Below, piece after piece: positions 1 through 48,377 of a stretch of 48,377 bases of DNA. Source of the DNA: a virus. A model generated the notes under the pieces. It ran no database searches and was not told the origin of the DNA. It worked only from the letters and a program-made list of their open reading frames with translations. A program made the position numbers and the translations under genes. Numbering within the stretch: the first letter of the stretch is position 1; each line of letters opens with the position of its first letter. The DNA is taken from IMG/VR virus record IMGVR_UViG_3300018078_000003, positions 1-48,377 of that record. The stretch is one strand, 5' to 3'.

Positions 1-1
1 A

Positions 2-595
2 GCGCCCTGGGTTGTCCGCGACGACGGCTCCCGCTGGCTGCCGGGCCGGGACTTCGAGCTGTGCCAGTCGTGGGACATGACGTTCAAGGACACCGCCGGC
101 ACCGACTATGTCGTCGGGCAGGTGTGGATGCGCCGCGGCGCCGAGGCGTATCTGCTCGACCAGGTCCGGGCCCGCATGTCGTTCGTGGAGACCTGCCATG
201 CCGTGAAGGTGCTGTCGGCGCGGTGGCCGCAGGCGGCGGGGAAGTACATCGAGGACAAGGCGAACGGGCCGGCCGTAATCTCCGCCCTGCGGCGCACCGT
301 CCCCGGCCTGGTGCCGGTGGAACCGGAAGGCAGCAAACCAGCTCGCGCGTCGGCGGTGTCGCCGTTCGTCGAGGCCGGCAACGTGTGGCTGCCCGACCCG
401 TCGATCGCTCCATGGGTGGACGAGCTCGTCGAGGAGTGCGCCGGGTTCCCGAACGCGACCAACGACGACCAGGTCGACGCACTGTCCCAGGCCCTGACCA
501 GGCTGCTGCTCGCGCCGCTGCTCGACGGGTCGGTGTTCGAGCCCGACGAGTTCACCATGGCCGCTGTGCAGGGCTGGTCGATCTCGCCCCACTGA
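2..595 (+). CDS. terL: Terminase large subunit, C-terminal nuclease half (5' truncated by window edge)
   Basis: Open from base 2 to a TGA at 593-595 (197 residues, no start inside the window). The fragment begins at the ATPase-nuclease linker. SWDMTFKDT near residue 25 carries the first nuclease aspartate, IEDKANG is the central acidic/lysine motif, and NATNDDQVDAL near the end gives the last acid. This is the RNase H-like nuclease of phage terminases, which cuts the DNA concatemer during head filling. The matching ATPase half is at 47721-48377. The frame at base 2 does not continue the frame at 48377, so part of the gene is missing. Portal follows after 13 bases. Confidence 0.93.
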   Translation, partial: APWVVRDDGSRWLPGRDFELCQSWDMTFKDTAGTDYVVGQVWMRRGAEAYLLDQVRARMSFVETCHAVKVLSARWPQAAGKYIEDKANGPAVISALRRTVPGLVPVEPEGSKPARASAVSPFVEAGNVWLPDPSIAPWVDELVEECAGFPNATNDDQVDALSQALTRLLLAPLLDGSVFEPDEFTMAAVQGWSISPH

Positions 596-608
596 CAGGG
601 AGGTCGAC

Positions 609-2222
609 GTGGGCATCCGCGACATGCTCGGCCTCGCCGAGGTGGCGCAGCCGGTCGACGAAACGACGGCGGCGCTGGAGCGGGAGCGGGAGACGACCAC
701 GCTGCTGCAGGAGTCGATCGCCGAGCTGCAGCTCGCGCTTGAGGACCAGGGCTGGCAGCGGATCCTGGCGTGGGCGGACCTCGAGTTCACCGCCGAGGGC
801 CGCAAGCGTGCCGCCGAGTTGTGCCGGGTGACCGCGGTCGCCAACCCGCTGATGAAGCGGGGGGTGGCGATCCGCATCGGCTACATCTGGGGCGGCGGGG
901 TGTCGATCCAGGCTCGGGCCGCATCCGACGAGGACGGCGGGCAGGACGTCAACGCCGTGGTGCAGGCGTTCCTCGACGACCCGTCGAACGTGGCCGCGTT
1001 CACCGGCCCGGAGGCCCGCGAGGAGAAGGAACGGGCGCTCGCCACTGACGGCAACGTGTTCCTTGCCCTGTTCACCGCCCCGCTGACCGGGCAGGTGCAG
1101 GTGCGGTCCATCCCGCACTCGGAGATCGGCGACATCATCTGCGACCCGGAGGACCGGGCGGCGCCGTGGTTCTACCAGCGGACCTACGTGCGAACCGTCG
1201 TCGACACCGCCCGCGCTGTCACCCGGGAGGAAACGGTCACCGTCTACTACCCGGCCGAGGGCTATTGGCCGCAGATCCGGGTCGGGTCGATCAACGGGCA
1301 CCAGGTGCTGTGGGACGCGCCGGTGGTGCACGTGCGGGTCAACGCCCTGGACGGGTGGAAGTTCGGCATGCCCGACTGCTACGCCCCACTGGCGTGGGCC
1401 CGCTCCTACAAGGTGTTCCTCGAGGACTGGGCGATCCTGGTCAAGGCGCTGTCCCGCTACGCCTACCGGGTGTCGACCAAGGGGTCGAAAGTGCCCGGGG
1501 TGAAGGCCCGGATCGCAGCTGCGCCAGCGGAGAACCCGATCAGCGGCGAGCACCTCGACGTCGGCGGCACCGCCGTGTTCGACGAGTCCACCCATCTCGA
1601 GGCGGTGCCCAAGACCGGCGCGACCATCGACTCCAACTCGGGCCGGCCGCTGGCGGCGATGGTGGCCGCAGGGCTGGACGTGCCGGTGACGATGCTGCTC
1701 GGCGACCCCGGCGTGGCCGGCGCTCGAGCGACGGCGGAGACGCTGGATCAGCCGACCGAGCATGCGATGCGGCTGCGGCGGGAGCTGTGGTCGCAGACCT
1801 TCCGGCGGATCCTGAACCATGTCATCGACCAGGCGGCGAAGGCAAAGCGGGGACCGCTGCGCGGCACCGTCGTCCGGGACGGCAACCGGGAGCTCGTCAC
1901 CTTGGCCGGGGATGTCGAGAAGACCGTGGAGATCGTGTGGCCGGAGTGGGATTCGATGCCGGTCGACGTGCTGGTGAAGGCGATCGCGGCGGCGGATCAG
2001 ACGAACAAGCTGCCCGGCGAGGTCATCGCCCGGCTGCTCCTGGAGGCGCTCGGCGTGGACGACGTCGACGAGATCCTGGAGGAGATCACCGACGACGACG
2101 GCCGGTTCATCGACCCGGCGGTGTCGGCAGGTCAGGCGGCGGTGGACGCGTTCCGCCGCGGGCAGGACCCGGAGGCCGCGCTCGCCGGCGCCGGCGTCGA
2201 CGACGACCAGGGCGAGCCGTGA
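609..2222 (+). CDS. Portal protein
   Basis: 537 residues from GTG 609, eight bases after an AGGGAGG ribosome site; this start fits the short gap after the terminase. Portal proteins form the dodecameric ring at the capsid vertex through which DNA is packaged. Supporting features are the position directly after the terminase, the size, an ANPLMKRGVAIRIGYIWGGG segment typical of actinophage portals, a central beta-rich part (HSEIGDIICDPED) and an acidic, Ala-rich C-terminus. The stop overlaps the next ATG (ATGA). Confidence 0.9.
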   Translation: MGIRDMLGLAEVAQPVDETTAALERERETTTLLQESIAELQLALEDQGWQRILAWADLEFTAEGRKRAAELCRVTAVANPLMKRGVAIRIGYIWGGGVSIQARAASDEDGGQDVNAVVQAFLDDPSNVAAFTGPEAREEKERALATDGNVFLALFTAPLTGQVQVRSIPHSEIGDIICDPEDRAAPWFYQRTYVRTVVDTARAVTREETVTVYYPAEGYWPQIRVGSINGHQVLWDAPVVHVRVNALDGWKFGMPDCYAPLAWARSYKVFLEDWAILVKALSRYAYRVSTKGSKVPGVKARIAAAPAENPISGEHLDVGGTAVFDESTHLEAVPKTGATIDSNSGRPLAAMVAAGLDVPVTMLLGDPGVAGARATAETLDQPTEHAMRLRRELWSQTFRRILNHVIDQAAKAKRGPLRGTVVRDGNRELVTLAGDVEKTVEIVWPEWDSMPVDVLVKAIAAADQTNKLPGEVIARLLLEALGVDDVDEILEEITDDDGRFIDPAVSAGQAAVDAFRRGQDPEAALAGAGVDDDQGEP

Positions 2223-2416
2223 TGCACGGCGACGCGCTGGTGGTGCATGTGGAGCTCGTCGACGTCGCCACCGGCGGCTGGTGTGACAGCTGTCTGCTGC
2301 CGTCGTCGTTGCACGTCACGGCGGCGCAGCATTCGCCGTACGGGGTAGCCCTGTTCGAGTTCGATCACTGCCCGGACTGCGGCGGGCACAACTGCCCAGC
2401 CCTGACCGCCGGCTGA
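2222..2416 (+). CDS. Small zinc-ribbon-like protein
   Basis: 64 residues; ATG overlaps the portal stop as ATGA. Two Cys pairs, CDSC near residue 22 and CPDC near residue 52, plus nearby His residues, suggest one bound zinc. It sits between portal and MuF-like genes, and its function is unknown. The tight coupling to both neighbours and the conserved-looking Cys spacing support a real gene. Confidence 0.65.
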   Translation: MHGDALVVHVELVDVATGGWCDSCLLPSSLHVTAAQHSPYGVALFEFDHCPDCGGHNCPALTAG

Positions 2417-2417
2417 G

Positions 2418-3491
2418 ATGCCGATCACCCGGCAGACGCTGCGGCTGTCCGATGAGCTCCGCGTCGTCATCGCCGGCAACGTCGGTCGGGTCACCCGCGA
2501 CCTGGTCGAAGCGTGGGTGCGGGCGTGGGAGCAGATCGAGGACGCGTGGGCGAAAGGGATCGACGACCTGGTCGAGGCCTCGGTCGACGGCCGCTGGCCC
2601 GACCAGTCGCAGATCCTGCGCGCTTCCCGCGCGCAACGCGCCCTCGAGGTGGCCCGCCGGGAGATCATCGCCCTGGCCGACTTCGCCGGCGTCACCGTGG
2701 TCACCTCCCTGCCCGATGTCGTCGGCCCGGCCGCAGCATGGCAGGCGCGGCTGATCGCCTCCCAGCTCCCGCCAGTGGCCGGTGACCAGGCGAGCCTGGC
2801 CGTCGGCTTCGACCGGGTCTCCGCGGACGCGATCGGCGCGATCGTCGAACGGTCCACCGAGCAGATCACCGCCCGCACCCGGTTCCTCGAGCCGCACGCC
2901 ACCGAGGCGATGCGCCAGACGCTGATCCGCGGTGTCGCGATCGGGGACAACCCGCGCACAGCGGCCCGGCTGATGCTGCGCCGCGCCGAGGGCGTGTTCA
3001 ACGGCGGACTGACCCGCGCCCTGGGTATCGCCCGCACCGAGATGCTCGACGCCTACCGCTCCGGCGCCGCCGCCGGACAGTTCGCCAACGCCGACGTCCT
3101 GGCCGGCTGGGTGTGGACCGCGCAGCTGGACTCCCGCACCTGCCCGTCGTGCTGGTCGATGCACGGCAGTGAGCATCCGTTGGACGAGATGGGCCCGAGC
3201 GATCACCAGCAGGGCCGGTGCGCCCGGGTGCCGAAAATCAAGACGTGGCGGGAGCTCGGGTTCAACCTCGCCGAGCCGGTGGATCTGCTGCCTGATGCAC
3301 GGCGGGTATTCGCGGCGCTGCCGGAGGCCACGAAGCTGACCATCATGGGCCCGGCCCGGTTGCATGCGCTGAATGCGGGGACGGCGAGCTGGTCGGATCT
3401 GTCGATGGTGCGCTCCACGACCGGGTGGCGCGATTCGCATGTGCCGCGGCCTGCGCGGGAGCTGCGTCGCCCGCTGCGTGTCGTGCGCTAG
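2418..3491 (+). CDS. MuF-like minor head protein
   Basis: 357 residues. The C-terminal half carries the Mu protein F signature: ARTEMLDAYRSGAA, then a W-T-A-x-x-D-x-R-T-CPSCWSMHG segment and a later HQQGRC. In other phages this family is a minor capsid component bound near the portal and often involved in early head assembly. The N-terminal half is helical and charged. Its TAG stop (3489-3491) overlaps the stop of the leftward gene 3488-3634 within one CTAG palindrome. Confidence 0.85.
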   Translation: MPITRQTLRLSDELRVVIAGNVGRVTRDLVEAWVRAWEQIEDAWAKGIDDLVEASVDGRWPDQSQILRASRAQRALEVARREIIALADFAGVTVVTSLPDVVGPAAAWQARLIASQLPPVAGDQASLAVGFDRVSADAIGAIVERSTEQITARTRFLEPHATEAMRQTLIRGVAIGDNPRTAARLMLRRAEGVFNGGLTRALGIARTEMLDAYRSGAAAGQFANADVLAGWVWTAQLDSRTCPSCWSMHGSEHPLDEMGPSDHQQGRCARVPKIKTWRELGFNLAEPVDLLPDARRVFAALPEATKLTIMGPARLHALNAGTASWSDLSMVRSTTGWRDSHVPRPARELRRPLRVVR

Positions 3492-3634
3492 TCGGGGAAC
3501 GGCTGGCCGGGGGCCCTGAGTAGGACGGCGTCACAGCGGGTGCACCGGTAGGTCAGGTGCGCCCCGCCGCCGAGGGCGACCTCGGTCGGTTGCCAGTCAT
3601 GGCCGGAGCAGTCGGTGTCGTCGTCCGCGCCCAT
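3488..3634 (-). CDS. Small antisense zinc-finger protein inside the late operon
   Basis: 48 residues, read leftward against all its neighbours. It begins MGADDDTDCSGHDW and has C9-x2-H12 and C31-x2-C34 in a Y-R-C-T-R-C context, a single treble-clef or zinc-ribbon-like unit ending LLRAPGQPFPD. A GGGTGAG ribosome site lies upstream of ATG 3634, and TAGGGT (3644-3649, minus strand) could be a -10 box. The TAG stop shares CTAG with the MuF-like gene. It fills what would otherwise be a 178-bp gap. Probably an independently transcribed accessory gene; function unknown. Confidence 0.7.
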   Translation of the reverse strand: MGADDDTDCSGHDWQPTEVALGGGAHLTYRCTRCDAVLLRAPGQPFPD

Positions 3635-3669
3635 CAATCGCTCACCCTACGCCCGAGGAGGGCCCGGCA

Positions 3670-3999
3670 ATGCCCGAGACCAAGAAGGCCACAGCGTCGG
3701 AGCCGGCGGCGAAGAAGGTAGCCGCACCTGCGTCGAAGCCGAAGGCGTACGCGGACCGAGTCGGGGACTACGCCGCCGATGTCGCCCAGTTCGTGGCCGA
3801 CACTCGTGAAGGGCTTGCCGAGCTCGCCGAGCAGTACCAGGACACGGTGGCCGAGTCCGTCCCTGAGCCGGGGCAGGAGCGGCTGGCGGCGGTGTTCCGC
3901 AATGTCCACGGCACCTTCGCCGACCTCGGCCGGGCCCTCGACGCCGCCGAGATCACCGCGGCGGACCTGGCCGCCGTCCGCGCCCGCCTCGGCTCCTGA
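3670..3999 (+). CDS. Small head-region protein with Lys/Ala-rich N-terminus
   Basis: 109 residues with GAGGAGGG (3655-3662) seven bases before ATG. The first 25 residues are Lys/Ala/Pro-rich and probably disordered; the rest is predicted helical and acidic. It lies between MuF-like and protease genes. No family recognised; a structural or assembly role is inferred from position only. Confidence 0.65.
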   Translation: MPETKKATASEPAAKKVAAPASKPKAYADRVGDYAADVAQFVADTREGLAELAEQYQDTVAESVPEPGQERLAAVFRNVHGTFADLGRALDAAEITAADLAAVRARLGS

Positions 4000-4015
4000 C
4001 CCTGCCGGGTACGTC

Positions 4016-5590
4016 ATGCCGTGGGCGATACGCAAGGGCGCCGGCGGCTGCGGAAAGACCCGGTGGGCGGTCGTCAACGCCGACACCGGCGCTAAGCGTG
4101 GCTGCCACGCCACCGTCGCCAAGGCGCGCAAGCAGCTCGCCGCACTCAACGTCAACGTGACCGAGGAGGGCACGATGCCCGACACCCTGGAACGGCTGAC
4201 GTTCCACGAGACCCGGCCGCTGGCCGAGGCGGCGACCCCGGCTGAGGGCACCGGTCGGCTGCTGGTGCAGCTGATCACTCCCGGCTGGGGCACGACTGGC
4301 TACTACACGCCCGAGGTGCTTGAGGAGGCGGCGGCCGAGCAGATTTTCCCAGCCGGGACGCAGATGTATCTCGATCATCCGACCTACACCGAGTCGGTCG
4401 AGCGGCCGGCGCGGTCGGTGCGTGACCTGGCCGGGGTTCTGGTCGAGGACGCCGTCTGGAACGGTCAGGCGCTGGTCGCGCAGGCCCGGGTGTTCGACAC
4501 CTTCCGGCATGCGATCGCGGAGATGGCCGACTCGATCGGTGTGTCGATCCGGGGAGGCGCCGAGGTCAGCGACGGCGAGGCGGAAGGGCGCCGCGGCCGG
4601 ATCGTGGAACGCATCGCAGAGGTCGCCTCGGTGGACTTCGTCACCAGGGCTGGTCGCGGCGGTCGGATCATTCAGGTCCTCGAGTCCGCCACCCCCGCCC
4701 GCGTGGTTGAGCGGGCCATTTCCGCCGGTGTCGCCGAGGCCACGGCGGAGAACCGCCGCGAGCAGCTGCGGCAGGCGCTGAACGACACCTACGCCACCGA
4801 CGAGAAGCGGTGGGTATGGGTCCGCGACTTCGACGAGGACACGGTCTGGTTCGAGCGTGACGGCGGCGACCAGGCCGGTACGTGGCAACAGTCCTACACC
4901 GTCAACGACGAGGACACGGTGGTGTCGCTGACCGGTGACCCGGTCGAGGTGCGCGCTGAGACCCGGTACGTGCCCGTGCCCGCCGCAGAAGCCGTCGATA
5001 CCCCGCCACCTGCCGACGCTGAACCGTCGGGCGACACCCCACCCGACGACACGACCCCGCCCGCCGAGGACGCAACGACGACCGAGGAGCCGGCCGGCGC
5101 GCCGGACGCCACCGCCCCATCCGCAGAGGAGACCGCTATGCCAGACACCCCGGGTGCCGGTGCGACCGCGCCCACCAACCCTCGCCAGGTGATGGAGGCC
5201 GAGCTCGCGCAGCTCCGCCGCACCGCCGCCATCCACGCGGCCCGCAACCGGGCCCGCGACGTCGTCACCGAGACGCTCGCCGACGCGTGGCTGCCGCCGC
5301 TGGCCATCCGCCGCATCACCGCCGACCTCCTCGAGGACGACCGGCTGCCGCTGGTCAACGACACCCTCGACGAGGCCGCCCTCCGCGACCGGGCCACCCG
5401 CGCCCGCGACGCCGCCGAAGCCGAGCACGCCGAGTCGCTGCAGGCGCAGGGCCTCGGACGGCCCCGCGGCCTCGGCGGCACCGCCCAGGCCGGCGGCGAG
5501 CAGATCAACCTGGAGGAGCGCCTCGGCGGCGCCTTCCGCGAGCTCGGCATGTCCGAGTCCGCAGCCGACCTCGCAGCGAAGGGACGCTGA
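4016..5590 (+). CDS. Capsid maturation protease fused to scaffold
   Basis: 524 residues from ATG 4016. Three parts are visible. Residues 1-53 form a small Cys-containing domain (KTRWAVVNADTG, GCHATVAKAR) often attached to actinophage head proteins. Residues 54-230 form a Mu protein I-like prohead protease with candidate catalytic His in YLDHPTYTES and Ser in SIGVSIRGG. Then come a Pro/Asp/Glu/Thr-rich linker and a helical scaffold ending LGMSESAADLAAKGR. ATG 4016 has no good ribosome site, whereas in-frame ATG 4175 follows GAGGAGGG and may be the main start, giving a protease without the first domain. Cleaves scaffold and capsid during head maturation. Confidence 0.82.
   Translation: MPWAIRKGAGGCGKTRWAVVNADTGAKRGCHATVAKARKQLAALNVNVTEEGTMPDTLERLTFHETRPLAEAATPAEGTGRLLVQLITPGWGTTGYYTPEVLEEAAAEQIFPAGTQMYLDHPTYTESVERPARSVRDLAGVLVEDAVWNGQALVAQARVFDTFRHAIAEMADSIGVSIRGGAEVSDGEAEGRRGRIVERIAEVASVDFVTRAGRGGRIIQVLESATPARVVERAISAGVAEATAENRREQLRQALNDTYATDEKRWVWVRDFDEDTVWFERDGGDQAGTWQQSYTVNDEDTVVSLTGDPVEVRAETRYVPVPAAEAVDTPPPADAEPSGDTPPDDTTPPAEDATTTEEPAGAPDATAPSAEETAMPDTPGAGATAPTNPRQVMEAELAQLRRTAAIHAARNRARDVVTETLADAWLPPLAIRRITADLLEDDRLPLVNDTLDEAALRDRATRARDAAEAEHAESLQAQGLGRPRGLGGTAQAGGEQINLEERLGGAFRELGMSESAADLAAKGR
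5138..5590 (+). CDS. Probable internally initiated scaffold protein
   Basis: In-frame ATG 5138 inside the protease gene follows CAGAGGAGA at 5-6 bases spacing and would make the 150-residue C-terminal helical part alone. It sits exactly at the end of the low-complexity linker and starts MPDTP, like the 4175 start (MPDTL). Phage lambda makes its scaffold Nu3 the same way from within protease gene C. The internal product is inferred, not proven. Confidence 0.5.
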   Translation: MPDTPGAGATAPTNPRQVMEAELAQLRRTAAIHAARNRARDVVTETLADAWLPPLAIRRITADLLEDDRLPLVNDTLDEAALRDRATRARDAAEAEHAESLQAQGLGRPRGLGGTAQAGGEQINLEERLGGAFRELGMSESAADLAAKGR

Positions 5591-5593
5591 GCG

Positions 5594-5953
5594 ATGGCCA
5601 AGAATCGAGAGTTCGAGCACGGCAACCAGCTCTACCTGCCGGTCATCGCCGGCGTCGTGTCCGGCGGCCCAGTGGTCGTCGGCATGATGCCAGGCGTTGC
5701 GCTCACCACCCGCGACGCCGCCGGGTTCGCCACCGTCCAGGTCGGCGACGGGGTGTTCAACGTGTCCGTCACCGGGGCGCTGGCCACCGTCGGGCTGCCC
5801 GTCTACATCACGAGCGCCACCGGCGCCCTCGTCGTCGCCGCAGGCGTCGGCATCCAACTGTTCGGCCACAACCTGGCCACCAAGGGCGCCGGCGCCGGCG
5901 TCATCCCGGTCCGCCTCGCGCAGTTCGCTGTCGCAGTCGGCACCCCGGCCTGA
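5594..5953 (+). CDS. Capsid decoration-like protein (DUF2190 type)
   Basis: 119 residues, starting three bases after the protease stop. The small beta-rich protein has repeated Gly/Val turns: VVVGMMPGVALTT, FATVQVGDGVFNV, GLPVYITSATG. This matches the DUF2190 pattern found beside major capsid genes, where members decorate or stabilise the capsid. Family assignment is from pattern only. Confidence 0.72.
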   Translation: MAKNREFEHGNQLYLPVIAGVVSGGPVVVGMMPGVALTTRDAAGFATVQVGDGVFNVSVTGALATVGLPVYITSATGALVVAAGVGIQLFGHNLATKGAGAGVIPVRLAQFAVAVGTPA

Positions 5954-5970
5954 TCTCAGGAGGATCTGAC

Positions 5971-7128
5971 ATGACCGATTTCCTGGACCTCCTCGAGACC
6001 GTCCGGGCCGAGGAAGCATCCATCCACCGCCTGTTCGGCGACGCCGGCACCTCGGTGCGCGGCATGCGCCGCGACGACCCCCGCTACCACCGCTCGCTGG
6101 CCGAGGCCGCCGAGCTGTACGCCGGGGTCCTGTCCGGCCGCACCCCGATGCACCGCATGCAGGAAGCCATGAGCACCAGCGACTTCCCGCTGCTGTTCGG
6201 TGACATCCTCGACCGGCAGATGCTCGGCGCCTACGCCGAATGGCCGAGCGTGTGGCCATCCGTGGCGCGCCGCGCGACCGTGCGGGATTTCCGCACCGTC
6301 AAGCGGTTCACCATGGACGGCGCCGAAGCGGTGCTGCCCGAGGTTCCGCAGGGGTCGGAGTACCCCGAGGAGGCCCTGACCGAGGGCAAGTACGAGTACG
6401 CGGTCAAGAAGTTCGGCCGCCGGGTGCCGTTCCTGTGGGAGGCATTCATCAACGACGACCTCGACAGCCTGCGGAACACGCCCAACCGTCTCGCCAAGGC
6501 CGCCCGCATCTCCGAGGACCGGTTCTTCACCGACCTGTTCACCGCCACCGGCGGCGGCCCGGACGCGACGTTCTTCGCTGCCGGCAACAGCAACATCGTC
6601 ACCGGCAACCCGGCGCTGTCCGTGGCCGGCCTACAGACGGCGTTCACCGTCCTCGCCGCCCAGCGCGACATCGACGGCAACCCGATCCTGAGCGGCAACG
6701 TCCGGCTGGTCGTGCCGCCGGCGCTCGAGGTCGTCGCCAACAACATCCTCAACGCCATCCAGATCGAGATCGCCGCCGGCTCCTCGTCGGCGACCGCCGA
6801 CCAGCTGGTGGCCAAGAACTGGATGACCAACCGGACCACCCTCGTGGTCAACCCGTACCTGCCGGTGATCGGCGTGACGAACCCCAACTCGTGGTACCTG
6901 TTCGCCGAGCAGGCAGTCGGCCGGCCGGCGCTCGAGATGGGGTTCCTGCGCGGCCACGAGTCGCCGGAGCTGTTCGCCAAGGCGCCGAACGCGCTGCGCG
7001 TGGGCGGCGGGCCGGTGGCCGTCGAGGACGGCGACTTCGACACCGACGGGATTAACTACAAGGTGCGGCACGTGTTCGGTGGCAGCCTGCTCGACCCGAA
7101 GGCTGCTGTCGCCTCCACGGTCGCCTGA
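5971..7128 (+). CDS. Major capsid protein
   Basis: 385 residues with CAGGAGG (5957-5963) before ATG 5971; this is the best ribosome site in the region, as expected for the most abundant protein. YPEEALTEGKYEYAVKKFG followed by WEAFINDDLDSL is the signature of HK97-fold capsid proteins related to Mu gpT. A Gly/Asn-rich central stretch and a C-terminal beta region follow. The stop overlaps the next ATG by one base (TGATG). Confidence 0.9.
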   Translation: MTDFLDLLETVRAEEASIHRLFGDAGTSVRGMRRDDPRYHRSLAEAAELYAGVLSGRTPMHRMQEAMSTSDFPLLFGDILDRQMLGAYAEWPSVWPSVARRATVRDFRTVKRFTMDGAEAVLPEVPQGSEYPEEALTEGKYEYAVKKFGRRVPFLWEAFINDDLDSLRNTPNRLAKAARISEDRFFTDLFTATGGGPDATFFAAGNSNIVTGNPALSVAGLQTAFTVLAAQRDIDGNPILSGNVRLVVPPALEVVANNILNAIQIEIAAGSSSATADQLVAKNWMTNRTTLVVNPYLPVIGVTNPNSWYLFAEQAVGRPALEMGFLRGHESPELFAKAPNALRVGGGPVAVEDGDFDTDGINYKVRHVFGGSLLDPKAAVASTVA

Positions 7129-7352
7129 TGCCCGATCCGCGTCCCACCCCGCGCACCGTCACCGACGAACTGCTGTCGCTCGTTCTCGACGAGCTTCGGG
7201 AGTTGCGGTCGGATCTGGCTGGTGCCCGGGGTGGAGACGCGGAACAGCCGACGTCGGGGCGGGTCGAGATCCGCGAACCGGCGCCGACGCTTGCCAAGAA
7301 GGCTGCGCCTGCCAAGAAGGCCACAGCCAGTCCGCGCCGCCGTTCGACGTGA
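7128..7352 (+). CDS. Small basic C-tail protein downstream of capsid
   Basis: 74 residues; ATG overlaps the capsid stop. The N-terminal helix (DELLSLVLDELRELRSDL) is amphipathic, and the C-terminus is a Lys/Ala tail (AKKAAPAKKATASPRR). Similar short coiled-coil proteins often follow capsid genes, but the role is unknown. Confidence 0.6.
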   Translation: MPDPRPTPRTVTDELLSLVLDELRELRSDLAGARGGDAEQPTSGRVEIREPAPTLAKKAAPAKKATASPRRRST

Positions 7353-7367
7353 GAGAAGGGGTCAGCG

Positions 7368-7775
7368 ATGGCTGCCGGTCTGCGCATCCGCAAACTCGCC
7401 GACAAGACCAGCGACGGCCCGCCGTGGCCGCTGGCCGGTGTCCGCTTGGAGGGCGAGTTGCCCGACGAGTGCGGCGTGTCCACCAGGTTCGTCGCCGCCG
7501 GCCGGGTTGAAGGCTGGATCGACGTCGAAGGCGAGCAGGTCGTTCACCGGCCCGGCGGCCCGCCAGAGGAACCGTGGCGGGTGACACACACCTTCGTCCA
7601 AGCCGATGTGATCATCTTCCGCTTCCTCGACGGTGATGTGCGCTATCGGGTGACCCATCAGCCGGACAAGTACGTCGACTCCGACGACGACACCGAGCCG
7701 GTCACTGACGAGGTATACGCCGCTGGGCAGACCAAGGTGGACTTCTTCTACTGGCTCGAGCGGGAAGAGGGCTGA
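7368..7775 (+). CDS. Hypothetical structural-region protein
   Basis: 135 residues, with GAGAAGGGGT before ATG. The mixed alpha/beta protein has a repeated V-x-F/Y beta pattern (VIIFRFLDGDVRYRVTHQPD) and an acidic DSDDDTEP loop. No family recognised. Its place between capsid and connector genes suggests a virion or head-completion part. Confidence 0.65.
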   Translation: MAAGLRIRKLADKTSDGPPWPLAGVRLEGELPDECGVSTRFVAAGRVEGWIDVEGEQVVHRPGGPPEEPWRVTHTFVQADVIIFRFLDGDVRYRVTHQPDKYVDSDDDTEPVTDEVYAAGQTKVDFFYWLEREEG

Positions 7776-7778
7776 CCG

Positions 7779-8225
7779 GTGGCCAACCAGGTCTTCAACA
7801 TCAGCAAAGGCCGCTTCGCGCACTGGGCCACCCTGCCCGCCGCCTCGGACGCGCTGATCGTCGTCCCGATCGAGACCACCGGCCTCGAGGGCGACGACAC
7901 CCTGAACAACCACGACAACCTGTCGGTGCTGCTCGCGGCGGCGAACAACGAGCAGACCACGCTGGGCCGCAAGACCGTCTCAGCCTCGGTAACGGTCACG
8001 GTGGACGACACCAACAACTGGGTCGACGTGGACATGCCGGACCAGGTGTGGACGGCGGGCACGGGGAACGCGATCTCGAAGCTGCTGATCTGCTACGACG
8101 GCGACACCGGGGCTGGATCGGACACGGACATCCTGCCGCTGACCCATCACGATTTCACGATCACCCCGGACGGCTCCGACATCACGGCGCAGATCGCTGT
8201 GGCCGGGTTCGCGCGGGCAGCCTGA
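7779..8225 (+). CDS. Putative minor structural protein
   Basis: 148 residues from GTG 7779, three bases after the previous stop. Mostly beta, with ASVTVTVDDTNNWVDVD and LPLTHHDFTITPDGSD; actinophages often carry such a protein between capsid and tail genes. The stop overlaps the next ATG (TGATG). Confidence 0.65.
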   Translation: MANQVFNISKGRFAHWATLPAASDALIVVPIETTGLEGDDTLNNHDNLSVLLAAANNEQTTLGRKTVSASVTVTVDDTNNWVDVDMPDQVWTAGTGNAISKLLICYDGDTGAGSDTDILPLTHHDFTITPDGSDITAQIAVAGFARAA

Positions 8226-8521
8226 TGACCGAGGCGACACAGCAGACGCCACCCGTCGACGCCGGGAACCCGTTCGTCGGCCCGGACTACCCGGCGTTGC
8301 TCACCACCGCGCAGGTTCAGACCCCGGCCGGCCCCCGGCTGCTGCTCACGGTCCGCTGCGGCCCGGCGACCGTCACGGTGAACCTGGCGAAGCAGGACGC
8401 GAAGGTGTGGGCGTCGCAGCTCGAGAAGGGGGCGGACGCGCTGACTGGGCTGATCGTTCCCGGGCTGAACATGGCCGGGCTGACCAACGGGCACGCCCCG
8501 TCGGCCGAGAGGGGCGACTGA
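8225..8521 (+). CDS. Hypothetical protein
   Basis: 98 residues with an ATG overlapping the previous stop. Pro-rich N-terminus, a beta hairpin (GPRLLLTVRCGPATVTVNLA) and a helical QLEKGADALTGL end. Function unknown; co-translated with its neighbours in the structural operon. Confidence 0.6.
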   Translation: MTEATQQTPPVDAGNPFVGPDYPALLTTAQVQTPAGPRLLLTVRCGPATVTVNLAKQDAKVWASQLEKGADALTGLIVPGLNMAGLTNGHAPSAERGD

Positions 8522-8522
8522 G

Positions 8523-9104
8523 ATGTCCACAGGCTGGATGGAGTGCATCTCGTCGGCGCAGGTCGCCGGGCCGGCGCTGGCGTCGTTCACGACTGCGGTG
8601 TCGTGTCTGCCGACGCCGGCGCGGCGCACGATCCCCGCGGACGACTGGTTCCTGGGGAAGATGCTGTGGGTGCGCGCTGCGGGCGGGATCTCGAATGTGG
8701 TCACCACGTCGCCGACGTTCACCTTCGAGTTCCGCCTTGGCCCGACCTCGACGATCGTGGCGTTCACGACCGGTGCGCTGGTCACGTCGACGACGGCGCA
8801 CACCCTGGTGCCGTGGTGGCTGGAGATCATGCTGACCTGCCGGTCGCTTGGTTCGGGCACGTCGGCGAACCTGATGGGGCAGGCGCAGTTCCACTCGCGG
8901 GCCGTGATCGACGCCTCCGCGGCGGACATAACGACCCATGGTCACCCGGACTTGCTGGCGCCGGAGACCTCTCCGGCGGTGGGTACCGGGTTCGACTCGA
9001 ATGTGGCGAACATCGCGGACCTGTTCGTCGCCTGCCAAACGTCGAACGCAGCCAACGCGGTCACCCTGCACCAGTACGCGCTGTTCCAGACCACCCAGCT
9101 CTAA
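8523..9104 (+). CDS. Putative virion surface or fibre-associated protein
   Basis: 193 residues, starting one base after the previous stop. Beta-rich with alternating hydrophobics (TFTFEFRLGPTSTIVAF). It ends in an Asn/Thr-rich stretch before the fibre gene. Such proteins are usual just before fibres in actinophages; assignment rests on position and beta character. Confidence 0.55.
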   Translation: MSTGWMECISSAQVAGPALASFTTAVSCLPTPARRTIPADDWFLGKMLWVRAAGGISNVVTTSPTFTFEFRLGPTSTIVAFTTGALVTSTTAHTLVPWWLEIMLTCRSLGSGTSANLMGQAQFHSRAVIDASAADITTHGHPDLLAPETSPAVGTGFDSNVANIADLFVACQTSNAANAVTLHQYALFQTTQL

Positions 9105-9123
9105 CCATAGGGCGGGAGGCCGC

Positions 9124-10851
9124 ATGCCCGTCGCCTTCGATGCCGTAGGCCCGTCCGCCGCTGGCGCCAAGTCGGTCGGCAGCGTCACGCTGTCGTGGAC
9201 GCACACGGCCGGTGCCTCGGATGTGGCCCTGGTCGTCGCGGTGGCGCTCGGCATCGGGGACGACACCGGGGTTTCGGTGACGGCGAAGCTGGACCCGGCC
9301 GGGCCGAACACGACGATCCCCACGCTGGGTCCGGCGATCCATTCCGGCGGCTCCACCGCCGGATTCGTGCAACTGTTCGGGCTGCCCGCCGTGTCGTCGG
9401 GCGCGCACACCATCACCCTCACGGTCGCCGGAGCAACTCCAACGTCGCTCAACGGCGGTTCGGTCAGCTATACCGGCGCGGATCTGGTCACCGCGTTCGG
9501 CACCCAGCAGTCGTTCACCCAGCAGGGCACCTCGACCCCGAGCATCACCTTCACCGGCTCGACGGCCGGGAATATGGTGTCGGCCGGGTTGGCGCACGGC
9601 CAGTCCATCACCAGCGTGACCGCCGGCACGTCCCGGTGGATCAGCAACGACAACAGCGGTTCGGCCGCGGGTAACGGGGCTCAGGCCGACATCGCGGCCG
9701 GCGGTTCGGTCACGATCACATGGTCGGCCACCAACGACTGGTGCGGCATCGCCGCCGTCGAGGTGCTCGCCGCAGGTGGCGAAGTAGCCGGGCCGCTGGT
9801 CGGTTCTCGTCGACGGTCCACCCCCGGGCACCGCCGCGGCCCCACCAACCCGATGCGGAACTACCGGCGACCACGGGCGACCGAAATGCCAGCCGTCGGC
9901 TTGTCAGCCGCGGTCGATCAAGCTGTCGAGACCGACACCGCAACAGCCCTGGTCGAGCTGAAACTCAAGGCCGTCGGCCAGATCACTGAGACCGACACGG
10001 CTGGCGCGATCACTACCCGCAAGACGAGGGTCATCGGTCAGGCCAGCGAGCTCGACGCCGCTGGTGTCATCAGCGTCGTCGCAGGTCTCATCGTCGGTCA
10101 GGCGCTGGAGACCGACACTGGCACAGCGGTCGGCGAGCGGAAGCTCAAGGCGCTCGCGCAGGCTTCTGAGACCGATACGGCGACTGCGCTGGTCGAACGT
10201 AAGACCCTGGCCGTTGGCCAGGCGTCCGAGACAGACACGGCGACCGCAGTCGGTGAGCGGAAAACCAAGACCGTCGCCCAAGCGATCGAGACCGACACCG
10301 CGACCGCGATCGGCGAACGCAAGGCCAAACTGATCGCCCAGGCGGTCGAGCTCGATACCGCGTTCGAGATCATCCGGCCGGGTCAGCTCGCGAAGGTCAT
10401 CGAGACCGACACCGCCCAGCCGATCACCGAACGCAAAACGAAGATCATCGGCCAGGCCGTCGAGACTGACACGGCCACCGCGCTGCTCGAACGGAAGACC
10501 CGGACTGTCGCCCAGGCGGTTGAGGTCGACACCGGCGCGGCGCTGATCGAAGCCAAGCGGAAGCCGCTCATCCAGGCCGTCGAGCTCGACACGGCCGGCG
10601 TGATCAGCCGGCTCAAGACGTTCACCATCGGTGCCGCCGCGGAACTCGACACCGCCGGCATCGTGTTCTCGCCCAGCTTGTTCATCCCGGCGGTCAGCCC
10701 GCCGGCCAGTGTCCACCGCGCCAGCGGCAGGGCTGTCCTACGCAGACCGGTCGCCGCCACACTCGGCCCGGCGTCGGAAGGGGCGACGCTGTCCAGGTCC
10801 TCTGCGGCTGTGGTCCACGAATCGAACCCGTCGGAGGTGGCCCTGTCGTGA
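9124..10851 (+). CDS. Repeat-containing fibre-like structural protein
   Basis: 575 residues from ATG 9124, which follows GGGCGGGAGG. Residues 1-220 form a Ser/Thr/Gly-rich beta domain ending WSATNDWCGIAAVEVLAAGG, a lectin-like or Ig-like fold common in actinophage appendage proteins. A basic linker (about 221-258) follows. Then come thirteen tandem units of about 20 residues with consensus Q-A-x-E-x-D-T-A-x-x-[LIV]-x-E-R-K-x-x-x-[VI]-[AG] (9910-10683). The C-terminal tail is Pro/Ser/Arg-rich. The repeats probably form an extended rod. The stop overlaps the next GTG. Confidence 0.75.
   Translation: MPVAFDAVGPSAAGAKSVGSVTLSWTHTAGASDVALVVAVALGIGDDTGVSVTAKLDPAGPNTTIPTLGPAIHSGGSTAGFVQLFGLPAVSSGAHTITLTVAGATPTSLNGGSVSYTGADLVTAFGTQQSFTQQGTSTPSITFTGSTAGNMVSAGLAHGQSITSVTAGTSRWISNDNSGSAAGNGAQADIAAGGSVTITWSATNDWCGIAAVEVLAAGGEVAGPLVGSRRRSTPGHRRGPTNPMRNYRRPRATEMPAVGLSAAVDQAVETDTATALVELKLKAVGQITETDTAGAITTRKTRVIGQASELDAAGVISVVAGLIVGQALETDTGTAVGERKLKALAQASETDTATALVERKTLAVGQASETDTATAVGERKTKTVAQAIETDTATAIGERKAKLIAQAVELDTAFEIIRPGQLAKVIETDTAQPITERKTKIIGQAVETDTATALLERKTRTVAQAVEVDTGAALIEAKRKPLIQAVELDTAGVISRLKTFTIGAAAELDTAGIVFSPSLFIPAVSPPASVHRASGRAVLRRPVAATLGPASEGATLSRSSAAVVHESNPSEVALS
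9910..10683 (+). repeat. Thirteen tandem 60-bp coding repeats
   Basis: The unit is almost always 60 bp (20 codons); one unit near 10350-10400 is two codons shorter. The best conserved core codes for ETDTA or ELDTA followed by E-R-K. The DNA copies differ at many third positions while the peptide is kept, so the array is old and selected at protein level. No spacer pattern, so not a CRISPR array. Confidence 0.9.
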
Positions 10852-11489
10852 CCGCGTCCGTGTACTGGATCTCCACCACCGTCGTCATCGACTGGACCGT
10901 CACCAACCCGGACGGCGTGCCGATCCTCGATGCCACGGTCACCCTGGTCGTCACCAAGCCCGACGGCAGTGACGCTGCGCCGATCCTGGCGACCCACGAA
11001 GGCGCCGGCCTCTACCGGGCAGCGTTCGACCCCACGGCGGCCGGGCTGCACGCCTACGCCCTGACCGCCACGGGCACCGGGAACGACACCGAGAAGGGCA
11101 ACTTCTACGTCAAGCCCAACCCGGCATTCGGCCTGCCACCCACCATGGATCCGACCACGATGATCGGGCAGGTGCGGCTGCTGGCGACCGACGTCGACGA
11201 AGACAACCTGATCTTCCGCGACGCGGAGATCACGGCGTTCCTCACCCTCGAGGGCGACTCCGTCAGGTTGGCGGCCGCGCAGGCGTTGGACACCATCGCC
11301 TCCAACGAGGCGCTCGTGTCGAAGAAGATCCGCACCCAGGACCTGGCCACCGACGGGCCCGCCGTCGCGGCCGAGCTCCGCGCGCGCGCGGCCGCCCTAC
11401 GGAAGCAGGTCGAGGACGGCGCCGAAACCGACGACAGCGGCTTCGACATCGCCGACTTCGACCCCTACTACGGCACCCTGACGCTCTAA
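10848..11489 (+). CDS. Ig-like domain fused to head-tail connector
   Basis: 213 residues from GTG 10848 (GTGA overlap). Residues 1-90 look like a bacterial Ig-like beta sandwich: DWTVTNPDGVPILDATVTL, then FYVKPNP. Residues 100-190 are helical and match gp6-type head-tail adaptors (MIGQVRLLATDVDE, DAEITAFLTLEGDSVRLAAA). The adaptor ring binds under the portal; the fused Ig domain would be exposed at the neck. The fusion is plain in one uninterrupted frame. Confidence 0.75.
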   Translation: MTASVYWISTTVVIDWTVTNPDGVPILDATVTLVVTKPDGSDAAPILATHEGAGLYRAAFDPTAAGLHAYALTATGTGNDTEKGNFYVKPNPAFGLPPTMDPTTMIGQVRLLATDVDEDNLIFRDAEITAFLTLEGDSVRLAAAQALDTIASNEALVSKKIRTQDLATDGPAVAAELRARAAALRKQVEDGAETDDSGFDIADFDPYYGTLTL

Positions 11490-11911
11490 TGCCGCGGCCC
11501 GGCTCGCACGTCATCCACCCCGACTGGGAGCAGCGCCACCGGCCGACCGCTACGGCGACGATGACCGCGCAGTGCGTGATCGACCGCGAGGACCCGGACG
11601 GGACGCCAGTGTTCGACCCGATCGCTGGCGTCACCACGCGGCCCCGGATCACCGTCTACACCGGGCCGTGCCGGGTGCAGCGCCGCTCGGTGGCCGAATC
11701 CGAACGGCAGTCCGGCGACCAGGAAGTCACGACCGCCGACTACCTCGTCGTCATTGAACACGACGCCGAGGACGTGCAGGTCGCCGACCGGGTCACCATC
11801 GGCGCCTCGTCGGACCCGACGCTCACCGGGCACGCGTTGACGGTGGCGTCGGTGATGCGCGGGTCGCTGCGCTTCGAGCGCGACTTGACGTGCGTCGACG
11901 ACCTCGGCTGA
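11489..11911 (+). CDS. Head-tail stopper (DUF6093-like)
   Basis: 140 residues; ATG overlaps the connector stop. Begins with HPDWEQRHRP and contains ITVYTGPCRVQRR and DRVTIGASSDPTL, the pattern of the DUF6093 proteins that follow the adaptor in actinophages. Closes the head and joins it to the tail. Confidence 0.72.
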   Translation: MPRPGSHVIHPDWEQRHRPTATATMTAQCVIDREDPDGTPVFDPIAGVTTRPRITVYTGPCRVQRRSVAESERQSGDQEVTTADYLVVIEHDAEDVQVADRVTIGASSDPTLTGHALTVASVMRGSLRFERDLTCVDDLG

Positions 11912-11925
11912 CGGGAGGCAACGCG

Positions 11926-12285
11926 ATGATCGTCGTGGACGTCTCCCAACTCAATCGGCTCGCCGTCGACCTCGGCCGCGCCGGCCCGGCCGCGATCCCA
12001 CCCACCCGGGTCGCGATCGCGAAGACCGCCCACAACATCCAGGCAACCGGCCAAATGTTCGCCCCGGTGGACACCGGGTTCCTGCGCTCGAGCATCGGCA
12101 CCGACATCCGGCAGGGCGGGCTGGCCGCCGAGATCGGCCCGACCGCCGACTACGGGCACTACGTCGAGTACGGCACCTCCCGCATGGGGCCGCACGCGTA
12201 CATGGGTCCGGCGTTCGATCGGCACGCCCACGAACTCGAGGACGCTCTGGGACAGATCGCCGCCGGCACGCTCGGCCGGTTCTGA
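11926..12285 (+). CDS. HK97 gp10-like tail completion protein
   Basis: 119 residues; CGGGAGG lies nine bases before ATG 11926. APVDTGFLRSSI and YGHYVEYGTSRMGPHAYMGP are the hallmark motifs of the HK97 gp10 family, which sits at the neck or tail end. The stop overlaps the next ATG by one base. Confidence 0.88.
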   Translation: MIVVDVSQLNRLAVDLGRAGPAAIPPTRVAIAKTAHNIQATGQMFAPVDTGFLRSSIGTDIRQGGLAAEIGPTADYGHYVEYGTSRMGPHAYMGPAFDRHAHELEDALGQIAAGTLGRF

Positions 12286-12716
12286 TGCCGGCACCAGGTG
12301 CGCGGACCGCGAAGGACGCGGTGCTCGCGCTGTTGAACCTGTTGCCGTTGACGGTCCGCGACGGCGACCAGATCAACGACGACCCGCCGCCGGTCGACGA
12401 TGTTGGCAGGGTGAAGCCGTACGCGGTGCTGTGGGCCGGGCCCGGGCAGACCCTGCAAGAGAACCTCGCCGCCGTACCGGACGGCCGCCAGTTGGGGTGG
12501 CAGGTCACCGCCGCCGGCGCCGACGCCAACGGCTGCCTGTGGGCCGCCGACAAGGTCCTCACCGCACTGGTGGGTGCCCGGCTCACGATCCCGGACGGCG
12601 CCTCGGGGGTCATCTACCAGGTCGGGGATCCGGGGCCGGCGCGGGTCGACACCGCGGTGGATCCGCACCGCACCTACCTGCCGCTGCTGTTCACCTGCCG
12701 ACTCGCCCCCCTTTAG
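12285..12716 (+). CDS. Tail terminator-like protein
   Basis: 143 residues, coupled to the gp10-like gene. N-terminal helix (KDAVLALLNLLP), a compact alpha/beta middle (YAVLWAGPG, QLGWQVTAAG) and a WAADKVLTALVG helix match the order of tail terminators, which cap the growing tail tube. Placement between gp10-like and tail tube genes supports this. Confidence 0.68.
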   Translation: MPAPGARTAKDAVLALLNLLPLTVRDGDQINDDPPPVDDVGRVKPYAVLWAGPGQTLQENLAAVPDGRQLGWQVTAAGADANGCLWAADKVLTALVGARLTIPDGASGVIYQVGDPGPARVDTAVDPHRTYLPLLFTCRLAPL

Positions 12717-12724
12717 GAGAACTC

Positions 12725-13045
12725 ATGGCCGCGCTCACACGGCAGACCATCGGCCTCGGCAACGCGATCACACCCGTGGCGGCCGGCGCCTCCGGTGACA
12801 CCGCCCCACCCGACGACCGCGGCTGGTTCGAGGTCGTCATCGGCGGCACCGCCACCGTCGTCACCCTCGTCGTCCCCGGCTCCGCGTACGGCGTGGCTCG
12901 CGGTGACGTCGTGACGGCCAGCCTGTCGAACACCACCCGCCGGTTCGGGCCGCTGGTGCCGGACCTTGCAGATCCGGCGACCGGGCTGATCACCATCAGC
13001 ACGTCGCAGCAGACTGCCGTGACCGTCGCATGGGTGGGGGTCTGA
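12725..13045 (+). CDS. Small beta-rich tail-region protein
   Basis: 106 residues; TAGGAGA lies before ATG 12725. Ala/Thr/Val-rich with strands WFEVVIGGTATVVTLVVPG and LITISTSQQTAVTVAWVGV. No family name recognised; probably a minor structural protein. Confidence 0.6.
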   Translation: MAALTRQTIGLGNAITPVAAGASGDTAPPDDRGWFEVVIGGTATVVTLVVPGSAYGVARGDVVTASLSNTTRRFGPLVPDLADPATGLITISTSQQTAVTVAWVGV

Positions 13046-13047
13046 CC

Positions 13048-13410
13048 ATGGGCGGCTGGGCGCACCTGCAACTAGGCGACGGCGACCCGGTCCGCGTCCC
13101 CGACGACCCGGACGTGCTGGCCGTGTTCGAAGCCCGCGGCTTCAAACGGGTCGACCCGCCGAACCCGCCCGGTGTCGCGGACACCTCACAGGTGGTGTCC
13201 GAGGTCGACGGGCACGGTGTCGGCTGGTTGCACGTCGTCCACGACGAGACGGGTGGCGCGGCGCGGATCCCGAACCAGCCGGGCGTCCTCGACGACTACC
13301 AGACCCGCGGCTGGACCTTGGCTGCCGAGCCGAAGCCGAAACCCAAGCCCGCCAAGAAGGCCGCCAGCAAGACTGCCGAGGCCGTCGAGTCGGCCCGAGA
13401 GAAGGAGTGA
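13048..13410 (+). CDS. Hypothetical tail-region protein with basic tail
   Basis: 120 residues from ATG 13048, two bases after the previous stop. Two similar halves can be seen: G-x-A/V-x-L/V-P-D-D-P-D-V-L followed by FEARGFKRV, and later IPNQPGVLDDYQTRGWTL, suggesting a duplicated small fold. The C-terminus is Lys/Pro/Ala-rich (KPKPKPAKKAASK). Function unknown. Confidence 0.6.
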   Translation: MGGWAHLQLGDGDPVRVPDDPDVLAVFEARGFKRVDPPNPPGVADTSQVVSEVDGHGVGWLHVVHDETGGAARIPNQPGVLDDYQTRGWTLAAEPKPKPKPAKKAASKTAEAVESAREKE

Positions 13411-13416
13411 GATCCC

Positions 13417-13899
13417 GTGGCTGACATCACAATCGACGGCAGGGTCAAGGTCTACCACGTGCCGACGATCGCGAACATCGCCGCACCCACCACGGCCGAA
13501 CTGAACGCCGGCACACGCATCGACAACGTGCTCGTCGCGGACGGGCTGATCGGGTTCGCACCGGAGACCGCCGACGTGGACAACTCCGCGCTGTCCTCGA
13601 CGTTCGACACCGTGAAGGCGGGCCGGGCGTCGTACTCGGGGACAGCCCTTCGGCTGAAGAAGCAGGGCGGCGCGGACGCCCTGTACAACACCCTCGTCTA
13701 TGGGTTCCTCACGCACGTGGTGATCCGCCGCAACGGCTCACTTGCCACCGATGCGTGGGCGTCGGCGAACGCGGTCGAGGTGTACCCGGTGGAGTGCGGC
13801 CAGGTCGCCAACGAGGACTACGAGAAGAACTCGGTGCAGAAGTACAAGGTCCCCGTGAAGATCCGGGACGAGCCGAACCTGCGCGCTGTCGTCGCCTGA
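13417..13899 (+). CDS. Major tail (tube) protein
   Basis: 160 residues from GTG 13417 behind GAGAAGGAG. The beta-rich protein has DGRVKVYHVPTIANIAAPT at the start, a typical opening of actinophage tail tube proteins, and directly precedes the frameshifted tail chaperones. A strong hairpin follows, as often seen after this highly expressed gene. Confidence 0.82.
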   Translation: MADITIDGRVKVYHVPTIANIAAPTTAELNAGTRIDNVLVADGLIGFAPETADVDNSALSSTFDTVKAGRASYSGTALRLKKQGGADALYNTLVYGFLTHVVIRRNGSLATDAWASANAVEVYPVECGQVANEDYEKNSVQKYKVPVKIRDEPNLRAVVA

Positions 13900-13909
13900 T
13901 CCCATGTAC

Positions 13910-13947
13910 GCGGGGCGCGGCCAACCTCCCGGCTGGCCGTGTCCCGC
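13910..13947 (+). terminator. Hairpin terminator or attenuator after major tail gene
   Basis: Inverted repeat 13910-13923 / 13934-13947: a 14-bp stem with two G-U pairs and a 10-base loop, followed by TCCTATTC rather than a clean T-run. It may lower expression of downstream tail genes relative to the tube protein or protect the 3' end. Confidence 0.65.
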
Positions 13948-13990
13948 TCCTATTCGCGTCAGCCGGGAGAAGCCGGGAGGATGAACAGCC

Positions 13991-14524
13991 ATGGTCGACA
14001 TCGCCAACATCGACGCCCTGCTCGAGCAGGCCCACCGCCCCGAACGCACCGTCGAGGTGTGCCTGCGGGGTGATCTGCGCGCCGAGTTCGAGCTCCTCGA
14101 GGAGCAGCTGGTCGAGGCCGAGAAGAAGCCGCGGGAGAGCTTGTCCGACCCTGGACCGGCACTGATCGCCGACCAGATCGAGGCGCTGCGGGAGCAGATG
14201 AAGTCGGCCACCATTCGCATCAGGCTGCGGGCGATGCCGCGCCGCGAATGGGCCACCCTGGTCGCCGAGCACCCGCCGCGGCCGGACGCTGCGGAGGACA
14301 AGGGCCGGCTGATCAACATGTCGTCGTTCTTCGACGCTGCGGTGCCCAAGTGCATCGTCGACCCTGACCTGTCGCCGACGCAGTTCGACCGGATGGTTGA
14401 CGCGATCAGCAACGGTCAGTGGTCGGAGCTGGCGAACGCCGCCTGGCTGGTGAACACCGGCACCGTGGATGTCCCTTTCTCGCGCGCCGCCTTGCGGATT
14501 TCCCGGAACTCCGACGAGACGTAG
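13991..14524 (+). CDS. Tail assembly chaperone (unshifted product)
   Basis: 177 residues. Helical and acidic, with EFELLEEQLVEAEKK and MPRREWATLVAEHPPR, a usual chaperone motif. Lambda gpG-type role: binds the tape measure during tail assembly. The CCCTTTC slippery site at 14473-14479, near its end, gives a longer product. Confidence 0.85.
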   Translation: MVDIANIDALLEQAHRPERTVEVCLRGDLRAEFELLEEQLVEAEKKPRESLSDPGPALIADQIEALREQMKSATIRIRLRAMPRREWATLVAEHPPRPDAAEDKGRLINMSSFFDAAVPKCIVDPDLSPTQFDRMVDAISNGQWSELANAAWLVNTGTVDVPFSRAALRISRNSDET

Positions 14525-14886
14525 AAGCGGCCGAGCGGCTTGGGGTCAGCCTCAAACGGTTCTACGGCTGGCAGCCAACCACGACAGTTGAGCGGGACCG
14601 TAACTGGTGGGGTCGGGTGGTCGCTGAGCGGCATGTGATCGAGCCGGAGTGGACCGACGCCGAGCGGGCGTGGCTGCTGGCGCTCGGCGAGTATCGCAGG
14701 CTGTTGTGCCCGTGTGGCTGCGGCTACCCGGCTGAGGTCAGCCAGGCGCCGGAGAACGAGGACCGGTTCTTCGTCGACGCGCCGACGCGTTGCTTCGCCC
14801 GGACTGAGATCGACAGGAAGGCCGCCCAGTACTCCGACGCGCAGCAGTCGGGGGCGCTGCTGTTCCGCGCGACGCTGCCCGACTAG
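13991..14886 (+). CDS. Tail assembly chaperone, -1 frameshift product
   Basis: Predicted 298 residues: 163 codons from ATG 13991 through TTC at 14477-14479, then a -1 shift and 135 residues to TAG 14886. The extension starts LARRLADFPELRRDVEAAER, then GVSLKRFYGW, and has Cys clusters CPCGCGYP and TRCFAR. The extension has no start of its own near the shift. Corresponds to lambda gpGT. Its stop overlaps the stop of the antisense lipoprotein gene in CTAG. Confidence 0.82.
14473..14479 (+). promoter_or_regulatory. Slippery heptamer CCCTTTC for -1 frameshift
   Basis: Read in the zero frame as xxC CCT TTC, the X-XXY-YYZ form; after slipping, CCC and TTT still pair well at two positions each. It lies 45 bases before the unshifted stop, exactly where the reading frame of the extension opens. 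Confidence 0.82.
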
Positions 14887-15344
14887 TCGCCCAGCGACAG
14901 TTCCACCGGCGCCGTCAGCTGCTCGGCGGTGAACTCAACCGAACCGCGCTGCGGGCCGCCGATCGCGATCGCATAGAAGTCGCCACCCGGTTCGGCGATG
15001 ACGGTGAAGCTGTACTCGCAACGGTAAAGCTCCGGGAGAACCTTGCCGGGTTGTAGAACCCCAGCATCGAGGCTCCCGATTCCCACGGTGCGGCCGTCTT
15101 GATCACTGATCACGACCTGAGACCCCGCGGCAATGTCTTCGTACCCCTCACGGGATGTGCAAGGCGCGAATAGCTCCTCCGAGAACAAAGGTGGCGGGAC
15201 GAGCATCGTGCCGGTCACGGTGATCGCCGCCGGTGTCGTCGGCGAATCCTCGGCCTCGTCCGGCTCGCTACTCGCGCCTTCGCCGCAGCCGACCAGCAGC
15301 ACGCACAACACCGCGGCGCCGATCAGGCGCGCCTTGTCAGACAT
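14883..15344 (-). CDS. Antisense lipoprotein (probable moron)
   Basis: 153 residues, leftward between tail chaperone and tape measure. The N-terminus has a short charged region, hydrophobic ARLIGAAVLCVLLVGC with lipobox LVGC (lipid-modified Cys20), and a Ser/Glu/Pro/Asp-rich tether. The outer domain (from residue 41) is like secreted domains of actinobacterial lipoproteins: GYEDIAAGSQVVISDQDGR, a Cys pair (62 and 109) and FYAIAIGG. Phage lipoproteins of this kind can block superinfection or alter the lysogen surface. TACGCT six bases before ATG suggests its own leaderless transcript. Stop shares CTAG with the chaperone gene. Confidence 0.85.
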   Translation of the reverse strand: MSDKARLIGAAVLCVLLVGCGEGASSEPDEAEDSPTTPAAITVTGTMLVPPPLFSEELFAPCTSREGYEDIAAGSQVVISDQDGRTVGIGSLDAGVLQPGKVLPELYRCEYSFTVIAEPGGDFYAIAIGGPQRGSVEFTAEQLTAPVELSLGD

Positions 15345-15350
15345 GCCCGC

Positions 15351-15356
15351 AGCGTA
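15351..15356 (-). promoter_or_regulatory. Candidate -10 box (TACGCT) of the antisense lipoprotein
   Basis: TANNNT type hexamer on the minus strand ending six bases before ATG 15344, with no ribosome site between. This spacing predicts transcription starting at the ATG. No convincing -35 hexamer seen. Confidence 0.45.
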
Positions 15357-15375
15357 GACCCGGACGGGGGCGGCG

Positions 15376-17730
15376 ATGGCTGATCGCAGTGTCGTCGTCA
15401 CCCTCGGCGCGATCGTCACCCCGTTCACCGCGGGGATGGCGAAGGCGCAGGCCGCCGCCACTGGGCTGGCCCGCAGCGTCCAGGCCCAGACTGCCGCCGC
15501 CAGCACCGGCCTGACCAAGATGGGCACCACCGCTGGACTGATCCCAGCCAGATTCGCCGGCATCGGCGCAGCGGCTGGTGTGGCCGGCGCAGCGGTCGGT
15601 ATCGGAATCGGCCTGGCGGTCAAGAAGTTCGCCGATTTCGACCACGCCATGTCCGCCGTCGAGGCCAGCACGGGTGCGGCCGGCGCGGAGCTCGAGCAGC
15701 TGGGGCAGGCCGCCCTCGACTCTGCGGAGGACACGAAGTTCGGCGCCACCGAGGCAGCCCAAGGGATCGAGGCCCTCGGCAAGGCGGGCGTGTCGACCGG
15801 GGACATCATCGGCGGCGGCCTAGCTGGTGCGCTCGACCTGGCGGCCGCAGGTGAGATCGAGGTGGCCGCCGCAGCCGAGGTGGCCGCCGGGGCGATGACC
15901 CAGTTCGGGCTGTCCGGCGCCAAGGTGCCCCATATCGCCGACCTGCTCGCGGCCGCTGCCGGTAAGGCACAAGGCACCGTCGGCGACATGGCGATGGCGT
16001 TCAAACAGAGTGGCCTGGTCGCCTCCCAGATGGGTCTCTCCATTGAGGAGACGACAGGCACGCTGGCCGCCTTCGCCTCGAATGCGCTGATCGGGTCGGA
16101 CGCCGGCACCAGCTTCCGGACCATGCTGCTGCACCTGGCGAACCCGTCGGGTGAGGCCGCCCGGCTGATGGACGAGCTCGGCATCGCCGCCTACGACAGC
16201 CAGGGCGCCTTCGTCGGCATGGAATCCCTCGCCGGGCAGCTGCAGACCGCGCTGGGTGGGCTGTCGGCGGCGGAGCGGGACGCCGCCCTGGCGACGATCT
16301 TCGGCATGGACGCGGTGCGCGGCGCGAACGTGCTGTACCAGCAGGGCGCCGCCGGGATCGCCGACTGGACCGCCAAGGTTGACGACGCCGGGTTCGCCGC
16401 CGAGCAGGCCGCCACCCGCACGGACAACCTCAAGGGCGACATCGAGAAGCTCGGCGGGGCTCTCGAATCGCTGGCCATCGGGCAGGCGGGCGGCGCGAAC
16501 AGCGCGCTGCGTGAGCTCGTGCAGACCCTGACCGACGTGATCGGGATGCTGCAGGAGGCCGACAAGGCTTCTCAGCCCTTCTTCGATTCGCTCAGCCCGG
16601 ACGAAGACCAGGGGATGACCACCTTCGGCACCGGCATCGTGGCCGGTCTGGACGCCATCAGTGGCGGCATGGCGTCAGCGATCATCAAGCTGGACGAGGG
16701 CGACCAGGCGACGAAGCGTTACGTCGAGGGCGTCAGCAAGATCCCGGACGCTGAGCGGGCCGCGACGGCCGCCCAAGCGCGTCTCACCGGGCAGGCCGCC
16801 CTCTACGCCGGGGCCGCCGCTGGCGCCGCCTACGCGACTGATCAGGAGACTGCTGCCCTCGCTGAGCTCGAGGAGCAGATGTGGGGCGCGGTCGATGCCC
16901 ATCTCGCACTGTCCAACGCGGAGATCGGGGTGCAGCAGGCCGCCGATGACGCTTCGGCGGCGCTGGAGGCGAATGGTAAGACCCTGAATCTGAACACCCA
17001 GGAGGGTCGGAACAACCAGGGCGCGCTGAACGCCATGGCGGACGCCGGGAACCGGCTGATGCTGCAGATGCAGGAGACCGGCGCTTCGGAGGATGAGGTC
17101 ACGGCGAAGTCGGTCTCCCTTCGGGCGGGGCTGGTTGCGACGGCCCGCTCGTTCGGGATGAACGCAACGCAGGCCAACGCCTACGCGGACGAGGTCCTCG
17201 GGATCCCACCGAAGGCGTCCACCGCGGTCTCCACCCCGGGTCTATCCGGTGCCCGCGCCGGCATCGCCGGTCTCAAGGCGGAGATCGCCGGGATCCCACG
17301 CCAGGTGTACATCAACATCTCGGAGACCATCACCCGCGGCATCCGCTACACGGCGGGCCGGGTCGGCGGGGTCAACGTCGGCCTGTTCGCCGAAGGCGGC
17401 TACGTCGATGCCGGGTCGCTTCCCCGGTTCCCGGCGGGCGGGATGGTGTCTGCGGGCTCCGGTGGCCCACGAGACGACAATGTTCTGATCCGCGCCAGCC
17501 GCGGCGAGTTCGTCGTCAACGCTGCGGCCACATCGGCGAACCGTGGCCTGCTCGAGGCGATCAACTCGGGCCGCGGCGGCGGCGCGCAGATCGTGGTCCA
17601 CAACCAGATCTCGAGCCTGGAGGCCCAGATCCCGATGCTCCGCATGGTCATGGAGCAGATCGGGGTCGCCTCCGCCCGCGGTGTCATGGCCGAGTACCAG
17701 GCGCAGCAGCAGCGCGGACGGCGGGCCTGA
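15376..17730 (+). CDS. Tape measure protein (TP901 type)
   Basis: 784 residues. N-terminal Ala-rich region with a hydrophobic Gly/Ala stretch (about residues 55-80), then KKFADFDHAMSAVEASTGA, the entry to the TP901 core: MAMAFKQSGLVASQMGLS, GTSFRTMLLHLANPSGEAA, ATIFGMDAVRGANVL. The C-terminal half is helical with a Gly-rich DNA-ejection-type tail (GGYVDAGSLPRFPAGGMV). It sets tail length; by the usual 0.15 nm per residue, the tail would be only about 120 nm. The stop overlaps the next ATG. Confidence 0.9.
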   Translation: MADRSVVVTLGAIVTPFTAGMAKAQAAATGLARSVQAQTAAASTGLTKMGTTAGLIPARFAGIGAAAGVAGAAVGIGIGLAVKKFADFDHAMSAVEASTGAAGAELEQLGQAALDSAEDTKFGATEAAQGIEALGKAGVSTGDIIGGGLAGALDLAAAGEIEVAAAAEVAAGAMTQFGLSGAKVPHIADLLAAAAGKAQGTVGDMAMAFKQSGLVASQMGLSIEETTGTLAAFASNALIGSDAGTSFRTMLLHLANPSGEAARLMDELGIAAYDSQGAFVGMESLAGQLQTALGGLSAAERDAALATIFGMDAVRGANVLYQQGAAGIADWTAKVDDAGFAAEQAATRTDNLKGDIEKLGGALESLAIGQAGGANSALRELVQTLTDVIGMLQEADKASQPFFDSLSPDEDQGMTTFGTGIVAGLDAISGGMASAIIKLDEGDQATKRYVEGVSKIPDAERAATAAQARLTGQAALYAGAAAGAAYATDQETAALAELEEQMWGAVDAHLALSNAEIGVQQAADDASAALEANGKTLNLNTQEGRNNQGALNAMADAGNRLMLQMQETGASEDEVTAKSVSLRAGLVATARSFGMNATQANAYADEVLGIPPKASTAVSTPGLSGARAGIAGLKAEIAGIPRQVYINISETITRGIRYTAGRVGGVNVGLFAEGGYVDAGSLPRFPAGGMVSAGSGGPRDDNVLIRASRGEFVVNAAATSANRGLLEAINSGRGGGAQIVVHNQISSLEAQIPMLRMVMEQIGVASARGVMAEYQAQQQRGRRA

Positions 17731-20399
17731 TGGTCGTCACCATCCTGCGCCCGAACACCACCCAGTACGCGGGCCAGTGGCGTGAGCCGCCGTCGAGCAC
17801 GAACCTGCACACGCCGACGTCGGACAACTCGGACTCGTCGTTCATCCGCGGGTTCCGCGCCTATCCGTTCGACGGTTACTACTGCCGCATCGGCATGGGC
17901 GACATCAGCCTGACTGCCACCCAGCGGGTGAAGCGGGTGATGCTGCGGGTGCGGTTCGCCAAGAACGGTGCCGCCGGCAACTACCAGATGGCGAAGTTCA
18001 CCCTCGCCGATCCGGCCCTGGACCGGTTGAAGACCCTCAACTGGATCCGCGCCTCGTCGGAGACCCCGGCCACCGTGGACTTCGGCTGGTGGACCACCCC
18101 GCCAGAGGGCGCGGAGTGGACCGAGGAGATCATCGATCGGCTGAACTTCTACTGCGTCAACTACAACAACATCGACCACTCCGCGATCTTCATGAACGTG
18201 ATCGAGCTGTACGCCGACGTCGACATCGTCGCGCAGGCCACGGTGTCCGGGGTCACGGTCACCGGGCACACCACCTCGGCGCGGCCCACGGTGTCGTTCA
18301 CGTTCAACCCGAACGCCGACTTCGACCCGCAGCGGTCCTACCAGGTCAAGGTGTTCACCGACGCGCAGACCACCGCCGCCGGGTTCGACCCGGGCAGCAC
18401 CGAGGCTGTGTGGGACTCCGGGGTGGTGCGGTCGACCGTGGTGGAGGCGGTCGTCGACGAGTCGCTGGTCAACGGCATCACCTACACCGCCTACGTGCGG
18501 GCCAGCGCCAACTTCAATAACACCGACTGGTGGTCGGCATGGGCATCGTCGTCGGACTTCACGATGGCGTACATCGCGCCACCGACGCCGACGCTGACCG
18601 TCACCCCAGAGATCACCATCCCGTCGCTGCGGAACCTGCTCACGGTGGACACGAAGCTGAACCTGCTCACCGCCGACGACGCTTCCTTCGAGACGCTCAT
18701 CGGCACGTGGACAGCGCTGGCGAACTGCGCCGTGGTCCGCTCCAACACGCAGGCACTCAACGGCTCCTGGTCGATGCGGCTCACCGCCACCGCCGGGGCG
18801 AACATGTCCGCAGTCACCATCGGCGGCGTCTTCGGCTACCCGATCACCGTCGGCCAGCAGTACACCGCCCTGGCCTCGTTCCGCGCCGGCACCACCGGCC
18901 GGTCCTGCCGGGTGCTCATCCAGTGGCTCGACAACGCCGGCGTGCTGCTGTCCACGTCCACCGGGTCGAACGTGTCCGACACGTCCGGCGGCTGGATCCA
19001 AGGGTTCGTCACCGCCACCGCCCCGGTCGGCGCGGCGCTGGTGCGGGTCGTCGTCGAGGTGCTCGCCGCCGGCGCCGCCGAGATCCACTACGTCGACCAG
19101 GTGTCGCTGCACACCGGGGCATCGACGACGTGGACCGCGGGCGGACTGCAGAAGCAGGACTCGATCGGCTTCGAACGGGTCGACTCGACGGTGATCGAGT
19201 ACCTCGACTGGAACCTGCCAACCGCCGACACGACCAACATCATCAACCCGAATATCGCCGACGGCGGCGAGGCGTACGGCGACCCCAATCACGGCTTCTT
19301 CAAGCGCCACCCGGAGGACCGGATCTCCCTCGACCGGTCCGGGCTGGCCCGCCAGGGCGAGGCGTGCATCCGCTGGTCCATCGGCGACACCACCGGTTCC
19401 GTCCTCGACATCGGAACTCCCGTCGGCGTCTACTCGTGGACCGAGGTGCCGACAGCGACCCTGCCCGGCGTGCCCGGACGGACCTACACCCTGTCGATCT
19501 ACGTGCGCGGGGTCACCGGGGCGTTGCCCAACGACATGGCGCTCGCCATCCGCAGCATCGACCAGACCGGTGCCACCGTCGGCTCGGAGTCCGTCGGGTC
19601 CACAGTTGCGGTCAACACGACATGGGTCCGGCTGACAGTCACCCACACGATGGTGGCGGCGTCGGCGGGCATGCGCGGCGAGCTCCGTAACACCAGCGGC
19701 GACCTCGCCGAGTACCTGATCGACCAGGGGCAGCTCGAGCAGGCCGCCGCAGCAACCGAGTGGCACCGATCCACGTTCATGATCCCGAACTGGCTCCCGG
19801 TCCGCGGCGCGCTCACCGCGCTGCGCGCCTCCGAGCGCGACGGCATCGCACGCTGGTACGACCGGGAGGTCCCGCCCGGGGTGATCCGCATGTACCGGGC
19901 CGCCACCCAGGTCGACGCCGGCGCAGGCGCCTTCGCCCGCTCCGCCTACACCTTCTACATCCCGACCCAGATCGACCCGTTCGGCGGCGAGGAAGCGATC
20001 CTCAAGGACCCGCAGCAGCCCGCATGGGACACCCTGGTCCGGGTCCAGCAGCGCAGCGAAACCATCGACGAGGACGTCACCCAGGCCCACCCCGTCCGGC
20101 CGAACGACCGGCAGCCCTACGGCAAGCGGCCCGTGATCGTCTCGGACTGGATCTCCGGGAAGAACGGCCAGATGTCGATCTTCGTCGACGACGACGAAAC
20201 CTGGTACCGGCTGCAGACGCTGCTGCACACCAATAGGGCGCTGCTCCTGCAGTTCCCCGAGGGCGGCCAACGCTACGTCCGGTTCATGGGCCGCTCGTGG
20301 CCGGTGCAGCCCAAGCCCGACCCCAACGGCGACGTGACCTACTGGCGGCGCATCGTCGTCGAGTTCGTCGAGGCGGCCCGCCCGGTCGTGACCGCCTGA
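17730..20399 (+). CDS. Large minor tail protein with carbohydrate-binding-like domains
   Basis: 889 residues; ATG overlaps the tape measure stop. Mostly beta. Residues 1-170 form an N-terminal domain. At 175-280 lies a fibronectin III-like stretch (YQVKVFTDAQ, GITYTAYVRASANF). About 310-460 is a CBM4/9-like jelly roll (ASFETLIGTWTAL, GSWSMRLTATAGA, YTALASFRAG, QVSLHTG). A second is at about 540-680 (GEACIRWSIGD, YTLSIYVRGVTG). A C-terminal distal-tail-like domain follows (WISGKNGQMSIFVDDDE). Probably at the tail tip, contacting cell-wall sugars. Confidence 0.8.
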   Translation: MVVTILRPNTTQYAGQWREPPSSTNLHTPTSDNSDSSFIRGFRAYPFDGYYCRIGMGDISLTATQRVKRVMLRVRFAKNGAAGNYQMAKFTLADPALDRLKTLNWIRASSETPATVDFGWWTTPPEGAEWTEEIIDRLNFYCVNYNNIDHSAIFMNVIELYADVDIVAQATVSGVTVTGHTTSARPTVSFTFNPNADFDPQRSYQVKVFTDAQTTAAGFDPGSTEAVWDSGVVRSTVVEAVVDESLVNGITYTAYVRASANFNNTDWWSAWASSSDFTMAYIAPPTPTLTVTPEITIPSLRNLLTVDTKLNLLTADDASFETLIGTWTALANCAVVRSNTQALNGSWSMRLTATAGANMSAVTIGGVFGYPITVGQQYTALASFRAGTTGRSCRVLIQWLDNAGVLLSTSTGSNVSDTSGGWIQGFVTATAPVGAALVRVVVEVLAAGAAEIHYVDQVSLHTGASTTWTAGGLQKQDSIGFERVDSTVIEYLDWNLPTADTTNIINPNIADGGEAYGDPNHGFFKRHPEDRISLDRSGLARQGEACIRWSIGDTTGSVLDIGTPVGVYSWTEVPTATLPGVPGRTYTLSIYVRGVTGALPNDMALAIRSIDQTGATVGSESVGSTVAVNTTWVRLTVTHTMVAASAGMRGELRNTSGDLAEYLIDQGQLEQAAAATEWHRSTFMIPNWLPVRGALTALRASERDGIARWYDREVPPGVIRMYRAATQVDAGAGAFARSAYTFYIPTQIDPFGGEEAILKDPQQPAWDTLVRVQQRSETIDEDVTQAHPVRPNDRQPYGKRPVIVSDWISGKNGQMSIFVDDDETWYRLQTLLHTNRALLLQFPEGGQRYVRFMGRSWPVQPKPDPNGDVTYWRRIVVEFVEAARPVVTA

Positions 20400-21550
20400 T
20401 GTATCAAGTCTCCGACGCGTTCGCCCGGCACATCACCGACGGGCACGAGCTCACCACCAAGGTGTCCTCGCTGCTCGAGACGGACGCGGTTCCGGTGGAC
20501 GTCTCCGGCTGGTTCGAGGGCGGGCAGATCACGCAGGCCCGGCAGGAGATCCGCCGCTCCGGCACGTTGACCTTCGTTGACGACGGCTCCGGCGCCGCCA
20601 TCCCCACCTCCCCCGACCATCCGCTGGCGCCGTACGGGCAGGAGCTGTTCGTCGAGCACGGCGTCGTCTACCCCGACGGCACCGAGGAGCTCATCCCGCA
20701 GGGCGTGTTCCGCATCACCAAGGTCAACATCCGCTACCCGGTCGTCACCTGCACCATCAGCGACCGGGCGTGGACCGTGTCCGGGAACAAGCTCGAGGAG
20801 GCGCTGACGATCGCGTCGGGCCGCGCCTACACCGACGCCATCGAGGAGATCCTGCGCACCGCCTACCCCGACATCGTGCTGCACGTCATCGCCGTCGGGC
20901 ACCTGACCCCGACCCTGGTCCTCGACGCGTTCTCCGACCCGATGGTGGAGTGCCACAAGATGGCGACCGCGATCGGCTACGAGCTGTACTTCGACCGGGT
21001 CGGAGAAGGCCACCTGGAGCCGGAGCCGGACAACTCCGAGGCCACCCCAGTGCTCACTTACTCCGACGCCTCCGAGCAGTTCATCCCTCGCCGCGACGTG
21101 GACTGGTCCAACCTGGCCACTTACGACCAGGAGCTGGAGTGGGACACCAGCGACGTGGTCAATGCGGTGTTCGCGTCCGGTGAGAACACCGAGAACGCCG
21201 GCCAGTTCACCGCGTGGGCGTATGACTTGGACCCGACCTCGCCGACCCGGTGGGGTGGCCGGTTCGGGATGCGCCCGCTGCAGTGGGTGTCGGAGAAGAT
21301 CACTTCGACGGCCATGGCGCAGACGGCGGCGGCCACCGAGCTGCAGAAGCGGGCCGGCATCTCCGAGGGGCTGCGGGTGCCGTCGATCCCGCACCCGGGC
21401 CTGGACGTCAACGATCCGATCCTGGTGATCCGCCAGCAGTTGGGGATCAACCAGATCCATGTAGTCGACGCGGTGCCGATGCCGCTGCGGGCCAGCGGCG
21501 ACCAGGTCATCGGGACGCGGCGGCGTCGGGTGGTGCTGACGAATGAGTGA
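20399..21550 (+). CDS. Minor tail protein (DUF5047-like)
   Basis: 383 residues; ATG overlaps the previous stop (TGATG). Opening MYQVSDAFARHITDGHELTT and later VPVDVSGWFEGGQITQARQ and RRSGTLTFVDDG match the DUF5047 minor tail family of actinophages. HVVDAVPMPL near the end is a common hub-type signature. Probably a tail-tip hub component. Ends overlapping the next ORF by eight bases. Confidence 0.78.
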   Translation: MYQVSDAFARHITDGHELTTKVSSLLETDAVPVDVSGWFEGGQITQARQEIRRSGTLTFVDDGSGAAIPTSPDHPLAPYGQELFVEHGVVYPDGTEELIPQGVFRITKVNIRYPVVTCTISDRAWTVSGNKLEEALTIASGRAYTDAIEEILRTAYPDIVLHVIAVGHLTPTLVLDAFSDPMVECHKMATAIGYELYFDRVGEGHLEPEPDNSEATPVLTYSDASEQFIPRRDVDWSNLATYDQELEWDTSDVVNAVFASGENTENAGQFTAWAYDLDPTSPTRWGGRFGMRPLQWVSEKITSTAMAQTAAATELQKRAGISEGLRVPSIPHPGLDVNDPILVIRQQLGINQIHVVDAVPMPLRASGDQVIGTRRRRVVLTNE

Positions 21551-22187
21551 GCCGACCGGGCTGGTGCCGCTGGTCACACCGGGGATCACTGTGCCGGGGA
21601 TCGCCCCACAGACGAGACGGCGGCAGGCCGTGGTGGCCGCGATCAACGCTGGCCCCCCGGTCACCGTCGATCTGACGCTGGGCGGTGTCACGGTCGGTCC
21701 GGTCCGGTTCCTCGCCTCCTATGTGCCGACCGTCGGCGACACCGTGTGGTGCCTGCAGGACGACACCGACCTGCTCGTGCTCGGGGTGCTCCGCGAGGCC
21801 GCGACGCCGATGCAGATCCTCACCCGCGACGCCACCTTCCCGCAGGCCGGGTCCGTCACCACCGAGGAGGATGTTCTCGACCGCTACACCATCGCCGCAG
21901 TCGGCTGGGCGCGTCGCTTCGCCTGCCACGCGTCGGTGTTCACCAGCAACACCCAATCGACCGACCACGAGATCCTCTGGTACGCGGGCGCCGCCAGGAT
22001 CGCCCGGCAGCAGGTCCGTGCGGTCGCCACCGTCCCCATCATCATCGCCTGTAACGCCGTGTTCAACCTCGCCGCAGACACCGGGATCACCCTCGAGTTG
22101 CGGCTGGCTCGGGTGTCCGGCACTGGCGTCGTCGCCAGCTCGGCCGGCGATTACACCAACTGCAGCGTCATCGGCGTCCCAACCTGA
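21543..22187 (+). CDS. Minor tail protein
   Basis: 214 residues. Starts with a short beta module (TVDLTLGGVTVGPVRFLAS, VGDTVWCLQDDTDLLVLG) that resembles OB-like hub modules following DUF5047 proteins. A beta C-terminal half with conserved-looking aromatic strands follows. Its position before the lysis genes fits a tail-tip protein. Confidence 0.65.
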   Translation: MSEPTGLVPLVTPGITVPGIAPQTRRRQAVVAAINAGPPVTVDLTLGGVTVGPVRFLASYVPTVGDTVWCLQDDTDLLVLGVLREAATPMQILTRDATFPQAGSVTTEEDVLDRYTIAAVGWARRFACHASVFTSNTQSTDHEILWYAGAARIARQQVRAVATVPIIIACNAVFNLAADTGITLELRLARVSGTGVVASSAGDYTNCSVIGVPT

Positions 22188-22200
22188 GCAGGAGGAACTG

Positions 22201-22326
22201 ATGACCGAGCCTGATCCATACGCGGACGTTCCGCCGCCCAGCCCGAGCGACGGGCCGCAGGAACCGGTCGACTGGCGCGAGCTCGAGGAAGAGGGCCACC
22301 CGACATTGCCCGAAGGCGAGGAGTAA
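22201..22326 (+). CDS. Small acidic protein
   Basis: 41 residues, behind the strong AGGAGG of GCAGGAGGAACTG. Pro-, Asp- and Glu-rich throughout (DPYADVPPPSPSDG, WRELEEEGHP), so probably unstructured. ATG of the endolysin overlaps its TAA, so it may mainly couple translation to the lysin. Confidence 0.6.
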   Translation: MTEPDPYADVPPPSPSDGPQEPVDWRELEEEGHPTLPEGEE

Positions 22327-23195
22327 TGGCACTCGTCTTACGTGGGGCGAACGTCACGGCTCAATGGTATGAAGACGACTTCACCGGCGAGTCGGTGTTC
22401 CCGTCGCTGGAGAAATTCGTCGGCCACACGACTGAAACCAGGGGCTGGCCCGGCTACAGCGGCGGCGCGTCAGCCCCGAACGCCACCTACCACCCGAGGC
22501 TGCGCGAGATCCGGCAGCACTTCCCCAGCAACTACTCCGCCCGTGCGCTACGCGACCCCACCTCGACCGTGGTGCGGGAGAACCGGGACCGGGTCTTCCA
22601 ACTCGAGGTGGTGTGCTACTCGGACAAGGCACTCGCGCGCAGCGTCGACGGCCTGTGGGTGGGTGACCTGACCGACTCGCACTTCACCGACATCGCCTGG
22701 ATCTGTATCCAGCTCAACGAGGACCTCGGTCTGCCGCTGCGGACGTCGGTGCAATGGCGCGAGGGGCAGGGCACCTTCGTATCCGGCGTACGGCTGTCGG
22801 GCCCGCAGTTCGACGCCTACCGGGGAATCCTCGGCCACGTTCATGTCAGTGCCAACACGCACTGGGACCCGGGCGGCTTCTACGCATCTCGGCTGATGGC
22901 CAAGATCGCGCAGTTGACCGCGCCGTTGCCAGTTCCCGTCCCGACTCCGACAGGAGATCCAGACATGTCGCTACTCATTCAGAAGGGCGAGAGCGTCGGC
23001 ATCCTGCTGCAGGGTGACCGCGCGCTGAGCCTGTCGATCGCCGACGCACGGCTGATCCGCGACCAGTCAAAGGCGCAGGGCGCCCCGGTGCCGCTGATCA
23101 CCGGGGTCTCGCCCGCCGGCATCAAGGTGATCCAGGACAACCTGGTCAGCGAGAAGCCGGTGGAGTCGCCAAGCCCTACCTCACCGATCCCGTGA
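22326..23195 (+). CDS. Endolysin, amidase type
   Basis: 289 residues. Residues 1-195 form an N-acetylmuramoyl-L-alanine amidase-like fold: VGHTTETRGWPGYSGG with His34 as first likely zinc ligand, NATYHPRLREIRQHF, and GHVHVSANTHWDPGG supplying later His/Asp ligands (171-181). A Pro-rich linker (PLPVPVPTPTGDPD) joins a 76-residue C-terminal part, probably cell-wall binding. An internal ATG at 22965 with AGGAG upstream could make that part alone. Cuts peptidoglycan cross-links at lysis. The stop overlaps the next GTG. Confidence 0.85.
   Translation: MALVLRGANVTAQWYEDDFTGESVFPSLEKFVGHTTETRGWPGYSGGASAPNATYHPRLREIRQHFPSNYSARALRDPTSTVVRENRDRVFQLEVVCYSDKALARSVDGLWVGDLTDSHFTDIAWICIQLNEDLGLPLRTSVQWREGQGTFVSGVRLSGPQFDAYRGILGHVHVSANTHWDPGGFYASRLMAKIAQLTAPLPVPVPTPTGDPDMSLLIQKGESVGILLQGDRALSLSIADARLIRDQSKAQGAPVPLITGVSPAGIKVIQDNLVSEKPVESPSPTSPIP
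22965..23195 (+). CDS. Possible internally started endolysin C-terminal subunit
   Basis: In-frame ATG 22965 lies at the linker-domain junction and follows AGGAG (22952-22956) at eight bases. It would give 76 residues starting MSLLIQKGESVGILLQG. Enterococcal and clostridial phage lysins are known to add such binding-domain subunits to the full enzyme. Inference from ribosome site and position. Confidence 0.4.
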   Translation: MSLLIQKGESVGILLQGDRALSLSIADARLIRDQSKAQGAPVPLITGVSPAGIKVIQDNLVSEKPVESPSPTSPIP

Positions 23196-23599
23196 TCCTA
23201 TCCCCGCACGAGATCGTCTGGCTCATCGACTGGGCCGGCTGGACCGGGGACGACCCCACAACCGGGCTGCCGCACCGTATCCTCGGCTGTGCCGTGTTCC
23301 TCGGCGAATCCGCCGGCAACACCGCGATCATGGGCCGCTCCACCACCGGGGACAACCTCGGCCAGCGCGACCACGGCTTGACCCAGGTGTCGGGCCGCTG
23401 GAACGGCGACAAGATCCAGCAGACGCCGAACTGGCGCGACCCACGGGTCAACATCACCCTTGCGAAGCGGATCTGGGACGAGTTCCAGGCGTCGAAGGGC
23501 AACGGCTGGCTGGCTTGGTCGGTGTACTCGTCGAAGTCGTACGAGCAGTGGCTACCCGATGCGCGGATGGGTGCCCTGTTCCCTTGGCCGCCGCCGTAG
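23192..23599 (+). CDS. Lysozyme-like or transglycosylase-like second lysin
   Basis: 135 residues from GTG 23192 (GTGA overlap with the amidase). FLGESAGNT gives the expected catalytic Glu with the E-S-x-G-N pattern, and RDHGLTQVSGRWN is the G-L-x-Q motif of the lysozyme superfamily. NGWLAWSVYSS closes the fold. It would cut glycan strands, so amidase and glycosidase are two co-translated genes rather than one fused lysin. No signal peptide. Confidence 0.78.
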   Translation: MILSPHEIVWLIDWAGWTGDDPTTGLPHRILGCAVFLGESAGNTAIMGRSTTGDNLGQRDHGLTQVSGRWNGDKIQQTPNWRDPRVNITLAKRIWDEFQASKGNGWLAWSVYSSKSYEQWLPDARMGALFPWPPP

Positions 23600-23602
23600 C
23601 CC

Positions 23603-23971
23603 ATGTGGGATTACAGGGCGCAGCTGGTGAAGATCGACGACGGCGACACGATCGTCATCCTCGCCGATCAGGGCTTCTCCGGCCGGCAGGAGGAGGCGAT
23701 CCGCCTCGCCGGAGTGTCCGCCCCCGAGCTCCGCGATCCGGGCGGCCCCGAGTCGAGGGCGTTCACCGAGGCGTGGGCCGGGCAGTTGCCGCTGCTGCGG
23801 TGGCCGCTGTACGTGGTGACTCAGCCGAACACGAACCCGGAGCCCATGGAGCGGCGCAGCTTCGTCCGCTACGTCGGCACCGTCTACGACTACGCCGACC
23901 GGGGCAGGTGCCTCAACGCGGATCTGGCGGCGTTCCTAGCGCAGCATCCGGAGTGGGGAAGCGGGATTTGA
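23603..23971 (+). CDS. Staphylococcal nuclease-like (TNase) protein
   Basis: 122 residues. KIDDGDTIVIL followed by IRLAGVSAPELRDPGG gives the first-strand D-G-D-T and the R-L-x-G-V-x-A-P-E motif of the SNase family (catalytic Arg/Glu). ERRSFVRYVGTVYDY supplies the second Arg, and NADLAAFLA is the closing helix. No export signal. A nuclease inside the lysis cassette could degrade host DNA or lower lysate viscosity. Confidence 0.75.
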   Translation: MWDYRAQLVKIDDGDTIVILADQGFSGRQEEAIRLAGVSAPELRDPGGPESRAFTEAWAGQLPLLRWPLYVVTQPNTNPEPMERRSFVRYVGTVYDYADRGRCLNADLAAFLAQHPEWGSGI

Positions 23972-23981
23972 GGGGGGCCGC

Positions 23982-24581
23982 ATGGTGTCCGAACCGACGC
24001 AGCCCCAACGGCCGAGCCTCCCCGTACCGGACCCGACCCAGCTCACCACCGATGCGCTGCTGCGGGAGATCAGCCACCTACGGGAGCTCCTGACCGCGCG
24101 GATCGAATCAGCGGAGGACAGCCAGAATGCCTATGAGCAGGCTCATGCGGAGGCGCACCGGATCAGGGCGACTGAGGTCGCGCAGGCGATCGAGCACCTT
24201 ACAGAGTTATGCGCCGAAAGATTCGCTGGAATCCAGACCCAGCTCGTCGAGCGGGACTCTCGAGTTCAGGAGTCCTCTCAGGCAAGCAAGGATGCAATTG
24301 CCGCCGCTCTAGCTGCGCAGAAGGAGGCGGTGGCCAAGAGCGAGGAAAGCACCAAGGAACAGCTCGCCTCGATCAAGAGCGAGAACGCCACCACGGTCGC
24401 CAGCCTGGAGAGCAAGATCGAGAACGTCAAGGAGCTGATCGGCACGGCCGGTGTGCAGGCCGGGCAGCAGGCTGGCCGGGGCGCCGGGCTCGATCTCGCC
24501 GCCACTCGGACCTTCGCGGCGATCGGGCTTGTGATCGCCCTCGCCGCGGTGATCGTTACCGTCATCATCGGCACGCGCTAA
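23982..24581 (+). CDS. Coiled-coil protein with C-terminal membrane anchor
   Basis: 199 residues. Pro-rich start, then a long charged coiled coil (about residues 20-150), a Gly/Ala hinge (VQAGQQAGRGAG), and one C-terminal membrane helix (AAIGLVIALAAVIVTVIIG). Tail-anchored proteins of this form are common next to actinophage holins and may regulate or assist lysis. Function not proven. Confidence 0.72.
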   Translation: MVSEPTQPQRPSLPVPDPTQLTTDALLREISHLRELLTARIESAEDSQNAYEQAHAEAHRIRATEVAQAIEHLTELCAERFAGIQTQLVERDSRVQESSQASKDAIAAALAAQKEAVAKSEESTKEQLASIKSENATTVASLESKIENVKELIGTAGVQAGQQAGRGAGLDLAATRTFAAIGLVIALAAVIVTVIIGTR

Positions 24582-24593
24582 AGGGAAATCGTC

Positions 24594-24899
24594 ATGCCTC
24601 GCAGTCGACCCATCCTGATCGTCCAGTCGATCATCGCTGGGCTGGTTGTCGCGCTCGGCACCGCCGGGCTCGCCGATCTGCTCCCCGAGAAGGTCGTCAA
24701 CGCGCTCATCGTGCTCGTAGGCGCTGTTCAAGCCGGCCTCGGCTTCTATCTGTCCGGGTCGAACACGCAGAACGTGCAGGTCGTGGCTACCCAGGTCGCG
24801 CCGGGCGCCGACGTGGTCGCCGGCGACGCGTCCCCGGTCGACACGGGTGACGTGTTGAACCCACAATCCAGGCTCGTCGACGTCACCGCCGGGGAGTAG
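24594..24899 (+). CDS. Holin
   Basis: 101 residues with AAAGGGA before ATG. Two membrane helices: ILIVQSIIAGLVVALGTAG and VVNALIVLVGAVQAGLGFYL, joined by a short charged turn, then a hydrophilic tail. Size, topology and position after the lysins fit a holin. Last gene of the rightward late operon, followed by hairpins. Confidence 0.82.
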   Translation: MPRSRPILIVQSIIAGLVVALGTAGLADLLPEKVVNALIVLVGAVQAGLGFYLSGSNTQNVQVVATQVAPGADVVAGDASPVDTGDVLNPQSRLVDVTAGE

Positions 24900-24971
24900 C
24901 CTGACGGTCGTAGTGGTCCCTCGGGGTGCCAGCGTCAGCGGCTAACCCTTGCTGGATCTGGCTGCCAGCGT

Positions 24972-25001
24972 GCCCCCGGCTGGTACTACGAAACCGGGGG
25001 C
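24972..25001 (+). terminator. Hairpin 1 after lysis genes
   Basis: Perfect 8-bp stem GCCCCCGG / CCGGGGGC with a 14-base loop, 72 bases after the holin stop. No T-run follows (TCCTAAATC), so termination strength is uncertain. Confidence 0.55.
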
Positions 25002-25016
25002 TCCTAAATCCCCTGA

Positions 25017-25050
25017 CCGCCCCGCTGGCTACGGCTGGCGGGGCGGCTTT
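25017..25050 (+). terminator. Hairpin 2, likely terminator of the late operon
   Basis: Perfect 9-bp stem CCGCCCCGC (25017-25025) / GCGGGGCGG (25038-25046) with a 12-base loop, directly followed by CTTTC. Sixteen bases after hairpin 1. Between 24900 and 25065 no gene is seen. Confidence 0.7.
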
Positions 25051-25065
25051 CGTATGCTCCGACCC

Positions 25066-25575
25066 ATGCCCAAGCCCGGCGACACCGTGCCCGCACCCGA
25101 GCACGGCCCGACCCACGTCAAGCTCGTCCAGCCGGCGACCTGCCCGAACGGGCATCCCCTGCCGCGGCACCACTGGCACCTGTGTGACCACGGCGGGCAC
25201 CACGCGTGGCTGTGCGAGGTGTGCGACGCCGAGATCCACGCCGAGCACGAATGTCAGGGCCGCGACGCCGGCTACGGCTGCCGGGGCGGCAGGTCACCAC
25301 CCGAGGGCCTCCTGCGCGTCATGCACGTCGACGTTGGAGTAGCACTCGGGGTTGTTGACGATGTGCCGTGCGTAGTCGAGCAGAGCGGCGTGCCCCTGTC
25401 GGTACTGCCCGCTGCCCTCGGGCCAGTCGGCGCCGGCCTCGGCCTGGGTGGCCAGCCGTCGCCCGTGCTCAAGGATGGGCTCGCACGGGTCGGATGGTGT
25501 GACCTGGACGCCTCCGCACGCTGTGAGCACGAGGGTGAGCAGAATCGCTGCGCGCTTCACGCCTGGCTCCTCTGA
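25066..25575 (+). CDS. Zinc-binding protein; C-terminal part antisense to lipoprotein
   Basis: 169 residues from ATG 25066 (ATG 25054 in the same frame is possible). Residues 20-70 are convincing: CPNGHPLP, WHLCDHGGHHAWLCEVCD and HAEHEC form a Cys/His-rich zinc module. After GYGCRGG (about residue 75) the frame stays open but runs opposite to the whole lipoprotein gene 25294-25560, and its sequence turns Gly/Val-rich and family-like only on the other strand. The true gene may once have ended near 25290. Confidence 0.5.
   Translation: MPKPGDTVPAPEHGPTHVKLVQPATCPNGHPLPRHHWHLCDHGGHHAWLCEVCDAEIHAEHECQGRDAGYGCRGGRSPPEGLLRVMHVDVGVALGVVDDVPCVVEQSGVPLSVLPAALGPVGAGLGLGGQPSPVLKDGLARVGWCDLDASARCEHEGEQNRCALHAWLL
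25294..25560 (-). CDS. Small lipoprotein
   Basis: 88 residues from GTG 25560, which follows AGAGGAG. The basic start (MKRAA), a hydrophobic core ILLTLVLTAC and lipobox LTAC give a lipidated Cys15. Mature part about 73 residues with Cys26 and Cys73 possibly paired (SDPCEPILEHGRR, NNPECYSNVD). Last gene of the leftward cassette; GTGA overlap with the gene upstream. Exposed outside the lysogen membrane if expressed. Confidence 0.78.
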   Translation of the reverse strand: MKRAAILLTLVLTACGGVQVTPSDPCEPILEHGRRLATQAEAGADWPEGSGQYRQGHAALLDYARHIVNNPECYSNVDVHDAQEALGW

Positions 25576-25793
25576 GGCCCGCTGACCCGGCACACCATGC
25601 CCTCACCATCACGCCACGGCTGCCAGTCGCCGACCGGCGCATAGCCCAGCGTCCATAGCGCACGGTCCCACGCACTCGGTCCTGGCGCTATCTCCGATAC
25701 CGCTCGCGCGGCCACCGCAACCCCGTCCTCGCGCACCACGAGCTCGTACGGGCCGTGGTCGGTGAACCTCAACATCGCTATCGTTCCACTCAC
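25557..25793 (-). CDS. Hypothetical small cytosolic protein
   Basis: 78 residues from GTG 25793, with GGGAGGTG nine bases upstream; ATG 25775 is a weaker alternative. Compact alpha/beta protein: HGPYELVVREDGVAVAARAV, then SAWDRALWTLGYAPVGDWQP. No export signal. Family not recognised. Confidence 0.68.
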   Translation of the reverse strand: MSGTIAMLRFTDHGPYELVVREDGVAVAARAVSEIAPGPSAWDRALWTLGYAPVGDWQPWRDGEGMVCRVSGPQRSQA

Positions 25794-25823
25794 GATCGGA
25801 CACCTCCCGTGTGTTCCGGTCGA

Positions 25824-25858
25824 GCCCGCCGCTGAGCGTTACCGCGCTCGCGGCGGGC
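25824..25858 (-). terminator. Strong hairpin inside the leftward cassette
   Basis: Arms GCCCGCCGC (25824-25832) and GCGGCGGGC (25850-25858), with inner GAGCG / CGCTC continuing the stem after one unpaired base; very stable. Six bases after the stop of the membrane protein gene. There is no T-run on the minus strand, so it is more likely an attenuator or RNA-stability element than a full terminator. Confidence 0.5.
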
Positions 25859-25864
25859 GCCTTG

Positions 25865-26326
25865 TTATGTCTGCTCGCGCTTGATGAGCGCACCGATGAA
25901 CGCCACAGCCGCGCCAAGGAGCACGACGTATAAGCCCACCCCGATCGTGGCGACTCCGACGCCTTCCAGATCTGTTGATGCGACGTGATCGGCGATGTTG
26001 TTGTAGTCCACAAGAGCAACGATTCCGACCAGCGCGGCCAGCAAGGCGCTGCCGATTCGGAGTTCGCGACCTGACCTAGACGTCAGCTCGAGCGTCGCCA
26101 ACAGCGCGATGATGGCGCTGACGACCAGCACGATCACGCCGTCCCCGTCCGTACCCGTAACGCTCACGGTGCCGAAGACGCTGGAGACGGTCGCCCACGG
26201 CAGCAGCGCACCGATGATCGCCAACCCTGCGCCTGTGAGGGTGACGATCGGTCCGGTCTTGTTCGTCACGGGCACCGCCGGAGAGTAGCGCGGCTCGGGG
26301 CGGATGGGTGTCGGTTCGGTGGTCAT
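25865..26326 (-). CDS. Four-helix membrane protein
   Basis: 153 residues with GAAGGAG before ATG 26326. A Pro-rich cytosolic start, then four likely membrane helices: IVTLTGAGLAIIGALLPWAT, VIVLVVSAIIALLATLEL, IGSALLAALVGIVALVDY and TIGVGLYVVLLGAAVAFIGA. Between helices 1 and 2 lies an outside loop with TGTDGDG. The fold is common among actinobacterial membrane proteins and in temperate actinophages, where exclusion of other phages is one suspected role. Confidence 0.75.
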   Translation of the reverse strand: MTTEPTPIRPEPRYSPAVPVTNKTGPIVTLTGAGLAIIGALLPWATVSSVFGTVSVTGTDGDGVIVLVVSAIIALLATLELTSRSGRELRIGSALLAALVGIVALVDYNNIADHVASTDLEGVGVATIGVGLYVVLLGAAVAFIGALIKREQT

Positions 26327-26351
26327 GGCGTTGCTCCTTCTGGTTGGTCGA

Positions 26352-26462
26352 TCATCGGAAGTTCTCGTTGGTCCACGGCGGCGACGGGTCCGCGAGTGCC
26401 AACCACAGCAGCAGCGCCAGCGCGAGCAGCGCGAGGATCCAGTTGCCCTGACGGCGGGTCAC
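26352..26462 (-). CDS. Single-helix micro-membrane protein
   Basis: 36 residues from GTG 26462, overlapping the upstream stop as GTGA. MTRRQGNW is a positive N-terminus, followed by ILALLALALLLWLALA (one membrane helix) and a short acidic, Pro-rich tail. Charge distribution predicts N-inside. Too small for standard gene callers but its exact coupling supports it. Confidence 0.65.
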   Translation of the reverse strand: MTRRQGNWILALLALALLLWLALADPSPPWTNENFR

Positions 26463-26755
26463 GGCTGGCCTGCCCGGAGGCGACGAACCTCGGCGATTAG
26501 CGCTCGGATCACGTCGTGCGGGTGGTACACCGAACCGCCCACATATTCGACGACCTCCGGCTCGTCGCCCGGCTCGGATAGCTGCTTGATCTTGGTCGGG
26601 TCGTAGCCAGAGTAGAAGTCGAGTAGTTGCGACAGGGTGAACTCGCCGCCGACCCGTTCGTGCCGGCCCGTCACCGGATCGCGGTCGCCGAGGCTGGTAT
26701 TCAGCGCTTCCTCGACCCGGTCAAGGGTGAAGTCGTCCACCGGGAACGCGGTCAC
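26459..26755 (-). CDS. Hypothetical acidic protein
   Basis: 98 residues from GTG 26755 (GTGA overlap with the SGNH hydrolase gene). Helical: FTLDRVEEALNTSLGD, FTLSQLLDFYSGYDP, and HPHDVIRALIAEVRRLRAG at the end. No known family; no export signal. A longer upstream reading frame exists but lies over the hydrolase gene and is not credible. Confidence 0.68.
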   Translation of the reverse strand: MTAFPVDDFTLDRVEEALNTSLGDRDPVTGRHERVGGEFTLSQLLDFYSGYDPTKIKQLSEPGDEPEVVEYVGGSVYHPHDVIRALIAEVRRLRAGQP

Positions 26756-27465
26756 GTCACTGCCTCCACGATCATCTCGTTCCGGGCCGCCTGCCCCAAT
26801 GGCACGGAGGTGTGGACGCCATCGCTGAGGTACGCCGGGATGCGGTAGTAGGGCTTCCCCGCCAGCAGCTCCGCCCAATGCACGATCCGCAGATTCGGAT
26901 GCGCCGCCGTCGCGTCTGCGAGTTGCGCATTGACCCAACCGCTATTGCGCTGGTCCGCCACTTGCACCGACGCCGGCTGCGACCAGCGGCACACGTGCAC
27001 GTTGACCCACACGACGGTGCGGTCCGGGCCGGCGATGCCCATCGCCCGGTCGACCTGGGCGCGGAACCCGGGCGGGGCAAAGATGTCATTCGATCCGGTC
27101 GCCATCAGGATGCGTGACGGCAGACCGTACGCGGCAGCCCACGCAGCGAGGGCGTCCACCGCGGGGGCGGTGGGGCGGGAGGGCCAGTTGTTCACCGCCA
27201 TCGGCGACCCGTCACGAGCCGCCAGCCGCACCGCGAGCGTGTAGCCGTCCTGCTTGGCGATCGAATCCCCGAACGCGAACACGCCACCGTTGGTCACGCA
27301 GTACGCCCGCTGCCCCGTCGACGAGATGGACGGGGTGTAACCGGTCCAGTCGCCGAGCGTGCCCGACCCGTAGGTGCCGTACGTGGCGGCGTCGGCGGCC
27401 AGCGACGGCACGGCCAGGGTAGCGGCGCCGGCCGCACCGGCTGCGAGGAACGCGCGGCGGTTCAT
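26752..27465 (-). CDS. Tat-exported SGNH hydrolase
   Basis: 237 residues from ATG 27465, which overlaps the upstream stop as ATGA; in-frame GTG 27474 is the alternative. The N-terminus NRRAFLAAGAAGAATLAVP is a twin-arginine signal with a cleavage region near LAADA. Then the SGNH blocks: FAFGDSIA with Ser68, TGSNDIF with Asn126, and SDGVHTS with Asp215 and His218. Such enzymes remove acyl groups from sugars or lipids. Outside an actinobacterium, an O-acetylated wall polymer or envelope lipid is a plausible target. It sits with conversion genes rather than lysis genes, so a lysogenic role is more likely than lysis. Confidence 0.85.
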   Translation of the reverse strand: MNRRAFLAAGAAGAATLAVPSLAADAATYGTYGSGTLGDWTGYTPSISSTGQRAYCVTNGGVFAFGDSIAKQDGYTLAVRLAARDGSPMAVNNWPSRPTAPAVDALAAWAAAYGLPSRILMATGSNDIFAPPGFRAQVDRAMGIAGPDRTVVWVNVHVCRWSQPASVQVADQRNSGWVNAQLADATAAHPNLRIVHWAELLAGKPYYRIPAYLSDGVHTSVPLGQAARNEMIVEAVT

Positions 27466-27848
27466 GCGGTCCACTGCCGCACGGGGATGCCGGCACGTTC
27501 GGCTGCGGTCGCGCAGTGCGTCGCGCCGCGTGAACCGTTGCGGATGAACGTCAGGCAGATGTCGGCGCCGAGATCCACCATCGTTTGATTACGGATAGGG
27601 CCGGCGGCCTTGCCGAGCCTGTCCCATTCGGCTTCGTGGATCTCGAGCTTGACGGGCTGGGCGGTGAACCAGGCATTGATGCGCCGGACGGCGTAGGTGG
27701 CATGAAGATCTGCGCCGGTAGCGCAGCCGCCATGTACGACCGTGACGTCCCCACGCTCAAGGGGATGCTCCGTGAGGACGTCGCAGATCGCGTCGTCGAC
27801 AGCCCACCGACCCCGCCAGTCTCGGGAGCCGGTGACGAGAATTCTCAC
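27462..27848 (-). CDS. SLOG-family protein (DUF2493/YspA-like)
   Basis: 128 residues from GTG 27848 (GTGA overlap). VRILVTGSRDW is the Rossmann-type opening, VTVVHGGCATGADLHA the second glycine motif, and HEAEWDRLGKAAGPIRNQTM the helix that completes the SLOG fold of DUF2493. Family members probably bind nucleotide-derived ligands and are often found with defence or conversion genes. No catalytic role can be assigned. Confidence 0.82.
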   Translation of the reverse strand: MRILVTGSRDWRGRWAVDDAICDVLTEHPLERGDVTVVHGGCATGADLHATYAVRRINAWFTAQPVKLEIHEAEWDRLGKAAGPIRNQTMVDLGADICLTFIRNGSRGATHCATAAERAGIPVRQWTA

Positions 27849-28027
27849 GTCTCGGCCCGCCGTTCGACCATCGCCGAGAACACGTCCGCCTCGGATGGGT
27901 CGAGCATGCCGAACAGCCACCCCACGAGTAGCAGCTCGTCGTCGGTCTCCGGCTGGAACGCGGTGTGCATCCGGGCACGGACCTGGTCGACGTGCTCCGC
28001 GTATTCGATGTCCGGATGGCGGCTCAT
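27845..28027 (-). CDS. Small helical acidic protein
   Basis: 60 residues from ATG 28027 (ATGA overlap upstream, GTGA overlap downstream). Helix pattern YAEHVDQVRARMHTAF, then ETDDELLLVGWLFGMLDPSE. Unknown function; embedded between the exported first gene and the SLOG gene of the cassette. Confidence 0.65.
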   Translation of the reverse strand: MSRHPDIEYAEHVDQVRARMHTAFQPETDDELLLVGWLFGMLDPSEADVFSAMVERRAET

Positions 28028-28350
28028 GACTCGCACCACGCGATCGTCCGGGCCTCGGCCGGGTGACCACCCTGCGCGGCCAGGCCCTCGTCCAGGGTCG
28101 CGTACTCGACCCTGTTGCCGTCCCGCACGATCAGCGCGCCGGCAGGGACCTCCGCCTCGATGCGGGCCGCACAGTCGTGGATGTCGGCGAGCACCGCCAC
28201 TACCGGGTCGGTCTCCCACCAGGGCGATCCGCCCGTGTTGGCGTGGGTGGGTAGGGCGGTGAGGATGGGCAGCGCGACAGCGGCGTAGAGCAGGAACCGC
28301 AGGCTGGTGCAGGCCGCGACGCGGCGGAAGGTGAGCGGGCGGTGGGCCAC
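28024..28350 (-). CDS. Exported or membrane-anchored small protein, first in leftward cassette
   Basis: 108 residues from GTG 28350, preceded by CGGGAG. Basic N-terminus, then hydrophobic LRFLLYAAVALPILTALPTHA, a signal peptide or anchor. The outside part has Cys60 and Cys106 (HDCAARIEAEV, TIAWCES) and could form a disulfide. All nine cassette genes are coupled behind it, so its promoter, between 28351 and about 28500, should drive the unit. Confidence 0.68.
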   Translation of the reverse strand: MAHRPLTFRRVAACTSLRFLLYAAVALPILTALPTHANTGGSPWWETDPVVAVLADIHDCAARIEAEVPAGALIVRDGNRVEYATLDEGLAAQGGHPAEARTIAWCES

Positions 28351-28384
28351 GGGGTGCTCCCGGTCGGTAGGATCGACGGGAGCT

Positions 28385-28401
28385 TGGTGACGCCGTCACC
28401 A
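28385..28401. promoter_or_regulatory. Perfect 17-bp palindrome
   Basis: TGGTGACG-C-CGTCACCA, symmetric around 28393, 35 bases before the first leftward gene. Its half-site GTCACC recurs at 28569-28574 and 28580-28585. Probably a dimer-binding site (operator, or Int/Xis site) for the cassette promoter or recombination. Confidence 0.55.
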
Positions 28402-28425
28402 CACGGGGCCTCAGAGCCGCATACT

Positions 28426-28457
28426 TTCGGACGGGTCCGAACGGCTCACCAGCCGTT
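28426..28457. repeat. Two abutting tetraloop hairpins
   Basis: TTCGGA-CGGG-TCCGAA (28426-28441) and AACGGCT-CACC-AGCCGTT (28440-28457) share two bases. Both are perfect. They lie between the cassette and attP; no T-run follows either way. Possible protein-binding sites or mRNA end structure. Confidence 0.5.
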
Positions 28458-28503
28458 GACCTGCGCTGATTCGTCTAGCTGCTGGTCACGTGGGTGGCGG
28501 AAT

Positions 28504-28530
28504 CGGGTTCAAGTCCCGTCACTCACCCCA
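28504..28530 (+). other. attP core: 3' end of a tRNA gene (probably tRNA-His)
   Basis: CGGGTTCAAGTCCCG is a T-arm missing only its first base pair, followed by CACTCAC, one C, and CCA. A C before CCA is the discriminator base typical of bacterial tRNA-His. No acceptor 5' strand (GTGAGTG) or anticodon arm lies upstream, so this is not a full gene. The base at 28503 (T) fails to pair with T28519, which suggests that identity with the host tRNA begins at 28504. Sits 79 bases before the integrase start. Integration here would restore the host tRNA 3' end. Confidence 0.82.
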
Positions 28531-28567
28531 CACGCTACCTGCACAAACATCGCTTGGCAAGACCCTA

Positions 28568-28585
28568 TGTCACCCCCGTGTCACC
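28568..28585 (+). repeat. Direct TGTCACC repeat 11 bp apart
   Basis: TGTCACC at 28568-28574 and 28579-28585 lie on one face of the helix between attP and the integrase -10 box. GTCAC also occurs at 28485-28489 and inside the palindrome at 28385-28401. Candidate arm-type sites for integrase or an autoregulatory site. Confidence 0.45.
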
Positions 28586-28595
28586 ATGACCGGGC

Positions 28596-28601
28596 TATCA
28601 T
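28596..28601 (+). promoter_or_regulatory. -10 box TATCAT of the integrase
   Basis: TATCAT ends seven bases before ATG 28609, so the transcript should start at the ATG (leaderless). The earlier ATG at 28600 overlaps this box and is therefore not favoured. No clear -35 box. Confidence 0.55.
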
Positions 28602-28608
28602 GGGGCGC

Positions 28609-29796
28609 ATGGCGTGGGTGAGGACCCGGCACAACAGCGACGGCACCACCTCCTACGCCGTCATCTACCGCCACGGCGGACGGCAGACCAGCCTCACCTA
28701 CACCGACGAGAAGGCCGCCGCCCGCGCGGCCGCCGCGATCAACGCCGGCCTCTCCCCCGACGAGCTGATCTCCCCCACCCCCGATGCCTCCACCTTGTCC
28801 GTCGCCGAGGTCGTCGACCGGCACGTCGCCCAGCTGACCGGCGTCACCGACCGCACCCGCCACGACTACCGCATCCAGGCCCGCCGGCACATCACACCCA
28901 CCCTCGGCGGGCTACCCGTCGCCTCGATCACCCGTGACCACATCGCCACCTGGGTCAATGCTCTGGCCCGGAAGGTGTCCACCAAGACCCTCGCCAACCT
29001 GCACGGCCTGCTCTCCGCCGCGATGGCCACCGCCGTCGAGAGCGGCTGGCGCACCGACAACCCGTGCCGTGGGATGCGGTTGCCCCGCTCCGACGACCAC
29101 GAGCGCGCCGACATGCTCATCTTCACCCCCGAGCAGTACCGCCGCCTGCACGCTGCCCTGCCCGCCCATTGGCGACCGTTCGTCGCCTTCCTGGTGGCGT
29201 CCGGTGCCCGGTTCTCCGAAGCCACCGCGCTCGCCGTCGGCCAGGTCGAGCCGGACGGGTCGCAGGTACGGATCATCCGCGCGCACAAGCGGCAACCCGA
29301 CTCGACCTTCGAGGTCGGCCCCACCAAGACCCGCCGCTCGAGACGCACCGTCGTGATGCCCGACGACTACGCGCCGATCCTCGCCGACCTGGTGAACAGC
29401 CGCCGTGGTGACGAGCTCGTGTTCACCAGCCCGACCGGGCAGCAGGTGCGGCACTCCAACTTCCGCAACCGCGTGTGGGTGCCGGCCATCACCGCCATCA
29501 CTGTCTGCCCGACCCACCTGGCCGAGCACCGGGTGTCGCGGACGCCGGGGTTGCCGGAGCCGTGTGGCTGCGCCGGGTACATGACGCGGCGGGCCCGGAT
29601 CCATGACCTGCGGCACACATCGGCATCGTGGATGATCAACATTGGGGTGAGTCTGCCGGTGATTCAGCGCCGGCTCGGGCACGAGTCCATCACCACCACG
29701 GTCGACACCTACGGCCACCTGTTGCCCGATGTGCAGAAGACGGCCGCGCAGGCGATCACCACCATGTGGGCTATCGAGCCCTCACCCGCCGAGTAG
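28609..29796 (+). CDS. int: Tyrosine integrase
   Basis: 395 residues from ATG 28609. N-terminal arm-binding domain (VRTRHNSDGTTSYAVIYR), SAM-like core-binding domain (VVDRHVAQLTGVTDRTRHDY, NLHGLLSAAMATAVESGW), and catalytic domain with Arg201 (SGARFSEA), His332-x-x-Arg335 (HDLRHTSAS), His358 (RLGHES) and Tyr368 (VDTYGHLLPD). A Cys-rich insert (Cys300, 319, 321) before the HxxR is typical of actinobacterial members and may bind zinc. Recombines attP with the host tRNA. Converges with the repressor operon, overlapping its last gene by 15 bases. Confidence 0.93.
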   Translation: MAWVRTRHNSDGTTSYAVIYRHGGRQTSLTYTDEKAAARAAAAINAGLSPDELISPTPDASTLSVAEVVDRHVAQLTGVTDRTRHDYRIQARRHITPTLGGLPVASITRDHIATWVNALARKVSTKTLANLHGLLSAAMATAVESGWRTDNPCRGMRLPRSDDHERADMLIFTPEQYRRLHAALPAHWRPFVAFLVASGARFSEATALAVGQVEPDGSQVRIIRAHKRQPDSTFEVGPTKTRRSRRTVVMPDDYAPILADLVNSRRGDELVFTSPTGQQVRHSNFRNRVWVPAITAITVCPTHLAEHRVSRTPGLPEPCGCAGYMTRRARIHDLRHTSASWMINIGVSLPVIQRRLGHESITTTVDTYGHLLPDVQKTAAQAITTMWAIEPSPAE

Positions 29797-30408
29797 CTCG
29801 TTCAGGCAGCCGTCGAGCTCGAGCGGGCCGACCAGCGCCAGGCAGTGCTGCACCGCCTCAGCCTGCGTCCAGACGGTGTTCTCGACCGGCGGCACGGTCA
29901 CGTCGGGCAGCGGCTCCGGCAGCGGCGGCACGGTGGGCAGCAGCTCGGGGAGCAGTGTCGGGGCCGGCATCGGAAGATCCAAGATTTCGGCTGGTTCGTT
30001 ATAGGTGGCCGTCGAAGGTGCAACGCCCCTTGTAGGTACCGGTGACGGCGTTTCCCCCCACTCAGGTATGAAGTCCCCGGGCACGGTCGGCGCCGATGTC
30101 ACCGCCAGCACTGGCTCCCGTGACCGCTCTACCGGATCAGCCGCGCCCAACGTCAACGCCCCGGCTGCCGCCCCGGCGACAGCCACGGTCGCAGCCGAAG
30201 CCGTATGGTCACGCAGCTGCGAACCCAGCCACACGAATGGTGGGACGAGCACGGTTTTGCCACCGCGGATGACGCGCAGCGTGATATGTCGCTGCTCCGG
30301 GATCCTGTCCTCCACCTTCGCTTGTTCGAGCTGTGCAGTGATGTGCTCCGCCTCGTCAAGGAGCTCATCCAGCCGTCGTGTCAGTCGCCGCCGTTCGGCC
30401 TCACGCAT
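29782..30408 (-). CDS. Membrane-anchored Pro-rich protein co-transcribed with repressor
   Basis: 208 residues; GGGGAG precedes ATG 30408. Residues 1-35 form a charged coiled coil (RRRLTRRLDELLDEAEH). A membrane helix lies at about 73-95 (ASAATVAVAGAAAGALTLGA). A long Pro-rich outer stretch follows (PTLLPELLPTVPPLPEPLPD), then a C-terminal Cys pair (VQHCLALVGPLELDGCL). The topology puts the Pro-rich part outside. Being made from the lysogenic promoter, it is a candidate superinfection-exclusion or surface protein. Confidence 0.68.
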   Translation of the reverse strand: MREAERRRLTRRLDELLDEAEHITAQLEQAKVEDRIPEQRHITLRVIRGGKTVLVPPFVWLGSQLRDHTASAATVAVAGAAAGALTLGAADPVERSREPVLAVTSAPTVPGDFIPEWGETPSPVPTRGVAPSTATYNEPAEILDLPMPAPTLLPELLPTVPPLPEPLPDVTVPPVENTVWTQAEAVQHCLALVGPLELDGCLNELLGG

Positions 30409-30429
30409 CTCCCCATATCCCCCGCTCGA

Positions 30430-30735
30430 TCATGCTCCTGGCAGCTCCTCCCGGCGCTCGATCAGATCTTCGAGACGGAGCTCACGCATTGCTTGCATCG
30501 CCAGCTCCGCCAACTTCCCCTCGGGCCAATCAAGACCCTTCTTTTCAAGCCACTTCCGGTTACGTAGCTGCGGCCAGTGGTTGCCGTTGATGAGATCGCT
30601 GATGACGTCGACCTTCACGCCGGACCTCTCGGCCAGCTCGCGCTGCGTGTAGATCTGCAGCTCCGCCATGCGCACCTCAACGGCCGCGGCGACCATGAGC
30701 CGCGCGGCCTTAGGCACGCGTGAGCGGCCCGCCAT
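30430..30735 (-). CDS. Probable phage repressor (helix-turn-helix)
   Basis: 101 residues from ATG 30735. The HTH lies at residues 28-52: IYTQRELAERSGVKVDVISDL, an XRE-like turn. The C-terminal half is helical (KLAELAMQAMRELRLEDLIE) and could dimerise. It reads away from the Cro-like gene across the mirror operator, and its -10 box overlaps the nearest operator box, implying autoregulation. The small size lacks a RecA-cleavable domain, so induction would work differently from lambda CI. Assignment as the immunity repressor comes from position and the HTH. Confidence 0.72.
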   Translation of the reverse strand: MAGRSRVPKAARLMVAAAVEVRMAELQIYTQRELAERSGVKVDVISDLINGNHWPQLRNRKWLEKKGLDWPEGKLAELAMQAMRELRLEDLIERREELPGA

Positions 30736-30742
30736 GCTCGGG

Positions 30743-30771
30743 AGACTATGGGAAAACGCGGGAGATTCCAA
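30743..30771 (-). promoter_or_regulatory. Lysogenic (repressor) promoter
   Basis: Minus-strand TTGGAA (30766-30771), 17-bp spacer, TAGTCT (30743-30748), then seven bases to ATG 30735. Predicts a leaderless repressor transcript. Two operator boxes lie in the spacer and one over the -10. Confidence 0.6.
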
Positions 30772-30788
30772 GTGATGGTCGGTCCTGC

Positions 30789-30817
30789 TTGCGGTCTCCC
30801 TATCTTTCCCGTACTCT
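30789..30817 (+). promoter_or_regulatory. Early lytic (Cro-side) promoter
   Basis: TTGCGG (30789-30794), 17-bp spacer, TACTCT (30812-30817), then seven bases to ATG 30825; the same geometry as the leftward promoter. Predicts a leaderless transcript for the rightward early operon. Confidence 0.6.
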
Positions 30818-30824
30818 CCCGGAC

Positions 30825-31070
30825 ATGGCTCAAGCGTCCCGTGTTCCGGATGAGGATCTTGCCATCATCGGCACGACGATTAAGAAGCTGCGCGGCGAAC
30901 AGGGCCGCCGCGTCGGGGACTTCGCCGCCGACGTGGGCATCAGCCGCCGGCACCTGTCCTACATCGAGCACGGACACGGCCGTGCCTCCGTCGCGATCTA
31001 CGGCCGGATCGCCCAAGCGCTCGACGTCCCGCTCGATCGCATCCTTGGCCAGAGGGTCGGTGCAGCATGA
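30825..31070 (+). CDS. Cro-like XRE-family regulator
   Basis: 81 residues from ATG 30825. One HTH_3 domain: IIGTTIKKLRGEQGRRVGDF, then AADVGISRRHLSYIEHGHG (recognition helix) and RIAQALDVPLDRIL. First gene of the rightward operon; probably competes with the repressor for the operator boxes. The stop overlaps the next ATG. Confidence 0.85.
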   Translation: MAQASRVPDEDLAIIGTTIKKLRGEQGRRVGDFAADVGISRRHLSYIEHGHGRASVAIYGRIAQALDVPLDRILGQRVGAA

Positions 31071-31336
31071 CCGAGCCGCAGCGTTACGTCGCCCGACCTG
31101 TTGCCGTGCAGGCCATCCGTTGCACTGGCCGGATCGAGGATGTCCCGGCGGACTGGCGCCTGGACGGCGAGTTCACCGTCGATGACACGACCGGCGACGT
31201 CATCGTCCAGACACTGCAAGGTCCGTCTCACGCGGGCCCGGGCGACTACATCGTGCGCGGTACGGCCGGTGAGTTCTACCCGGTCGCGGCGCTGATCTTC
31301 GAGCACAAGTACGAGCCGCTGGCGGTGATCGAGTGA
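31067..31336 (+). CDS. Small conserved phage protein (PGDYIV type)
   Basis: 89 residues (ATGA overlap). YVARPVAVQAIRCTG, a central beta region, then GPGDYIVRGTAGEFYPVAAL and IFEHKYEPL. This PGD-W/Y-I-V, G-E-F-x-P, F-x-x-x-Y pattern is widespread in phage early regions, but its role is unknown. Confidence 0.75.
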   Translation: MTEPQRYVARPVAVQAIRCTGRIEDVPADWRLDGEFTVDDTTGDVIVQTLQGPSHAGPGDYIVRGTAGEFYPVAALIFEHKYEPLAVIE

Positions 31337-31581
31337 TGGCCGCCCCGTTGCGCACCCCCACCCAGGTCGCCGAAGACACCGGCTTCTCCGAACACCTGAT
31401 CCGCCGCCTGTGCCGCGAACGCAAGGTCGAGCACGTCCGCGCCGGCCGCGGCCGGATCCTGCTCTCCCCGCCCCAGGTCACGGCCCTCGTTGCGCATCTC
31501 ACGATCCATCCCGAGCAGCCGCGGGCCGATGTTGATCTGCCGACGCCGCTGTCCCGCGCCCGCCGACGGAGGACCGCATGA
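31336..31581 (+). CDS. Excisionase-like or MerR-type DNA-binding protein
   Basis: 81 residues; ATG overlaps the previous stop (TGATG). TPTQVAEDTGFSEHLIRRLC is a winged HTH_17-type helix-turn-helix, and RGRILLSPPQVTALVAHL is the wing and tail. This size and fold are typical of excisionases, and its position in the early operon fits control of excision. Could also be a transcription regulator. Confidence 0.65.
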   Translation: MAAPLRTPTQVAEDTGFSEHLIRRLCRERKVEHVRAGRGRILLSPPQVTALVAHLTIHPEQPRADVDLPTPLSRARRRRTA

Positions 31582-32054
31582 GACGACAACTCGCCGCCTT
31601 CTTAGCCGCGGCTGGCCTCGCGTTGGCTGGGCTGGTCGGCACCGCTACACCCGCCCAGGCCGCCTGCCCCACCGTCCTGACCATCCCGCATGACGTGACG
31701 TGGGGAAGCCAGTTCGTGGGCACGGATACCAGGGTGGTGCGCTGCGACAACGGCACACCATCGAACAGCGGCGACGACTATTACCGGCTCCAGTGGTGGA
31801 AGTACACCGACAGCAGCCAGATCCGCCGCACGTTCGGGTTCAACAGCAGCGGCAACCCGATCATGCAGTGGCAGTCGGACAACGGCAACCTCGCGAACCG
31901 GATCAACGGCTACTCGGAGTGGCGGGTCGGCGGGGTCGACTACGTCCAGCTCGGCGGGCAGCCCTGCTACACGCCGTGCCTGTTCACCGTGGTCGGCCGG
32001 GCCGACTTCGAGCTCTCACTGGATCAGAACTTCCAGCACAGCGTCTGGCGGTGA
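31578..32054 (+). CDS. Secreted early protein
   Basis: 158 residues (ATGA overlap). Signal peptide: RRQLAAFLAAAGLALAGLVG, cleaved near TPAQAA. The mature domain is beta-rich and aromatic with four Cys: ACPTVLTIPHD and VVRCDNG, then GGQPCYTPCLF. Asn/Ser/Gly loops separate strands (YYRLQWWKYTDSSQ). No family recognised. Sec export of an early lytic product is unusual and may modify the cell surface or interact outside the cell. Confidence 0.75.
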   Translation: MRRQLAAFLAAAGLALAGLVGTATPAQAACPTVLTIPHDVTWGSQFVGTDTRVVRCDNGTPSNSGDDYYRLQWWKYTDSSQIRRTFGFNSSGNPIMQWQSDNGNLANRINGYSEWRVGGVDYVQLGGQPCYTPCLFTVVGRADFELSLDQNFQHSVWR

Positions 32055-32061
32055 GAGCCCG

Positions 32062-32184
32062 ATGACCGCCCTGTGGCAGCTCGCCATCGCCGTCGCCATC
32101 TGCATGGCCGTCTTCGTCGCCTTCACCAAGGCCGAGAGCTACCGCGACCACCATCCGCGCGGCCGCTACCGACAAGGCCGCTAG
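32062..32184 (+). CDS. Single-pass micro-membrane protein
   Basis: 40 residues. MTALWQLAIAVAICMAVFVA is one membrane helix, followed by a basic cytosolic tail (YRDHHPRGRYRQGR). GAGAGCCCG upstream is a weak ribosome site. Function unknown. Confidence 0.55.
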   Translation: MTALWQLAIAVAICMAVFVAFTKAESYRDHHPRGRYRQGR

Positions 32185-32204
32185 ACCCCGAAGGGGGAAC
32201 CGTA

Positions 32205-32552
32205 ATGCTGCACCTCAACGCACCACCGACCAAGACCAGCTTCTGCCGCTGGGACGAGCCTCAAAGCCTGTACGCCGGGCTGCGCTACCGGGACCGCCGC
32301 TGGCCGTTCCAGGCCTGGTTCGGTGAACGCCTCGTCATCGAGGTCACCGACTCCAAGCTTGACCCGTCCCCGGTCCACGTCATGTCCCTCGGCGCCTGGG
32401 ACCGCTTCCTGCGCCGCGTCCACGGCTGGCGACCCGACCACCGCGGCCAATACCGCCTCGGCCGGCTGCGGTTCACCGACGGCGAGGCGCAGGCGTTCGC
32501 CAAGGGTGTGGATGCGGGCGATTTCCACCGCTCGCTGATCGTCTCCACCTGA
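32205..32552 (+). CDS. Hypothetical protein
   Basis: 115 residues; AAGGGGG precedes ATG 32205. YAGLRYRDRRWPFQAWFGER and DSKLDPSPVHVMSLGAWDRF show a mixed alpha/beta basic protein; RRVHGWRPDHRGQYRLGRL is strongly basic, as in nucleic-acid-binding proteins. No family recognised. Confidence 0.6.
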   Translation: MLHLNAPPTKTSFCRWDEPQSLYAGLRYRDRRWPFQAWFGERLVIEVTDSKLDPSPVHVMSLGAWDRFLRRVHGWRPDHRGQYRLGRLRFTDGEAQAFAKGVDAGDFHRSLIVST

Positions 32553-32557
32553 GTCGT

Positions 32558-32746
32558 CTGCCGGCCGGGTAGCCCACTCCCCTGGGTGATGGACCCGCCC
32601 CCGGAACGCATGCCGGGACCGATCCCCCCGGCCGGCAGGCCCAATGCCCAGCGCCCTGCGAGTGACCGGGAAGCCCCGCAGGAGCGCTGGGTCCCACACA
32701 GCACAGCCGAAAGCTCCGGCACCGCCGACACGCAGAACCGGAGCTT
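32558..32746 (+). ncRNA. Structured untranslated region with three long stems
   Basis: The 217-bp gap holds no convincing gene. Stem A is a perfect 12-bp pair 32558-32569 / 32627-32638. Stem B is 14 bp with one bulge (32647-32660 / 32677-32691). Stem C is 9 bp (32711-32719 / 32738-32746). Together they span the gap to the ribosome site AAAGGAAGG of the next gene. Could be a leader RNA, antitermination element or terminator-promoter unit. No T-run after any stem. Confidence 0.55.
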
Positions 32747-32769
32747 CCAGACGAAAGGAAGGCTATCCG

Positions 32770-33105
32770 ATGGGGATGACCATCAACACCCGCAAGGTCC
32801 GCATCGGTGACCTCGACGTCGCCCGCGACCTGCTCACCCAAAACCTCGAACTGCCGTGGCCGTCGTCGGTCGTCGTCGAGGCCGAGCACGTCACCCTCAC
32901 CGTCGACACCCTCGCCGCGGTTGAGGCGTGGGCCGAGGTCATGGGCCAAGACGTCGACCACGAGCAGCACTGGGACGGCACCTGGACCGACACCGTCACG
33001 GGGCAGATCACCGTGTTCGGCCGGTTCTCCAATGGCCGCCAGTCCGAGGACACCGTGGACGTGACGGTGTACCGGCCGGGGATTGCGCACGGGGAGCTGG
33101 TCTGA
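32770..33105 (+). CDS. Hypothetical protein
   Basis: 111 residues from ATG 32770, behind AAAGGAAGG (ATG 32776 also possible). VEAEHVTLTVDTLAAVEAWA and HWDGTWTDTVTGQITVFGRF suggest an alpha/beta protein. It opens the recombination gene block. Function unknown. Confidence 0.62.
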   Translation: MGMTINTRKVRIGDLDVARDLLTQNLELPWPSSVVVEAEHVTLTVDTLAAVEAWAEVMGQDVDHEQHWDGTWTDTVTGQITVFGRFSNGRQSEDTVDVTVYRPGIAHGELV

Positions 33106-33106
33106 C

Positions 33107-33253
33107 ATGGCCGCCTGCTACGAGTGCGGCCAGCCCATCGTGGGCGGGCCGGTGGTCGACCCGGCGGCCGAATGGTGGCTGGGCGACCAGGCCCCGGTGT
33201 GGTGCTCGGAGGAGTGCCTGGACGCGTCGGCTGAGCGTCAGGCGGTGCACTGA
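33107..33253 (+). CDS. Micro zinc-finger protein
   Basis: 48 residues. CYEC near the start and WCSEEC at 32-37 give four Cys in the order of a small zinc finger; EWWLGDQAPVWC lies between. ATG one base after the previous stop region and the TGATG overlap with the exonuclease support it. Probably an accessory DNA- or protein-binding partner. Confidence 0.6.
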   Translation: MAACYECGQPIVGGPVVDPAAEWWLGDQAPVWCSEECLDASAERQAVH

Positions 33254-34197
33254 TGACCGCCACGACGACGCGCAAGCGCGCCGCCGCCAAGAAGGCCGCA
33301 CCATCCGGGCCGGCCCGCATCCCGAAGCGTTCCCAGGGCTGGTACCGCGACCCCGACACCGGCGACAAGCTCCGCTCGGTCACCACCATCCTCGAGCAGG
33401 GCGTCCCTAAACCGCAGCTGGTCTTCTGGGCCGGGAACCTCACCGCCCAATCCGCGATCGACAACCTGCCCCACCTGATCGCATCCTCCCGCGACCCGGT
33501 CCGCCGCGCCGAGGCCTACGAGTGGCTGCGCCGCGCCCACACCCGGAAGAAGGACGAACGCGCCGACATCGGCTCCGCCGTCCACAAGATCGTCGAAGCG
33601 CTCCTGCTCGAACAGGCGCTCCCCAACGAGCTTCTCGACGACGACGCCATGGCCCCGTTCCTCGAGCACTTCCTGGCATTCGTCCGCAACTTCGAGGTCA
33701 CCTTCGAGGCCTCGGAGATGGTCGTCGCCAACCCCGACGAGGGCTACGCCGGCACTCTCGACTTCCTGATGCGCTCCCCGCACCTGTTCGGCGGGGTGCT
33801 GCTGATGGGCGACACCAAGACCGGCGGCGAGATGTGCACCGGCGACGGGTTGTGCGTCCGGATCCGCCCGTACGAGTTCAAGGAATGCCCCGGAGACCTG
33901 CACACCATCAAGGGCGTCTACGCCGAGGCGGGGCTGCAGATGTCGGCCTACGCCCACGCGTCGGTGTGCTGGCTGCGCAACGGGCAGAAGGTGCCGATGC
34001 CGGCGGTGCATGACGTCGGGGTCGTGCTGCATCTGCGACCTGAGGGATACATCGTGCATCGGGCTCGCTGCGGCGACGACCTGTTCGAGGTGTTCACGCA
34101 GGGTGCCCGTCGGGTGGCCGAGTTCACCTCGCAGACCAGCAAGACCGTCATCGGCGAGCCGTTCGCCGTTCCCACCGCGTTGAAGGCGAGTGCCTGA
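33253..34197 (+). CDS. RecB/Cas4-like PD-(D/E)XK exonuclease
   Basis: 314 residues (TGATG overlap upstream). The Lys/Ala-rich start is followed by the nuclease core: GSAVHKIVEALL (His111), YAGTLDFL (Asp170), MGDTKTGG (Asp187-x-Lys189) and AGLQMSAYAHASV (Gln229, Tyr233). These are the motifs of Cas4/RecB-type nucleases used in phage recombination. Between the catalytic Lys and the Gln motif lies a 30-residue insert with Cys195, Cys201 and Cys212, possibly a metal site. Predicted to resect double-strand ends. Confidence 0.85.
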   Translation: MTATTTRKRAAAKKAAPSGPARIPKRSQGWYRDPDTGDKLRSVTTILEQGVPKPQLVFWAGNLTAQSAIDNLPHLIASSRDPVRRAEAYEWLRRAHTRKKDERADIGSAVHKIVEALLLEQALPNELLDDDAMAPFLEHFLAFVRNFEVTFEASEMVVANPDEGYAGTLDFLMRSPHLFGGVLLMGDTKTGGEMCTGDGLCVRIRPYEFKECPGDLHTIKGVYAEAGLQMSAYAHASVCWLRNGQKVPMPAVHDVGVVLHLRPEGYIVHRARCGDDLFEVFTQGARRVAEFTSQTSKTVIGEPFAVPTALKASA

Positions 34198-35240
34198 TGC
34201 CCATCATCGACATCCAACGACGACTGCGCGAGCTCGGGCGCATCCGCATCGGGCAGGTCGTGACGACCAAGTCCGGCAAGACCGCACCGTCAAAGCTCGA
34301 CCGATTCCGGTTCACCTCGGCGAACCGACCGCTCCTGGAGCAGATCGCCGGGCACTACGGCGGTGAGGTCCGCGACTGGCAACCCCAGGGCAACGGTGCC
34401 GCCGGATTCGAGGTCATCACGGATGCCACCGAGGTCCCCGTCATCGTCCCGCCCGGTCAGCCCGTCTCGCAATGGTACGAGGCCTGGACTGGTGGCGGAT
34501 GCCAGCGGCGCTGTGATGGCGCCACCGAGATCCTTTCCGACCAGCCGTGCATCTGCGCCACGCAGGACGAGCGGATCTGCAAGCCCACTACCCGGCTCAA
34601 CGTCATGCTCCGCGACGTCGACGTGATCGGCGTGTTCCGCCTGGAGACTCACGGCTGGAACGCCGCGACCGAACTCCCTGCAGCCGCCGAGTTGTGCATC
34701 CAGGCTGCGGCAGCGCTCGGCCATCCGGTGCCCGCCGTGCTCGAGTTGCAGGAGCGGGTCGACAAGAAGGATGGCCAGACGCGGCGCTACATGGTGCCCG
34801 GCCTGGTCCCCGGTGTGTCGCCTGCCGCGCTCATCGGTGTCACTGGTTCGGCGCCTGCGCTGGCCAAGCAGGAGCGGCCTGCGATCGAGTCCGGTGGGGT
34901 GCCGGACTTCCTGGCCGAGGCGAAGGCCGCCACGTCGCTCGAGGAGTGGCGTGAGGTCTACACCCGGGCGTCGAACAGCGGCGCGCCGTGGACGATGCAG
35001 CTCAAGGCCGATCTGATCGCGATCGGGGAGCAGTTCAAGACTGCGACGCAGCCCGCCGGTGCTCCGGAACTGGATCCGGATGTGGTGTGGCAGCAGATCC
35101 TCGCCGTCGCCGGCGAGAAGGAAATGACCATCCCGGAGATCGAGGACGACTTCGCGCAGCGCAACGGCGGGGTCACCACGGCCAGCGCGTCCGGTCCGGA
35201 GCTCGGCGCCTACCTCGAGCACCTGTGGAGCGAGTCGTGA
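34197..35240 (+). CDS. phiC31 gp3-like protein (recombination directionality factor family)
   Basis: 347 residues (TGATG overlap). IDIQRRLRELGRIRIGQVV, then LDRFRFTSANRPLLEQIA, AGHYGGEVRDWQP, QWYEAWTGGGCQRRCDG, TTRLNVMLRDVDVIGVFRL and THGWNAATELP match the N-terminal domain of Streptomyces phage phiC31 gp3, including the Cys-rich patch. In phiC31 gp3 turns serine integrase toward excision and the family also has DNA-metabolism roles. This phage uses a tyrosine integrase, so a replication or recombination function next to the exonuclease is more likely. Confidence 0.82.
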   Translation: MPIIDIQRRLRELGRIRIGQVVTTKSGKTAPSKLDRFRFTSANRPLLEQIAGHYGGEVRDWQPQGNGAAGFEVITDATEVPVIVPPGQPVSQWYEAWTGGGCQRRCDGATEILSDQPCICATQDERICKPTTRLNVMLRDVDVIGVFRLETHGWNAATELPAAAELCIQAAAALGHPVPAVLELQERVDKKDGQTRRYMVPGLVPGVSPAALIGVTGSAPALAKQERPAIESGGVPDFLAEAKAATSLEEWREVYTRASNSGAPWTMQLKADLIAIGEQFKTATQPAGAPELDPDVVWQQILAVAGEKEMTIPEIEDDFAQRNGGVTTASASGPELGAYLEHLWSES

Positions 35241-35965
35241 CCGCCTCCTGGCACGCCGGGCCCCGCCTCGGCTTCGACGTCGAAACCACCGGGGTCGACG
35301 TGTTCACCGACCGCATCGTCACCGCCTCCCTCGTCAACGTCCAGAACGCCGGACGGCCCGTCGTCGAGCGGTGGCTGATCGACCCCGGTATCGACATCCC
35401 TGCCGAGGCCACCGCGGTACACGGCATCACCACCGAACACGCTCGCGAGCATGGCCGGCCACCGGCCGAGGCGCTGTTCGAGCTCACCGGAGCACTCGCG
35501 CTCGCCATGCACCGCGGCATCCCCATGGTCGCCTTCAACGCCGCCTTCGACCTGTCCATGCTCGAAGCCGAGAACCGGCGGCACCAGCTGCCGACGCTCG
35601 CCGAGCGGTTGGGCGGTGTCATCCGCAACGTCATCGACCCGTTCGTGATCGATCGGGAGGTCGACAAGTACAGGCGGGGCAAACGCACCCTGGCCGCGGC
35701 CTGCGAGCACTACGGCGTCACCCTGGCTGGCGCCCACGACTCGTCTGCCGATGCGTTGGCGGCGGTGCGTGTGGCTGGGGTGCTGGTGGCCCGGCATGCG
35801 TCGCTGCGGAACCTGACCCTCGACGAGCTGCACAACGCGCAGCAGGTGTGGCACGCCGAGCGGCAGCAGGATTTCGCTGCCTACCTGCGCAAGTCGGGGA
35901 AGGACGCGTCGGACGTGTCCGGCGACTGGCCCCTGCGGACTGTCCCAGCGGAGGTGCCGGCATGA
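35237..35965 (+). CDS. DnaQ-like 3'-5' exonuclease
   Basis: 242 residues from GTG 35237 (GTGA overlap). DEDDh residues are all present: GFDVETTG (Asp14, Glu16), VAFNAAFDLSML (Asp105) and GAHDSSADALAA (His167, Asp172). The C-terminal 60 residues are helical (NLTLDELHNAQQVWHAERQ). Degrades or proofreads DNA 3' ends, acting with the neighbouring recombination genes. Confidence 0.9.
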   Translation: MTASWHAGPRLGFDVETTGVDVFTDRIVTASLVNVQNAGRPVVERWLIDPGIDIPAEATAVHGITTEHAREHGRPPAEALFELTGALALAMHRGIPMVAFNAAFDLSMLEAENRRHQLPTLAERLGGVIRNVIDPFVIDREVDKYRRGKRTLAAACEHYGVTLAGAHDSSADALAAVRVAGVLVARHASLRNLTLDELHNAQQVWHAERQQDFAAYLRKSGKDASDVSGDWPLRTVPAEVPA

Positions 35966-36084
35966 GCGACTACGTCGGCAAGCACGCCGGCCGCAGCGAC
36001 GGTATCCCCGGCTGCCCCGGGTGTGTCACCAGGGCGGCGGTCCTCGGCTCGTACCGGCCACGGCACGCCCGGAGGACGTCATGA
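35962..36084 (+). CDS. Small Cys-containing protein
   Basis: 40 residues (ATGA overlap). Two cysteines in GIPGCPGCVTRAAVLG; basic C-terminus. Typical of the very small zinc-motif proteins of this block; function unknown. Confidence 0.5.
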   Translation: MSDYVGKHAGRSDGIPGCPGCVTRAAVLGSYRPRHARRTS

Positions 36085-36677
36085 GCGGCTACATGATCTA
36101 CGACGCCCTCGGGCTGCTGGAGGGCTGGGGTGTCGGCGCCGTCGGTGGTCTGACCGTGCTGCTCGTCGACCGGCTATCGGACCGCCTCGCGGACCGGTGG
36201 CGCACCTGGCGAGAGCAGCACGCCACCGATCCCATCGAACCGGCCGCCGACACCGACACGGGACCCATCGGATTCGTACCCGACGTACCCGAGAACCTGG
36301 CCGACTGGCTCGCCGATGCGCCGTCGCTGCGACTGGATGACCTCGACCTGACCGTGCGCAGCTACAAGGCCTTGACCCGGCACGGCCTGCGGACCGTTGA
36401 CCAGTTGATCCAGTTCACCCCGGACGGGCTGCTGCGGATCCACAACTTCGGCCCTGGCTCACTCCGCGACGTGCAGGCCAAGCTCGCCGCGGCCGGCTGG
36501 TTGCTCGCCGATGCGGCCGCCTGTGAACACGACCGGGATCCGGGCGGCACGTGCCGGTGGTGCGGCGACTGGCGTGACGGCGACATGCACCGCCCGGCCG
36601 GCGGCCGCTACCACGACGACCACGACGGCGTCTGCCCACCGATCCAGGTACCTATACCTGCGGAGGTGACGGCGTGA
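36081..36677 (+). CDS. RNA polymerase alpha-CTD-like protein with N-terminal hydrophobic segment
   Basis: 198 residues (ATGA overlap). Residues 12-29 are hydrophobic (LLEGWGVGAVGGLTVLLV), a possible membrane anchor. An acidic linker follows. Residues 83-141 closely follow the C-terminal domain of the bacterial RNA polymerase alpha subunit: LDDLDLTVRSYKALTRHGL, TVDQLIQFTPDGLLRI, HNFGPGSLRDVQAKLAAAG. Arg93 and Ser127 match the DNA-contacting Arg265 and Ser299 of E. coli, and Gly124 matches Gly296; the Asn268 position is Lys. A C-terminal Cys/His group (148-170) may bind zinc. Might redirect or decoy host transcription. Confidence 0.8.
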   Translation: MSGYMIYDALGLLEGWGVGAVGGLTVLLVDRLSDRLADRWRTWREQHATDPIEPAADTDTGPIGFVPDVPENLADWLADAPSLRLDDLDLTVRSYKALTRHGLRTVDQLIQFTPDGLLRIHNFGPGSLRDVQAKLAAAGWLLADAAACEHDRDPGGTCRWCGDWRDGDMHRPAGGRYHDDHDGVCPPIQVPIPAEVTA

Positions 36678-36913
36678 TGGCCGAGTACATGGTGACCTTC
36701 GGGCAGCGCTACGCCCGCGAGCCACATCCCACCTTCGGCGACGCCCACCCCGACGGGTGGGTCGTCGTGGAGGCCGCCGACTACGAGCAGGCACGGGCCC
36801 TGGTCGTCGGCTGGCTCGGCTCCGCGTGGGCGTTCCTGTACGAGGCCGAGGACTTCCAGGCGAGCTTCTTCCCGCGCGGTGAGCTGCACCGGCTCACGGC
36901 AGGTGTGCCGTGA
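36677..36913 (+). CDS. Hypothetical protein
   Basis: 78 residues from ATG 36677 (TGATG overlap). YMVTFGQRYAREPHPTFGD, WVVVEAADYEQARALVVGW and FLYEAEDFQASFFPRGELH form an alpha/beta fold seen in several small actinophage proteins. Function unknown. Confidence 0.65.
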   Translation: MAEYMVTFGQRYAREPHPTFGDAHPDGWVVVEAADYEQARALVVGWLGSAWAFLYEAEDFQASFFPRGELHRLTAGVP

Positions 36914-37119
36914 GCACCGGAAGGCCCCGTTGGTTCGCGGCGGTGTTGGCTGGCCGCCAGTTGCTGCCACACGCCGGTCCGGTAGGTCAGCCCGAGTCAA
37001 TGCCGCGCGCCATCCGGGAGGCGGTCTACCGCCGTCAGACCGGGGCCCGCGACCTGACGGCCCGGCAGCGGCGCCGGGCGGCGCACAAGGCGAACCGCGC
37101 ACTCCGGGATGCGTCATGA
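36910..37119 (+). CDS. Small basic protein
   Basis: 69 residues from GTG 36910 (GTGA overlap). Arg-rich second half (AIREAVYRRQTGARDLTARQ, RRRAAHKANRALRDAS) suggests nucleic-acid contact. No family. Confidence 0.58.
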   Translation: MSTGRPRWFAAVLAGRQLLPHAGPVGQPESMPRAIREAVYRRQTGARDLTARQRRRAAHKANRALRDAS

Positions 37120-37352
37120 GGCCGCGCATCGACGTGATCCTCGCCGCGGCCGCCGCCCTGGTCCTGCTGGTCACCGTCCCGGTCGGGGTGCTCATCTACT
37201 GGGCGCTCACCGGGACCGGTGTGCTGCTGGTGTTCGTGGCCGGGCGGATCGTCGGCCAGCTGTCCGAACGTCGCCGCGCAGCACGCGATGCCCGCACGAT
37301 CGAGGCGCTGCGTGACGCGCTCGCCCACACCGACCCGGCGAGATTCCAGTGA
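37116..37352 (+). CDS. Two-helix membrane protein
   Basis: 78 residues (ATGA overlap). ILAAAAALVLLVTVPVGVLI and ALTGTGVLLVFVAGRIVG are adjacent membrane helices, with a basic, helical cytosolic tail. Function unknown. Confidence 0.62.
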   Translation: MRPRIDVILAAAAALVLLVTVPVGVLIYWALTGTGVLLVFVAGRIVGQLSERRRAARDARTIEALRDALAHTDPARFQ

Positions 37353-37528
37353 GCGCCCGGATGCGGACGAGACGAGGGCGGCGGCACCAGCGGTTCGTCG
37401 AGAGATACGGCTGCGACTGCCGCCGGCACGAGGGCATGGATGTGGCCCTCGCTCGAATGGCGGCCGACCTGAACACGGCGGCCCTCGACCAGCACGAACT
37501 CCGCGCCCTCGACGGAGGCCGGCGATGA
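37349..37528 (+). CDS. Small Arg-rich protein
   Basis: 59 residues from GTG 37349 (GTGA). Begins SARMRTRRGRRHQRF, then YGCDCRRHEGM with two close Cys and a His, and a helical end (ALDQHELRALDGG). Not in standard gene calls because of size; exact overlap with both neighbours (ATGA at 37525) supports it. Confidence 0.6.
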   Translation: MSARMRTRRGRRHQRFVERYGCDCRRHEGMDVALARMAADLNTAALDQHELRALDGGRR

Positions 37529-37731
37529 GCGGCGGGCTGCCGTGCCCAGCGAAGGACTGCACGCGCCAGCGGCGGGGCGTCGACGAGCTGTTGTGCCCGC
37601 GTTGCTGGTATCGGGTGCCGTCCGATCTTCGCTCGCAGGTGTGGTGCGCATACCGCGACTGGCTCGACGACCGGGCCGGTCTGGACGAGCTGCGCGCCGT
37701 GCAGCAGGCCGCCATTGAGGCCGTGTCATGA
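37525..37731 (+). CDS. Small zinc-finger protein
   Basis: 68 residues (ATGA). CPAKDC and LCPRCWYRVPSDLRSQVW form a four-Cys zinc site followed by a helix; the pattern is frequent in actinophage early genes. Function unknown. Confidence 0.66.
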   Translation: MSGGLPCPAKDCTRQRRGVDELLCPRCWYRVPSDLRSQVWCAYRDWLDDRAGLDELRAVQQAAIEAVS

Positions 37732-38117
37732 GCGGCGACGTGCTCGACGTTGACGCCATCCAGGCCCGCATCGACGCAGCCACCGAAGGGCCATGGTGCT
37801 TCTACGGCGACGACCTGTGGCGGGGCACCGCAGAGGCACTCGCCGCCTACGACGCCAACCCCAACCCCGACGAGGACCTCTGGCCGTATGCCGACGGCAA
37901 CGGGCACCTGTTCCACGGCGATCCCGTGCGGCCAGCCGACGCCGAGTTCATCGCACACGCCCGCACCGACGTGCCCGCACTGCTGGCGGCGCTGGCCGAG
38001 CGGGACGCCGCGATAGGACGAGTGCGGGAAGTCGTCGCAGATGCAACGTGTGCCCCCCGCGGCCATGCCTGGCGCTATCTCGCGGACATCGAACGCGCCC
38101 TGGACGGTGCGCCGTGA
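37728..38117 (+). CDS. Ead/Ea22-like small phage protein
   Basis: 129 residues (ATGA). IQARIDAATEGPWCFYGDD, then DAEFIAHARTDVPALLAAL is the core pattern of the common phage Ead/Ea22-like family (A-T-x-G-P-W; D-A-x-F-I-A). Family function unknown; often in early operons. Confidence 0.72.
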   Translation: MSGDVLDVDAIQARIDAATEGPWCFYGDDLWRGTAEALAAYDANPNPDEDLWPYADGNGHLFHGDPVRPADAEFIAHARTDVPALLAALAERDAAIGRVREVVADATCAPRGHAWRYLADIERALDGAP

Positions 38118-38320
38118 CCGAGCCTGTGAACACCGTCAACAAGCCCCCCAAAACCTGGGAACAGGCCGCCGCCCAACTCGACGCCGCCAACGAAGGCAAG
38201 CTGCTCGACCCCGACTGCCGCGACGGCTTCAAGCACCGCTCCTGCGTCGGCGGCCCCTGCCAGTGCGCCTGCCACCTCGGCGAACACGGCCCGTGGAACC
38301 TGCCATGGATGCAGGGGTGA
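38114..38320 (+). CDS. Small Cys-rich protein
   Basis: 68 residues from GTG 38114. TWEQAAAQLDAANEGKLLD is a helix; HRSCVGGPCQCACHLGEHG has four Cys and several His, enough for a zinc knuckle. Function unknown. Confidence 0.58.
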   Translation: MTEPVNTVNKPPKTWEQAAAQLDAANEGKLLDPDCRDGFKHRSCVGGPCQCACHLGEHGPWNLPWMQG

Positions 38321-38514
38321 GCCTGGTGAGGATCGTCCGCCGCGCACCTGGCTGCCAGCGCTCCAAGACGCTCTACACGAGCTACCGGCGCGCCGCCCGC
38401 ACTGTCGGCCGCCGCAACCAAGATGCCGGCCCGCTGCGCATCTACTGGTGCCCACCCTGCGGCGGCTGGCACATCACCAGCCAGACCAGCCAGCCGGAAG
38501 GGGCGGACCGGTGA
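38317..38514 (+). CDS. Small basic zinc-motif protein
   Basis: 65 residues from GTG 38317 (GTGA overlap); in-frame ATG 38305 is possible. Pattern C-x8-Y-x3-R-A-A, then LRIYWCPPCGGWHITSQ, a motif (Y-x-C-P-x-C-x-x-W-H-x-T) very common in small phage proteins. Function unknown. Confidence 0.65.
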   Translation: MSLVRIVRRAPGCQRSKTLYTSYRRAARTVGRRNQDAGPLRIYWCPPCGGWHITSQTSQPEGADR

Positions 38515-38747
38515 CCCTCGCCGAGCGCGCCATACAGGCCTGGCCCGCGATCGCGGCCGCCATCGTCATCGCTGCCCTGCTCATCCTCGCCACCGGCCGC
38601 GGCTACGTCCGCCGCATCCACAACGGCCTCTGGGCGTACGGCATCCGACGCGGCTGGCTCCGGCTACGCACCGGCACCGCACCCACCCAAGCCGAAGCCA
38701 TCGCCCAGGTCGACCGCATCGTCCACCCCGAGGAGGAGACCCGGTGA
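38511..38747 (+). CDS. Single-pass membrane protein
   Basis: 78 residues from GTG 38511 (GTGA). One membrane helix, PAIAAAIVIAALLILATG, followed by a basic cytosolic domain (YVRRIHNGLWAYGIRRGWL). Function unknown. Confidence 0.62.
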   Translation: MTLAERAIQAWPAIAAAIVIAALLILATGRGYVRRIHNGLWAYGIRRGWLRLRTGTAPTQAEAIAQVDRIVHPEEETR

Positions 38748-39238
38748 AGGTCACCCTCGGTGAACAGCTGCGCGGACCCGCAGGGCACGCCCATGAGGTC
38801 ATCACCAGCGGCAGGTACGCCAAGCCCGACTGGCAGGCCAGCCTGGCGACGTGGTTCCTCAACTGCCCAGGCCAGTCGGCCGCCTGGGACCGGTACGTGC
38901 TCTATGTGATCCATTTGCGGCCAATCCCTGGCGTCAAGCCCGCGGTGATCCGGGTCCCCGGAGCAACTCACGAGATCCTGCTCATCGCGCTCGACCCCAC
39001 TCGGCGACCACAACCGAGCAAGCCACAGACATGGCGGTTCCTGCGCCCGATCAACGTCGAGGAACAAGTCATCCTGCCTAACGACGATGCCGCTCGCGAG
39101 CTCGGCAGACTGAGCGCCCGGGCGGTTCTCGCCGAGATTCTGCCAGCCGAACCGGCGCAGTCCGGCGCCGTGGAGCCGTGGCGGACCTCGCTGATCAGAA
39201 CGTCGGCGCATCTTCGCGGCGAGGAGCACGCCCGATGA
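38744..39238 (+). CDS. Hypothetical protein
   Basis: 164 residues from GTG 38744 (GTGA). WFLNCPGQSAAWDRYVLYVI, GVKPAVIRVPGATHEILLIA, and a helical end (ARELGRLSARAVLAEI). Alpha/beta fold; a V-I-R-V-P-G-A strand-turn is notable, but no family recognised. Confidence 0.62.
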   Translation: MKVTLGEQLRGPAGHAHEVITSGRYAKPDWQASLATWFLNCPGQSAAWDRYVLYVIHLRPIPGVKPAVIRVPGATHEILLIALDPTRRPQPSKPQTWRFLRPINVEEQVILPNDDAARELGRLSARAVLAEILPAEPAQSGAVEPWRTSLIRTSAHLRGEEHAR

Positions 39239-39879
39239 ACTACACCTTCCGCCCCCTCGGCACCTGGACCGAGAAGCCAACCCCGAGCTGGGAACGACGC
39301 AGCCGCTACCAGTTCCGCGCCGGCTGGCAGTCCACCCTGAACCTCCTCGAACGGGAACTCGGCTACCTCGACGCCCGCAACATCGTCATCCAGGCCGACT
39401 TCACCGAAGGCGACATCCGCCTCGACGGCATGCCCCGCGCCAACGCCCGCCAACCCTCCCACCCCGGCGTCCGGGTCGCCTTCGACTCGAAGCACGGGCC
39501 GCTGATCTACGCCACCGACAGCTGCCAGTTCTGGCAGCACAACATCCGCTCAATCGCCCTCGGCCTCGAAGCGCTGCGCGCGGTCGACCGGTACGGCGTC
39601 ACGAAGCGCGGCGAGCAGTACACCGGGTGGAAAGCCATCGGCGCCGGACCGACCGCCATGCCTGCGATGACTGTCGAGGACGCCGCCCAGTTCCTCATCG
39701 AGCATTCGAATTCGGCGCCGCTGAAAGTCGAATCCCTCCTGGCGATGCCTGCACTGAGTGCAGACCTCTACCGGCTCGCGGCCCGCAAGCTTCATCCCGA
39801 CGTCGGCGGCAGCAACGGTGACTTCCAGCGCCTGCAGGACGCCAAGCGGATCCTCGACGAGCACGCCGAGGTGACGTGA
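39235..39879 (+). CDS. Phage protein with C-terminal J-domain motif
   Basis: 214 residues (ATGA overlap). The N-terminal part begins YTFRPLGTWTEKP and has a beta-rich middle (IVIQADFTEGDIRLDG, GVRVAFDSKHGPLIYATDSC). The C-terminal 37 residues form a shortened J domain: LYRLAARKLHPDVGGSNGD, with the essential His-Pro-Asp at 187-189 and helix III FQRLQDAKRILDE. J domains switch on DnaK/Hsp70 ATPases, so it may direct host DnaK to a replication complex. The N-terminal domain is not recognised. Confidence 0.78.
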   Translation: MNYTFRPLGTWTEKPTPSWERRSRYQFRAGWQSTLNLLERELGYLDARNIVIQADFTEGDIRLDGMPRANARQPSHPGVRVAFDSKHGPLIYATDSCQFWQHNIRSIALGLEALRAVDRYGVTKRGEQYTGWKAIGAGPTAMPAMTVEDAAQFLIEHSNSAPLKVESLLAMPALSADLYRLAARKLHPDVGGSNGDFQRLQDAKRILDEHAEVT

Positions 39880-40070
39880 TGGCTGACAACAACCGGTGCG
39901 GCACCGGCTACCTCTACGGCCCCCAGCAGCTCGACCTGCCCCGCGGCGACGGCCCGCGACCCAACCACGAACCGAAGAAGTCGTCCGCGCCGTGGCACAC
40001 CGAGCCGGACCGCGGGCCGCTCATCGTGCACGTCGAGCGCACACCGAAGGGACGGCGGGGACGCCGATGA
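39879..40070 (+). CDS. Hypothetical small protein
   Basis: 63 residues from ATG 39879 (TGATG). Gly/Pro/Asp-rich with a basic end (ERTPKGRRGRR). Mostly disordered by composition. Function unknown. Confidence 0.52.
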   Translation: MADNNRCGTGYLYGPQQLDLPRGDGPRPNHEPKKSSAPWHTEPDRGPLIVHVERTPKGRRGRR

Positions 40071-40567
40071 GCAGCCTCGGACCGTTCATATGCGGCACGA
40101 CCGGCGCCGACTGGCCGGAGACCCCCACCAGCGGCCTGTGCTGCATCGGGAGCGCCATGTTCGGACCCGACCGCTGCACCTGCTGGGAACCGGTGTACGA
40201 CCTCGAACAGGCCGAGCCCCAACCCGAGCTGCCAGCCGGCGTGCGGCCGTCCATGTGCCACGACTGCGCCTACCGGCCCGGCTCCCCGGAACGCTCCGGC
40301 GACCCGAGGGCGGCAGGCACCGAGGAGGCGCTGCGCTCGCTGGTCGACGGTGGCGACCCCTTCTGGTGTCACCAGGGCATCCGTCGGCCGGTCCGGTTCG
40401 AGCACCCGTCGGGCGTCACGGTCCCGGGCAGTGAGCTCGCCTATGACCCGCCGATCATCGGCGGGACGCCGTACCGGGCGGACGGGACCCCGGCCGATAT
40501 GTGCGGCGGCTGGGCGGCGTTGCGGCTGAAAAACGATCAGCGAGCCGCGCCTGCGAAGCGGCCATGA
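40067..40567 (+). CDS. Cys-rich conserved actinophage protein
   Basis: 166 residues (ATGA). LCCIGSAMFGPDRCTCWEPV, then SMCHDCAYRPGSPERSGD, DPFWCHQGIRRPV and DMCGGWAAL; about ten Cys. The CHDCAYR...FWCHQG pattern recurs in actinophages. Likely binds one or more metals; function unknown. Confidence 0.7.
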   Translation: MSSLGPFICGTTGADWPETPTSGLCCIGSAMFGPDRCTCWEPVYDLEQAEPQPELPAGVRPSMCHDCAYRPGSPERSGDPRAAGTEEALRSLVDGGDPFWCHQGIRRPVRFEHPSGVTVPGSELAYDPPIIGGTPYRADGTPADMCGGWAALRLKNDQRAAPAKRP

Positions 40568-40935
40568 GCCCGATCCGGCCCGAGAACCGCGACCGTTACC
40601 CGGCCGACTGGCCCGAGATCAGCCGCCGGATCCGCTTCGGCCGCGCCGGCGGACGCTGCGAATGCCGCGGCGAATGCGGCCGGGGTACCCACACCGGACG
40701 GTGCCCGAACCGGCACCACCAACCCGCCTACGGCACCGGCTCCCGAGTGGTGCTCACCGTCGCCCACCTCGACCACACCCCCGAGCACTGCGACGACGCG
40801 AACCTGCGCACCATGTGCCAGGGCTGCCATCTGCATTACGACCGCGACCACCACGCCCAGACCGCGCAAGCCACCCGGGCAGCGGCGCTGGCCGCGCAGA
40901 TGGATCCGCTGTTTCCGGCCGGGGTGCTGCCATGA
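40564..40935 (+). CDS. HNH-like nuclease or zinc protein
   Basis: 123 residues (ATGA). CECRGECGRG and RCPNRHHQPA are Cys pairs. LTVAHLDHTPEHCDDANLRT and MCQGCHLHYDRDHH give the H-x-D-H and final C-x-x-C-H/N-x-x-H pattern of HNH endonucleases. A DNA-cleaving role is likely, either in packaging or recombination. Confidence 0.78.
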   Translation: MSPIRPENRDRYPADWPEISRRIRFGRAGGRCECRGECGRGTHTGRCPNRHHQPAYGTGSRVVLTVAHLDHTPEHCDDANLRTMCQGCHLHYDRDHHAQTAQATRAAALAAQMDPLFPAGVLP

Positions 40936-41309
40936 GCCGCCCCCGCAGCCGCGCCTCCGCGAAGAAAGCTGGGACCGAGCTCGAAACCCTGATTGCCGGA
41001 TACCTCGCCGCCCACGTCGACGACCGGATCGAACGTCGCACCCGCAACGGCACCAAGGACCGCGGCGACCTGTCCGGCGTGCGCGTCCGTGGCGAGCGGG
41101 TCGTCGTCGAGATCAAGAACGCCGCCCGCGTCGACCTCGCCGGTTGGGCAACCGAGGCCGAGACCGAACGCGGCAACGACGACGCCCTCGTAGCGCTCGT
41201 CGTCCACAAACGGCACGGCAAGGGCGCAGCCGGCGACCAGTGGGTCACCTGCACCGTCGATGACCTGGTGGCACTGCTCACCGGCCAGCGACCCGAGGAG
41301 ACCTTGTGA
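40932..41309 (+). CDS. Holliday junction resolvase-like nuclease
   Basis: 125 residues (ATGA). Glu16 in GTELETLIAGYL, Asp46 in KDRGDLSGV, and Glu60-x-Lys62 in VVVEIKNAARVDL form the PD-(D/E)XK core of archaeal Hjc-type resolvases. DALVALVVHKRHG is the next strand. Resolves branched recombination or replication intermediates. Confidence 0.82.
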   Translation: MSRPRSRASAKKAGTELETLIAGYLAAHVDDRIERRTRNGTKDRGDLSGVRVRGERVVVEIKNAARVDLAGWATEAETERGNDDALVALVVHKRHGKGAAGDQWVTCTVDDLVALLTGQRPEETL

Positions 41310-41617
41310 GCCGCCAGGGCTGCTCCGTCGAAGGCTGCGACCGGCCGCTGCACGGCCGCGGCTACTGCCAACTCCACTTCAGCCGGTGGCGCCGCCACGG
41401 TGACCCCCTCGCCGGCCCACCGGAACGCGCAGACAACCCCGCCGACTGCCCCACCTGTGAAGACCTCGGCTGGCTGCTGGACACCGGTGAGCACCCCGAG
41501 CTGATCCTCACCCGACTCGGCATCACCAGAAACAGCCTCTACATCCACCTGCGGCGCCACCAGCAGCCAGACCTGGCCGAACGGTTCACCCAAGCCCGAG
41601 CACGCACCGCCGCCTAG
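41306..41617 (+). CDS. Zinc-finger and helix-turn-helix protein
   Basis: 103 residues from GTG 41306 (GTGA). CSVEGCDRPLHGRGYCQLHF then SRWRRHGDPL is a well-known actinophage C-x4-C-x8-C-x2-H zinc module. The C-terminal half LILTRLGITRNSLYIHLRRH is a helix-turn-helix. Probably DNA-binding regulator or recombination helper. Confidence 0.72.
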   Translation: MSRQGCSVEGCDRPLHGRGYCQLHFSRWRRHGDPLAGPPERADNPADCPTCEDLGWLLDTGEHPELILTRLGITRNSLYIHLRRHQQPDLAERFTQARARTAA

Positions 41618-41631
41618 ACAGGAGACCCGCC

Positions 41632-41995
41632 ATGCCCGACCCCGACCCCGCACCCCAGGTGCGACCCTTCGCCGACTTCCTCCGAGAAGCCGCCCGCGGC
41701 CGCTCCCACGACGAACTCTCCGACGGCCTACGCGACCTCGTCGCCCGCGTCCAAGACACCGGCAAGAAAGGCACCCTCACCTACACCGTGATCATCGAAC
41801 CCCTCAAGGGCGACAACCAGGCCCCTCTCGGTGTCCGACGAGATCCGCCTCAAGCTCCCCGAACACGACCGGCCCGGGTCGATCTTCTACGCCGACGACC
41901 AGCACAACCTCGTCCGCAACGACCCCCGTCAGCTCGCCTTCGACAGCCTCCGCGAGGTACCACCGCGCGACGTCGACGCCCGCGACGCCCGCTGA
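41632..41995 (+). CDS. Conserved phage protein split by a +1 frame change
   Basis: CAGGAGA ribosome site and ATG 41632. The first part (frame of 41632) reads VRPFADFLREAARGRSHDEL, then TGKKGTLTYTVIIEPLKGD, up to about base 41824. Family-like sequence then continues one base later in the next frame: VSDEIRLKLPEHDRPGS, IFYADDQHNLVRNDPRQ, to TGA 41993-41995. Homologous proteins in other actinophages run through both parts. The shift falls at GCCCCTC (41821-41827). Either programmed +1 shifting, a real mutation, or one extra C in the assembly. Unshifted, the frame stays open into the next gene through Arg/Pro-rich nonsense. Confidence 0.72.
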
Positions 41996-42042
41996 TCCAC
42001 CCACCGATTCCGGACCCCGGAATCAGGAAGGACCACCAGACC

Positions 42043-42924
42043 ATGACCGAACCCGCAGAGCTGCAGTCGCTGCCCTCCGACGTCCAGGCCGCCCTCGACG
42101 CCGGCACCGCACTCGCCGAACCACAACCCCTCGGCGACGAAGGCCGCTTCTTCTCCGTAATCACCCCGGCCGGCGCCGTCCATCGGGTCATCGACCTCGA
42201 GGAACACCTCGACGAGTTCCGCGACCGGCCACGCCGCAAGGCAGGCACCGTCACCGTGCACACCGCCTCCACCCTCGTCGCCTACCTCGCCAAGCACGGC
42301 CTCCCGGAGACCGAACTGTGGGCCGACGTCACCAGCTCGCGGATCGTCGCCGTCGTCAACGCTCATCAGCCCAGCCGCAACGAGAACGATCTCGTCCTGG
42401 ACGAAGGCGACGCCGGCTGGTCCGATCACCGGGCCCAGCTGACCCTGCACAAGACCCCCGCCTGGGTCGCCTGGCTCGCCCGAGACGGGAAACTCAGCGG
42501 CCAGGTCGAGTTCGCCGAACACCTCGAAGACCGCGCCGTCGACATCGTCACCCCCACGGCCGCCGACATGCTCGAGATCGCCCAATCCTTCACCGCCAAC
42601 CGGCGCGTCGCCTTCGACTCCTCCCAACGGCTCTCGTCCGGGCAGGTGCAGTTGCGCTACCACGAGGAGATCGACGCCAAGGCGGGCCCCCGCGGGGAGC
42701 TCGCCATCCCCGAGAAGTTCGAGGTCGCCCTGCAGCCCTACGAAGGCTCCCCGTTCTACAAGCTGCAGGCGCGGCTTCGCTACCGCATCACCGACGGGAC
42801 GCTGCGCATCGGCTACGCCCTCGAACGCCCGGACGACGTGCTGCGTAACGCGTTCACCGACGTCGTCGACACCGTCGCCAAGGACGCCGACCGGCACGTC
42901 TGGCAAGGCCTCCCCACCGGCTGA
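42043..42924 (+). CDS. DUF2303 / YfdQ-like protein
   Basis: 293 residues from ATG 42043, with AGGAAGG about ten bases upstream. VITPAGAVHRVIDLEEHL, RKAGTVTVHTASTLVAYLAK, HRAQLTLHKTPAWVAWLA, EFAEHLEDRAVDIVTPTAAD and AFDSSQRLSSGQVQLRYHEE are the DUF2303 pattern; function unknown, usually beside recombination genes. The same frame is open upstream (see the preceding gene), but this ribosome site and family start mark the real beginning. Confidence 0.82.
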   Translation: MTEPAELQSLPSDVQAALDAGTALAEPQPLGDEGRFFSVITPAGAVHRVIDLEEHLDEFRDRPRRKAGTVTVHTASTLVAYLAKHGLPETELWADVTSSRIVAVVNAHQPSRNENDLVLDEGDAGWSDHRAQLTLHKTPAWVAWLARDGKLSGQVEFAEHLEDRAVDIVTPTAADMLEIAQSFTANRRVAFDSSQRLSSGQVQLRYHEEIDAKAGPRGELAIPEKFEVALQPYEGSPFYKLQARLRYRITDGTLRIGYALERPDDVLRNAFTDVVDTVAKDADRHVWQGLPTG

Positions 42925-42935
42925 CCGAGCAGGCT

Positions 42936-42960
42936 CCGGCCCGATCGTCCCCCGGGCCGG
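42936..42960 (+). terminator. Hairpin after DUF2303 gene
   Basis: CCGGCCCG / CGGGCCGG (42936-42943 / 42953-42960) 8-bp stem with a 9-base loop, twelve bases after the stop. No T-run; possible attenuator or mRNA stabiliser. Confidence 0.45.
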
Positions 42961-42986
42961 GGCCACACCACCGAGGAGACCGCGCT

Positions 42987-43235
42987 ATGCCGACAACGCT
43001 GGTCCCGCGCTGCACGTGGCGCACCTGCCGTAGCCCTGCCGTCTGGGCTATCGACGCCGGCACCCCAGGCATCGCACCCGGCCGGTACGCAGCCGCCCTC
43101 ACCTGCCACGCGCACCGCCCGCATGTCGAAGCGCGCACCAGCCGCAACGCCGGCGACCAGCCAGCCCACGCCGAACGACTACCCGACCAGCCCACCCCGA
43201 CCGGAGACCAGGAGCAGCTCGCAATCGACCTCTAG
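42987..43235 (+). CDS. Small Cys/His-containing protein
   Basis: 82 residues; GAGGAGA precedes ATG. CTWRTCRSPAVWAIDAG and LTCHAHRPHVEART give three Cys and two His, a possible zinc site; the C-terminus is Pro/Gln/Asp-rich. Similar short proteins occur before primases in actinophages. Function unknown. Confidence 0.6.
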   Translation: MPTTLVPRCTWRTCRSPAVWAIDAGTPGIAPGRYAAALTCHAHRPHVEARTSRNAGDQPAHAERLPDQPTPTGDQEQLAIDL

Positions 43236-43253
43236 CACCTCGAGGAGCCCGCC

Positions 43254-43322
43254 TTGGCGGCACGCACCACCCGGCAGCCCCCGACCGACCCCGGCCGGGG
43301 GCAAGGCGACGTGATGCCATGA
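43254..43322 (+). CDS. Possible leader peptide before primase
   Basis: TTG 43254 with GAGGAG upstream opens 22 codons that end ATGA over the primase start. It covers hairpin 43277-43302, so its translation could uncover the primase start. Weak: TTG start and low sequence information. Confidence 0.28.
   Translation: MAARTTRQPPTDPGRGQGDVMP
43277..43302 (+). repeat. Hairpin just before primase start
   Basis: GCCCCCG (43277-43283) / CGGGGGC (43296-43302), 7-bp perfect stem, 12-base loop, ending 16 bases before ATG 43319. May control translation of the primase. Confidence 0.45.
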
Positions 43323-45517
43323 CCGCCGTCGAACGGGTCCTCGACGCCCTCGCCGCCCACAGCGGCTTCGCCCCACGCCGAACCGGCACCGGATGGACCA
43401 CACGCTGCCCAGCCCACGACGACCACAACCCCAGCCTCTCCGTCACCAACGGCGACGGCCGAGTCCTCCTACGCTGCCAAGCCGGCTGCGACACCGAAGA
43501 CGTCGTCGCCGCCATCAACATGACCATGGCCGACCTCTTCGACCAACCCCGCGACCCGGGCACGAGCTCGCGCCCGAACATCGTCGCCACCTACGACTAC
43601 ACCGACGAGGCCGGGGAGCTGCTCTACCAGGTCGTACGCCTCACACCCAAGTCCTTCCGGCAACGCCGCCCCGACGGCAAAGGCAGCTGGATCTGGCGCC
43701 TCGACCGCACCCGCCGCGTCCTCTACCGACTCCCCAAGATCCTCGACGCCGTCGCCAACGGCGAAACGATCTACCTCGTCGAAGGCGAGAAAGACGTCCA
43801 CGCCATCGAAGCCGCTGGCGGCACAGCCACCACCAACCCCGGCGGCGCCGGCAAATGGCGCTCGGACTACACCGACACCCTCCGCGGCGCCCACGTGATC
43901 ATCATCGCCGACCGCGACCAAGCCGGCTACACCCACGCCCAGACCGTCGCCGCCGCACTATCCCGGACCGCCACCTCCGTCCGAACCGTCCAGCCCGCCG
44001 CCGGCAAGGACCCCCACGACCACCTGACCGGCGGACACAGCCTCGACGACTTCACCGACGCCACCCCACCAGCTGGCAGCGACCCGCTCGACACGGCGCC
44101 AGCAGACGACGAAAGGCCCGACCGGCGCCTCGTCCTCACCCCCGCCTCCACCATCCGCCCACGCCGCGTCCACTGGTGCTGGGACGAGCGCATCGCCCGC
44201 GGCACCCTCGCCCTACTTGCCGGCCCGGAAGGCCTCGGCAAGTCGACGATGGCCTACTGGCTCGCCGCCCGCATCACCCGCGGCGAGCTCCCCGGCGAGG
44301 ACCACGGAACCCCTCGCGCGGTCCTCGTCTGCGCCACCGAAGACTCTTGGGAACACACCATCGTCCCCCGGCTCATGGCCACCGGTGCCGACCTGACACT
44401 CGTCTACCGCGTCGAAGTCAAACGCTTCGACGACATCACCATCGGCCTGTCCCTCCCCCGCGACCTTGCCGACCTACGGCAGGCAGCCACCGACACCGGC
44501 GCCGCCCTACTCATCCTCGACCCGCTCATGTCCCGCCTATCCGAAGCCCTCGACACACACAAGGACGGCGAAGTCCGCCGCGCCCTCGAGCCACTCGTCG
44601 GTGTCGCCGACGACGTTGACATGGCCATCGTCGGACTCATCCACCACAACAAATCCGGCAGCTCCGACCCGCTATCCCTGGTCATGGCATCCAAAGCATT
44701 CACCGCCGTCGCCCGATCAGTACACACCATCATCAAAGACCCCGACGACGAAACCGAAACACGGCGCCTATTCGGAACCCCCAAAAACAACCTCGGCCGA
44801 ATCGACCTCCCCGTCCTCTCATTCACCATCACCCGCTGGACCTACGACACCGACGACGGCCCCGGCGACACCGGACAACTCATCTGGGGCGCCGACGTCG
44901 ACGGCACCATCGGAGAGGCCATCCGCCGCGCCACCGAAGACCCCACCATCCGCAGCGCCGTCAGCGAAGCCCGCGACTGGCTCTCCGACTACATGTACGC
45001 CCACGGCCCCAGGGTCCCCAGCGAGGACATCAAGCGAGCCGCCGAGAAGGCCGGCCACGCCATCGCCACCGTCAAGCGAGCACGGCAGGTTCTACGCGTC
45101 CAGGTCGAGTTCGAAGGGTTCCCGCGGAGGTCGTACTGGGTGGTGTCCGATTTGTCTAAAGGGCTCGCGCGCGCAGGGGGTCCTCCGGGTGAGCCAGCTG
45201 AGCCGAATAGACAAAGCGGACAGGGTATATCGACCGATTCAAACCCCTACACCCCAACCGCCCACAACGAGCAGTCGGCTCAGCTGGCTCAGTGGGAGCA
45301 AGCCCACGCGCCTACGCGCGAGACAATAAACCCTGTCGGCGACCCCATCGCAGGACCATCACCAACCCTGCACGGCGAACCCTGGACACCCGAGTTCGAA
45401 GGACAATGCCCACCCTTCCAACCCGGCAACTTCCAAGGCATCGCACCCTGCCCCGACTGCGGATGGGCCCTCGACAGCCAAGCCCACGACCTCAACTGCG
45501 AAGGCGGCCGACCATGA
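43319..45517 (+). CDS. Primase-helicase (CHC2, TOPRIM and AAA domains)
   Basis: 732 residues. CHC2-type zinc finger: Cys30-x2-His33 in TRCPAHDDHNPSLSV, Cys53 and Cys57 in LRCQAGC. TOPRIM: LVEGEKDVHAIE (Glu155) and IIIADRDQAG (Asp198, Asp200). RepA/KaiC-like ATPase: Walker A AGPEGLGKST (302-310), Walker B ALLILDPLM (Asp401), then VGLIHHNKSG. C-terminal winged-helix-like region and a Pro-rich tail ending in a Cys pair (CPDC). Makes primers and unwinds phage DNA. The stop overlaps the next ATG. Confidence 0.9.
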   Translation: MTAVERVLDALAAHSGFAPRRTGTGWTTRCPAHDDHNPSLSVTNGDGRVLLRCQAGCDTEDVVAAINMTMADLFDQPRDPGTSSRPNIVATYDYTDEAGELLYQVVRLTPKSFRQRRPDGKGSWIWRLDRTRRVLYRLPKILDAVANGETIYLVEGEKDVHAIEAAGGTATTNPGGAGKWRSDYTDTLRGAHVIIIADRDQAGYTHAQTVAAALSRTATSVRTVQPAAGKDPHDHLTGGHSLDDFTDATPPAGSDPLDTAPADDERPDRRLVLTPASTIRPRRVHWCWDERIARGTLALLAGPEGLGKSTMAYWLAARITRGELPGEDHGTPRAVLVCATEDSWEHTIVPRLMATGADLTLVYRVEVKRFDDITIGLSLPRDLADLRQAATDTGAALLILDPLMSRLSEALDTHKDGEVRRALEPLVGVADDVDMAIVGLIHHNKSGSSDPLSLVMASKAFTAVARSVHTIIKDPDDETETRRLFGTPKNNLGRIDLPVLSFTITRWTYDTDDGPGDTGQLIWGADVDGTIGEAIRRATEDPTIRSAVSEARDWLSDYMYAHGPRVPSEDIKRAAEKAGHAIATVKRARQVLRVQVEFEGFPRRSYWVVSDLSKGLARAGGPPGEPAEPNRQSGQGISTDSNPYTPTAHNEQSAQLAQWEQAHAPTRETINPVGDPIAGPSPTLHGEPWTPEFEGQCPPFQPGNFQGIAPCPDCGWALDSQAHDLNCEGGRP

Positions 45518-46182
45518 CCAACCCCATCGACTGCCAGCGCTGCAACCAACCCCATCCAAGATGCCGCGGCCACAACCAAAGAGGCGAGCCGTGCATGCGC
45601 TGGCCACGGACAGGCGCTCCGGTGTGTCCGCGTCACGGCGGCCACGCGCCGCAGGTTGAACGTGCTCGAGAGCGCCGAATAAAGGAGCAGAATGCGCGGG
45701 CGGCTGTTGGCCGACTGGATCTGAGTCGCAAGGTTGACCCGGTCACAGCTCTATTGGAGGAGATTTACCGCACTGCCGGTGTTGTGGCTTGGCTGGACGA
45801 GAAGGTCCGGGCATTGAATGACAAGGAAATGGTGTGGGGAAAGACCGAGGAGGTCCACAAGAGCTCGGGTGAGCATCCCGGAACGGACACGAAGTACGCC
45901 GCTGAGCGGAATGTGTGGGTGCAGTTTTGGCAGGACGAACGTGCTCATTTGGTGCGGGTGTGTCGTGAGGCGATTACGGCCGGGATCGAGGAACGGATGG
46001 TCAGGCTTGCGGAGCAGGAGGGCGCTCTGGTCGCGGATGTGCTTAGGCGTGCACTGGATGCGCTGTACGAGGCGTTGGTGCGGCTCGGCATGGCTGACCA
46101 ACTGGTGGAGGAGTGGCCACGGTTGGTGGCTGAGATCGTGCCGCGGGAGTTGCGGGCGTTGACGGCGGAGGCCGCGTCGTGA
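45514..46182 (+). CDS. Terminase small subunit-like protein
   Basis: 222 residues (ATGA overlap). The N-terminal Cys/His module (CQRCNQPHPRCRG, GEPCMRWPRTGAPVCPRHGG, HAPQVERARERRIKEQ) is the usual start of actinophage small terminases. Helical, charged rest with LVEEWPRLVAEIVPREL. Recognises packaging sites for the large subunit. Base composition from 45650 to 46180 looks less GC-rich than nearby genes, hinting at a different origin. TerL lies 1.5 kb downstream. Confidence 0.68.
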   Translation: MTNPIDCQRCNQPHPRCRGHNQRGEPCMRWPRTGAPVCPRHGGHAPQVERARERRIKEQNARAAVGRLDLSRKVDPVTALLEEIYRTAGVVAWLDEKVRALNDKEMVWGKTEEVHKSSGEHPGTDTKYAAERNVWVQFWQDERAHLVRVCREAITAGIEERMVRLAEQEGALVADVLRRALDALYEALVRLGMADQLVEEWPRLVAEIVPRELRALTAEAAS

Positions 46183-46328
46183 TCGGCCGGCGGCGGGATG
46201 CCCATGTGGCGGAGCAGCTGGCGCGGGATGACTGGCGGCGGCTGTCGATGCGGGTCGATGAGCTGCTCGAGGAGCGGCTGGTGTTCATGCAGATGCGAGA
46301 CCGCGAGGTGGCCGATGGCGAAGCGTGA
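46179..46328 (+). CDS. Small charged helical protein
   Basis: 49 residues from GTG 46179 (GTGA). RRRDAHVAEQLARDDWRRLS and MRVDELLEERLVFMQMRDRE form one long amphipathic helix. Overlaps the next gene by 14 bases. Possibly a partner of the small terminase. Confidence 0.5.
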   Translation: MIGRRRDAHVAEQLARDDWRRLSMRVDELLEERLVFMQMRDREVADGEA

Positions 46329-47208
46329 GCGGTACTGGGTGCACTCCGACCCGACCGGGCCCGATCCGCCGGACCGTGTCGACGCTGTCGCGACGGTGCA
46401 CGACGCCGACAGTCCGCCGTGCCCCGGCGATTGCAACCGCTTGTGGCGGCAGGCCGAGAAGCGAGCAGCCGAGGCGCTCGCCAAGGGCTACCGGGTCAAG
46501 CCGCACGAGATTGAGCCGATACCGGGTGCGCCGGTGTGGTGCCGCAACTGCCAGACCGCCATCCGTGATGCCCTCGGCCGGTTGCCCGAGCTCGCGGCCT
46601 ACGCCGCCTCGATGCCCGGCGGGAAGCTGGCGCAGACCGCTGAGACGGAGGGCCGGTTCGCCACCCGCGACGGGTCCCCGTCCGGCAGTCCGGCGTGGGA
46701 TGTGGCGGACGAGATCGTGCGGTGGGCGCTGCGCTGGGAGGATCTGTTGCGGGCGCATCTGGGGCAGGTGTATGAGACGCCGAAGCTGGTCCGAGCCGCC
46801 TTGTTCACGAAGGTCACCGACCTGAACCGCCCGGCGAGGCTGGTCGCGCTCGGGCCGGTGCTCAAGGATCCGACCGCGCGGCGTAAGTTGACCGCCGCGG
46901 TGCGCTACCTGGACACGTGGCTCACGCCGCTGTTGTCCTCGCCGATGGCGCTCGACTCCGGCCGGCAGACCCTGAACCTGGCGAGGCGCGCGGTCGGGGC
47001 GACGGGGCGGGATCGGGTGGTGCACCATCTACCGCTGCCATGCCTCCAGTGCGACAAGAAAGCACTCAGGCGTGACGACGGGTCGGAGACGGTGTACTGC
47101 CGGGCCTGCGACTCGCGGTGGACGTGGGAGGACTACGACCGGTTGGCGGCTGCGTACGCTCATGGCAGGCCCAAGCCGAAAGTTGGGGCGGTGGTCGTGG
47201 GTGGCTGA
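46315..47208 (+). CDS. Zinc-ribbon protein between the terminase genes
   Basis: 297 residues from ATG 46315. CPGDCNRLWRQAEKR with VWCRNCQTAIRDAL is one four-Cys site; a helical middle (DEIVRWALRWEDLLRAHLGQ, YLDTWLTPLLSSPMALD) follows; LPCLQCDKKALRRDD with YCRACDSRWTWEDYDRLAA is a second zinc ribbon. Proteins with this layout are common in actinophages, function unknown. Probably DNA-binding. Confidence 0.7.
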   Translation: MAKRERYWVHSDPTGPDPPDRVDAVATVHDADSPPCPGDCNRLWRQAEKRAAEALAKGYRVKPHEIEPIPGAPVWCRNCQTAIRDALGRLPELAAYAASMPGGKLAQTAETEGRFATRDGSPSGSPAWDVADEIVRWALRWEDLLRAHLGQVYETPKLVRAALFTKVTDLNRPARLVALGPVLKDPTARRKLTAAVRYLDTWLTPLLSSPMALDSGRQTLNLARRAVGATGRDRVVHHLPLPCLQCDKKALRRDDGSETVYCRACDSRWTWEDYDRLAAAYAHGRPKPKVGAVVVGG

Positions 47209-47209
47209 G

Positions 47210-47416
47210 ATGACCGTCAACGATCTCGGGTTGGTCACTGTGGCCGAGGCCGCCGATATTGCTGGCGTGGCGCCGCGCACGGTGCGCACTTGGATGCGGC
47301 GTTACCGGATCGAGCCTGTCTGGCAGGGCGAGCTGATGCTGTTGTCGGAGCGTGCGGTGCTCGAGGTGGAGAGTGCGACACGCCGCGAGCCGCGCGGACG
47401 GCCTCGGGATTCTTGA
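47210..47416 (+). CDS. Small MerR/HTH_17-like DNA-binding protein
   Basis: 68 residues; the start overlaps nothing but follows the previous stop by one base. VTVAEAADIAGVAPRTVRTW and MRRYRIEP form the helix-turn-helix, ELMLLSERAVLEVE the wing. Last early gene, next to the likely late promoter, whose -35 box covers its stop; a candidate late regulator. Confidence 0.7.
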   Translation: MTVNDLGLVTVAEAADIAGVAPRTVRTWMRRYRIEPVWQGELMLLSERAVLEVESATRREPRGRPRDS

Positions 47417-47442
47417 CATTGGTGGCCTGTTTGAATCACGCT
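47413..47442 (+). promoter_or_regulatory. Candidate late promoter
   Basis: TTGACA at 47413-47418 matches the sigma-70/sigma-A -35 consensus fully, the only such match noticed between operons here. CACGCT at 47437-47442 (18-bp spacer) is a weak -10. It precedes the terminator at 47468 and the late genes. Confidence 0.4.
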
Positions 47443-47467
47443 TTGCCGCAGGCGGACTATGCCCGCT

Positions 47468-47492
47468 GCCCGGCCATCGCGCCGGGCTTTGT
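47468..47492 (+). terminator. Rho-independent terminator before the late genes
   Basis: GCCCGGC (47468-47474) / GCCGGGC (47481-47487), 7-bp stem, 6-base loop, followed directly by TTTGT. It ends the early operon, or acts as a leader terminator that late transcripts must pass. Confidence 0.7.
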
Positions 47493-47511
47493 CATGCCCG
47501 GAGGCATCCAT

Positions 47512-47697
47512 ATGAAGCGCACCCTTGCGACTCTCGCCCTCACCGCCGGCCTGCTCCTCAGCGGTGCCACCCTCGCAACCGCCGATCCCTCGTTCGGGCC
47601 AGGTGCTGGCAACGGGCAAGGCAACAACCAGCCACACGACGCCGGCGCCAAGTGCCACCCACCGGGGCAAACCACGGACGAGCCCGGCTGCAAGTGA
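47512..47697 (+). CDS. Small secreted peptide
   Basis: 61 residues; GGAGG six bases before ATG 47512. Sec signal KRTLATLALTAGLLLSGATL, cleaved near TATA-D. The mature 37 residues are Gly/Asn/Gln-rich (GPGAGNGQGNNQPHDAG) with two Cys in KCHPPGQTTDEPGCK. Similar short exported proteins occur in actinophages and their hosts; role unknown. First gene after the leader terminator. Confidence 0.75.
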   Translation: MKRTLATLALTAGLLLSGATLATADPSFGPGAGNGQGNNQPHDAGAKCHPPGQTTDEPGCK

Positions 47698-47720
47698 GCC
47701 AGCCATGACCCTCCGGGTCG

Positions 47721-48377
47721 ATGAGCGCACCGGCCTGGGCTGAGCCGGCAGCCCGCAGCTTCGAACCGCCCATCCGCCGCTGGCCGACACCCGGCGCGAT
47801 GGCCGTCGACCTCGACCCGCGCATCCGGCAGACGCCAGCGCTCGAGCTCATCGACCAGGCGCTCGTCGACGTCACGGGAACACCCGACGGCCGGCTGATC
47901 ATCTCCATGCCCCCGCAGGAGGGCAAGAGCCAGCGGGTCTCGCGCTGGTTCCCACTGTGGCTGCTGCAGCACAACCTCGACCTGCGGATCGCGATCGTCT
48001 CCTACGAGCTCGGCGTCGCCCGCCGGTGGGGCCGCGCCGTCCGCGACCAGATCGTCAACCATCCCGAGCTCGGGCTGCGGATCCGCGAGGACCTGGCCGC
48101 CCAGCACGAGTGGGAACTCGACGGGCACATCGGCGGCGTGTACTCGGCCGGCATCGGCGGTGCCATCACGGGTCGCCCGGTCGACGTCCTGATCATCGAC
48201 GACCCGATCAAGGACCGCGAGCAGGCCGACTCGCAGGTGTACCGCGATCGCGCTGGCGACTGGTGGACCGACGTCGGCGGGCCGCGTCTCGCACCCGGTG
48301 CGCCGGTGGTGCTGATCCAGACCCGCTGGCACGAGGACGACCTGGCTGGCCGGCTGCAAGCGGCCGAGGATGGGCAC
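47721..48377 (+). CDS. terL: Terminase large subunit, N-terminal ATPase half (3' truncated by window edge)
   Basis: 219 residues to the window end. ATG 47721 is the only start; the same frame has a stop at 47706. Walker A MPPQEGKS (63-70), adenine-side arginine region, Walker B VDVLIIDDP (154-162), and coupling motif IQTRWHEDDLAG (199-210). Powers DNA packaging through the portal. Continues in the fragment at 2-595 after a missing piece (see findings). Confidence 0.95.
   Translation, partial: MSAPAWAEPAARSFEPPIRRWPTPGAMAVDLDPRIRQTPALELIDQALVDVTGTPDGRLIISMPPQEGKSQRVSRWFPLWLLQHNLDLRIAIVSYELGVARRWGRAVRDQIVNHPELGLRIREDLAAQHEWELDGHIGGVYSAGIGGAITGRPVDVLIIDDPIKDREQADSQVYRDRAGDWWTDVGGPRLAPGAPVVLIQTRWHEDDLAGRLQAAEDGH

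Follow-up and report, generated by a model that had tools for sequence, protein, structure and literature searches.

A mirrored array of one-turn direct repeats as the probable common operator of the divergent rep and cro promoters of a temperate phage

Described operators and the present locus

The CI and Cro regulators of lambda act on common operators between divergent promoters, with three sites at OR, each of them a palindrome bound by a dimer. XRE dimers normally occupy inverted half-sites, and direct repeats demand some other arrangement. For the HTH regulator Rco of the Bacillus plasmid pLS20, a pair of operators made of direct repeats and pointing towards each other at divergent promoters has been described, together with looping (PMC9986798, PMC4207663); as cited in the latter paper, ImmR of ICEBs1 binds in six regions, with three close to each of the promoters. 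Apl, Cox and Xis as a rule bind direct repeats spaced by one turn, and BldC binds direct repeats head to tail (PMC7498355, PMC5859096). The BPs repressor gp33, of which the active form has 103 aa, works at divergent promoters through an operator located between the -35 and -10 elements of PR (PMC4557955), and repressors of the L5 type act as monomers on asymmetric sites that are dispersed (PMC9283540).

We analysed a window that corresponds to a whole IMG/VR record of 48,377 bp, which encodes a tyrosine integrase and contains two small, divergently oriented HTH genes, designated rep and cro, separated by two mirrored triplets of short boxes (Table 1). As in pLS20, an HTH regulator gene, divergent promoters and two direct-repeat operators facing each other are found together; however, the Rco operators lie 75 bp apart and comprise at least 4 and 6 repeats, unlike the three plus three of the window, and Rco possesses a tetramerisation domain, whereas the AlphaFold2 monomer model of the window's Rep shows just a C-terminal helix, with no strand predicted. 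The boxes resemble the sites of 186 Apl, P2 Cox, Xis and BldC, which are also direct repeats about one turn apart and are bound cooperatively, and Apl acts at lytic/lysogenic promoters, which is the placement proposed here; in line with the Apl/Cox/Xis type, an Xis-like winged-HTH gene (weak single-sequence model) occurs nearby. Xis and BldC are winged-HTH proteins, unlike the XRE-type Rep and Cro, and Apl has one array in one direction plus a second array at att, of which no counterpart was found near the presumed attP of the window. The short repressor, the divergent promoters and the location of boxes between -35 and -10 recall BPs gp33, but the half-site of gp33 is a 12-bp palindrome with a variable spacer, and the lambda sites are likewise palindromic, whereas the window has single asymmetric 6-mers in direct repeat. 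L5-type stoperators are dispersed genome-wide, whereas the triplets occur at this place alone, with scattered single 6-mers elsewhere. The first-pass annotation knew of no described switch with this geometry; as a general claim this proved too strong in view of pLS20 Rco, 186 Apl, BldC, P2 Cox and lambda Xis, and Gordonia and Mycobacterium phages with known sequences show this layout as well (see below).

The six boxes and the two putative promoters

Table 1. Features of the window (coordinates in bp; right-hand boxes are given in the direction in which they read).
Feature	Coordinates	Strand	Basis or remark
Left triplet GGGAGA-N4-GGGAAA-N4-GGGAGA, GGGAGActatGGGAAAacgcGGGAGA	30740-30765	+	across rep promoter
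Left triplet boxes	30740-30745, 30750-30755, 30760-30765	+	sequence, pattern scan
Right triplet, identical box order, GGGAGAgtacGGGAAAgataGGGAGA	30795-30820	-	across cro promoter
Right triplet boxes	30820-30815, 30810-30805, 30800-30795	-	sequence, pattern scan
Putative rep promoter: TTGGAA (30771-30766), 17-bp spacer, TAGTCT (30748-30743), 7 nt to ATG	30736-30771	-	sequence reading
Putative cro promoter: TTGCGG (30789-30794), 17-bp spacer, TACTCT (30812-30817), 7 nt to ATG	30789-30824	+	sequence reading
rep, 101-aa XRE-type repressor	30430-30735	-	Pfam HTH_3 6.7e-6, iterative search, AlphaFold2 model
cro, 81-aa XRE-type protein	30825-31070	+	Pfam HTH_3 2.2e-10, tblastn
82-aa BldC/Xis-like winged-HTH protein, cro operon	31333-31581	+	phrog_1840 excisionase 6.9e-4, model, fold matches
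208-aa ORF downstream of rep	29782-30408		hydrophobic stretch, no family match
tRNA 3'-end-like sequence just upstream of int	28490-28535		probable attP core
Gp3-like ORF (recombination directionality factor-like)	34197-35240		strong Pfam match, 5e-44
tRNA-Gly (gcc) gene	6539-6618	-	predicted

In both triplets the boxes recur at a pitch of exactly 10 bp, the dyad lies at 30780, and the outer box is separated by 4 bases from the ATG on each side (30735 on the minus strand, 30825 on the plus strand), so that the mirror arrangement and the identical distances to the two start codons, both claimed by the first-pass annotation, hold in the sequence. The whole intergenic region forms a single inverted repeat of 42 nt (74% complementary; repeat search). 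When the 89-bp intergenic region was submitted to 20,000 dinucleotide shuffles, none came close to the observed mirrored triplet, which has 1 differing column (best shuffle, 4). In the whole record the exact triplet occurs twice, both times in the rep/cro intergenic region (pattern scan), and single GGGARA words are scattered elsewhere, none of them at pitch 10. The boxes are asymmetric and stand in direct repeat, i.e. they are not palindromic, and the overall mirror is the only inverted repeat found. The full mirrored pattern was not found in the viral contigs searched; two genome-contig matches to it were rejected as low-complexity G-runs.

Both putative promoters fit the formula TTGnnn-17-TAnTCT-7-ATG, with their -35 elements 17 bp apart. 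Since the ATG is located seven bases past TAnTCT in both cases, the rep and cro transcripts are probably leaderless. This promoter reading bears out the earlier proposal that two boxes fill each promoter spacer and one covers each -10: in each triplet the first two boxes lie inside the 17-bp spacer and the third one overlaps the -10 element. The claim that all six boxes occupy one face of the helix holds within each triplet, but not between them: measured between their centres, the two innermost boxes, one from each triplet, lie 35 bp apart (about 3.3 turns), and the triplets are therefore not obviously in phase with each other.

Regarding other genes of the record, the product of the ORF downstream of rep is possibly a membrane protein expressed in lysogeny, and the Gp3-like ORF occurs in a phage with an integrase of the tyrosine type.

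Related rep/cro pairs of actinophages

No close relatives of Rep or Cro were found in IMG/VR, and no relatives of the record at the DNA level were found among phages. Using an iterative search, we found that Rep shares homology with the N-terminal domain of actinophage proteins annotated as immunity repressors, and tblastn matched Cro to the 'Cro protein' of Gordonia phage Lton and to mycobacteriophage homologues. The distant relatives of Cro (about 35-44% identity, mostly 38-44%) belong to named Mycobacterium, Gordonia and Thermobifida phages, and 19 IMG/VR loci were reached from two of them; prophiGD11-1 and additional Gordonia phages came from another search. In Gordonia and Mycobacterium phages, and also in IMG/VR contigs, distant relatives of both regulators are likewise encoded as a divergent pair. 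An iterative profile search seeded with Rep, over 2,007 ORFs of these loci, picked up the divergently oriented repressor ORFs of nearly all loci known solely through Cro, ahead of any other ORF, which indicates that the rep/cro pair is inherited together, and these relatives place the phage among actinobacterial temperate phages. At L003, a locus found via a neighbouring gene, the ORFs read contained no rep/cro region.

We scanned the 46 bp upstream of each start for direct repeats of any word (at least 5 of 6 positions matching), the start codons being chosen by promoter score, not by boxes. Repeats at pitch 10 were present at the cro promoters of 17 of the 19 relatives' loci (2.2 expected) and at the rep promoters of 10 of 19 (1.6 expected), counts that are not fully independent, some of the loci being close to one another. 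No comparable excess was seen at any other pitch, on either the cro or the rep side of the 19 loci. The weaker matches at the rep promoters are partly due to the uncertainty of several rep starts. An earlier version of the scan, with a cruder assignment of the starts, had given 17/22 versus 2.9.

The relatives' cro promoters read TTGACN, GTTCCC-N4-GTTCCC, TACNNT, then 6-7 nt to the start, and a frequent reading of their rep promoters is TTGATGTTCCC-N4-GTTCCC plus a leaderless-type ATG (for example, TTGACATGTTCCCTGATGTTCCCTAGATT at cro and TTGATGTTCCCTAGGGTTTCCGG at rep in L024). In prophiGD11-1, mirrored pairs at the cro and rep promoters are accompanied by ATTCC, a third box that lies in phase over the -10 of cro. 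Words other than GTTCCC occur in L007, L008 and L010, and some loci have no mirrored boxes on the rep side. The gene 3' of cro is variable among the relatives (antirepressor, excise, hypothetical) while the boxes persist, showing that the boxes track the rep/cro pair. A search of IMG/VR for window-like promoter patterns yielded 15 loci, mostly unrelated; in one of them, L034 (8084-9031), TTTCCC-N4-TTTCCC takes the same register in the promoter of an independent cro/rep pair, with a start of the leaderless type and no mirrored boxes on the rep side.

The window thus shares with the rep/cro switches of Gordonia phages Lton, Ohgeesy and Murp, and of Mycobacterium phages ThulaThula and prophiGD11-1, a divergent XRE-type rep and cro, homology to the window's pair having been tested for Lton and ThulaThula. 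It also shares with the relatives the leaderless-type promoters (start 6-7 nt past the -10 in the relatives, and within that range in the window by sequence reading), the boxes of 10-bp pitch in the spacers and, in many loci, their mirrored orientation. It differs in the word (TCTCCC/TTTCCC versus usually GTTCCC), in the number of boxes per promoter (three clean ones versus usually two), in the gap between the -35 elements (17 bp versus a near-constant 117-121 bp, measured in 13 relatives, whose intervening DNA has a conserved central element) and in the length of the repressor (101 aa, versus mostly longer). Hence, of the pattern that the first-pass annotation proposed to look for in related phages, the pitch, the placement and the mirror are kept in distant relatives, whereas the word is not. 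The central element is partly conserved, around CGGGAATAC...GTAACTACG and CTGACCTGC (L009, L011, L013, L018, L023-L026, L028 and L030), and is absent from the window. DNA looping in a fixed helical phase was considered for the relatives and rejected: their box-to-box distances range from 132 to 138 bp in ten relatives, so that the helical phase is not constant among them.

Candidate binding proteins and the proposed switch

The site at 30740-30820 is very probably an operator common to two divergent phage-switch promoters, with head-to-tail half-sites one turn apart, a proposal of the first-pass annotation that gains support from the pitch, spacer placement and mirrored orientation of the relatives' boxes. 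A protein that polymerises along the DNA or bends it and thereby closes both promoters together, as the same annotation supposed, may act on this site. We consider it likely that this site is the operator of the lysis/lysogeny switch, where Rep and/or Cro would bind one subunit per box and exclude RNA polymerase, because both flanking genes encode XRE-type regulators, because the non-random boxes are confined to the rep/cro intergenic site and because pitch-10 repeats recur at the relatives' rep and cro promoters. The present evidence would fit either Rep or Cro as the binder. The Rep model (13 relatives in the alignment, pLDDT 91) comprises four helices plus the long C-terminal helix, and its nearest solved folds, with modest E-values, are those of ClgR, the restriction controller C.Esp1396I, Stl and lambda CI.

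A third candidate binder, missed by the first-pass annotation, is the BldC/Xis-like protein encoded two genes after cro. This protein might assemble head to tail on the boxes as 186 Apl does, shut both promoters and double as an excisionase, and the best fold matches of its model are indeed the BldC-DNA complex (6ama), RacA and the Pukovnik Xis (4j2n), BldC and Xis being known on head-to-tail direct repeats; these matches are weak, however (E about 0.01-0.1), and they come from a single-sequence model (pLDDT 72). The location of the gene within the cro operon, and the binding of Apl to one-turn direct repeats both between pR and pL and at att, would agree with such a role, but no GGGARA array lies near the presumed attP (about 28490-28535, an inferred position), and the Apl sites run in one direction whereas the window's boxes are mirrored. 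Furthermore, in the relatives that have boxes the gene after cro varies, often with no excisionase within the stretch read, and L007 and L008, where excise directly follows cro, have no TTCC pair at pitch 10. Altogether, we regard the BldC/Xis-like protein as an unlikely binder.

It may also be asked whether the six boxes are read separately at all, since they could stem from the inverted duplication of one promoter, or be parts of two palindromic operators with obscured halves. The 42-nt inverted repeat does take in the promoter hexamers and the start codons, and an inverted GGGAAC directly adjoins the second box of the rep side in some relatives (for instance, GTTTCCGGGAAC in L024). Promoter duplication alone is nevertheless insufficient for the relatives, in which the spacer word recurs at pitch 10 and the flanks differ, and no inverted box partner is common to both arms of the window, which makes either origin quite improbable.

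Returning to the binding of Rep and/or Cro, we propose that the left promoter drives the repressor gene, and the right one cro and the early lytic operon. The subunits of Rep and/or Cro would bind cooperatively, one per box and head to tail, on one face of the helix within a triplet; packed one turn apart, they would span the promoter down to the -10, beginning just below the -35, and RNA polymerase would be kept off any promoter so occupied. The roles would be divided as in lambda: Rep would chiefly keep the cro promoter closed and tune its own promoter, and Cro would close the rep promoter. With just 17 bp between the -35 elements, both promoters could be closed at full occupancy.

Since the distant relatives have pitch-10 repeats, usually of GTTCCC, the window carries a compact and divergent form, with three boxes per promoter, of an actinophage operator design that recurs among them. 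This recurrent direct-repeat design was not described in the open-licence PMC literature searched, where nothing relevant on GTTCCC operators was found either, and a description elsewhere is possible. More tentatively, and with considerable doubt, we suggest that a broad family of actinophage XRE regulators binds, head to tail, single asymmetric boxes of 6 bp that follow one another every helical turn in both spacers, with the pitch and position fixed and the word varying, and that the compact three-box form closes both leaderless promoters as a unit. If this is true, word, pitch 10, spacer position and mirror taken together would serve as a sequence rule that predicts the operators of many actinophages with uncharacterised switches, and likewise their immunity groups, and these sites would offer an easy way to test how direct repeats can be read by HTH regulators whose usual targets are palindromes.
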